A DNA stretch of 25,658 nucleotides from a virus. The DNA is taken from the IMG/VR virus record IMGVR_UViG_3300009120_000006, positions 1 to 25,658 of that record; one strand, written 5' to 3'. This document shows positions 1-25,658 of the stretch, piece by piece. Every line of letters begins with the position of its first letter. Positions within the stretch are counted from its first letter, which is position 1. The position numbers were made by a program, and so were the translations under genes. The notes beneath the pieces were generated by a model, which searched no databases, was not told where the DNA came from, and was given only the letters and a program-made list of their open reading frames with translations.

Positions 1-470
1 ATGGTGAACATGCCAAAGGTGGTAATTGCGGTAATCTCAAGATATACGGAATAACCAGCAGGATTGGCAATTGTTTTCCAAACCATAATGTCGGGAGCGT
101 CAGCAGCAACAGTAGGAACAAGAGCTACGCCTACAGCCGGAGGTAGTCCACCACCATTGATGACGAGATCACCAGAAAGCTCTACGAGTTCGCCAACAAG
201 ATTGTTAAGACGGAAGGCCCTGATGAACTCACCAGGAAGCACACTGTAGTCAGCATAGTTACGGATTTCAGGCTTATCTACGATATTGTGCATTACCCAT
301 ACTTCACCTTGAGCATCAGCAGCAAGAGCAAACGGAGTTTGAACCTCTGCACCAGCAACATCAGTAATACCAAAAATATTGCCATTTACTGTTTCAACAG
401 TAGCAGCTACTCTAGGATTGTCCTGAGCATTCTTTATTGCACTATAGTTCTGAAATTTAAAAAGACCCAT
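1..470 (-). CDS. Phage structural (head) protein, N-terminal part only
   Basis: The gene starts with ATG at 470 and runs off the left edge, so about 156 codons are visible. AAGGAGG stands 8 bases before the ATG, and the gap to the stop of the gene before it (485) is only 14 bases, so it is read in the same leftward operon. The product begins MGLFKFQNYSAIKNAQDN and is rich in Ala, Val and Gly with many beta-branched residues and no signal peptide or membrane segment. Its position directly after the protease/scaffold candidate is where tailed phages place a decoration or major head protein. I do not recognise the family from sequence, so the structural call is from context. Confidence 0.7.
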   Translation of the reverse strand, partial: MGLFKFQNYSAIKNAQDNPRVAATVETVNGNIFGITDVAGAEVQTPFALAADAQGEVWVMHNIVDKPEIRNYADYSVLPGEFIRAFRLNNLVGELVELSGDLVINGGGLPPAVGVALVPTVAADAPDIMVWKTIANPAGYSVYLEITAITTFGMFT

Positions 471-484
471 ATTTCAATTCCTCC

Positions 485-1966
485 TTATTTATTAAATAGA
501 GATTTACCGGCTTCAACATCATCAATCTTCTCTACTTTTGTAGCGAAGAATAGATTGGTGTTCTTATCGGCAGTATTGGTTTCCACTGGCTTAGTAGCAT
601 TAGCCTTAAACTTCTGAACAATCAATTCCGCTTCTGCTTTCTTAAGTCCGTCTAAGTCGCATTTTTCTACATACCCCTTAAGAGATTCAACCTCATTTGC
701 TTCAAAGTTGTTCTTAGGAATCTCTGAATCAAAGTATGCATTCACTTCTGCTTGTTTCTTTTGCGCTTCAATCTTATTAAGTTCTTCCTTATATCCATTG
801 CATTCAACTTCCAATTCATTCTTCTTGTTATTTGCTTCTGTCAATGACTTATTGGCATTAACCAAAAGTTCATTTAATTCAGCAATTTTGTCGTCCTTTT
901 CTGCACCTAAATCGGATAGTTTCTTGCTCAGTTCCGCAATTTTTGCGTTTAATTCCTCAACACCCACTAGACTATTCCCTCCTTCTTTTGGTTTGTCTAT
1001 TGTTTCTTTTATCTTTAATGCATTTACCTCAACGGTAGATGCACCAGAAACCGGACTCCAATTTTCCTCTACTTTGACGATATCACCAATGGTGACTACT
1101 GCATTTTCTACCTTATAGGTAGTCATAAAGTACTCGCCAGGGTCTTTCCAACGACGCATAATTACCTCGCTAGATACTGGGTAGAATTTGTGAATATAAT
1201 ATTCGCTATCGTAGTAGTAGCATCCGTCCGTCTTAATTCCCATTGCAGCGTTGAATGCTCTAGTAACTAGAGTAGCTATATCATCAAAGGAAAGCTTGTT
1301 GATTTCTATTGATGTTTGTTTAACTAAAACCTTCATATCTTGTTTATCACCAGCCTTACCCAAATAAGAATTTAATTCCAACATTAGTGCAGAATCATCA
1401 GCCGGAGTTTGACCAATTATTAAAGCATGACCACTATACTCAAAAACTTGAGGTTTGCGACCATGCTCTTTCCAACCGCCATCATATACAATTTTAGTAT
1501 TACCCTTTGATTGATCTGCACAAATTTCAACGGAACCTTCTACTGGATTGCCTGCATCATGTTCTTCTTGTAGGTATTCTACTAGCTTAGGGAATCGCTG
1601 ATCGTAAACATATCCTATTCCCACAACCGCATCAATGGTTTTCCCATTAACCTCGATGCCTTCAACAATGATGCCTTCTTCAAATGAACCAACAACGAGA
1701 CTGTCTTCAAATATTACCTTATTTTCTTCAACTACCATGTTGCCATGCCCACCATAAGGTATCGTTCTGTCTTCATCTAAGAATTGTGCCACTAATGGCA
1801 TTCCTTTAACCGACTCCAGGTTTTGCTCACAGTAATCCTTAACCCATGTAATGCCGTTTTTGTTATAAAGACTTTCGTCTGTGTGTATCTCATGAAGAAT
1901 CATGCGAATCGGGGTGCGGCCTGACTTGCCCTTTTTCTTAGAGATTTCAATGATAGAATTTTTCAC
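485..1966 (-). CDS. Probable prohead protease fused to a coiled-coil scaffold
   Basis: The product is 493 aa from a GTG start; an in-frame TGA lies just upstream, so no longer form is possible, and AAAGGTGG precedes it by 12 bases. Residues 18-200 look like a compact enzyme-like domain with conserved-looking pieces YGGHGNMVV (71-79), EGSVEI (143-148) and YSGHALIIG (177-185); a Ser/His pair of the kind used by capsid maturation proteases could come from these. Residues 335-410 are a long heptad-like Lys/Glu/Leu coiled coil, as in scaffolding domains, and the tail is short and polar. A protease-scaffold fusion between portal and head gene is a standard layout. The catalytic residues are my inference; the coiled coil and gene order are seen directly. 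Confidence 0.6.
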   Translation of the reverse strand: MKNSIIEISKKKGKSGRTPIRMILHEIHTDESLYNKNGITWVKDYCEQNLESVKGMPLVAQFLDEDRTIPYGGHGNMVVEENKVIFEDSLVVGSFEEGIIVEGIEVNGKTIDAVVGIGYVYDQRFPKLVEYLQEEHDAGNPVEGSVEICADQSKGNTKIVYDGGWKEHGRKPQVFEYSGHALIIGQTPADDSALMLELNSYLGKAGDKQDMKVLVKQTSIEINKLSFDDIATLVTRAFNAAMGIKTDGCYYYDSEYYIHKFYPVSSEVIMRRWKDPGEYFMTTYKVENAVVTIGDIVKVEENWSPVSGASTVEVNALKIKETIDKPKEGGNSLVGVEELNAKIAELSKKLSDLGAEKDDKIAELNELLVNANKSLTEANNKKNELEVECNGYKEELNKIEAQKKQAEVNAYFDSEIPKNNFEANEVESLKGYVEKCDLDGLKKAEAELIVQKFKANATKPVETNTADKNTNLFFATKVEKIDDVEAGKSLFNK

Positions 1967-2004
1967 AAAATATATTCACCACCTTTCAGTGGACTTTATA
2001 AGAT

Positions 2005-2385
2005 TTAAACCAATGTGCCTGTAATCTTAACGCCGTTTACGTATGCTGTCTTACCAAGCGTGATGTGCTCCGCCAAAGCATCAGCATCGGATGTATCAAC
2101 GGCAACACTAGTGCCAGTAATCTTTACACCATTCACATACGCTGTTTTAGTGGGTGCTATGTCACCTGCTACCGCATCTGCGTCAGATGTATATGTTCCT
2201 ACTACTCCCATAATGGTAGTACCAACAGCAATTACCTCTGGTAAAATACCCACTTGATTAAGTACCACAGCAATAAGTTCATTTACATCCACTTGTAATG
2301 CTGCGGCTTCTGTAATCAATGTCTCTAAGTTTTGTCCAATCCGTCTACGATACTCAGCATTATCTTTGCAATATAAATCAGACAT
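2005..2385 (-). CDS. Small phage protein with two KTAYVNGVKITGT repeats
   Basis: The 126-aa product starts with ATG after GGGGGAG. Residues 1-50 are largely helical and begin MSDLYCKDNAEYRRRIG. Residues 66-92 and 98-124 are two copies of one 27-residue module that begins TSDADA and ends KTAYVNGVKITGT. Modules of this kind (DA.A.DI..GKTAYVNG.KITGT) are common in surface-exposed structural proteins of Bacillota phages. In the DNA for the conserved half the two copies differ almost only at third codon positions, so the duplication is old and the protein sequence is being kept. It lies between portal and protease, so a head-associated or displayed protein is likely; no enzyme role is visible. Confidence 0.75.
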   Translation of the reverse strand: MSDLYCKDNAEYRRRIGQNLETLITEAAALQVDVNELIAVVLNQVGILPEVIAVGTTIMGVVGTYTSDADAVAGDIAPTKTAYVNGVKITGTSVAVDTSDADALAEHITLGKTAYVNGVKITGTLV

Positions 2386-2406
2386 TCTAATCTCCCCCTA
2401 TTTAAA

Positions 2407-4017
2407 CTATTTCTTCTGTCCAGGTCGTTGTTGTTTATTACTGCCGTTAGTTCGTTGAGCAACACCTGTGTCTTTCAACTCGCCATCTTGTTTCTTTGGT
2501 CTACCTCCAACATTATCTTCGGGGTTAGTTTTGTCGGCACTATCAGATATAGTGAAGGATGTTGGATGCGGCAGGTATTTTTCATCGAATTTCATTGATT
2601 TTTCGTAATCAAGCAACTTTAAATATGTATTAGAGTCGCCCGAACCAGTAGCGTATAGGTATAATCTTGACCCTCCTGCCAGAGTATAGAGGTCTTTGGC
2701 ATTATTAAACGCTTGTTCCCGATTAAGGATGGATGTTCTTAAATACTTAAATTCAACCCATTCGTCTTCAGGGATCTCAAGAAAATTGTTAATTACCTTG
2801 GTAAATTGCCACTCTATCTGCTCTAACATCTGGAATACTTCTGCTAACATTAGGTCTAAGTTGACTGCCAACGAACTATAACTAGCTCCCTCGCCAGTGC
2901 CATTTAATGCGGCAAGAGCAAGCCCCAAGTCTGTGCTTACAGACTTTAAGTTCTCTTCTGTTAATGTATCCTTCAAAAAAGTACTATCGTTCTCCAACTT
3001 GCCAACTTCAGTACCAGGAGCAAGAACAAGAGTTGTTGTTTGCGATATACGCCTGTTGCCACGTTGCACTGTATTAGTGACCGCACTCTTAAAGTTATCG
3101 TACTGATTCTTTTGCTGATCCTTGTTTAAGGAACATTGTCCCTGCTTTTCGCCTTGTGGTTGTTTGAGCCAACGAATTGTGCCAGAGTTTTCATATAAAT
3201 TACCACGCTGGCTATCTGTATAACTTTCAGCAAACAAAATATCGTTCAAAGCAGATAATCCCAATGGCCTCCCATAAGGTTCATCAATCTGTGAACGATA
3301 TTTATATGCAAATGTTGTTTTTTGGTCTAAGATATACCATCGTTTTTTAGCATCTTTGCGGTATTCATTGTATGCTTTTACAAAATCTACTGGATAGTTT
3401 TTTATTTCTGCAACAAGTCCGTTGTTTTTAAATTGGTCGAAATACATCATATCGAATGCACATACATAATCGCCGTTCATAAAACCGATAAATTTTACAT
3501 AGTCCCTATCCAGTGGCTGGAGCATGGAGTTTGTGTCGATAGCCAGCCCTTCGATTTTGTCTAAGCTATCAACAAATGTAGTGTCTATCTGAGATGTTTT
3601 CTTTTTCGTGTCTCTAAGTATGGCAACGTACATCCCCTCTAAGAGTGCAGCAAGTAATACATCGCGAGTGCTAAGTTTGTGATTCATCTTTCGTGTCAGG
3701 AAGTAGTCGGCCCGTTTAGCACGTTTTTGGGATTTTTTACCGCTGTCAAACGGAATTACTATATGGTCTAGGGTGGGGGATGCCACCATCTTATCTACAG
3801 TTCGTGCATATAAACCATTCAAGTTATACATTCGCTTTGATACACCGCGAATCTGCTTATTGTAGAGCATGGGATGTTGTATATATGTTTTAATATGCTC
3901 CTCAGAAATATCACCAAAAGATAGCATGTCGCTACCAAAGCCGAAGGTGCTAAACATTGTGCTGTTGATTTCTACTGGGTGGGATGTTTGTTCTATGTTT
4001 TGAGTTGTAGTGTCCAC
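2407..4017 (-). CDS. Phage portal protein
   Basis: The 536-aa product starts with GTG six bases after AAAGGAGG. It follows the large terminase by 18 bases and is of normal portal length. Portal-like traits are the segment EPYGRPLGLSALNDILFAES near residues 246-265 (the stem/crown junction usually carries a PYG.s.L pattern), the Gly/Ser-rich NGTGEGASYSSLAVN around 372-386, a following long amphipathic helix (387-415), and a disordered Lys/Gln/Pro tail with GGRPKKQDG that is typical of portal C-termini. It would form the dodecameric DNA channel of the capsid and dock the terminase. I assign it by these patterns and position, not by a database match. Confidence 0.85.
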   Translation of the reverse strand: MDTTTQNIEQTSHPVEINSTMFSTFGFGSDMLSFGDISEEHIKTYIQHPMLYNKQIRGVSKRMYNLNGLYARTVDKMVASPTLDHIVIPFDSGKKSQKRAKRADYFLTRKMNHKLSTRDVLLAALLEGMYVAILRDTKKKTSQIDTTFVDSLDKIEGLAIDTNSMLQPLDRDYVKFIGFMNGDYVCAFDMMYFDQFKNNGLVAEIKNYPVDFVKAYNEYRKDAKKRWYILDQKTTFAYKYRSQIDEPYGRPLGLSALNDILFAESYTDSQRGNLYENSGTIRWLKQPQGEKQGQCSLNKDQQKNQYDNFKSAVTNTVQRGNRRISQTTTLVLAPGTEVGKLENDSTFLKDTLTEENLKSVSTDLGLALAALNGTGEGASYSSLAVNLDLMLAEVFQMLEQIEWQFTKVINNFLEIPEDEWVEFKYLRTSILNREQAFNNAKDLYTLAGGSRLYLYATGSGDSNTYLKLLDYEKSMKFDEKYLPHPTSFTISDSADKTNPEDNVGGRPKKQDGELKDTGVAQRTNGSNKQQRPGQKK

Positions 4018-4035
4018 ATTTAACCTCCTTTCTAT

Positions 4036-5688
4036 TTAGGAGTGGGTGAATACGAAGTCGTAGTCATCATCAGATTCTTGTCCTTCAAGAAACTGAGCAA
4101 TATAAAAAAGAGCATATACCAAAGCAGAGTATCTATCTTTATCTACTCGCTTTACTACTTGCTCCACTGTTACAGATGCGCTATTTTGTGTTTTCTTAAG
4201 TTTTAGATTCGCCACCTCGTCTATCAAAACTTGTGTTTGAACACATATGGTCTCCACCGCTTCTTCATCTACACCCTTTGGGATATTCTCTTTTATCTCA
4301 TCAAACGAGCGCACAAGTTTCAATTTGTTAGATTCAACGAAGTTAATAAACGTCCTTATGATATCTCCGTTTATACCCTGAGACTTTAAAACATATACAA
4401 ATGGGGGCGCGTCTTTGACTTTGGGCTTATCTTCCGTGTTGATAGTAGCGAAGCAACCCAATTCTTGATTAGTTTCATAGTCAGTTACATCCTCTAAAAG
4501 TTTTTCCACCAATCCCTGGCCTATTGTATTTCCGTCCACGACAATAGCCTTGACTCTTGATTTACTAACATCTAAATCTCCGCCATACTGATAAAAGACT
4601 CTTTTTACTACAATAGATTGTTCTTCATAATTCAGTCCATTGGGCGGAGTAATAATGTTTACTACATGAACCTGACGAATGACACCTGCTTGGTTTCTGA
4701 TGATCTTAAGAACTACGATGGCAGTTTTATTATTGTTTTCAGTGTTACTTCTTGCGACATCTACACCTATTACGTACTCAACCATTTCGTTGTGTCCACG
4801 CTTGTCTTTGGGACATTCTAATTCCGGCGATGGTAAACTCCTTGCCTTGATTAGCTTGGATATATTAATCAAACCGCCGTCACTCACGCCCACCCAATCA
4901 CAAAGATAATTCTGCCTAAAACGGATAATATTGGTTTTTCTTGCTTTGTCTATAACTGATTTCTTCTGTCTGCCAAAATGAACTGGTATAAACCAGTCCG
5001 AACCAAAAACAAATCCTCCGCGCAAATCCACCATATCACGAAGAATACTGATTATTTTTTCATACTCATCACTATTCTTATAGCCAGATGTACTATACCG
5101 ATTTATTTGCGAGTTTAATTCTTGAGGATCAATTTCTCCGCTCATCGTTGTTCTTGGAATGTTAAAAATTGGTTCTATACAATCATCGTAGGTGTCTTTG
5201 TCAATTAAGGCAGATTCTTCCAATCCGCCTCTGCGCCTTCTGAGACCTTTGCTTTGCGGACTATTAGCTAAGTTATCAATTACGCTTCCCGAAATAAATT
5301 CCACACGCCCTTGATCTTTAGAGAAATTAGCCGTGCGTATGTTTTCTGCAAAAGATGGATAGAATCGAAGAATTTCATCATGTTTATCTTTCCAAATTTT
5401 AACCGCACTCTCTTTTGTAGATGCTGTAATAGAGGTGGTTATGTTCGGAAAGCAACATGCAGTATGATATTGATTCATAATGTGGAGCAATGTTTTAGAA
5501 ATACCACGAGGAGCACAAAAATAATTTTCTGGAAATCTAGAAAGTAATCGAATCATCACCCTTTGATGTAAATCAAAGGTTAATCCGCCTGTTTCAGGCT
5601 TATACAAATCCCAGAAGATATCCGGCATCCAACGCAGAAAAGAGCATAATTCTGCAAATTCTTTTATATGTCTAGTGATCGTTCTCAT
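4036..5688 (-). CDS. terL: Terminase large subunit (DNA-packaging ATPase/nuclease)
   Basis: With ATG at 5688 the product is 550 aa. The open frame continues 41 codons further, but that part only duplicates the end of the preceding gene in another frame, so I use the start that overlaps it by 17 bases. The ATPase domain has a Walker A variant APRGISKT (59-66), a Walker B-like stretch GGLEESA (154-160) with tandem Glu, and a following STSGYK motif (199-204) that fits the coupling motif. The nuclease domain has the three acidic positions of the RNase H fold: IGVDVARS (D310), IVVDGNTIG (D385) and VDKDRYSAL (D516/D518). It would cut concatemers and drive DNA into the prohead through the portal encoded next door. 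Confidence 0.93.
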   Translation of the reverse strand: MRTITRHIKEFAELCSFLRWMPDIFWDLYKPETGGLTFDLHQRVMIRLLSRFPENYFCAPRGISKTLLHIMNQYHTACCFPNITTSITASTKESAVKIWKDKHDEILRFYPSFAENIRTANFSKDQGRVEFISGSVIDNLANSPQSKGLRRRRGGLEESALIDKDTYDDCIEPIFNIPRTTMSGEIDPQELNSQINRYSTSGYKNSDEYEKIISILRDMVDLRGGFVFGSDWFIPVHFGRQKKSVIDKARKTNIIRFRQNYLCDWVGVSDGGLINISKLIKARSLPSPELECPKDKRGHNEMVEYVIGVDVARSNTENNNKTAIVVLKIIRNQAGVIRQVHVVNIITPPNGLNYEEQSIVVKRVFYQYGGDLDVSKSRVKAIVVDGNTIGQGLVEKLLEDVTDYETNQELGCFATINTEDKPKVKDAPPFVYVLKSQGINGDIIRTFINFVESNKLKLVRSFDEIKENIPKGVDEEAVETICVQTQVLIDEVANLKLKKTQNSASVTVEQVVKRVDKDRYSALVYALFYIAQFLEGQESDDDYDFVFTHS

Positions 5689-6712
5689 AAATAGGCTCTT
5701 TATATACTTCTCCCAGATCGCGAAAAACATTATTGCGTTTGATTTTTTCTTTTTCGACCATATCTGGAGCATACCCCTGTTGAGTGAAATATTCCGTAAG
5801 CATATCATCATAAAACCGCCATATGTCCTTATAAGCGATCCTGGGCTTATCTTCTAATCTTCTGGCGTAATTTATAATACACCATATAATTAAATCGGCA
5901 TCATCATACGGCTGTTCTTTTAGCTTTGGTAAAATCGGAATTATTCCAACCTCGGTCTCTACCGCCTCAAATAACTGAGGGAGTAAATCTACACCTCCAC
6001 TTATGTCTGACTTCGACAACTGCGAAACATTAATCTTTGCTGCCGTTGCTGCATCTTTAGCCATAGTTGCCCAATCTTTTGCTTCTTTAACCAGGCCGTT
6101 TGCTGTAGCCAATTCTTCTTTAACCCTAAATCTTATATAAGTTATTAAGCCCTCAATATGGAATGATGTTTTTTCTCCATAATTGTTTATCAGCTTATTC
6201 CACTTTTTCTCGAAATAATAATATTCTTGGTCAGTATACCCCACTCCCCACTTATCAATTATCTTGTCTGTTACTACAAACGTGTCTATACTATCCAACG
6301 ATGATTGCGGTGTCTCTGAACGGGTAGTTTCTATGTCGCCTTCATCAAATTGTGTATCAAAAACAGAATCGGCCCAACCCATACTTCTATACTGCTTCAT
6401 TGCTATATTTTTCATATATGTACCAAACGCATCTCGATTGCTCATAGATGTAGAAGTATTCCATATGTCTAGAATGAATGGTCTATCCAATAGTTGTAGC
6501 GTTTTCTTCAGCTTTACTAAATCAACGTTGCCACGTTCGTCCGTTATCATCTTTTTCAGACATGGTTTACAATACGGAAGACATCCCGTTTGATGAACTG
6601 GATTAAAACTCTTATAAAACTGAGATGAATCACGTTCCTTACCACATGCAGCACACGACACCCCTGGAAGGGGAATCTTTGGTTTGTTACTGTTTGAGCT
6701 AATCCGATGCAA
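5672..6712 (-). CDS. Zinc-finger protein before TerL, terminase small subunit candidate
   Basis: The 346-aa product starts with TTG at 6712, inside the last codons of the homing endonuclease gene (14-base overlap), and its best Shine-Dalgarno (GGAGG, 12 bases upstream) is also inside that gene. Residues 20-51 hold four cysteines spaced C-x2-C-x24-C-x2-C. The middle (100-180) is acidic and aromatic, residues 185-230 form an Ala/Lys-rich helix, and the end is helical and charged. Position directly before and overlapping terL argues for the DNA-recognition subunit of the terminase. It is longer than classical small subunits (about 150-200 aa), and I see no clear HTH, so the role is contextual. 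Confidence 0.6.
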   Translation of the reverse strand: MHRISSNSNKPKIPLPGVSCAACGKERDSSQFYKSFNPVHQTGCLPYCKPCLKKMITDERGNVDLVKLKKTLQLLDRPFILDIWNTSTSMSNRDAFGTYMKNIAMKQYRSMGWADSVFDTQFDEGDIETTRSETPQSSLDSIDTFVVTDKIIDKWGVGYTDQEYYYFEKKWNKLINNYGEKTSFHIEGLITYIRFRVKEELATANGLVKEAKDWATMAKDAATAAKINVSQLSKSDISGGVDLLPQLFEAVETEVGIIPILPKLKEQPYDDADLIIWCIINYARRLEDKPRIAYKDIWRFYDDMLTEYFTQQGYAPDMVEKEKIKRNNVFRDLGEVYKEPIYENDH

Positions 6713-7613
6713 TCAACTCTTCTCCCTCCACAAATCTCCATTTAAAACCACCCGCAGTATTTTGAATTCCACAACATACGGAATGAATATTCCATATACC
6801 AGTCTCTTTGCGCGCCTTCTGTGAACTTTCCCACCGCCGTATGACATTGCCATTAAGGTCACACTGATATACTGGCCTTTTATTTAGTTTCACCGTATTA
6901 TGAACAAATGTTCCACTATAGTAATCGGATTTACGCACCCACACATACCCTTTATAACTTTGAATATGTCCATTAAGACATCTATTTATATTACATGCCT
7001 TATAACCAATTTGTCTTTGCACTTCATGTGCACTCAACCATTCCGAGACAAATGAGCCATTGGGGGCAAGTTGAACTATCTCTATATTGTTAATCCTTTT
7101 TAATTTATCTTTTGTTTCTTCGGATGTTTTTCTACCCAAAGCATTTCCAGCAGTGGGATTTAAATTATAACCCTTAGTCTTATCGCAAACGCCAAGGTTA
7201 TTTATCCAATGCTGTTCTCTTTTAACTAGCATCTTTTTATCAGGAATAAATTCTAGAACTATAAACTTAAAAGCATCTTCGCCATGTTTATTGTAAGCAT
7301 TTTGTAAATATACGTTTTCGTGATTGTTATTTCGTAGCATACTCATATGTGCACACCATCTAGTAAAAATGTCTTTTGCACTACCCACATAAGATTTATT
7401 AGATTTGCAGTTTCTGATTTCATATACGCCGTGCTTTTTATAAATATCTTCCCAAAAATAATCAAAAGTTTGTTTCTTAGAAAAGAATTCCGTACCACAA
7501 TCACATTTCTTACATGCACTTCTGAACCCATTTTTCCTCGATTTATCCATAAAGAAATAATCAGATGTAAGCGGATATTCGTTGCCACATTTGCTACACT
7601 TCTTTGAATTCAT
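6699..7613 (-). CDS. GIY-YIG homing endonuclease with NUMOD repeats
   Basis: The 304-aa product has four parts. Residues 6-37 form a zinc finger C-x2-C-x24-C-x2-C. Residues 60-145 are a GIY-YIG nuclease with GVYEI (62-66), SYVGSAKD (74-81), the catalytic Arg of FTRWCAH (R85) and the catalytic Glu of KREQHWI (E133). Residues 152-175 carry a NUMOD3-type helix (GRKTSEETKDKLKR). Two NUMOD1-like DNA-binding repeats follow (177-228 and 246-295), each with the pattern G-x-hydrophobic ... W-x-S ... I-x-x-C ... G-x-x-W. This is the I-TevI/I-BmoI type of free-standing selfish endonuclease. It is inserted between a structural gene and the terminase genes, and the terminase reading now starts inside its 3' end. 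Confidence 0.93.
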   Translation of the reverse strand: MNSKKCSKCGNEYPLTSDYFFMDKSRKNGFRSACKKCDCGTEFFSKKQTFDYFWEDIYKKHGVYEIRNCKSNKSYVGSAKDIFTRWCAHMSMLRNNNHENVYLQNAYNKHGEDAFKFIVLEFIPDKKMLVKREQHWINNLGVCDKTKGYNLNPTAGNALGRKTSEETKDKLKRINNIEIVQLAPNGSFVSEWLSAHEVQRQIGYKACNINRCLNGHIQSYKGYVWVRKSDYYSGTFVHNTVKLNKRPVYQCDLNGNVIRRWESSQKARKETGIWNIHSVCCGIQNTAGGFKWRFVEGEELIASD

Positions 7614-7654
7614 TTAAACCACTTCCCTTTTCTTATTCCCTTTCAAATAAATAA

Positions 7655-7723
7655 AGAAGGCAGGGGTGGCGAAAGGGAAACCACCCCCCACACATCGGGC
7701 AGCTACCCCCAATGTGACCTTCT
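7655..7723 (-). terminator. Three-way-junction RNA or elaborate terminator before the endonuclease gene
   Basis: Three nested inverted repeats can form together: outer arms AGAAGG (7655-7660) and CCTTCT (7718-7723), an inner hairpin GGGGTGG (7663-7669) with CCACCCC (7681-7687), and a second inner hairpin CACAT (7691-7695) with ATGTG (7712-7716) that also holds GGG/CCC. Read leftward, the outer right arm is followed by TTTATTTATTT, so it could end the transcript of the structural gene upstream. The two-branched shape is more than a simple terminator needs. Confidence 0.55.
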
Positions 7724-7760
7724 CTTAAAAAACTCTATTCTCTTATTTACTACCTACTAA

Positions 7761-7870
7761 CTACACCTCATACCAAAATAATCTTAGAAAATACTGGCAT
7801 TGTGCAGCAGATAGATTACTAAACTTTGCTACATAACTTCCGCCTGGGGGAATGATCCATTCAATCAACT
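7761..7870 (-). pseudogene. Displaced C-terminus of the structural gene at 7865-8299
   Basis: In the frame one base back from the gene upstream, codons continue without a stop to TAG at 7761-7763 and encode LIEWIIPPGGSYVAKFSN, then 16 more residues ending RLFWYEV. A closing W..pPg..Y...f.N.S ... WYE is the normal end of the phage structural family to which the upstream gene seems to belong. Adding one A to the run in CAACAAATC (near 7868-7876) would join the two parts. No X-XXY-YYZ slippery site is present, so a one-base deletion or an assembly error is more likely than programmed frameshifting. Confidence 0.65.
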
Positions 7871-8299
7871 GATTTGTTGGCTTGCGGTATTTGCCTGTGT
7901 ACTTTGTGGATAAACTACAAATGTAGCTTGATTAGTGCTACCCCTATTAACATTCAGACTTGGCAGCGACACAACTTCTTGTAAGTTTGTTAATTCGGCA
8001 TCCTCAATAAACTCAATTAAGAATGTAGCATCTAATCCACTATCAACCATCTTACCATCAAAATGCGGTGGCTGTACGTGTATATATTTATCGCTCGTAT
8101 TCTTACCATAAAAATAAAACACGCTTCCATTACCTATTGTGTCATAAAAGTCCATATAGTAAGCCTTGCCAGCATGAATCGCAGCGTGTTTAGTTTCAAT
8201 GGATTCAAGTCCACCTGTAAACTTGTCAACTCGCACATTCTTTGCTTTGCCATCAAATGTAGCACCAACCATCTGTCCTATGTGTTGTGGATACTCCAT
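7865..8299 (-). CDS. Phage structural protein, frame broken near its end
   Basis: The start is ATG at 8299, seven bases after GGAGG. An in-frame hydrophobic extension upstream lacks a ribosome site and overlaps another small gene, so I exclude it. The 144-aa product begins MEYPQHIGQMVGATFDG and contains ETKHAAIHAGKAYYMDF (about 35-51) and SLPSLNVNRGSTNQATFVV, matching the layout of a widespread small phage structural family (H..iH.Gk.y ... N.NR.s ... W..pPg..Y ... WYE). The usual closing part is missing from this frame and lies in the -1 frame down to 7761. Its role in the particle is unknown; members are commonly annotated as head-tail or decoration proteins. Confidence 0.7.
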   Translation of the reverse strand: MEYPQHIGQMVGATFDGKAKNVRVDKFTGGLESIETKHAAIHAGKAYYMDFYDTIGNGSVFYFYGKNTSDKYIHVQPPHFDGKMVDSGLDATFLIEFIEDAELTNLQEVVSLPSLNVNRGSTNQATFVVYPQSTQANTASQQIS

Positions 8300-8354
8300 T
8301 ACTTCGCCTCCAAACAAAAATCCCGTTTCACAAACTAAACACCCATATAAAAGA

Positions 8355-8372
8355 GTTGTTTCCTTAAACAAC
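8355..8372 (-). terminator. Hairpin at the stop of the 38-aa gene
   Basis: GTTGTTT and AAACAAC pair around a four-base loop; read leftward the stem includes the TAA stop of the small membrane gene and is followed by TCTTTTATAT. The stem is A/T-rich, so a weak terminator or an attenuator of the structural gene 56 bases further on is possible. Confidence 0.35.
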
Positions 8373-8480
8373 AGGATCAAAAAAACAACTAACCCAAAAC
8401 CATATATGCACACCATACTTAAACCAAGTAGGTATTGCAGACACAACTAGCACCCCAACAACCCACCATGGTAAGTACAT
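8364..8480 (-). CDS. 38-aa tryptophan-rich membrane peptide
   Basis: ATG at 8480 lies six bases after GGAGG, and 38 codons follow to TAA at 8364-8366. The product begins MYLPWWVVGVLVVSAIP and is almost wholly hydrophobic with five tryptophans, consistent with one or two membrane-spanning helices; there are only one Lys and one Asp. It is too short for routine gene finding, but the ribosome site and lack of any other gene here support it. It is the first reading frame after the large gene-free block upstream. A holin-like or membrane-anchoring role is possible, but nothing in the sequence decides it. Confidence 0.6.
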   Translation of the reverse strand: MYLPWWVVGVLVVSAIPTWFKYGVHIWFWVSCFFDPVV

Positions 8481-8893
8481 GTGTAACCTCCAAATTTTAA
8501 TCCAGTCGGCGTAAAGCCAAATTTAAACGAGCAGGGCTTACGCTTTTCAGCAGCCTGCTCTCAATCAAACTGGAAATTTTTTAGTCGCCACCAGTAGGCG
8601 ACAAACATTTCTCAGGCCGGACATTTATTAGTCGCTGCCGGTACGCGACATTGATACACACTAGGCAGGGCGACGATCCTGCATTTCCCATCTATCCCAT
8701 CATGTACTCATGTACTGTGTTAGACAGTGGGCGAAGCTGCCAGTTCTACTTCTAGTGTGACTTTAACAATGAGCATGGACTTATTGGCAACGCCATGCTC
8801 GCACTTACAAGTCGCAGTTATGGCCGCGAAACGCCATCGCAAAGATAATCTCGCCACATTAGATTTGACTCCACATGAGTCATGGTATGTGGC
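8481..8893 (-). ncRNA. Candidate large structured RNA (413 bases without a gene)
   Basis: This block has no open frame but is packed with nested perfect inverted repeats. From right to left these are AATCTCGC/GCGAGATT (8847-8854 with 8897-8904) enclosing CACAT/ATGTG (8855-8859 with 8887-8891) and GACTC/GAGTC (8867-8871 with 8877-8881); ATGGC/GCCAT (8820-8824, 8833-8837); GAGCATGG/CCATGCTC (8771-8778, 8793-8800); ACTGT/ACAGT (8714-8718, 8724-8728); GCAGG/CCTGC (8665-8669, 8678-8682); GTCGC/GCGAC (8631-8635, 8645-8649); GTCGCC/GGCGAC (8584-8589, 8597-8602); and TCCAGT/ACTGGA (8501-8506, 8569-8574) enclosing GGC/GCC and GAGCAGG/CCTGCTC (8529-8535, 8554-8560). Both neighbours are leftward, so I assume leftward transcription. 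Phages are known to carry large ornate RNAs (GOLLD, ROOL); I cannot match it to either. Confidence 0.5.
8581..8650. repeat. Two related hairpins with a shared loop pattern
   Basis: TTAGTCGCCACCAGTAGGCG and TTAGTCGCTGCCGGTACGCG each continue with ACA and share the plan GTCGC-N-NCCNGTA-N-GCGAC. They stand 47 bases apart inside the candidate RNA. A weaker third relative (GTCGC ... GCGA) is at 8811-8829. Confidence 0.7.
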
Positions 8894-9097
8894 TTAGCGA
8901 GATTGCCTGTGTTTACAATTAAAGCAAGTATTAGTGATTGTAGTCCAATCAACATTCTTGCGGGCACGTAACTTAATTAACTCTGGAGCATTTATTAGCG
9001 TCATATCATATCCGCAACATCCATCACATATGAGCGATTGTATTAAGGGGCAGAAGTACATTCCTTCGTTTTCACAGAGGGTGCATTTGAGGTTCAT
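8894..9097 (-). CDS. Small cysteine-rich (zinc-binding) protein
   Basis: The 67-aa product begins at an ATGA overlap with the stop of the metallophosphoesterase gene, so translation is probably coupled. It has eight cysteines: C5-x2-C8, C16, C24-x2-C27-C28 and C58-x2-C61, enough to hold one or two zinc ions, with a basic end (KHRQSR). The last codons and stop form one arm of a strong hairpin that continues into the gene-free block downstream. The protein is likely a small nucleic-acid or protein adaptor; I do not recognise it. Confidence 0.75.
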   Translation of the reverse strand: MNLKCTLCENEGMYFCPLIQSLICDGCCGYDMTLINAPELIKLRARKNVDWTTITNTCFNCKHRQSR

Positions 9098-10365
9098 GCA
9101 GTTATCACCGAATGTATAATATCAGTTAACCCCAGTTCACGATCCCACACAAAACTTTGCGCCTTTCTGACCGCACCTACATAACCACTCTCATAATGCC
9201 AACTGTCTGTAGCAGTAATACTAGACACATTTCTGATTATGATATTACTTTCTTCTCTGACCTGTTCACTATGTAAATGTCCAAGATGAACTTCATGCCA
9301 CAATGTTCTACCCCATGCTTCCCTGGCTTCAGTAGGCATTAGTCCGGCAATTCTCTTTCTTTCCGAATCACCATGAGCAAATGCGATGAGGCACTTGCCA
9401 AACTCAACATACTTACGAGATTTAGGGTCAATGTCCACTGTTACATATGGATGATTTCTATACCACGCATACAGATAATTAACTGCATAGTATGAAGTAG
9501 TCTTGTCGTGATTGGAGCCTATGTAGAATGTCTCTACTGGAGCAACATTAGACAACAAATCTATACCTTCAACCAACATCTCAATGCCCTTTAGGTAGAG
9601 TTTTTGCCACCTCATATCAGTATCTTGTCTCGTGCCCTTTGTGGTTGAGCTTTCAATATTATCGAAGTGGAAAAAGTCATTTGCCCACACAAAGAGTATT
9701 TTTTCGAACTTATAATGTTGTGTACGAGTAATAATATCGTTTATTACATGTAAAAATCGTTGTTTTGCTATTTTATAATCATAACTCTCACCAGTTTCAC
9801 CATACCAACAAAGCTTGCCGACATGCGCATCTGCGATGTTCACTTCGAGCATTTTGCCTTTAATATCATATCTCACTGGTTGATGGGATGGGGGAGTATA
9901 CGATTTAGAGAATGTTTCAAAATGTTCTTCTATCTCTTGAAGTGAAATGCTATCAACTCTTGGCTTAACCACAATCCTGCTTGAGTATTTTACATTCTCG
10001 CCAACATGCCACATACTGTTTCTGGAACTAACTATCTCCCACGACTTATGGCAATATCCATGTGCTTTCAGTAAATATGTAGCATCTTTAGCCTGTTCAG
10101 CAGACATTTCAAGCAGTTTATCAGAAACTTGACTGCCGTCTTTGTTTAGTTCTATAGTTTCTTTATATGTATTTACATTACTTGTATTGGATTCAGTTTG
10201 CTTAGTTGGATTGCGTACTATACCGTGCTTACGTTCATACTTGCGTATCGCGTCTCTAGCCGCTTCTCCATCTATCCCAAACTTAGAACCCAACTCAGGC
10301 CATGATATATTTAGTTTGCCCTCTCGCTTTTGTAGTCCAAGAGCAATTAACTCATCCTTGTTCAC
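9094..10365 (-). CDS. Calcineurin-like metallophosphoesterase with N-terminal HTH-like part
   Basis: The 423-aa product starts with GTG after AGAGGTGA. Residues 1-50 look like a helix-turn-helix region (LNISWPELGSKFG then EAARDAIRKY), followed by a linker. From residue 170 the metallophosphoesterase motifs appear in order: D179-A-H181 (NIADAHVGK), N229-D230 with H233 (variant of the GD.H motif), N285-H286-D287 (GSNHD), H331 (AFAHGD) and H360-x2-H363-x-H365 (HLGHLHS). These ligate two metal ions. Similar phage proteins are often annotated as DNA repair exonucleases (SbcD/Mre11 fold), but no partner ATPase of that kind is visible. It is co-transcribed with PhoH and the Cys-rich protein. Confidence 0.88.
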   Translation of the reverse strand: MNKDELIALGLQKREGKLNISWPELGSKFGIDGEAARDAIRKYERKHGIVRNPTKQTESNTSNVNTYKETIELNKDGSQVSDKLLEMSAEQAKDATYLLKAHGYCHKSWEIVSSRNSMWHVGENVKYSSRIVVKPRVDSISLQEIEEHFETFSKSYTPPSHQPVRYDIKGKMLEVNIADAHVGKLCWYGETGESYDYKIAKQRFLHVINDIITRTQHYKFEKILFVWANDFFHFDNIESSTTKGTRQDTDMRWQKLYLKGIEMLVEGIDLLSNVAPVETFYIGSNHDKTTSYYAVNYLYAWYRNHPYVTVDIDPKSRKYVEFGKCLIAFAHGDSERKRIAGLMPTEAREAWGRTLWHEVHLGHLHSEQVREESNIIIRNVSSITATDSWHYESGYVGAVRKAQSFVWDRELGLTDIIHSVITA

Positions 10366-10376
10366 TATTTCACCTC

Positions 10377-11057
10377 TTACAAACTATCTGCATGTTGAGC
10401 CATCCAACCTCTAAAGTTTTTAGTTAGAGTACAAATTTTAGCTCGTTCTGGTTCACGAAACCATTCAATATATCTTTCAAAACCAGATAAATTGGGATTT
10501 GGCAAATCACATTGTCCACTGTGTCCAATTACCACAACCTTACAAGAATCATGACATCTAGTTAGCATTTTTTGAAGCTGCTCTTTGGTAAAATTTTGAG
10601 CTTCGTCAATAATTACAACCTTGTTCTTAAGGTTTGTACCACGCTTAAACGTATGTGATGCGGTTTCTACCCATACACAGCCAGTTTTCTTTTTTAATTC
10701 TGTAATATTATTTGGGTTCACAATAGCTTTGTCTGGCTGCTCTCCAATTTCTATTAGTGCATCTCGTAAGGGGGCCGTATATTCTAATTCTTTTTCATAT
10801 TGGTCTCCAGGTCTAAAACCCATCTTCGATTCCTCTACCGGAGAGAAAACATATACCAGACCATCTTTCCTCTTCTCACCCACAAGTAATTTCGCTGCCG
10901 CAACTGCGATTGTAGTTTTTCCTGTACCAGCCGCCGCATTGCAAAACACAATGTCAAAATTATCGGAGTAAATTGCATCTGCAAAATCCTCTTGTTCCGG
11001 TGTTATCTTTTGCCGCAGTCCGAAAAATAGGTTATTATCGGGCAATTTCTTTTTCAT
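10377..11057 (-). CDS. phoH: PhoH-type ATPase/RNA helicase-like protein
   Basis: The 226-aa product is close to the usual length of the PhoH core. It has Walker A AAAGTGKTT (41-49), Walker B VVIIDEAQN (147-155), a sensor segment VIGHSGQCDLP (176-186) replacing the usual GD..Q.DLP, and a terminal KNFRGWMAQH with an Arg-finger candidate. ATG at 11057 follows a weak GGGGG site by nine bases. The gene ends 11 bases before the metallophosphoesterase gene. PhoH-like proteins are common phage accessory genes with proposed roles in RNA or phosphate metabolism; the true function in phages is not settled. Confidence 0.9.
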   Translation of the reverse strand: MKKKLPDNNLFFGLRQKITPEQEDFADAIYSDNFDIVFCNAAAGTGKTTIAVAAAKLLVGEKRKDGLVYVFSPVEESKMGFRPGDQYEKELEYTAPLRDALIEIGEQPDKAIVNPNNITELKKKTGCVWVETASHTFKRGTNLKNKVVIIDEAQNFTKEQLQKMLTRCHDSCKVVVIGHSGQCDLPNPNLSGFERYIEWFREPERAKICTLTKNFRGWMAQHADSL

Positions 11058-11149
11058 AAATAGACGCCCCCTACTCTATCTCTTATCGAGTGCTCTACTA
11101 CATATCTTGCCACTAAGCAGTCGCACGTCCTTTCATGAATGTGAGGATT

Positions 11150-12169
11150 TTATTCTGTACTATCATCAAAGTCAAGCAGTCCTAACGCTGCTCGTTGTCG
11201 CTTAGAAAGACTGGAGAACGTAATATGTTTTCTACTACCATCATTCATTTCTCGCATTTTGTATCTTGATAGTATTCCTGTATCTACATTTTCTTCAGTA
11301 GGTTTACACAAATAATAACCTAATACATCCAAACAAACGCGAACCCTGTCATCATCCCATCCTGCCTCAATATGTCTTTTGTACTTTTCTAATATCTCAT
11401 CAACGACCATTTTGCGCTTAACCACATCCTTAGTATTAGGCAAAATAGTCTTTGTTCCATCTGGAAGTATTAATTTCATACCCTCTGGTTCCTTTGCTGC
11501 CCTCGTTGGCTTTTTCTTCTTTTCTTTGACCTTTTTTGGTTTGGGTGTAAAATCGTTTAGCCCCTCAATTATACGGCTGGGGAACTCATTTTCTGCCATT
11601 TTTGTTCCCAAAGAGCAGTAATTATCTCGGCGGTTACGCCTTTTGCACACTACACAGTCATTTCGCAGCCCGTCTTCGTTTCCATCATGCTTGTGAAAAA
11701 ACATCTCTGTCGCCGGATACTGTTCACCGCATACGCGGCAAGTCTTCCATTCGCTCTCAATGTAGTTCATATGTACCCAACGGAGCCATTCCATATTGTT
11801 TTGCTCAATGATTTTCCTACAAATCTTGTCCACTGAGCGATCTATCCTTCTTGTCTCCACCATCAACAATTCTGCAATATCCTCAACCATTAATCCTGAA
11901 CCTAACAACTTGACCAATGCGGACTGATTGTCTATTAGCTTAGCCTTCTCAATCAATATGTCAAGGTCGGAGAATAGCACTACAATCTCCTGATTAACAT
12001 TCTTAAAATTCGAAACCCCAAGTTTTCCACCAGAATCTTGCATAAAATCATTATAAATATCTAACTGTGCCTTTAGTGTAATTAGCCCCTTAACCACATC
12101 CACATCACTCAGTCGAGTAAAATGAAATTCTCTTTCTCTTTTGTATATGTCCACCTTCACACGGCCCAC
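11150..12169 (-). CDS. DNA-binding protein with HTH and C-x2-C-x24-C-x2-C zinc finger
   Basis: The 339-aa product starts with GTG nine bases after AGGAGG. Residues 85-120 read like a sigma-region-4 or Trp-repressor-type HTH (LVKLLGSGLMVEDIAELLMV, then a recognition helix with RRIDRSVDKI). Cysteines at 144, 147, 172 and 175 form the same finger as in the terminase-side protein and the homing endonuclease. Residues 208-230 are a Lys/Pro-rich linker (KPKKVKEKKKK), and the end is acidic. It is the second gene of a leftward operon from the promoter at 12.4 kb. A phage transcription regulator is my best guess; a packaging or endonuclease-derived protein is possible. Confidence 0.65.
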   Translation of the reverse strand: MGRVKVDIYKREREFHFTRLSDVDVVKGLITLKAQLDIYNDFMQDSGGKLGVSNFKNVNQEIVVLFSDLDILIEKAKLIDNQSALVKLLGSGLMVEDIAELLMVETRRIDRSVDKICRKIIEQNNMEWLRWVHMNYIESEWKTCRVCGEQYPATEMFFHKHDGNEDGLRNDCVVCKRRNRRDNYCSLGTKMAENEFPSRIIEGLNDFTPKPKKVKEKKKKPTRAAKEPEGMKLILPDGTKTILPNTKDVVKRKMVVDEILEKYKRHIEAGWDDDRVRVCLDVLGYYLCKPTEENVDTGILSRYKMREMNDGSRKHITFSSLSKRQRAALGLLDFDDSTE

Positions 12170-12344
12170 CGTTATTAACCTCCTCTTGTAATTGGTATAT
12201 TAAATCCTGGTACTCTGAATAACTAAAAATCCTAGTGCCAACCCTGCGATACTGTATGTAAAAGTCATATTCTTCTTCATTCTCAGTATTAGTTCGTATC
12301 TTTTCTTCTAGCCAACTTATCACATCATCATTTGTACGGGACAC
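12105..12344 (-). CDS. Small acidic protein of unknown function
   Basis: The 79-aa product starts with GTG after a strong AGGAGGTG and is the first gene behind the leftward promoter. It begins MSRTNDDVISWLEEKIRTNT, is rich in Glu, Tyr and Arg, and is predicted by eye to be helical. Its last 65 bases overlap the next gene in another frame, and the ribosome site of that next gene lies inside it, so translation of the two is coupled. The basic tail (HIQKRKRISFYSTE) is encoded in the overlap. No family is recognised. Confidence 0.7.
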   Translation of the reverse strand: MSRTNDDVISWLEEKIRTNTENEEEYDFYIQYRRVGTRIFSYSEYQDLIYQLQEEVNNGGPCEGGHIQKRKRISFYSTE

Positions 12345-12372
12345 CCCTTATTCACCTCCTCCCGTTACCAAT

Positions 12373-12401
12373 AGTATATCAAATGGTTTTTACATAGTCA
12401 A
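12373..12401 (-). promoter_or_regulatory. Leftward promoter of the PhoH operon
   Basis: On the minus strand TTGACT (12401-12396), a 17-base spacer and TATACT (12378-12373) match the main bacterial sigma consensus. The first start codon is about 29 bases beyond the -10 box. Confidence 0.85.
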
Positions 12402-12434
12402 GAAAAATATTTATCAAATCCTATTGACTATGTA
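12391..12434. promoter_or_regulatory. 11-bp inverted repeat covering both -35 boxes
   Basis: TACATAGTCAA (12391-12401) and TTGACTATGTA (12424-12434) are perfect inverted copies 22 bases apart. Each arm contains the -35 box of one of two diverging promoters. A dimeric regulator bound to both arms would control recombinase and leftward operon together. Confidence 0.7.
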
Positions 12435-12452
12435 TATTGCTTACCCTATAAT
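12424..12452 (+). promoter_or_regulatory. Rightward promoter of the recombinase gene
   Basis: TTGACT (12424-12429), 17 bases and a perfect TATAAT (12447-12452) precede the ribosome site AAGGGAGG by about 14 bases, leaving a very short leader. Confidence 0.9.
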
Positions 12453-12482
12453 CATATTATAAAGCAAAGGGAGGCGATATTT

Positions 12483-13526
12483 ATGCGTACAGCAGAGAAT
12501 GTTGTGCTATTACACCAAGAAACAATTTATGAGTTGATTGATACTTACCTCGGCAAATTAACACCACTTACATGCAGGGCTTATAAGAAGGATATTGAAT
12601 CATTCTTTAGGTATCTAAGAAACAAAGATTTACAGCAACTTACTCGCGAAGACATTAAAGTGACCAATGCAGAAGTAACATCTTATCAAACACATCTTCG
12701 CAAGCTCTACAACAACCTAACTGTCAACCGCAAACTCGCTGGAGTAAAGGGGCTTTACAAATTCTTCTCTGCAAACATTGGTGGCAGCGACTTTCAGACC
12801 AAAGACGGCATCGACCTTCTTCGCGCAGTCAAAGTTGACTACCTTAAAAAAGCAAAGGCCAATAGTTACGGTATTCTAGCCTATGACGAGTACTTACGCA
12901 TACTTGATGCACTAAAATCACAGCATAAAGCAGAAGAAAAGAGTCTTTTTATGCAGGTTGGATATTTCACCAGCTACCGTATTACTGCATTACGCAATCT
13001 TACATGGGAATGCTTTGAACCAGATGGAGACGGCAATTACTATGTAAAAACAATAGACAAAGGTGACAAAGAAACTGACAATGGTATTCCTGGTTGGTTG
13101 TATAATAAACTGCGGGACACATTGTACAATGAGCATGATCCCAAGGGTGAAAAACAAAGAGTGTTCATGCTTGAAGCCAAGACTATTAATAAAGCACTCA
13201 AAAAGGCTTGTGATGATGTGGGCATTAACCACAAAAAGCGCAATATTGTGTTTCACTCCATTAAGAAGCTTGGTGTCAATGAGACTTACGAGCGCACAGG
13301 CGACATTTATGTAGCATCACAACAGGGGCAACACAACAATGTCGATACCACTGCTCAGGTCTATGTCAAAAAAAAGCGCAAACTTGGTGACATGCCACTA
13401 ATTCGCACAGACCAGCCTATAGACACATCTGCGTTGCACACCATGACTAGAGATGAGTTGATTGCGCTGATTGAGAGTGCGGATAACTATACTAAGAGTA
13501 GGCTTTTGAAGGGATTGGGAAAATAA
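12483..13526 (+). CDS. Tyrosine recombinase/integrase family protein
   Basis: The 347-aa product starts with ATG after AAGGGAGG. Residues 15-98 are a SAM-like core-binding domain (TYLGKLTPLTCRAYKKDIES). The catalytic domain shows Arg I in TSYRITALRNL (R166), the beta-hairpin Lys in TIDKGDKE (about K193), H258 in VFHSIKKLG, H284 in GQHNNVD and the nucleophile Y294 in AQVYV. The second catalytic Arg (HxxR) is replaced by Lys (K261), which is unusual. A 50-residue C-terminal tail follows. It is transcribed alone between a consensus promoter and a terminator, so it could serve integration, dimer resolution or copy control of a plasmid form. No att core is recognisable beside it. Confidence 0.88.
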   Translation: MRTAENVVLLHQETIYELIDTYLGKLTPLTCRAYKKDIESFFRYLRNKDLQQLTREDIKVTNAEVTSYQTHLRKLYNNLTVNRKLAGVKGLYKFFSANIGGSDFQTKDGIDLLRAVKVDYLKKAKANSYGILAYDEYLRILDALKSQHKAEEKSLFMQVGYFTSYRITALRNLTWECFEPDGDGNYYVKTIDKGDKETDNGIPGWLYNKLRDTLYNEHDPKGEKQRVFMLEAKTINKALKKACDDVGINHKKRNIVFHSIKKLGVNETYERTGDIYVASQQGQHNNVDTTAQVYVKKKRKLGDMPLIRTDQPIDTSALHTMTRDELIALIESADNYTKSRLLKGLGK

Positions 13527-13531
13527 AAAGT

Positions 13532-13554
13532 GGGCTACCTGCTAGGGGTAGCCC
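13532..13554. terminator. Bidirectional terminator between converging genes
   Basis: GGGCTACC (13532-13539) and GGTAGCCC (13547-13554) form an 8-bp stem with a 7-base loop. Leftward it is followed by ACTTTTTATTTT, rightward by GTTT, so it ends both the recombinase and the ATPase transcripts, more strongly the latter. Confidence 0.88.
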
Positions 13555-13556
13555 GT

Positions 13557-16028
13557 TTAAGTTGCTTGCCTACTACGAGATTTGTCCTGTATTTCCTTCT
13601 CTACGACACTCAAATGCTTACCATACATTCTCGCATGTCTCTTTGTAAGAAACTCATTGTTACGAGTGGTATACCTATCTGTCAGCAACGCCGGTGCATT
13701 CATAATGAAAGCCTCTTCATACTTGCCATCTGCGTTCATCCATATTGCAACGTATTGGTATTTTTTCGTCTGCTCCATGGCCAATTCTGGCGTAAATGTT
13801 GGCATAAGATACTCTTTAACCTGCTTATATGTGTTGATGTTAGTGTTCTTAAAGATATGCCAACTAAGTGATGATGACATAAGTGTGTCCACAAACCCTG
13901 AATATCCTTTAAATACTTCAAAACCATGGAACACAAAGATTGATGCCAACTTCCACTTGCGACCCTCTCTTAATATTCGCTCAAAACAGTCTACTGAAGC
14001 TTTACTTAAAAACTGATGAGGCTCGTTAATAACCAGCCATGTCATTGCGCCGCGTCCACCCAATGACAGCTTTGTCAGATACACATTCAGCGTTATCCAA
14101 TAACATAGTGTTTGTATGGTGGAATCAGCCATCTCCCTCTTAGGTATGCGATATATAATCACCTTGCCTTCTTCTAACCACTGCCTAGTTTTCAATGCAG
14201 GATTAGGTGTCTGACAGAATATAGGACGTAATATCTCATCTTCTGTTAATTCCGCAAGTCTGACAAATATCGGGCCGGATATGTTTCTCGCACTGCCCAT
14301 ACCGTCATAGTTTTCAAGCATTTCTGTGTCTCTGCCTTTTTCTTTCTCTTGCGCTATGATCGCCTTTCTGTATACAGAGTCTGTTAAGAGTCGCTTTATT
14401 AGCACGATGTCTGCACCTACTGCCCTAGACATAGCACGAAGGTAGTTGCGTGTCTGGAAGTTTTCAAAATCATCTCCCATAAGGAATTGAACTAACTCAT
14501 TGGTAATTCTACTTACAGTACGGGGATTTGAATTGTCGAGTGCTTCTGATAGTCCAATGTAAACAGGATAATCAAATTCAGCTAAGTCTATATCAATGAT
14601 ATCTTCTGGTGGTAAATGGTCACGTACTGCATCTGCTATGCCACGATGTTCATTGCGTTCATCTACAACGTCTATAATCACTGCACCTATGCCATGGTTC
14701 AGCTTAGATTCAACAATAAAATTTGCTACAGCCTGATCCTTACCCATACCCATAGAACCAATAAATGCACGAGTAGCCATAAGTCTATCTGGATTGTCTT
14801 TGGGTAAGTAAACATCAAACTTCTGACCACGTTTTTGTGCAGTTCCCATGTAAATGCCTTTATCGTCAAGGAAGGATTTAGGAATATCCACTTCAACGCT
14901 TCTATTGGCACTTATAGCCTCTTTGAATTCTTCCTGCACATGAGAAGTAGGTAATTGTACAATCTTGCCTATTTCATCCACGGACAATATAGGACTTAAC
15001 TGACGTGGATTCGGCACAACAAAAGAATTTACTTTTTCCCCGTAACGCAGATTAACCCTTATTAACTCTAGTTTATTGTCTCCTGCCAAATCAGTGAAAG
15101 CACTTGATATAGAATACGCAAGCATATCTCTTCGCGCAGGATTATCTGCACTTACTGCAAGATTAATAGATGTAGAGAACGCAGGTAGATTACGCTTCCG
15201 TTTTGTATGTGTGGAAAGAGAGCCATTAACAAGTATTTCTGCACGTTCAGTATCAACAATTTCTATTCTTTTCTTATCAGGATTGCTATTACTTCCATGG
15301 AATATTGAATTTTCAACTGCCGCTATTGTAGATTCAACGATATTGAATATTTCACAACATACAAAGAAGAATGCATTTTTAACTCCCTTTAGCAACTGCT
15401 GCAGGTCAAAGCCACTTTTTGTGGGAACCCCGCCTCTATCCCACACTCCCCATGCATAGTCAGTGACCTGTTTCCAATGTTTGCGAGACAGTGCTTCCAT
15501 CCCTACAAACAAACCAACAAAATCATTTGCCTTCATTTCCTGTGACACATGGACTATTTCACGTATAGGAGATAGCTGTTCAGTATAATCATGTTCAAGG
15601 CTAAACATATTTGATCTTGTTGTGCGAAGTTGATACATACTCAGATTGTCCTTTGAAAATTCTACAGACGAAAGTGGCACTTCCTCAACAGTACACCTTT
15701 TCCACTGCTCATGGGATTTAACTTTGATAAGAAAGACCTCTGCAAAAGATTCTGACATGCAAATATAGAATTCTACCTGCTTTTCTATTTTATCTTCTAC
15801 ACCTGGTTTGGCGCGGATAGTTACTATCCACCATATATCATCCTTGAGTCTATAAGTAAAATGCAGCCCATTACGAGTAAGTCTGGAAACGGGGGAGTCA
15901 TACATTGTCATTATTTCATGTATGGTGTACCACAACTTGCGATTCATTGAATTCAAAACTGTAGCATGTGGGGTTATCTTAAATAGTACCTTCTTGTTGC
16001 TTATAGTCTCAAACTTAAAATTAAACAC
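13557..16028 (-). CDS. HerA/TraG-like conjugation-type ATPase
   Basis: The 823-aa product starts with GTG after AGGGGTGAG. Residues 1-340 form a non-ATPase region with a hydrophobic stretch AFFFVCCEIFNIVES (219-233). SPILSVDEIGKIVQLP (345-360) is the short motif that precedes the P-loop in conjugal HerA/TraG ATPases. Walker A is GSMGMGKD (424-431), with Asp in place of the usual Ser/Thr, and Walker B is TWLVINEPH (663-671); a further conserved-looking FQTRNYLRAM (524-533) lies in the insert domain. Such enzymes pump DNA or protein through membranes in conjugation systems. It follows two pilin-like membrane proteins, and no relaxase is visible in the window. An alternative is a phage-specific membrane motor. 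Confidence 0.75.
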   Translation of the reverse strand: MFNFKFETISNKKVLFKITPHATVLNSMNRKLWYTIHEIMTMYDSPVSRLTRNGLHFTYRLKDDIWWIVTIRAKPGVEDKIEKQVEFYICMSESFAEVFLIKVKSHEQWKRCTVEEVPLSSVEFSKDNLSMYQLRTTRSNMFSLEHDYTEQLSPIREIVHVSQEMKANDFVGLFVGMEALSRKHWKQVTDYAWGVWDRGGVPTKSGFDLQQLLKGVKNAFFFVCCEIFNIVESTIAAVENSIFHGSNSNPDKKRIEIVDTERAEILVNGSLSTHTKRKRNLPAFSTSINLAVSADNPARRDMLAYSISSAFTDLAGDNKLELIRVNLRYGEKVNSFVVPNPRQLSPILSVDEIGKIVQLPTSHVQEEFKEAISANRSVEVDIPKSFLDDKGIYMGTAQKRGQKFDVYLPKDNPDRLMATRAFIGSMGMGKDQAVANFIVESKLNHGIGAVIIDVVDERNEHRGIADAVRDHLPPEDIIDIDLAEFDYPVYIGLSEALDNSNPRTVSRITNELVQFLMGDDFENFQTRNYLRAMSRAVGADIVLIKRLLTDSVYRKAIIAQEKEKGRDTEMLENYDGMGSARNISGPIFVRLAELTEDEILRPIFCQTPNPALKTRQWLEEGKVIIYRIPKREMADSTIQTLCYWITLNVYLTKLSLGGRGAMTWLVINEPHQFLSKASVDCFERILREGRKWKLASIFVFHGFEVFKGYSGFVDTLMSSSLSWHIFKNTNINTYKQVKEYLMPTFTPELAMEQTKKYQYVAIWMNADGKYEEAFIMNAPALLTDRYTTRNNEFLTKRHARMYGKHLSVVEKEIQDKSRSRQAT

Positions 16029-16038
16029 AGACTCACCC

Positions 16039-16395
16039 CTAACCTATCATAAGAATTGCAAAACCTACAACTCCAACCATGACTATTCTCCCGTACCATT
16101 TATTATTGTCACCAGTAACCATTAGTGCGAGAGCGCAACCCACGATTGCTAGAGTTATTATCTCTGGTAAGCTTGGGCGTATGTAGTTATATAATGCTAC
16201 TACACCTCTCTCAATCCATCTGAGAATTGCATCAATAACAGCACTATTGCCCGACGATGGATTTCCAAAGAATCTTTCAGGAGGGTTTTCTGGCAATTGT
16301 CTCAGCCAGTGTTCTACTGCTGGCGGAGAGCTACCAAAGAATCTGTCTGTAGATGATGGATTTCGAGTGAACCATTGTTTAATCCATTCCATCAT
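16039..16395 (-). CDS. Membrane protein with VirB2/TrbC-like helical hairpin
   Basis: The 118-aa product begins at a TAATG junction with the gene before it, so the two are translationally coupled. Residues 10-50 hold two copies of an NPxx..RFFGxxP motif (RNPSSTDRFFG and ENPPERFFG). Residues 78-94 and 103-117 are membrane helices joined by VTGDNNKWYGR. The same helix - TGDxxK - helix plan recurs in the 82-aa neighbour and resembles small VirB2/TrbC pilin-like proteins of type IV secretion. The last residue is one base frame away from the ATPase operon continuation (11 bases to its start). Function as pilin, channel or anchor for the ATPase is inferred. Confidence 0.65.
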   Translation of the reverse strand: MMEWIKQWFTRNPSSTDRFFGSSPPAVEHWLRQLPENPPERFFGNPSSGNSAVIDAILRWIERGVVALYNYIRPSLPEIITLAIVGCALALMVTGDNNKWYGRIVMVGVVGFAILMIG

Positions 16396-16643
16396 TATTT
16401 CATCATCCTTTTAATGATTTCTATAATTATCGGAAGTGTCAGTAGGGACTTTAAAAAGTCTCGAATAAACAATGCTTTGCGAATGATAAGATATCCCGAT
16501 GCAACGCCTATTCCTCTTTCTAATGCCTTTGTCTTGTCTCCAGTCATCCAAACGAATCCGGCATATGCCAAAAACGCCCAACACAGAAAATCGCTAAGCT
16601 CCAAAACGGCCTTCATAATTGAAGAAAAACTTGTAACGTCCAC
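16395..16643 (-). CDS. Small membrane protein, paralogue of the 118-aa neighbour
   Basis: The 82-aa product starts with GTG after AGAAGGGAG. Residues 17-35 (LSDFLCWAFLAYAGFVW) and 42-60 are membrane helices around MTGDKTKALERG (33-44), the same loop as in the gene downstream; the end is a basic amphipathic helix. VirB2/TrbC-type pilins share this size, two-helix form and Gly-rich second helix. Its stop overlaps the next start by one base. I see no cleavable signal peptide. Together with the ATPase it suggests a minimal secretion or DNA-transfer complex. Confidence 0.65.
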   Translation of the reverse strand: MDVTSFSSIMKAVLELSDFLCWAFLAYAGFVWMTGDKTKALERGIGVASGYLIIRKALFIRDFLKSLLTLPIIIEIIKRMMK

Positions 16644-16678
16644 GCTAATGCTCCCTTCTTGTTGTTTTAAATATTATA

Positions 16679-16780
16679 CTAACCATGGTTTCGCATCCAC
16701 AGCCTATAAGCTCCACGAAACATAAGATAAATGCCACCAAAGACACAGAGCAGAGACAGAAAGGTATATACATAAAACAT
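16679..16780 (-). CDS. 33-aa single-pass membrane peptide
   Basis: ATG at 16780 lies eight bases after AAAGGAG, followed by 33 codons to TAG. The product begins MFYVYTFLSLLCVFGGIYLM and ends with basic residues (FRGAYRLWMRNHG), a typical one-helix membrane peptide with its positive end inside. It is the first gene of the cluster that goes on with the two pilin-like proteins and the ATPase. Its leader AAAGGAGTGTGAACAATG is of the same type as several leaders in the rightward module at 23-25 kb. No family is recognised. Confidence 0.6.
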   Translation of the reverse strand: MFYVYTFLSLLCVFGGIYLMFRGAYRLWMRNHG

Positions 16781-16782
16781 TG

Positions 16783-16810
16783 TTCACACTCCTTTAAAAC
16801 CACGTATGAT
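16783..16810 (+). promoter_or_regulatory. Possible rightward promoter for a 27-aa peptide
   Basis: TTCACA (16783-16788), 16 bases and TATGAT (16805-16810) lie 53 bases before the ATG of a small rightward frame. Five of six bases match in each box. Confidence 0.5.
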
Positions 16811-16863
16811 TCATGCCATCATGGGGAAGTATACGCTCAGGAAGATAAACTGGGGGTGAGAAC

Positions 16864-16947
16864 ATGGGATTCGCTGAAATAGCAATCGGAGTCGGACTTG
16901 TGCAACTAGCCAAGTTTTTCTTTAGAAAAGCATTGGGAATACTTTAA
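16864..16947 (+). CDS. 27-aa amphipathic peptide, rightward
   Basis: ATG at 16864 follows GGGGGTGAG by three bases from the end of that site, and 27 codons run to TAA at 16945-16947, directly against the stop of the ParR-like gene on the other strand. The product begins MGFAEIAIGVGLVQLAK and ends FFFRKALGIL: hydrophobic with an amphipathic cationic end, like small membrane-active peptides such as type I toxins. It is the only rightward gene among leftward neighbours and has its own promoter candidate. No antitoxin RNA is evident. A chance frame is possible. Confidence 0.45.
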   Translation: MGFAEIAIGVGLVQLAKFFFRKALGIL

Positions 16948-17253
16948 TCAATCTTCACTCCTTTCTTCCTTATTTCCAACCGCAAGTATTGCATCTAACT
17001 CATTAGCAATACTCATTTCTTGTTCAGCCACCTGGGGAATTGCCGAGAATGCAATCTTGCTGACATATCCCTCGATTAATCTTTTCACTTGTGATTCCGT
17101 CACAAGTGTCTCTTTTTTTATTACTACAGTTTCTAGTAGGTCACGTAGCCATGCGCTTTTGTTAGGTAGGGAGTCAATGTATTGACAGATTTCCGGTGTA
17201 AGGTGAAAGCTTCTAATTGACCGCTTCACTACTACAACTGTGTTGTCGTCCAC
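16948..17253 (-). CDS. ParR-like ribbon-helix-helix partition adaptor
   Basis: The 101-aa product starts with GTG after a TAGGTG site within the last codons of the actin-like gene (22-base overlap). Residues 8-40 read as a ribbon-helix-helix: a strand (KRSIRSFHL), TPEICQYIDSL and SAWLRDLLETVV. The rest is helical and ends acidic (NKEERSED). A small RHH protein directly after and overlapping a ParM-type gene is the standard ParM-ParR order; it would bind the centromere and connect it to the filament. No canonical parC iterons are obvious beside it, but candidate repeats occur upstream of the actin gene. Confidence 0.8.
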   Translation of the reverse strand: MDDNTVVVVKRSIRSFHLTPEICQYIDSLPNKSAWLRDLLETVVIKKETLVTESQVKRLIEGYVSKIAFSAIPQVAEQEMSIANELDAILAVGNKEERSED

Positions 17254-18113
17254 TTGGCAACACCTACCCTGTAATTACCTATTGCTGTGGCGAGTTGAGG
17301 ATTAGATACAAGAGGGAAGTCTAAATGATCCTGCAACATTAATGCACCACCACCTGCTAGATGCACTTCATCCCAATTAGTTTTCCACCACTTGTTGATT
17401 TCTGAGCGAATGCGGATAGATAGATTGTGTCTCGCTTCATCGTCAGGAGTCGCATCATCCGGCATTATATCTGACCGAGATGCTACACGACGATACGTTT
17501 CAAGTTGTGCAGATGTGGTGCCAAATGGGAGAGTGCCTGATTCTGCTGCAATATATTTCATTCTACGGAATGTGCAGAAGTTAACTGTTTTGCTACCAAT
17601 GTCAATGATACGTAGTAATTCAGGTTTTGAATGGACACGACCATTATCATCAAGGACTAGAGCATAACCTACGCTTGCACCTTCTGGCATCATTAGAACA
17701 TCAACAACGTGGAGTTTCTTGTGCTTACCACAAAACTCAATGTTCCATACGCTGCGGAGTATGTCACGAAGGGACAGTGTTGTATCTGAGTAGTCAGATA
17801 TAGGAGTGCTGCCAACAACAGATACTAGGGATTCATTTTCGACCATTAAGGATATGCCGGTAAGGATAAGTGGAAGGTTAGAATCTCGCATGAGTTTATT
17901 CTTTTCAATTTCCCGTGTACCATATTCAAGTTTAGCCAACTCACCAGTCCACCACATTTCATTGCTTATCTTGATATGGTATTCTTCTTTAACATTATCT
18001 AACTCACGTATGCGCTCACGACATGCATAAGAGGGAACAACAAAGGATTTGCCGTGGGAATAGAACTTTGAATCTTGATTTCCCACATCAGCACCGATGA
18101 TAGAACCTAACAT
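17232..18113 (-). CDS. parM: ParM/Alp-type actin-like segregation ATPase
   Basis: ATG at 18113 follows AAGGAGG by six bases and gives 293 aa; the in-frame extension upstream has no ribosome site. Phosphate-1 motif IGADVGNQDSKF (6-17), phosphate-2 motif IIDIGSKTVNF (169-179) and the adenosine motif VHLAGGGALML (250-260) are those of the ParM/StbA/Alp branch of actins. Filaments of such proteins push plasmid copies apart. It is a little shorter than R1 ParM (320 aa). With its RHH partner it implies that this phage genome is kept as a low-copy plasmid. Confidence 0.9.
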   Translation of the reverse strand: MLGSIIGADVGNQDSKFYSHGKSFVVPSYACRERIRELDNVKEEYHIKISNEMWWTGELAKLEYGTREIEKNKLMRDSNLPLILTGISLMVENESLVSVVGSTPISDYSDTTLSLRDILRSVWNIEFCGKHKKLHVVDVLMMPEGASVGYALVLDDNGRVHSKPELLRIIDIGSKTVNFCTFRRMKYIAAESGTLPFGTTSAQLETYRRVASRSDIMPDDATPDDEARHNLSIRIRSEINKWWKTNWDEVHLAGGGALMLQDHLDFPLVSNPQLATAIGNYRVGVAKWTTTQL

Positions 18114-18240
18114 GCGATACCTCCTTATTAAAGTTATGATTTGTATTAACATGGTATTGTCGATTTGTGTCTATTAGAACTGTAGGAGTAGGGAAGGGTA
18201 AAATATTTTTGAGGTAGTGGGGTAAGAAGGTAAAAAATAA
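18114..18240. other. Purine-rich gap upstream of the actin gene
   Basis: No gene is visible. The plus strand is rich in G and A (GGAGTAGGGAAGGGTAAAA, then GGTAGTGGGGTAAGAAGGTA), giving loosely repeated GGGTAA blocks that could be a centromere for the ParR-like protein. This gap must also hold the leftward promoter of the actin gene; I see only a weak candidate (TCGACA around 18160). Confidence 0.4.
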
Positions 18241-18270
18241 TTGACAGGGAGTTGGAAGGTGTGATAGACT
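18241..18270 (+). promoter_or_regulatory. Rightward promoter of the replication-type gene
   Basis: TTGACA (18241-18246) is a perfect -35 box; after 18 bases TAGACT (18265-18270) serves as -10. Transcription would give a leader of about 305 bases before the TTG start. Confidence 0.65.
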
Positions 18271-18299
18271 ACTAAATACAGAGGACAAAAAAGGTAACT

Positions 18300-18365
18300 A
18301 TGATACCGTTCAGAAAACGCAAAACGTTGCCCAAGATACCGTTCTCAAAAACCAAAAAGAGGTGA
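18300..18365 (+). CDS. 21-aa very basic leader peptide
   Basis: ATG at 18300 stands six bases after AAAAGG, 30 bases into the presumed transcript. The product is 21 residues with ten Lys/Arg and contains a repeated IPF motif (IPFRKRK and IPFSKTKK) from a 33-base spaced duplication. The stop overlaps AGAGGTGA, a Shine-Dalgarno that serves a two-codon frame (ATG-ACT-TAA at 18370-18378). Together they look like a translated leader controlling the replication gene rather than a stand-alone protein. Confidence 0.4.
   Translation: MIPFRKRKTLPKIPFSKTKKR
18302..18344 (+). repeat. Direct repeats GATACCGTTC, 33 bases apart
   Basis: GATACCGTTC occurs at 18302-18311 and 18335-18344, each followed by two bases and AAAA. 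The spacing is three helical turns, as for iterons. ATACCGTTC also occurs at 21529-21537, near the parS-like region. Confidence 0.6.
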
Positions 18366-18433
18366 TATTATGACTTAATCTATATAGACCTAAGAATAAC
18401 TATAAGAATAAATAAGATTAACCTTTTTTAAAG

Positions 18434-18494
18434 AAACGCCGAAGAAGAAAAACGACGAAGAAAGAGACGGGGAAACGACCCACCTTACGGTGGG
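18434..18494 (+). repeat. AAACGMC repeats and hairpin in the rep leader
   Basis: AAACGCCGAAGAAGAAA (18434-18450) and AAACGACGAAGAAAGAG (18450-18466) are tandem imperfect copies, with a third AAACGACC at 18473. CCCACC (18479-18484) and GGTGGG (18489-18494) then form a 6-bp hairpin. The purine tract is complementary over 8-9 bases to the pyrimidine tract at 18531-18541, so the leader could close into one long fold over the ribosome site region. Confidence 0.5.
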
Positions 18495-18583
18495 GGAACG
18501 CATTGTGACATGTGAGTGGGAAGGGGAGTACTTTCTTCTTTTTCTTTCTTATTTTTTACTTGAACAAGAGAGGATGTATTAAA

Positions 18584-19348
18584 TTGAATTTTATTAAACT
18601 TGGGAATGAAGTGGCTACGCTTGAATACCTAACTCCTAATGACTTGTATGTATACTCTTACCTCTACATGTGGCAGAGATTTGGGCATGGAAAGTTAAAT
18701 ACAAGTATTGGTATCTTACATAGAGAGATTAAACTTCTGAAAAAGGAAGCAGACAACAGGAAAAGGATAAGGGAGTCTCTTGAAGCTCTGTGTGGGGTAG
18801 GACTGATATCTTGTACTGGAGATGATGTGTGTGTAAAGATTAAACTTGAAAAGGAATGGAGTGATTGTTTCACACTCATACCTAGTATGTTGTATGAAAA
18901 AGTATCTACTCCTGAAGAATGGGCAGTGATATGTTACATACTAAGGTGGGGAGCCTTTAGGTCTAAGATCAGCTATCATGAATTTAGTGTGGCATTGAAA
19001 TGTAGTTATAAGACGGCATTCAGAGTGATTCAACAGATGGAAGAAAAGGGGCTGATATCTGTTGAGCATGGGAAGTATATGAATTTGAACTCAGTGATTA
19101 GACAAGAGATTAATCAGTATAGAGTCGATGGTGGAGTGTGTGGTGAATCAGCAGCACACGAGATGGTAAGAATGAAGGGATTTGCACTTATGGCTGGAGA
19201 CCAGAGGATAGTAGATGATATTAGTAAAGCGACCAGGATTTATTATGAAAGAGATTATACTATAGTGAGTGTAGAGATGGGGAAATATAGTGTGGAGAAA
19301 AAGAAGCAGATGTTGGATAACATTAAGAAAGAATGTAGATTAAAATAA
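18584..19348 (+). CDS. Winged-helix replication-initiation-type protein
   Basis: I place the start at TTG (18584), seven bases after AGAGAGGATG; the open frame extends 24 codons upstream through a poly-Phe stretch encoded by a T-rich leader, which is unlikely to be translated. The 254-aa product has two winged-helix units: about residues 12-88 (LTPNDLYVYSYLYMWQRFG ... IRESLEALCGVGLIS) and about 110-165 (KTAFRVIQQMEEKGLISV). This architecture is found in plasmid Rep and phage DnaD-like initiators. Repeats in the leader and a parS/palindrome region nearby fit a replicon. A transcription regulator remains possible. Confidence 0.65.
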   Translation: MNFIKLGNEVATLEYLTPNDLYVYSYLYMWQRFGHGKLNTSIGILHREIKLLKKEADNRKRIRESLEALCGVGLISCTGDDVCVKIKLEKEWSDCFTLIPSMLYEKVSTPEEWAVICYILRWGAFRSKISYHEFSVALKCSYKTAFRVIQQMEEKGLISVEHGKYMNLNSVIRQEINQYRVDGGVCGESAAHEMVRMKGFALMAGDQRIVDDISKATRIYYERDYTIVSVEMGKYSVEKKKQMLDNIKKECRLK

Positions 19349-19677
19349 GTATTGTCTAATGGTGACAAAGTGCAAAATTATGCCCTTTTAAGCCACGCAA
19401 ATTTCAGTGAGTATGAATACATAGGCATGGGATTTTGAACGTCAAATTGGGCATATTGGGAAATATTTGCTGTTGTATTTACTAGTGTTTCAAGGCTGGA
19501 AATGTGTACCATACAGAGATGCTGACCCCTCAGAAATGAGGGGATTTTGTTTTGAAGAAAATGTTTCAACAGGGTGGCGAAAAGGGAAGTTTGAGTGAAA
19601 AATTTGGGGATGAATTTGGATTGAATTTAGATTAACTTGTCCTTAATTTAGACAAAAAAAAGAAGTAGGTTTGACAC
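19349..19677. other. Gene-free gap between converging genes
   Basis: No gene with a ribosome site is seen. It holds a rightward terminator (19526-19543), a leftward terminator at its right end, one copy of CTTGTCCTTA (19636-19645) and a loosely repeated GATTGAATTT stretch (19608-19635). Confidence 0.5.
19526..19554 (+). terminator. Terminator of the replication-type gene
   Basis: CCCCTC (19526-19531) and GAGGGG (19538-19543) pair around AGAAAT, followed by ATTTTGTTTTG. Confidence 0.85.
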
Positions 19678-19681
19678 CTAC
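19653..19681 (-). terminator. Terminator of the 197-aa gene
   Basis: On the minus strand GTAGGT and ACCTAC (19681-19676 and 19670-19665) pair over a five-base loop and are followed by TTCTTTTTTTT. The left part of the stem includes the stop codon of the gene. Confidence 0.85.
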
Positions 19682-20271
19682 CTAATTACTATAAGATGGT
19701 TGGGGTATATCTTTTGAACATGTTCTCTTACCACATCATTCTCAGCTTCATCAGTGAATGGCAGCGGTAGGATATCTGTGCCGAATAATGTTTTAGCATT
19801 GGGGTCAGGAGATTTAATTACCCATGAACGATTCTCAGTCCAGATGTATACGGGAGTGCCGGCTGGTTTGGGGATATCCTGGAGTGTTTGGTCAAAGTCT
19901 ATTTCCCATAGGATTTTATGGACGAATGAGCGAGATGCTTCTTCTAGTCTAGGATCAAGGAACCATTTGTGACGCTTCTCGATGATTTCAAACTCAAGCG
20001 ATGTTACAAAGTCTCTGATGATTAGGCGAGATAAGTCTTCTATTTTCTCGATGTTCCATTCACTTGTTTCAAAGTTGAAGTAGTCTTGTGGGTGCTTATT
20101 GATGTATTCTATTAACTCTTGTTTGGCTTGATCTGAAAATGGTTTGGGGTCAATTTTACTAAAGACTGAATTAGGTGTGGCTGGTAGTGGGCTGAATACT
20201 AATAGGAAAGAGAGTAGGGCGATTATGGACTTCATTATACCTGGGAGAATGGGGATGATGGGTATGGGCAT
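19678..20271 (-). CDS. Exported or membrane-anchored protein of unknown function
   Basis: ATG at 20271 follows AAAGGAGG by eight bases, giving 197 aa; a second Met at position 13 (MKSIIALLSFLLVFSPLPA) starts a clean signal peptide with a possible cleavage after LPATP. The mature part is about 165 residues, charged and helical, with FETSEWNIEKIEDLSRL, WTENRSWVIKSPDPNAK and a closing HLIVIR; no cysteine is present after the signal. It is a lone leftward gene with its own terminator inside the maintenance region, so it may be a lysogenic-conversion or superinfection-exclusion type product; that is inference. No family is recognised. Confidence 0.65.
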   Translation of the reverse strand: MPIPIIPILPGIMKSIIALLSFLLVFSPLPATPNSVFSKIDPKPFSDQAKQELIEYINKHPQDYFNFETSEWNIEKIEDLSRLIIRDFVTSLEFEIIEKRHKWFLDPRLEEASRSFVHKILWEIDFDQTLQDIPKPAGTPVYIWTENRSWVIKSPDPNAKTLFGTDILPLPFTDEAENDVVREHVQKIYPNHLIVIR

Positions 20272-20367
20272 GTTGATAACCTCCTTTATGTTGTTAGTAG
20301 AGGTTATGTAAGTGAAAAATAAATATGACAAGGGAGAGTAAATATTGTAGAAGGTTGCCCGAATATT

Positions 20368-20442
20368 GGACAAGGATAGCTTGTCCTTAAAGAAGGTAAA
20401 AAGAAGCTGCTGACCAGGAGTGGGATCAGCAGTTTTTGTTTT
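20368..20442 (+). ncRNA. Possible short RNA: inverted repeat followed by terminator
   Basis: GGACAAG (20368-20374) and CTTGTCC (20380-20386) form a hairpin with a GATAG loop; CTGCTGA (20407-20413) and TCAGCAG (20426-20432) form a second one followed by TTTTTGTTTT. The terminator points rightward, yet no rightward gene lies upstream, so a small transcript is implied. I find no clear promoter. CTTGTCCTTA from this hairpin recurs at 19636 and 20497. Confidence 0.4.
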
Positions 20443-20523
20443 GGGTATGGAGTTGGTGGAAATGGGTTGTCATTAGTTGTTGAGGTGCATTTTAGACTTG
20501 TCCTTACTACAGCAGGTGTATAC

Positions 20524-20559
20524 GCTCCTGTGCTTCGCACTAGAAGCATATGCGGGAGC
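20524..20559. repeat. Nested hairpin
   Basis: GCTCC (20524-20528) pairs with GGAGC (20555-20559), and inside GCTTC (20532-20536) pairs with GAAGC (20543-20547). Purpose unknown. Confidence 0.55.
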
Positions 20560-20579
20560 AAGGGGAAATAATGCATGTC

Positions 20580-21035
20580 TGGGCAGGTAGGGGATGTACT
20601 TATTTTTGATTTTACGTGAGTGAGTGTAAGGGAATGGGGTTTGGGGCTAATATGTGGGATAAATTATTGGCGAAAAGATGAAAAATGGATTGAATTGGTC
20701 GAAAGAATGACGAATAAAGGGTAAAAATGAGGAAATGATAAGGGATTCGGGAAGAGGTAGGTGGGGTAAGGGTTTGGGGCATGAAAATAGGATGAATATG
20801 ATGATTTTGAGTGAAAATGAGTGAGAGTGAAGGTGGCAAAGAGTGTTGATACTGCTGGGTTTTGTCGAAGGGCTGTCGAAGAGAAAATCGAAAGGGGAAG
20901 GGAGATTTATGGAGTGCGATTTCAAATAATGGAATGTAAATGGAAAGTATAGGAATTAACTAGGAAAATAATATGGGTGTGGGAATAGATGTGCTAGGGG
21001 CAGATTTGGTGAAACCTGGCTATAATTTAATGTAA
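20580..21035. other. C-poor, G-rich strand-asymmetric stretch
   Basis: On the plus strand 20641-20940 I count 104 G and 15 C. The asymmetry ends abruptly near 21035, where C-rich DNA (CCTACCCCCACTAGG) begins. No credible gene is present; the minus-strand open frames are by-products of the low complexity. Confidence 0.7.
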
Positions 21036-21170
21036 ACCTACCCCCACTAGGCCAATAACTAGTAGTATCAAGTCCTTTTGCCTACCTTAGAATATACGTT
21101 ATCAGGTAGGTGATAGCTTTGGGCATGGTTAGAGGCTGTCGAGCGTGAATTGTAGTAATCATTTACCATG

Positions 21171-21224
21171 CTAATTAGATAGTGGTCTAATTCATATGGA
21201 TTAGGTGATAGTCTAATTAGATAG
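21171..21224. repeat. Direct repeats CTAATTAGATAG
   Basis: CTAATTAGATAG occurs at 21171-21182 and 21213-21224, 42 bases apart (four helical turns), with a shorter GTCTAATT between them at 21185. Confidence 0.75.
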
Positions 21225-21264
21225 CTGTCGAATAGTAACAGCGCACTACTCAGGACTGAGATAC

Positions 21265-21413
21265 TACTACACACTGTAGTATATAACCATGTTATTAATT
21301 GCAACATACACTTACTACTATATGTAGTAATCTACTGCACCATGTAGTACAACTACCGGCCACTATGTTCCACATGAAACAATTGTATTATACAACTACT
21401 ACAGATCATAGTA
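21265..21413. repeat. Cluster of TACTACA-N3-TGTAGTA palindromes
   Basis: Four 17-base sites share a 7-3-7 palindromic plan: TACTACACACTGTAGTA (21265-21281, perfect), TACTACTATATGTAGTA (21313-21329, one mismatch), TACTGCACCATGTAGTA (21333-21349, one mismatch) and TACTACAGATCATAGTA (21397-21413, two mismatches). They look like operators or centromere sites for a dimeric DNA-binding protein. Confidence 0.75.
21366..21381. promoter_or_regulatory. parS-like site
   Basis: TGTTCCACATGAAACA differs from the bacterial ParB/Spo0J site TGTTNCACGTGAAACA at one position (CACATG for CACGTG). It lies inside the palindrome cluster. Confidence 0.55.
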
Positions 21414-21482
21414 ACATGGCACTTTATACATGCTTCCTGCATTACTACCGTCAATGACTTGTTTAAATATTGCGCGATAATT

Positions 21483-21499
21483 GTTTCATTATATGAAAC
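21483..21499. repeat. Palindrome GTTTCAT-TAT-ATGAAAC
   Basis: A perfect 7-3-7 palindrome whose arms (TGTTTCA/TGAAAC) are those of the parS-like site 102 bases to the left, but with a longer centre. Confidence 0.7.
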
Positions 21500-21592
21500 G
21501 TGGCTGGAATTCATTAACCACATTACATATACCGTTCTGCCCCCTACCCTTGTTATGCGCCATAAAAAATTATCCGGCAAAGGTAAAAACCA

Positions 21593-21620
21593 TTGTATTA
21601 ACGCTAGTTTTTGATATAAT
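21593..21620 (+). promoter_or_regulatory. Promoter of the rightward small-gene module
   Basis: TTGTAT (21593-21598), 16 bases and a perfect TATAAT (21615-21620) stand 36 bases before the first start codon, which has AAGGAG. Confidence 0.75.
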
Positions 21621-21656
21621 AGTATTAGGAAGTTAGATATAAGGAGTGTGTGAGTA

Positions 21657-21875
21657 ATGACAAGGTTAACCGCAATATACAGAACATCTCGCAACGGCAA
21701 TCTAAAGAGTATGAGTACTAACGACATGACCAAAGGCGAACTTGTTAAGCAATTACGCGCCAATGGTTTTAGAGTACTAGTGGTACTTACTGACAGCGAG
21801 ATAGAGGCCACCAAGAGTCTAAAGGCTTATGAGTTAGACACCGAATGGAAAGAATACGCTAACCAAGTACTATAA
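21657..21875 (+). CDS. Small protein of unknown function, first gene of the rightward module
   Basis: The 72-aa product starts with ATG after AAGGAGTGTGTGAGTA. It begins MTRLTAIYRTSRNGNLKSM, has a basic first half and an acidic second half ending EWKEYANQVL, and contains a strand-like FRVLVVLTDSE (38-48). It is directly behind the module promoter, so it should be the most strongly expressed. Three hairpins follow its stop. No family is recognised. Confidence 0.75.
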   Translation: MTRLTAIYRTSRNGNLKSMSTNDMTKGELVKQLRANGFRVLVVLTDSEIEATKSLKAYELDTEWKEYANQVL

Positions 21876-21877
21876 AG

Positions 21878-21941
21878 AAGGAGCCTAACTCCTTCCCTCC
21901 TGCCCACTAGCTTAGTGGGTAGCAGAGAGGTAGTTACCTCT
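21878..21941 (+). repeat. Three consecutive hairpins after the first small gene
   Basis: AAGGAG/CTCCTT (21878-21894), CCCACTA/TAGTGGG (21903-21919) and AGAGGTA/TACCTCT (21926-21941) have stems of 6, 7 and 7 bp and loops of 5, 3 and 2 bases. None has a T-run, so they are not ordinary terminators; processing or stability elements are possible. Confidence 0.75.
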
Positions 21942-21967
21942 AATAACACTTTAAGGAGGCCAACCAT

Positions 21968-22480
21968 ATGAAAGAACTCCGCCTAAAGTTTCTGCAGGAT
22001 CAGTTCTCCGGCACTATCACCTCTAAGAATGGTAAATACCTTGTGACATTCCCCAACTCCTCTAATGTCTATACTTACTCCTGTAACCTTCAGGAGTTAG
22101 CCCAAAAACTCCGCATAGATGTTTCTGATCTCCTAGACTCCGGCAATACTTACAACACGGGCACAAAAGCTGCTAAGCATATGCACCAGGCTAGACAACG
22201 TAATCAATTCTCCTTAGAGGATATAATGCAGGAGAATAAACCTGCTAAGGTTGCAGCCCTCCGCGAGTTTTATAATCACTGTTCCCAGGCTACTAGTGGA
22301 GAATATACCCTTTATGCAGAGATTAATCTTACCTCCGGCGATATCGCTTTTCACACTATAGCAGGCTCCCAAAATGATGTTCCGGCGGGCAAGGGAGAAC
22401 GCAAAACGCTTTATATCTCCTGTTTGCCTAGTGGAATACAGTGGGCAGCGGAAACAGTAGAAAAGTATACTAACCGTTAA
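21968..22480 (+). CDS. Unknown protein, 170 aa
   Basis: ATG at 21968 follows AAGGAGG by eight bases. The product begins MKELRLKFLQDQFSG; residues 18-45 look like a beta-rich segment (YLVTFPNSSNVYTYSC), 46-62 a helix, 65-100 a basic, polar linker, and 105-165 a second alpha/beta part with YTLYAEINLTSGDIAFH and LYISCLPSGIQWAAETV. No membrane segment or metal motif is seen. It lies between two hairpin-bearing gaps. The layout resembles phage host-takeover proteins, but that is context only. Confidence 0.75.
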   Translation: MKELRLKFLQDQFSGTITSKNGKYLVTFPNSSNVYTYSCNLQELAQKLRIDVSDLLDSGNTYNTGTKAAKHMHQARQRNQFSLEDIMQENKPAKVAALREFYNHCSQATSGEYTLYAEINLTSGDIAFHTIAGSQNDVPAGKGERKTLYISCLPSGIQWAAETVEKYTNR

Positions 22481-22482
22481 CA

Positions 22483-22537
22483 GCTAGGCTCTCTAGCCTA
22501 GCCCTTCCCCTAAATACACTACCAATAGTGTGTTTAG
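22483..22537 (+). repeat. Two hairpins, one with a U.G pair
   Basis: GCTAGGCT/AGCCTAGC (22483-22502) has 8 bp. CTAAATACACTA/TAGTGTGTTTAG (22510-22537) has 12 bp with one T.G pair that is allowed only in rightward RNA, so the fold is likely an RNA element of the module transcript. Confidence 0.75.
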
Positions 22538-22552
22538 TGGTGGGACTAGTAA

Positions 22553-22575
22553 ACCCTATAACAGCCCTAGGACAA
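22553..22575 (+). repeat. Leader repeat, copy 1 (ACCCTATAACA ... CCTAGGACAA)
   Basis: A 23-base sequence that recurs at 23326-23348 with one difference. Both copies stand just before the ribosome site of the next gene. A 13-base part also occurs inside a gene at 23489. Confidence 0.8.
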
Positions 22576-22601
22576 ACTATAAACAATAAGGAGGTCATAT
22601 A

Positions 22602-22736
22602 ATGTCACTAGAACAATTCAAAGCCCTTTACGAAGTCAACAGTCAAAACTTTCTCGCCGATAAGATCACCCGTCAAGAATGGGCAAAACGTCGCAGGGAA
22701 CTACTAGACTTATTTATGAAGTCTAACAGCAAATAG
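22602..22736 (+). CDS. Unknown small helical protein, 44 aa
   Basis: ATG at 22602 follows AAGGAGG by seven bases and 44 codons run to TAG. The product begins MSLEQFKALYEVNSQNFLAD and continues with a basic helix (RQEWAKRRRELLDLFMK), giving a helix-turn-helix-like two-helix shape. The length is below common gene-calling cut-offs, but the ribosome site, spacing and flanking hairpins are those of its neighbours. The stop codon is part of the next hairpin. No family is recognised. Confidence 0.7.
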   Translation: MSLEQFKALYEVNSQNFLADKITRQEWAKRRRELLDLFMKSNSK

Positions 22737-22782
22737 CAGGATTAACTCCTGCTAAATATGTCCTAGTCATTAGGGCATGTTT
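22735..22782 (+). repeat. Two hairpins, one with two U.G pairs
   Basis: AGCAGGA/TCCTGCT (22735-22753) has 7 bp. AAATATGTCCTA/TAGGGCATGTTT (22754-22782) has 12 bp including two T.G pairs, again possible only in rightward RNA. The helices are adjacent and could stack. Confidence 0.75.
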
Positions 22783-22818
22783 AGGAGTAGTTATCCAATA
22801 ACAAGGAGGTATATAACA

Positions 22819-23298
22819 ATGTCTAAGTCTAAAATTCAGGTATCAGTTACCCGCACTATCTATGGTAAAAAGTCCGGCTTTGTTGCTACTCTTGGTGAGT
22901 ATTCTGAATTCGGCAAAACTAAGGAGCAGGCTATAGCTAACTTACAGCAGGCTATAGAATGGCATAATGCAGACTTCTCACCTGTTACAATGTCATCCTC
23001 TTTACTCGGTACTTATACCCTTACTAAGACTTACCACGGGTACGAGATCACCCATAACAGCACCAAGTGTACAACTGTGCTTGGTAGGGTAGCTCTAGAA
23101 AAGGCCCTAGAATCCTTAAAGGCTCATGTATCAATAGTGTGTCCAAAGTGCTACACACAGACCACAGACCCCATAACAGTACACGCAGAAGAGATTCGCG
23201 CAGCATATCCTACCCTTCACATATGCCCTTCTTGTGCTAGTGGCGAAGTCAATTTCCAGGGTATCCGCTATTCTGTGGACAAGGAGTGTGCTAACTAA
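22819..23298 (+). CDS. HicB-like domain with zinc ribbon, unknown role
   Basis: The start is ATG at 22819 after AAGGAGG; an in-frame extension upstream runs through a hairpin and is excluded. The 159-aa product opens with a strand-strand-helix part, SGFVATLGEYSEFGKTKEQA then IANLQQAIEW, with the pattern of HicB-type antitoxin folds. It ends with two cysteine pairs, CPKC (about 107) and CPSC (about 134), forming a zinc ribbon. No HicA partner is adjacent, so an antitoxin role is not supported; a small RNA- or DNA-binding regulator is plausible. Confidence 0.7.
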   Translation: MSKSKIQVSVTRTIYGKKSGFVATLGEYSEFGKTKEQAIANLQQAIEWHNADFSPVTMSSSLLGTYTLTKTYHGYEITHNSTKCTTVLGRVALEKALESLKAHVSIVCPKCYTQTTDPITVHAEEIRAAYPTLHICPSCASGEVNFQGIRYSVDKECAN

Positions 23299-23325
23299 AA
23301 CCTGGTTTTTGCTATAACACCCCGT

Positions 23326-23348
23326 ACCCTATAACAACCCTAGGACAA
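23326..23348 (+). repeat. Leader repeat, copy 2
   Basis: 22 of 23 bases equal the copy at 22553-22575; the difference is A for G after ATAACA. It precedes the next start codon by 29 bases. Confidence 0.8.
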
Positions 23349-23377
23349 CCCATAACAATAATAAAGGAGTGTATACA

Positions 23378-23698
23378 ATGGAAAGAACTATTAAAGCCCC
23401 ATTCAGCCTATACTTAGGTAAACAGTGGTCAAAATCCGGCACGGACGACAATAAAAAAACATGGTTAAAAACTAACTTGAAGCCCATAATAACAGCCCTA
23501 GTTAATGAGATCAGCCCATTAATACAGTCTGATAGCACTATAACAGCAGACTATTGCAAGGTAACAGAAGACTTATACCTTCGCTTACAATGGACTGAAC
23601 AAAGCAATATACACTATTGGCAACACGAAATAACAGCAGACCTTAACCGAATTCTTGATCACTTGCTCATTAATCGTAATATTGTAGCTTGTTACTAG
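23378..23698 (+). CDS. Unknown protein, 106 aa
   Basis: ATG at 23378 follows AAAGGAG by eight bases; a GTG nine bases upstream overlaps the ribosome site and is rejected. The product begins MERTIKAPFSLYLGKQWSKS and is helical with many Thr, Gln and Asn. The gene contains several copies of ATAACAGC. The leader AAAGGAGTGTATACAATGG is identical over 19 bases to that of the next gene, pointing to duplication of the leader or shared control. No family is recognised. Confidence 0.75.
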   Translation: MERTIKAPFSLYLGKQWSKSGTDDNKKTWLKTNLKPIITALVNEISPLIQSDSTITADYCKVTEDLYLRLQWTEQSNIHYWQHEITADLNRILDHLLINRNIVACY

Positions 23699-23760
23699 TT
23701 AAAAGCTATCTTTTCTTGTACAACGACACGACAAAAAAATTTATTAAAGGAGTGTATACA

Positions 23761-24204
23761 ATGGCAAGACGCACAAAGGAGCAGTTAGCAGAAGTAAAGG
23801 CAACAGCTAGGCATTACCTCTATATGACCAATAATGACGCACAAAAGGCATGGAATGAGCATATAAAGGCCCATTTACTCACGGGTAAGCCATTTACAAT
23901 TCCATGCACATTAAAAGACTTCGTGCAAGAATCCGAAGTCATAGCACGTGAACAGACTGAGAAAGAAGCATACCTTCTACAATGTGAGAAAGAGCGCGAA
24001 TCCGCAAAAGCTGTTGAAACTGATGAGCAATTCATGTCTAGACTTCTAACCCTATCAAAAGAAGCTATAACAACAGCTTGGAATCAATACAAGACAACTT
24101 CCTATAAAGATGCAGTCTTAGAGTTATACATGGCACATGGAGCGCAAGACGCGCAAGGTATACGCTGGCAGACAGTAAGTCAGTTAAGGCAAATATTCGC
24201 ATAA
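23761..24204 (+). CDS. Unknown helical protein, 147 aa
   Basis: ATG at 23761 follows AAAGGAGTGTATACA. The product begins MARRTKEQLAEVKATARHYL and is almost wholly helical, with a Glu/Lys-rich middle (REQTEKEAYLLQCEKERESA, about 63-82) that could be a short coiled coil and an end with IRWQTVSQLRQIFA. One cysteine pair is absent, and no membrane segment is seen. The upstream in-frame 24 codons have no ribosome site. It shares its leader with the gene before it. No family is recognised. Confidence 0.75.
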   Translation: MARRTKEQLAEVKATARHYLYMTNNDAQKAWNEHIKAHLLTGKPFTIPCTLKDFVQESEVIAREQTEKEAYLLQCEKERESAKAVETDEQFMSRLLTLSKEAITTAWNQYKTTSYKDAVLELYMAHGAQDAQGIRWQTVSQLRQIFA

Positions 24205-24213
24205 CTCTATAAC

Positions 24214-24275
24214 AGTCGCTTGAGCGACTATAAACAGCCCCTTAAGCTCAAGGCGGGGAAGGGTTACACCTTCCC
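24214..24275 (+). repeat. Two hairpins in the 24.2 kb gap
   Basis: AGTCGCT/AGCGACT (24214-24229) has a 7-bp stem with a two-base loop; GGGAAGG/CCTTCCC (24256-24275) has 7 bp and a six-base loop. The gap (24205-24340) also holds four ATAACA copies. Confidence 0.75.
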
Positions 24276-24340
24276 ATAGGGAACCATAAAAGCACTCTAT
24301 AACAGCCTAACAATTACCTATAACAAAGGAGGTCTATAAC

Positions 24341-24640
24341 ATGATTATCGAAAAGCATACCCTAACCCGCGCATTACGTGATTCTTACTCTGAGGACTGG
24401 GAAGGACTAAAAACCCTTTACTCTGCTCCTGTTCTCCACGTGACCCGCGAAAAGTTACACGATAGACTACAAACAGCTATAGCGCAGCGTAATTGGTTAG
24501 TAGCAGACAACACAGAAGACAGCATTAGACAAGTGGAAATAGCCCTTCAAAAATTGGGCTGGAACTTCACAAAACCCCACAGCATAACAATTCGCAACGC
24601 AGGGCACACAATACCCCAGCCCATAGGGTTTTACCTATGA
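24341..24640 (+). CDS. Unknown protein, 99 aa
   Basis: ATG at 24341 follows AAAGGAGG by eight bases. The product begins MIIEKHTLTRALRDSYSEDW, is helical up to about residue 75 (LQTAIAQRNWLVADNTEDS) and ends with a strand-like part KPHSITIRNAGHTIPQPIG. Its TGA overlaps the ATG of the next small frame (ATGA), so two tiny membrane peptides are translated after it. No family is recognised. Confidence 0.75.
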   Translation: MIIEKHTLTRALRDSYSEDWEGLKTLYSAPVLHVTREKLHDRLQTAIAQRNWLVADNTEDSIRQVEIALQKLGWNFTKPHSITIRNAGHTIPQPIGFYL

Positions 24641-24726
24641 GTTACCCCATTTCATGCCTAGCCTTTATTGTTGTATTACTCCTCTCAGTATCAGCCTTTG
24701 CAGCCTGGGAAAGTAGACAAGTCTAA
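24637..24726 (+). CDS. 29-aa hydrophobic peptide, coupled
   Basis: The ATG lies in an ATGA overlap with the previous stop, and there is no ribosome site of its own, so it depends on coupling. The product begins MSYPISCLAFIVVLLLSVSA and ends FAAWESRQV: one membrane helix or a signal-peptide-like segment with a short polar end. It ends in TAATG with the next frame. Confidence 0.5.
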   Translation: MSYPISCLAFIVVLLLSVSAFAAWESRQV

Positions 24727-24788
24727 TGTTTTACCTGTGTTTAGTCTTTGTTGTATCTACCCTAGTGACTATCTGTTTAAGCCTATAA
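24726..24788 (+). CDS. 20-aa hydrophobic peptide, coupled
   Basis: The frame begins at the last base of the previous stop (TAATG) and encodes 20 residues, MFYLCLVFVVSTLVTICLSL, a bare membrane helix. Its TAA is inside the ATAACAGCC element before the next gene. Two tiny membrane frames linked by one- and four-base overlaps are unlikely by chance, but expression is unproven. Confidence 0.4.
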   Translation: MFYLCLVFVVSTLVTICLSL

Positions 24789-24819
24789 CAGCCGGAAACA
24801 AATAAAGGAGGTCTAACCC

Positions 24820-25071
24820 ATGAAAAAACTAATAGCCAAAACCATAACAGGCAAGGAGTTTGCACACTCTAAAACTCACGCATTTTTTGCAAGTGGGGAA
24901 CATGCCCAAGTAATAGCCAATGTATTCAACAAGCAGAACTATAACCTCAGTCAAGGCGAACACTGGCACGTGTATGACCACGACATCACACAGGACTATT
25001 ATGTCCGGCAGCGAATCGCTGTAAGTAAGGGAAAAGTCAAAGTAACAGCAATAACACCACGCAGTATATAA
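24820..25071 (+). CDS. Unknown basic protein, 83 aa
   Basis: ATG at 24820 follows AAAGGAGG by nine bases. The product begins MKKLIAKTITGKEFAHSKTH, has an aromatic and His-rich middle (GEHWHVYDHDITQDYYVRQR, about 47-66) and a strand-like end (KGKVKVTAITPRSI). Overall charge is basic, which fits nucleic-acid binding. Single transcription with its neighbours is likely because gaps are under 50 bases. No family is recognised. Confidence 0.75.
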   Translation: MKKLIAKTITGKEFAHSKTHAFFASGEHAQVIANVFNKQNYNLSQGEHWHVYDHDITQDYYVRQRIAVSKGKVKVTAITPRSI

Positions 25072-25116
25072 CAGCCCTCAAAATGCAGGTTTTCTCGTAT
25101 GAAAGGAGTGTGAGCA

Positions 25117-25326
25117 ATGGCACAAGTTTACCGGTATCGTGGGGAATTGATCTGCAAGCATAGCGAACAGCCTGGTTGGTATACTACTCTGAATAATGAC
25201 CATAACATCTATAAGACTGCGGATGACTGCCGCAGGGCAATTGACAGCCGTTTAGGTGGATGGACTGGGAAAAATCCGGTCAAACGATGGAGTAATAAAC
25301 CTATACAGGTAATTGGTCAATTTTAG
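25117..25326 (+). CDS. Unknown basic protein, 69 aa
   Basis: ATG at 25117 follows AAAGGAGTGTGAGCA. The product begins MAQVYRYRGELICKHSEQPG and is rich in Tyr, Trp and Arg, with a helix NIYKTADDCRRAIDSRL (30-46) and a Trp/Lys-rich tail. Its size and fold pattern (strand pair, helix, tail) resemble other small phage early proteins. No family is recognised. Confidence 0.72.
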   Translation: MAQVYRYRGELICKHSEQPGWYTTLNNDHNIYKTADDCRRAIDSRLGGWTGKNPVKRWSNKPIQVIGQF

Positions 25327-25355
25327 GCTGATAACAGCCGGAAAGAGGTAACAAA

Positions 25356-25613
25356 ATGAATAAAGCCTATGTGATTGCTGTAGCTGATGGCAGCGAGTTT
25401 TACATCCCCAATGCTTTGCACGTTGAAAGAAATGACGAATTAATGCAGGTTGCAACTGATGAGGAAGCAAGTATCATAGCAGAGTCTGAAGGTATAAAAC
25501 TAATATACGACCTTGAAGGTGTTCCTGATGGTGTTTATATAGACACTGAGGAAAACAGGCGGATTATAGCGGATATGCTGAAACTATACCCAGAGTATAG
25601 CCGATCCAAGTAA
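25356..25613 (+). CDS. Unknown acidic protein, 85 aa
   Basis: ATG at 25356 follows AAAGAGG by eight bases, a weaker site than its neighbours have. The product begins MNKAYVIAVADGSEFYIPNA and is strongly acidic (EEASIIAESEG, DLEGVPDG, DTEENRR), in contrast to the basic gene before it. Acidic small early proteins often act as DNA mimics or protein inhibitors; that is only a suggestion. No family is recognised. Confidence 0.72.
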   Translation: MNKAYVIAVADGSEFYIPNALHVERNDELMQVATDEEASIIAESEGIKLIYDLEGVPDGVYIDTEENRRIIADMLKLYPEYSRSK

Positions 25614-25635
25614 GCGAATAAAAGGAGGTCTACCC

Positions 25636-25658
25636 ATGGAGAAAATTCACTGGTCAAA
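25636..25658 (+). CDS. Start of a further small-module gene (cut by window edge)
   Basis: AAAGGAGGTCTACCC and ATG at 25636 begin a frame reading MEKIHWS before the window ends. The leader matches the GGAGGTCTA type used at 24341 and 24820. Confidence 0.7.

Follow-up and report, generated by a model that had tools for sequence, protein, structure and literature searches.

A candidate RNA antitoxin array among the late genes of an SPbeta-like phage

What is encoded by a structured, non-coding block of about 400 nt that lies between two leftward phage genes? The window, which is the whole stretch of DNA analyzed here (25,658 nucleotides), is a 25.7-kb fragment of a phage genome. A preliminary description, made from the letters alone, had read the block as one large, ornate RNA that could not be matched. 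The inverted repeats that it claimed are present in the positions given for them, between leftward genes. Its reading of the non-coding gap as a large phage RNA with structure is also borne out, and the families to which the repeated hairpins belong covary. The remainder of that reading has to be replaced. The block is not a single giant fold or one ornate unknown RNA; it is several RNA modules of known kinds in a row on the minus strand. Its core is a skipping-rope RNA in Rfam, and the hairpins that repeat are antitoxin pseudoknots of the CptI type. These module identities are fairly firm. The features are listed in Table 1.

Table 1. Features of the RNA block and of the genes around it (positions in the window)
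Feature	Position	Strand	Remarks
Terminase large subunit gene	4036..5811	-	68.7% identical to SPbeta-group phages
phrog_3314 gene (YonG-like)	5672..6712	-	Comes after the RNA array in the window and in L450 alike
38-aa hydrophobic ORF (MYLPWWV...)	about 8364..8480	-	GGAGG site; just 3' of the block; read from sequence
Whole structured non-coding block (module array)	8494..8904	-	Defined by fold, gap, and modules; 3' border at about 8494-8501
3' hairpin domain (GAGCAGG/CCUGCUC)	8501..8561	-	Read from sequence; tentative
CptI-like unit B	8562..8606	-	18.3 bits, E 0.044 (model R2)
CptI-like unit A	8607..8653	-	21.6 bits, E 0.0077 (model R2)
Skipping-rope RNA (RF02924), divergent	8657..8759	-	Rfam 39.2 bits, cut-off 36.7
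Hairpin GGCGUUUCGCGGCC	8822..8835	-	Resembles GGUGUUUCRCCACC of SPbetaL2, Geobacillus virus E3, and the L004 group, by a pattern picked after the sequences were seen
5' nested hairpin	8847..8904	-	Shares bases with the 3' end of the 67-aa ORF, stop codon included
67-aa ORF	8894..9097	-	Upstream of the block; CxxC pairs
DNA repair exonuclease-like gene (phrog_704)	9094..10365	-	Used as anchor to find relatives

All neighbors of the block run leftward. The order in that direction is PhoH, the exonuclease-like gene, the 67-aa ORF, the RNA block, the 38-aa ORF, a 144-aa gene, a GIY-YIG homing endonuclease gene, the phrog_3314 gene, terminase, and portal. The gap had been described as free of genes. 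Its non-coding part stands, but the stop codon of the 67-aa ORF sits within the 5' hairpin and the 38-aa ORF follows the block. The 67-aa ORF had no match in Pfam, PHROG, or NCBIfam, and a Pfam search with the 38-aa ORF gave none. A search for relatives of the 144-aa gene returned a single distant match. The GIY-YIG gene (6699-7613, minus strand) contains a NUMOD-like domain and lies in the late operon right before the phrog_3314 gene. Named phages had no DNA similarity to the block. The block is best read as the non-coding portion of a leftward late operon of an SPbeta-like phage.

Structured elements also occur elsewhere in the window. A Pistol self-cleaving ribozyme (RF02679) was found among small rightward genes at 24214-24281 on the plus strand (49.2 bits; cut-off, 34.5). 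The stretch at 22478-22780 on the plus strand is strongly structured (-85.8 kcal/mol; z, -5.4; 0 of 100 shuffles) and has the best z-score of the window. It contains a short ORF behind an AAGGAGG site, with hairpins on either side.

For 8456-8914, the fold of the minus strand has an energy of -154.4 kcal/mol (z, -3.2), a value reached by 0 of 100 shuffles. The plus strand folds at -137.2 kcal/mol (z, -3.0). Both strands fold nearly equally well, so folding energy does not settle the strand of the block. When the window is divided into 300-nt tiles, none fold at lower energy than those of the block, yet its z-scores are ordinary because its G+C content is higher (46 to 48%, versus 39.7%). Folding energy alone would not prove an RNA.

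The core exceeds the cut-off of the skipping-rope family. In the window, P1 pairs 8759-8752 with 8664-8657 (8/8 pairs), P4 is GCAGG/CCUGC (5/5 pairs), the P3 arm is long, and P2 is poorly matched. The P2 loop (GGY) and the P4 loop (RCC) are paired invariably in alignment A1 of the family; the window offers GGC with GUC, including one G-U pair. Additional copies were gathered from IMG/VR by pattern, and 23 sequences were aligned. The alignment has 93.5% of cells paired and both sides changed in 19 of 26 pairs, and slid controls gave 33 to 43%. The covariation includes the loop-loop pairing. Model R1, which excluded the window, gave 29.2 bits (E 5e-7) at 8657-8759, and the next best match in the window had 8.5 bits. 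Clear copies in phage loci score 53 bits or more, and unrelated matches reach 20 to 27 bits in pattern-selected bacterial DNA, so we regard the window copy as a divergent member. A search of IMG/VR by pattern for the window's own variant gave no match. Two other Rfam matches were dismissed because they fell below their cut-offs: STAXI (15.8 bits) and the Caenorhabditis elegans snoRNA ceN126 (24.6 bits; cut-off, 80).

The preliminary description had noted two hairpins with a kept loop and altered neighboring bases. They are direct repeats 47 nt apart (starts at 8649 and 8602), and the hairpins at 8582-8604 and 8628-8650 belong to two 47-nt tandem units. Both units have the stem GUCGC/GCGAC, intact at 5/5 pairs. 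Unit A has the A-rich linker UAAUAAAUGU and a loop-to-downstream pairing of CCGG/CCGG only; its loop and linker are identical in unit L333. Unit B has the A-rich linker UAAAAAAUUU and the loop-to-downstream pairing ACUGG/CCAGU, intact at 5/5 pairs. A pseudoknot descriptor matches unit B alone in the window (0.275 expected). The description had also proposed a helix, TCCAGT/ACTGGA, that closes a branched domain. The complementarity exists, but the CCAGU strand of the helix (8573-8569) can also pair, base for base, with the loop of the second of the repeated hairpins. The helix and the unit B loop pairing (stem 2) are mutually exclusive, and comparative support was found for the loop pairing only.

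Units of the same kind are linked to CptN toxin genes. Geobacillus phage E3 contains two units (GUCGY-loop-GCGACURAYAAA) with loop sequences complementary to downstream bases. The same GUCGY-type units occur in L404, L453, L427/L387, L450, L455, L446, and L406. In L404, two units lie directly upstream of a CptN gene (205 bits; cut-off, 90), and the same repeat architecture was present upstream of CptN in all 10 bacterial loci inspected (for example, L329 and L333). In a set of 17 units linked to CptN, each of the two stems contains pairs in which both bases have changed; other pair types were not above shuffles. A broad GTCGC pattern scan gave mostly chance matches, and only those with loop complementarity were considered. 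Model R2 was built from CptI-type units without the window. Its two best matches in the window are unit A and then unit B, which adjoin each other at a spacing of 47 nt. In a scan of 632 kb of phage DNA, its matches at E ≤0.1 were only loci already recognized as carrying such units. An Rfam scan of a genuine CptIN locus reported nothing, which explains why the hairpins had found no match. Two related arrangements were seen in other contigs. L476, L477, and L478 each have two CptI-like units and a promoter-like site followed by a small gene and a GNAT-like gene. These repeats look like orphans, with neither cptN nor skipping-rope at the loci. In the phage contigs L427 (1673-1912) and L387, a CptI-like unit adjoins a drum RNA (RF02958) and a tRNA cluster.

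No relative was found for the 5' nested hairpin or for the 3' domain, two outer domains that may be part of the same RNA as the modules. The loop of the 3' domain offers a further possible pairing, GCGUAAG/CUUUACGC. The counterparts of the hairpin at 8822-8835 lie in non-coding DNA of the same operon. It was this 5'-flank motif, common to SPbeta and E3, that pointed to the CptI-type units of E3. In SPbetaL2 (L349, 2893-3760), the corresponding gap is about 0.9 kb without annotated genes; it contains the hairpin GGUGUUUCGCCACC and no skipping-rope.

Among relatives of the upstream exonuclease gene, each of the closest four is preceded in its operon by skipping-rope, at a distance of 0.4 to 2 kb and typically 3' of an HU gene and 5' of a PIN/PhoH gene or the exonuclease. 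The window differs from them, as its copy comes after the exonuclease gene. Among terminase relatives (72 to 83% identity) and related records, skipping-rope was present in only 2 of 22, elsewhere in the genome. SPbeta and seven other named SPbeta-like phages do not carry it. Skipping-rope of temperate phages often comes directly after a PBECR3 nuclease gene (9 of 38 loci). PBECR3 is a phage Barnase-EndoU-ColicinE5/D-RelE-like nuclease. Other neighbors are PemK, a TenpIN-like toxin (74 bits, short of its cut-off, 90), and a CptIN toxin (121 bits).

We surveyed 200 Lachnospiraceae genomes in the reverse direction, from nuclease gene to skipping-rope. Skipping-rope was found 35 to 188 nt downstream on the same strand of 23 of 26 PBECR3 matches and of all 6 further PBECR2-only matches (29/32 in total). 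Conversely, a BECR-fold gene was upstream in 29 of the 49 skipping-rope loci and absent in 20. Two or three tandem RNA copies were present at three loci. As a control, skipping-rope followed only 1 of 25 cptN genes over the cut-off, and we rejected a general link with CptN on that count. We also rejected the identity of skipping-rope with CptI. L063 carries a direct repeat of the CptI kind upstream of cptN, L301 carries a CptI match, and at both loci skipping-rope lies downstream. Many skipping-rope copies have a TTGACA/TATAAT-like promoter right before them and a terminator-like hairpin right after. Bacterial examples of PBECR2/PBECR3 with downstream skipping-rope are G248:C70:15046-15680 and G064:C17:19461-20026. 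The pairs look like a type-III-like toxin-antitoxin family that the open-access papers searched do not describe. The promoter, tandem copies, pseudoknot, and RNase neighbor are features expected of an RNA antitoxin. On gene neighborhood, skipping-rope may neutralize the BECR nuclease. A search of Rfam and the open-access literature, where three papers name the RNA or its accession, found no described function for it.

The same combination of modules was recovered from another phage. The 122-kb phage contig L450 contains, in order, two tandem copies of 6A RNA (RF02925), a skipping-rope, one CptI unit, a tRNA, the phrog_3314 gene, and a terminase-like gene. Its CptI unit is nearly identical to that of L329. 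The window and L450 share the order and place of skipping-rope, CptI unit(s), phrog_3314, and terminase. The tandem 6A RNAs (L450, 6792-6893) could be pseudoknots, as their linkers are A-rich and their pairings differ by complementary substitutions (GAGC/GCUC versus GAAC/GUUC), and 6A RNA may be another RNA of the antitoxin type. In other large phages, skipping-rope sits inside 300 to 400 nt of structured non-coding DNA. Six related large phages have 20 predicted pairs with changes on both sides, in and around the skipping-rope core; their whole-fold covariation term is small.

The window contains no CptN gene, even at E 10, and no PBECR3-like ORF at E 1. The locus is not classed as a CptIN system because no cptN gene is adjacent. 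We read the block as an orphan set of RNA antitoxin modules that lies within the late operon and could well serve as a decoy against host RNase toxins, a reading that we hold tentatively. The decoy function itself we infer, at a little less than an even chance. Transcription of the late operon would yield an RNA of about 400 nt with the skipping-rope, two CptI-type pseudoknot repeats, and hairpins on either side. This RNA would build up with the late transcript during infection. The host's own RNase toxins, or other nucleases, would cut it into units. Each unit would bind and block its own kind of toxin, the CptN family for the repeats and BECR-fold nucleases for the skipping-rope. The phage could then no longer be stopped by toxin-antitoxin or abortive-infection systems, whether these belong to the host or to resident prophages. 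Several points count against a decoy. The single unit scores are modest, the skipping-rope copy is divergent, 20 of the 49 skipping-rope loci surveyed have no BECR-fold gene before them, the toxin may lie elsewhere in a genome of which the window is a fragment, and SPbeta and the seven other named phages have no skipping-rope. Two CptIN systems were tested and had no anti-phage activity (PMC5086642).

The fragmentary window would also suit the antitoxin half of a complete module, with its toxin outside the window or of an unrecognized family and a role in addiction or superinfection exclusion. Skipping-rope does adjoin a nuclease gene in temperate phages. However, the antitoxin RNA is next to the toxin gene in all CptN loci and most PBECR loci seen, neither kind of toxin gene is in the window, and the genes next to the block resemble those of a phage operon. 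We consider a complete module unlikely. Skipping-rope might instead be a trans-acting RNA that serves the phage, for example in packaging or in the control of late genes, with the CptI-like units as accessories. Its place is conserved near exonuclease, phrog_3314, and terminase genes, and in large phages terminase is close by. Copies in chromosomes and in temperate phages, though, are accompanied by nuclease genes and not by terminase, and most terminase relatives lack the RNA. This role appears rather unlikely.

The late genes and a well-placed GGAGG site lie 3' of the block, as would suit a cis-acting leader or attenuator of the small ORF and those genes. We find this improbable, as the downstream genes vary between phages and many skipping-rope copies have their own terminator, whereas the block has no terminator-like site. 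A non-functional, decaying relic of recombination with host antitoxin loci is improbable to the same degree. The divergent core and modest unit scores would fit a relic, but the P1, P4, and unit stems and the unit B loop pairing are intact. Chance clustering of inverted repeats is very improbable. It would agree with the ordinary z-scores of the 300-nt tiles. It is contradicted by the location beside the same genes as in relatives and by the three results that take the block beyond chance: the minus-strand match to a curated family, the match to a covariance model built independently, and the pair of repeat units that adjoin each other.

The decoy reading can be extended, more doubtfully, to a polyvalent counter-defense RNA. 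A single late transcript would carry decoy antitoxins against at least two unrelated RNase toxin families (CptN and PBECR). If so, skipping-rope RNAs would generally be RNA antitoxins of a new type-III-like family with BECR toxins. Given the near-obligate pairing with PBECR nucleases, a simple rescue assay could test their function directly. If the toxin-free copies of large phages act as decoys, RNA-only counter-defense would have multiple targets and extend beyond the single example of PhiTE. Decoys could also account for the clusters of small structured RNAs near packaging genes in some large phages.

The block resembles several known systems in part. Like GOLLD and ROOL, with which it was first compared, it is a structured non-coding RNA of a phage. 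It differs from them in being modular and about 400 nt long; the Rfam scan that found skipping-rope did not find GOLLD or ROOL at gathering score or at E 1. As in RF02924, P1 and P4 are complete, but the window copy has a weak P2 and no nuclease gene upstream and is embedded in a larger array. CptI has a very short loop 1 and a long adenine-rich loop 2 in its crystal structure (PMC5086642). The window likewise has two tandem units with a stem, a short loop 1, an A-rich loop 2, and loop pairing. Its units differ in having no promoter or terminator of their own and in scoring below toxin-linked repeats. The abiF motif RNA RCd22 was shown to be an antitoxin, so an RNA motif listed in Rfam that adjoins a toxin gene can act as its antitoxin (PMC12373285). 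It occurs with AbiF in prophages. It belongs to another RNA family with another toxin and lies upstream of the toxin gene, whereas skipping-rope lies downstream. The precedent, for which a decoy role was shown, is the pseudo-ToxI of phage PhiTE, which consists of toxin-free, antitoxin-like repeats within a phage genome (PMC3475682). The family there is ToxI; the window combines the CptI family with skipping-rope, and its activity is predicted.

Follow-up and report, generated by a model that had tools for sequence, protein, structure and literature searches.

The closest described counterpart of the locus considered here is found in phage SPP1, whose gp32 is an early, non-essential protein that resembles TrwB, VirB4 and FtsK by HHPred (PMC6316719). 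The 2018 re-annotation of SPP1 proposed that gp32, together with gp31.1 and/or gp31.2, may form a "trans-membrane translocon" (PMC6316719), and the central translocon idea is already published for SPP1 in the form of that suggestion. Two B. pumilus phages, Novomoskovsk and Bolokhovo, have TrbC/VirB2, Replic_Relax, FtsK and RHH genes, and a lost plasmid-prophage state has been suggested for them (PMC9658697). Our literature search on phage-encoded T4SS found no functional study, and no earlier report was found of the two-domain VirB4 assignment, the M23 fusion, the comparison with phage G, the breadth of distribution, or the paired Walker swap (see below).

The locus analyzed here occupies the minus strand, positions 13557-16780, of a 25,658-base virus fragment (the whole stretch is called the window). 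A preliminary reading made from the sequence alone had described a conjugation-type motor and a VirB2-like small membrane protein inside a tailed phage, and this description holds. The window encodes a terminase (phrog_2, 4.3e-13), a portal protein (phrog_2739, 2.8e-54) and ParM, all of which the same reading had listed; its replication gene (18512-19348) is weakly matched (phrog_8102 at 0.0025). Next to its terminase genes the window also encodes a homing endonuclease (6699-7613, minus strand), which PHROG assigns to the GIY-YIG type (phrog_314, 1.3e-25); a 339-aa protein (11150-12169, minus strand) combines matches to a phage sigma-factor family and to endonuclease VII/HNH families in one chain. 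From 18152 down the minus strand, the genes are as follows:

17232..18152, minus strand: ParM-type actin-like partition protein (PF17989, 8e-13; phrog_691, 2.6e-36)
16948..17253, minus strand: 101-aa protein, RHH/ParR-like by eye, adjoining the ParM gene, with no Pfam or PHROG match
16679..16780, minus strand: single-TM protein of 33 aa, preceded by SD AAAGGAG, with similar ORFs in relatives
16395..16643, minus strand: VirB2/TrbC-like pilin family protein, 82 aa (HMM of relatives; phrog_5422, 1.9e-7)
16039..16395, minus strand: second hairpin membrane protein, 118 aa (HMM of relatives; position between pilin and ATPase)
13557..16028, minus strand: VirB4-class ATPase, 823 aa (phrog_5156, E 7e-168; predicted fold)

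The last four genes form one tight operon; each is preceded by a plausible SD, and the stop of the 82-aa gene and the start of the 118-aa gene have one base in common. An operon of an ATPase and three small membrane proteins had been proposed from the sequence, and this layout stands; the ATPase, described there as HerA/TraG-like, is VirB4-class and not simply HerA/TraG. The third small protein is likely the 33-aa ORF (MFYVYTFLSLLCVFGGIYLMFRGAYRLWMRNHG) directly upstream of the pilin gene: its SD is the better one, and single-TM ORFs of 32-36 aa, also with an SD, lie immediately 5' of the pilin in four relatives (L009, L010, L041 and L042). An overlapping 52-aa ORF with a poorer SD was rejected. 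This ORF sets the end of the locus at 16780. The 101-aa gene is probably a partition gene, to judge from its place beside ParM, and is at most a candidate part of the machine.

The ATPase has no match in Pfam, the curated VirB4 profiles CagE_TrbE_VirB and P-loop_TraG included, and membership in the HerA family was rejected on the absence of the HerA central domain PF01935. Two domains can be delineated, a VirB4-like N-terminal domain (residues about 1-380) and a motor domain (about 381-800) with Walker A GMGKD at 427-431 and Walker B INEPHQ, the N of which is residue 668. An AlphaFold2 model, built from an alignment of 29 sequences, has a mean pLDDT of 82, and its best Foldseek matches are to full-length TrwK/VirB4. 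In VIA comparisons, the model matches the VirB4 C-terminal domain (4ag5) with Z of 27.7, followed by DndH (26.1), TrwB (25.5) and HerA (25.1); against full-length TrwK (7o43) the Z is 19.6 over 563 residues, with rmsd of 10.9, which we take to reflect domains set at differing angles in the model. Because the motor domain alone cannot separate VirB4, DndH, TrwB and HerA, the N-terminal 392 residues were folded separately. All 14 Foldseek matches of this domain with E < 0.001 are TrwK/VirB4, and VIA aligns it with TrwK over about 250 residues at Z 14-16 and rmsd 3.7-4.0, the next protein scoring 8.0. As far as the predicted structure is a guide, the ATPase is VirB4-class by fold across its whole length. 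Sequence identity to VirB4/TrwK is about 10-13%, so that the link is one of deep homology or shared fold, outside the curated Pfam families. Residues 206-258 of the N-terminal domain form a low-confidence, partly hydrophobic insertion, for which membrane contact is possible.

The ATP site of this motor is altered. In the clade that includes the window, Walker A reads GKD in place of GK[S/T] and Walker B reads NE in place of DE, which corresponds to a coupled change, S/T to D at residue 431 with D to N at residue 668. D is paired with N in 39/39 clade sequences and S/T with D/E in 30/30 others (69 sequences, no exceptions), counts that are not independent evidence, because the motor tree places the whole change on one branch, as a single event with support of 100/99. 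The Mg-binding charge would thereby have been shifted from one motif to the other, and such a shift suggests that the ATP site works.

The 82-aa protein is made of two hydrophobic helices with the charged loop TGDKTK between them, and the helix - TGDxxK - helix arrangement pointed out in the sequence-only reading is indeed common to the 82-aa and 118-aa proteins. Pfam and PHROG yielded little for the small proteins of the window taken singly, and family-level profiles were required. With HMMs built from relatives, the window excluded, the 82-aa protein is recovered at E 7.9e-18 and the 118-aa protein, as a moderate match, at E 5.7e-4 (among about 6,000 ORFs), and so these matches are not due to chance. 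In the pilin family, 15 of 19 members match TrbC/VirB2 at E <= 1, the best at 6.5e-6; the family also has a weak match (E 0.038) to TraM, the pilin of pKM101. Ten members scored singly all fall under the Pfam TrbC cut-off of 27.9 bits; phage G gp150 is the exception among members scored singly, in that it passes the cut-off of T4SS_pilin. The window's own 82-aa protein gave no TrbC match when searched alone against Pfam. In most relatives the N-terminus is signal-like and closes with AxA-type motifs, whereas the window's protein and the copy in Alicyclobacillus phage MMB025 have no signal peptide (all by eye). By profile comparison, the 82-aa protein appears to belong to a TrbC/VirB2-related, pilin-like family, whose matches lie below Pfam cut-offs.

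The second hairpin family, which sits between the pilin and motor genes, is a different one. The sequence-only reading had likened both hairpins to VirB2/TrbC-type pilins and taken them for paralogues; the likeness is supported for the 82-aa family, with its TrbC matches, and paralogy is not supported, the profile-profile probability of 0.8% giving no relation between the families. An M23 endopeptidase domain is present at the N-terminus in 7/18 members of the second hairpin family (best E 4e-26), gp20 of BboS-125 is a further M23-bearing example, and the window's copy is without it. Judging from the charged loops, both ends of the hairpin proteins may face outward, in which case the M23 domain would lie at the cell wall. 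As for the holin or coat identity of the small proteins, no such family match was found and the profiles indicate pilins; nor was the ATPase placed in an unrelated family, the other outcome that the sequence-only reading had named as contrary to its proposal.

A single-protein scan of viral contigs gave no relatives of the motor; scans with sub-clade alignments as queries did. In all, relatives of the motor occur in two plasmids and in 60 phage records, almost all of these from Bacillus, Geobacillus, Lysinibacillus, Alicyclobacillus or Brevibacillus. The nearest is that of MMB025 (37%), a temperate phage (PMC13141910), with which the window groups in the motor tree (100/100) before the two join the SPP1/GBK2 group (98/96); in MMB025, a gene with a GmrSD_N domain adjoins the motor. 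In the SPP1, GBK2, Goe26, LysYB1, D6E, SPO1, TP-84, Slash and other clades, a gene matched by the pilin profile lies upstream of the motor, and the pilin-ATPase pair recurs in nearly all related phages. The profile finds no match in the Laceyella plasmid, in the divergent chromosomal loci L062, L065 and L066, or in Microcystis phage MaeS, although a hairpin gene of similar look stands at the pilin position in MaeS. The MaeS motor and the one in B. megaterium phage Stills share 65% identity, and MaeS (L091) also has a SleB-annotated gene; its Microcystis host label may be wrong. The second hairpin family was undetected by profile search in the D6E and SPO1 groups.

All three genes (pilin, second hairpin and motor) have dN/dS of 0.01-0.16 in one Bacillus-type viral contig group, which indicates that they are retained, at least in that group. 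Since the module is found in the lytic phages SPP1 and SPO1, it is not confined to phages with a plasmid-like lifestyle. A Replic_Relax gene adjoins the motor in the SPO1 group and in the Laceyella plasmid. In SPO1 (L004 3953-9463), genes 27.9-27.3 encode ParM, small proteins, the motor and Replic_Relax as a single cassette; most neighbouring genes lie on the other strand, and the arrangement resembles an inserted plasmid cassette. In several phages, pilin and motor alike have a motif like ETIKFxDFM close to the N-terminus (L002, 5113-5454 and 5833-8403; L003; L009; L001, 4611-4919), which could be a common docking signal.

Several conjugation parts were looked for and not found. Relaxase PF03432 was found neither in the window fragment nor in 13 relatives, PF02486 in none of 13 relatives, and PF13814 only in SPO1, L046 and the Laceyella plasmid (16 of 19 records were without it). 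TrbL_4/VirB6 (PF19597) is present in phage G alone among 15 records, relatives being the ones searched, and TcpC/VirB8 (PF12642) in 0/13 relatives. The sequence-only reading, which saw no relaxase, VirB6 or VirB8, is thus borne out for these five profiles, run mostly on relatives, and for the window this refers to the 25,658-base fragment, not to the whole phage.

That the module is a T4SS-derived translocase or pilin-assembly machine is very probable. Our best explanation, to which we give an even chance, is that of a reduced, relaxase-less envelope translocase derived from a monoderm T4SS, most likely exporting phage DNA or nucleoprotein. Of its parts, DNA as the substrate is about an even call, and the outward direction of transport is held more tentatively still. 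In the proposed mechanism, the VirB4-class ATPase would act at the membrane, where the 82-aa VirB2-like protein would insert as a hairpin and the motor would build it into a short tube or channel. Pilin and motor would have the 118-aa and 33-aa proteins as partners in a putative complex, and the M23 hydrolase carried on the second hairpin in many relatives would open the cell wall; phage DNA or nucleoprotein might then, at a guess, be moved out of an infected or lysogenic cell. We count in favour of a translocase the VirB4 fold, the link of the pilin to TrbC, the conserved gene pair, the M23 fusions, the phage G core, the dN/dS values and the SPP1 proposal. Counted against it are the relaxase, VirB6 and VirB8 negatives, the dispensability of gp32 in laboratory lytic growth of SPP1, the lack of M23 and the moderate family match of the window's second hairpin, and the lack of a signal peptide and of a TrbC match of its own in the window's pilin. 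A bolder version, in which the module is assembled early in infection as a miniature T4SS that sends the genome or nucleoprotein from cell to cell, bypassing virion and receptor, in phages of spore-formers, lytic ones included, we consider unlikely.

Pilus biogenesis in T4SS centres on a VirB2-VirB4 pair, and the highest-ranked rival builds on this: VirB4 would extract and assemble the pilin into a surface filament or other membrane assembly with no DNA transport, altering the cell surface for superinfection exclusion or adhesion. Relaxase was not found in the window's nearest relatives by the three profiles tested, and the SPP1 version is early and its gp32 dispensable, as expected of exclusion functions (PMC6316719); but the M23 fusions and the ParM and Replic_Relax neighbours in SPO1 fit transport better, and the literature search found no surface structure reported, so we regard this rival as improbable. 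Less probable again is a DNA pump that, with ParM, would carry the phage genome through the septum at division or sporulation, in the manner of SpoIIIE. ParM-type genes are often upstream of the module, the nearest relative, MMB025, is reported to be integrated in sigK (PMC13141910), and almost all ATPase-bearing phage records come from spore-forming hosts, by raw counts of the host labels. Such host restriction may, however, be plain phylogeny; GBK2 has no annotated ParM in the stretch examined, and the nearest fold is that of VirB4, not FtsK.

In the archaeal Ced systems, a VirB2-like pilin is paired with a HerA/VirB4 ATPase, and a complex of this kind would bring DNA into the cell. We think import quite unlikely here: the proteins are made only after entry of phage DNA, gp32 of SPP1 is dispensable (PMC6316719), and a TrbL/VirB6 counterpart (PF19597) was not found in most members. 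Last in rank, and very improbable, is that the module is left over from a lost plasmid-prophage state, the kind of history suggested for Novomoskovsk and Bolokhovo (PMC9658697). In line with such an origin, some phages have ParM, RHH and Replic_Relax genes beside the module; this rival is disfavoured by purifying selection (dN/dS 0.01-0.16, with genes intact in many lineages), and the Walker-site pair, changed together without exceptions, also speaks against it.

If the module is a translocase that moves DNA or protein, phages studied for 50 years would have a second exit route besides virions; since SPP1 and SPO1 carry related genes, the function is directly testable in model phages. It would also be a VirB2-VirB4 machine close to the minimum, in a Gram-positive background, with a bearing on the smallest working T4SS. 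Even a negative answer would inform the question of what holds a conjugation-type motor under strong purifying selection in unrelated phages.

Among the known systems, SPP1 (gp31.1-gp31.2-gp32) and GBK2 (gp30-gp31-gp32) have the same gene order as the window, i.e., a pilin-like hairpin, a second hairpin and a motor of about 830 aa. The SPP1 motor has 836 aa from an internal ATG, and the downstream ORF 589 aa, likewise from an internal ATG, lengths as in PMC6316719; the window and GBK2 motors are about 31% identical. The SPP1 pilin has a signal peptide and the window's does not, and ParM upstream of the module is a feature of the window in which it differs from the SPP1/GBK2 module. Compared with conjugative pilins of the VirB2/TrbC type, the hairpin with its charged loop is alike, and most phage relatives have a signal-like N-terminus as well; compared with VirB4/TrwK, both domains of the ATPase fold alike, and Walker A GKD with Walker B NE sets the window's clade apart. 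In Bacillus phage G (gp150-gp156; L093 441-6806), gp156 is the homologue of the window's ATPase and lies near the pilin gp150. In addition, gp153 is a TrbL/VirB6 protein, gp154 looks PrgI/VirB3-like by eye, and gp155 is a VirB4 separate from gp156. The Pfam scores exceed the cut-offs for T4SS_pilin (27.4 vs 26.6 bits), TrbL_4 (44.4 vs 27) and P-loop_TraG (57.1 vs 25.8), and this T4SS core is fuller than in any other phage of the comparison. Judged by its gene content, phage G is the link from the reduced module to a fuller T4SS.

Follow-up and report, generated by a model that had tools for sequence, protein, structure and literature searches.

What self-cleaving ribozymes do in phages is an open question, and it is one that a train of tiny rightward genes at the end of an IMG/VR virus record addresses. 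The window analyzed here comprises 25,658 nucleotides (positions 1 to 25,658 of record IMGVR_UViG_3300009120_000006), and four gaps in its gene train (at 21.88, 22.48, 22.74, and 24.21 kb, the first three herein called gaps 1–3) fold strongly as RNA. What are these structures, and what would they do to the transcript that carries them?

The gene train and its gaps

The train consists of 12 complete rightward open reading frames (ORFs) of 20–170 codons each, followed in the ORF list by one truncated ORF at 25636 (table 1). A sequence-only reading of this DNA had described at least twelve small, unrecognizable genes, each preceded by a ribosome site. The genes stand, and no train ORF has a significant family in Pfam, PHROG, or PADLOC; the ribosome sites do not extend to every gene, as an AAGGAG/AGGAGG-type site or near match precedes 10 of the 12 ORFs, the exceptions being ORFs 8 and 9, each of which overlaps the preceding stop codon (ATGA and TAATG, respectively). 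The same reading began the train at one consensus promoter, which overstates what is there: a −10 element (TATAAT, 21615–21620) is present in its extended form (TGATATAAT), and the probable promoter is missing from the consensus-scan list because its −35 element (TTGTAT, 21593–21598) is weak. Its description of hairpin-filled gaps without T-runs, on the other hand, agrees with our results, in that all four gaps fold strongly and a terminator scan found neither terminator-like sites nor T-run terminators on the plus strand within them. Folding found no strong structure in the remaining train gaps at 23299, 23699, 24789, 25072, and 25327.

Relatives of the train were found neither in viral contigs (queried with ORF 2, ORF 4, and the replication protein), nor among phages and plasmids (tblastn, blastn), nor, via other genes, among genome contigs. 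The only match in an ATPase scan of viral contigs was a 105-kb contig resembling Alicyclobacillus phage MMB025; MMB025 has a series of small genes after its replication gene and contains no pistol ribozyme and no shared motif. The suggestion that the train encodes inhibitors of host or defence functions gained nothing from these searches: phage, plasmid, and viral collections yielded no homologue, and no family matched. Structure models of ORFs 2 and 4 made from single sequences (mean pLDDT of 53 and 35, respectively) were too poor for use.

Table 1. Positions of genes, RNA elements, and repeated motif in the window.
Feature	Coordinates	Strand	Description
Hairpin upstream of promoter	21171..21220	+	same architecture as gaps 1–3; A+T-rich; five G.U in + orientation
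Probable promoter	21593..21620	+	TTGTAT, 16 nt, extended −10 TGATATAAT; read from sequence
ORF 1	21657..21875	+	72 aa, no recognized family
Gap 1 P0 hairpin	21877..21895	+	7 bp, directly 3′ of stop codon; folding
Gap 1 long imperfect hairpin	21886..21936	+	21 bp: 5, mismatch, 4, mismatch, 2, mismatch, 10
ATAACA, 24 copies	21943..25336 (span)	+	extended form C[TCA]ATAACA[GA]C
ORF 2	21968..22480	+	170 aa, no recognized family
Gap 2 P0 hairpin	22483..22502	+	8 bp, after stop codon; folding
Gap 2 long imperfect hairpin	22498..22549	+	21 bp: 4, mismatch, 3, mismatch, 2, mismatch, 12
ORF 3	22602..22736	+	44 aa, no recognized family
Gap 3 alternative P0 hairpin	22737..22751	+	5 bp, weak, at stop codon
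Gap 3 long imperfect hairpin	22739..22796	+	24 bp: 4, bulge, 4, mismatch, 2, mismatch, 14
ORF 4	22819..23298	+	159 aa, two CxxC pairs (zinc-ribbon-like)
ORF 5	23378..23698	+	106 aa, no recognized family
ORF 6	23761..24204	+	147 aa, no recognized family
Pistol self-cleaving ribozyme	24214..24281	+	Rfam RF02679, 49.2 bits, E 4e-7
ORF 7	24341..24640	+	99 aa, no recognized family
ORF 8	24637..24726	+	29 aa, hydrophobic, no ribosome site
ORF 9	24726..24788	+	20 aa, hydrophobic
ORF 10	24820..25071	+	83 aa, no recognized family
ORF 11	25117..25326	+	69 aa, no recognized family
ORF 12	25356..25613	+	85 aa, no recognized family

A pistol ribozyme and three long hairpins

The gap after ORF 6 is identified by its covariance-model score (gathering cut-off 34.5 bits) as a pistol self-cleaving ribozyme, a known RNA class. 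P1 (4/4) and the pseudoknot (6/6) are fully paired, P3 is formed, and the conserved blocks AUAAA.A, UUA.GC, and GCG are present, the same core pattern occurring in 120 viral-contig stretches. P2 has three C–G pairs and a C.A mismatch at its innermost position, where 7 of 84 phage pistols (this one counted among them) lack the pair. The outer pseudoknot pair is a compensatory C–G that occurs in none of the 83 other phage pistols compared (51 T–A, 21 A–T), and the 2-nt P3–P2 junction reads A-U in place of the commonest G-U, as it does in 8 of those 83. Because of this junction and the C.A position, the train's pistol could be slow. Its start is 9 nt downstream of the ORF 6 stop codon; for phage pistols, the median distance from the preceding stop codon is 3 nt (up to 85 IMG/VR loci). 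In IMG/VR, successive gaps of one train often hold several pistols (four in contig L257, three in L204), and the small-gene train of L257 carries three hammerheads besides. Clustered phage hammerheads have been shown to cleave and are proposed to cut transcripts into single-gene mRNAs (PMC3088659).

Gaps 1–3 matched no Rfam family. Other known ribozyme classes are ruled out there by two negative searches: covariance models of ribozyme families gave no match up to E 10 within 21100–22830, and a core scan found no hammerhead core in the window. Each of these gaps instead contains a long imperfect hairpin with a common architecture, 2 bp framed by single mismatches beneath a stem of 10–14 bp, which a strict scan found in 0 of 400 dinucleotide shuffles and nowhere in 2.5 Mb of other phage DNA. 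As judged from pairs compared by hand (a MAFFT alignment of the three is not structural), the hairpins are paralogous, with pairing kept and sequence changed; the identities of the mismatches vary among them (C.C, C.U, G.G; C.A, U.U, C.U). The repeat-rich region upstream of the promoter contains a fourth hairpin built in this way.

The U.G pairs of these stems bear on which strand the structure serves. The sequence-only reading had noted two 12-bp stems with T.G pairs that can form only in the rightward RNA; this strand specificity is borne out, with the correction that the terminal stem of gap 2 (22.5 kb) has 12 bp and one U.G, and that of gap 3 (22.75 kb) has 14 bp and two. Predicted energies are −28.1 kcal/mol for gap 3 versus −16.7 for its complement strand and about −24.4 versus −22.0 for gap 2; for gap 1 they are nearly equal (−24.5 versus −25.0), and there is therefore no strand preference there. 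U.G pairs favour the transcribed strand in three of the four hairpins, strongly in gap 3 and upstream, slightly in gap 2, and not in gap 1. The long hairpin is not the minimum-energy fold of gaps 1 and 2, which is instead a P0 hairpin with a shorter stem. In gap 1, P0 and the outer part of the long hairpin are mutually exclusive, and the long hairpin becomes the predicted fold once 6–10 nt past the stop codon are blocked. The proposal that the gaps hold selected RNA structures, perhaps processing sites, is thus supported by what they contain, one being a pistol and three being paralogous hairpins that keep their pairs; on the other proposal of that reading, sites bound by a phage regulator, the hairpins give evidence in neither direction.

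Transcript processing and competing explanations

Because the ribozyme and the three hairpins sit at equivalent gap positions, we hypothesize that the early polycistronic transcript of this operon is probably divided into shorter messages by cuts in the gaps. Cutting by the ribozyme is well supported: the predicted self-cleavage of the pistol between A24276 and U24277 would part ORFs 1–6 from ORF 7 onward, with the upstream fragment ending in a 2′,3′-cyclic phosphate and the downstream fragment starting with a 5′-OH. Past the stop codons of ORFs 1, 2, and 3 and ahead of the ribosome sites that follow lies one paralogous hairpin element, which would do the job expected of the ribozyme in the fourth gap. 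We infer that these stems of about two turns, with mismatches at fixed positions, are cut by the double-strand-specific RNase III of the host or a relative; their 21, 21, and 24 pairs reach the length of an RNase III substrate (∼20 bp or more). Two observations weigh against processing at the gaps: the competing P0 fold has the lower energy in gaps 1 and 2, and five other gaps of the train lack strong structure. More speculatively, the P0 hairpin that immediately follows the stop codon in gaps 1 and 2 would exclude the long stem until a ribosome ending the upstream gene covers the P0 5′ arm; the long stem would thereby be freed, and cutting could therefore depend on translation. The fullest form of this proposal, which we consider decidedly unlikely, would give phages a new intergenic RNA class, the gap hairpins, in which a switch between stop-codon hairpin and long stem lets translation set the cutting, a ribozyme takes the fourth slot, and ATAACA serves as the operon's mark for an RNA-binding factor of the phage.

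A conceivable, if doubtful, alternative is that the hairpins remain uncut and insulate neighbouring genes, protecting upstream 3′ ends or controlling how the following gene is translated. Strong stems that separate a stop codon from the ribosome site after it would suit such a role, as would the full-gap fold of gap 1, in which CCUCC pairs with the AAGGAGG ribosome site; however, the three gaps do not all pair the site in this way (that of gap 3 is largely free), and the fourth gap holds a processing element.

It is unlikely that the gaps and the hexamer ATAACA are all bound by a single phage regulator, whether it works on nascent RNA (antitermination) or, in the manner of stoperators, on DNA during elongation. 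The motif itself, which the sequence-only reading missed, has 24 copies on the train's coding strand and none on the minus strand, against a mean of 2.8 and a maximum of 9 in 1,000 shuffles. Fourteen are in gaps (2 of them overlapping a start or stop codon) and 10 in ORFs, where synonymous shuffles give 3.3, and the first 21 kb hold 7 over both strands, close to background. The stoperators of mycobacteriophage L5 are likewise short asymmetric sites, all oriented with transcription, in short gaps (PMC9283540). Against a shared regulator, the copies fall outside the hairpin stems, and this explanation therefore accounts for the motif and not for the stems; no regulator gene was identified, and the number and placement of the copies are unlike those of SPBRE, the 15-bp promoter element found at about ten places in SPbeta (PMC10516654), on which grounds SPBRE/MrpR was ruled out as the system of ATAACA. 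A role as an unpaired-RNA signal was also rejected (0.80 versus 0.74 for hexamers of equal composition, no excess over control). ATAACA is nonetheless a better candidate than the hairpins for a regulator's binding site. Neither motif nor hairpins match anything known, patterns combining the motif with a ribosome site gave only background matches across viral contigs, and the tyrosine-recombinase-like ORF at 12483–13526 has no close solved relative.

That the three hairpins represent a new self-cleaving class in the slots of the pistol, much as hammerheads and pistols alternate in L257, is very unlikely: although they share the pistol's position, lack an Rfam match, and belong to a kind of train in which different ribozyme classes do co-occur, the mismatches that would form an active site differ in identity, and beyond the helix ends the unpaired nucleotides show no conservation. 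Least probable of all is a DNA origin, in which the hairpins copy a mobile or replication-linked element (cruciform or iteron) and fold as RNA only incidentally, an explanation for which the similar hairpin in the repeat-rich region at 21171–21220 might speak, but against which stand the U.G pairs that improve three of four hairpins on the transcribed strand and the exact placement of three hairpins in coding-strand gaps.

Transcript cutting at the gaps is thus the reading we favour. The occurrence of a ribozyme and an unrelated hairpin family in equivalent slots suggests that selection acts on the slot itself, a cut made after one gene's stop codon and ahead of the ribosome site that follows. 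The pistol is of a known kind; two more elements, both unassigned, are the family of hairpins and the 24-copy hexamer, which could be readily tested once relatives are found.

Comparison with known systems

The host-takeover module of SPO1 comprises many small early genes of unassigned function. Its likeness to the train, put forward in the sequence-only reading, comes down to the clustering of many small genes; no homologous protein was found among phage records, and only one weak promoter is evident in the train. With L5 stoperators, ATAACA shares asymmetry, orientation with transcription, location in gaps (14 copies), and many copies per phage; it differs from them and from SPBRE in that 24 copies crowd into 3.4 kb of a single operon and 10 of these are within genes. 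Unlike a stoperator array, it is not spread genome-wide in this fragment, which lacks most of the genome, and no cognate repressor was found.

The early mRNAs of T7 and SP82 carry RNase III sites, and these resemble the hairpins of gaps 1–3 as imperfect stems of about two turns in the gaps of early operons. The likeness is one of architecture, and the train's stems differ in their single, regularly placed mismatches. The copy in the fourth gap agrees with the pistol class (RF02679; Weinberg 2015; Harris 2015, PMC4604425) in P1, pseudoknot, P3, the fixed 2-nt junction, the conserved blocks, and a site just past a stop codon, and departs from it in the A-U at the cut, the C.A at the innermost P2 position, and the C–G outer pseudoknot pair. 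Like the hammerheads clustered among prophage genes (PMC3088659), the train spreads several RNA elements over consecutive gaps of an operon; in contrast to them, it combines one pistol with three hairpins that are not ribozyme-like and have no hammerhead core.

Small genes at the right end of a phage record

The 25.7-kb phage record has leftward structural genes and also encodes tyrosine-recombinase-like, actin-like partition and replication-like genes; a Firmicute host is probable, since the record's portal is closest to SPbeta-like phages (35%) and a large ATPase to Alicyclobacillus phage MMB025 (37%). The replication-like gene is followed by roughly 2 kb in which a single leftward gene is the only convincing one, and then by the train, a rightward series of 12 complete ORFs (20–170 codons) and a truncated one. 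The sequence-only reading had described about a dozen tiny, unrecognisable genes, and rightly so: no ORF gave a significant family match, and no relative of the train was found in any collection searched. Its near-perfect ribosome site for each gene holds less widely, as good sites precede 10 of the 12 ORFs, the others being overlapping hydrophobic ORFs of 29 and 20 aa at 24637–24788 (+) that lack ribosome sites, each overlapping the stop codon before it; these are likely coupled membrane peptides. Homology lends no support to the SPO1-like host takeover that was also proposed.

Between the leftward gene and the train, 20430–20990 holds no convincing gene and is extremely biased in strand composition (+ strand: 34% G, 7% C), and 21000–21600 carries repeats and palindromes (GTAGTA-type repeats, two copies of CTAATTAGATAG) and is possibly an origin or control region. 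The tyrosine-recombinase-like protein (12483–13526, +) has no close relative among solved structures and carries HSIK in place of HxxR, for which reason it may be a recombinase-fold regulator like MrpR. An ORF adjoining the terminase region (6699–7613, −) resembles, by eye, a GIY-YIG homing endonuclease. A skipping-rope RNA (RF02924, 39.2 bits) lies at 8657–8759 (−); MMB025 likewise has one, near its sigma-factor gene.

RNA structures in the gaps of the train

Predicted RNA features of the intergenic gaps
Feature	Position	Strand	Basis
Gap 1 long imperfect hairpin	21886–21936	+	folding
Gap 2 long imperfect hairpin	22498–22549	+	folding
Gap 3 long imperfect hairpin	22739–22796	+	folding
Pistol ribozyme (24.21-kb gap)	24214–24281	+	Rfam RF02679

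Judged by its sequence, the 24.21-kb gap, which follows ORF 6, is a pistol ribozyme (Rfam 49.2 bits, E 4e-7; gathering score 34.5). Comparison phage pistols were gathered from IMG/VR by core pattern and their structures then compared (83 others and the window copy, 84 in all). The window copy retains 4/4 P1 pairs, 6/6 pseudoknot pairs and P3. As the outer pseudoknot pair it has C-G, against T-A in 51 of the others and A-T in 21, a compensatory change that argues for a working structure. Its A-U cut site, found in 8/83 others, and the C.A at the innermost P2 position, where the pair is absent in 7/84 (window copy counted), could weaken it; Harris et al. describe a pistol junction of fixed length whose two nucleotides vary (PMC4604425). 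The better half of the earlier interpretation, that the gaps hold processing sites, thereby becomes concrete here; for the other three gaps we infer it.

Those three, after ORFs 1, 2 and 3 (gaps 1–3), can each form one long imperfect hairpin. A terminal stem of 10–14 bp starts CU/AG and finishes CUA/UAG, and outward from it follow a 1x1 mismatch, exactly two pairs, a second 1x1 mismatch, 3–4 pairs, a mismatch or bulge, and 4–5 outer pairs. Mismatch identities and most pair identities vary, while gaps 1 and 3 have outer-arm sequence in common and gaps 2 and 3 CUAAAUA...GUUUAG, so the hairpins look like paralogues with compensatory change. A strict scanner for this architecture matched the three hairpins and 21171–21220, with no match on the minus strand, in 400 shuffles of the region or across 2.5 Mb from other phages, and a looser one gave ten weak matches in 4.7 Mb; the scanner was designed after the structures were seen and its counts overstate significance, the gap to zero nonetheless being large. 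G.U pairs, which the sequence-only reading had rightly noted in two stems, favour the rightward RNA clearly in gap 3 and the 21171–21220 hairpin and slightly in gap 2, but not in gap 1. Among several possibilities, cleavage by RNase III appears the most likely fate of these hairpins.

The energy minimum for gaps 1 and 2 combines a short hairpin, immediately past the stop codon, with a shortened stem (−33.4 and −34.0 kcal/mol, versus about −25 for the long form); gap 3 prefers the long form (−29.6 versus −22.6). With the first 8–10 nt past the stop blocked, as a stand-in for a terminating ribosome, the prediction for gaps 1 and 2 changes to the long form, and blocking 12 nt reverses this shift in gap 1. 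We hypothesize that translation could set the fold of these two gaps.

A strand-biased hexamer

ATAACA occurs 24 times on the train's coding strand and never on the opposite strand; the window's first 21 kb hold seven copies, both strands summed, and 1000 shuffles gave a mean of 2.8 (maximum 9). Ten copies lie within ORFs, versus 3.3 under synonymous-codon shuffling (a count reached in 1/2000), and 14 in gaps, two of which overlap a start or stop codon. Position −2 is preferentially C and the motif tends to be followed by GC; in predicted folds ATAACA is unpaired no more often than equal-composition hexamers. It may represent either a stoperator-like array, stoperators being similarly oriented sites (PMC9283540), or an RNA element recognised by a phage factor. 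SPBRE was rejected because its copies are unlike ATAACA in both number and placement (PMC10516654).

Self-cleaving RNAs in other phage gene trains

The median distance from the upstream stop codon to the start of the pistol is 3 nt in the IMG/VR loci, as measured with a simple ORF caller; for the window copy it is 9 nt. Rfam places several pistols in single trains of other viral loci (four in L257, three in L204, two each in L165, L171 and L212). Three hammerhead-type structures occupy other gaps of the L257 pistol train, one reported by Rfam at E 0.00035, slightly under the gathering score; scanning for hammerheads gave five across 0.79 Mb of pistol-bearing loci, against zero in 1.6 Mb of the remaining loci. 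At 2399–5010 of L257, successive gaps of one small-gene train are predicted to hold four pistols and three hammerheads, seven self-cleaving ribozymes in all, and 6/7 have the palindrome GTTTAAAC in a hairpin loop, possibly reflecting loop-loop contact or shared origin.

Hammerhead clusters around prophage genes were described in 2011, with cleavage shown; the role proposed for them was to divide phage transcripts into single-gene mRNAs (PMC3088659). Given these clusters and the multi-ribozyme phage trains, gene trains whose gaps carry self-cleaving RNAs are of an already known kind, to which the window's train belongs with a single ribozyme.
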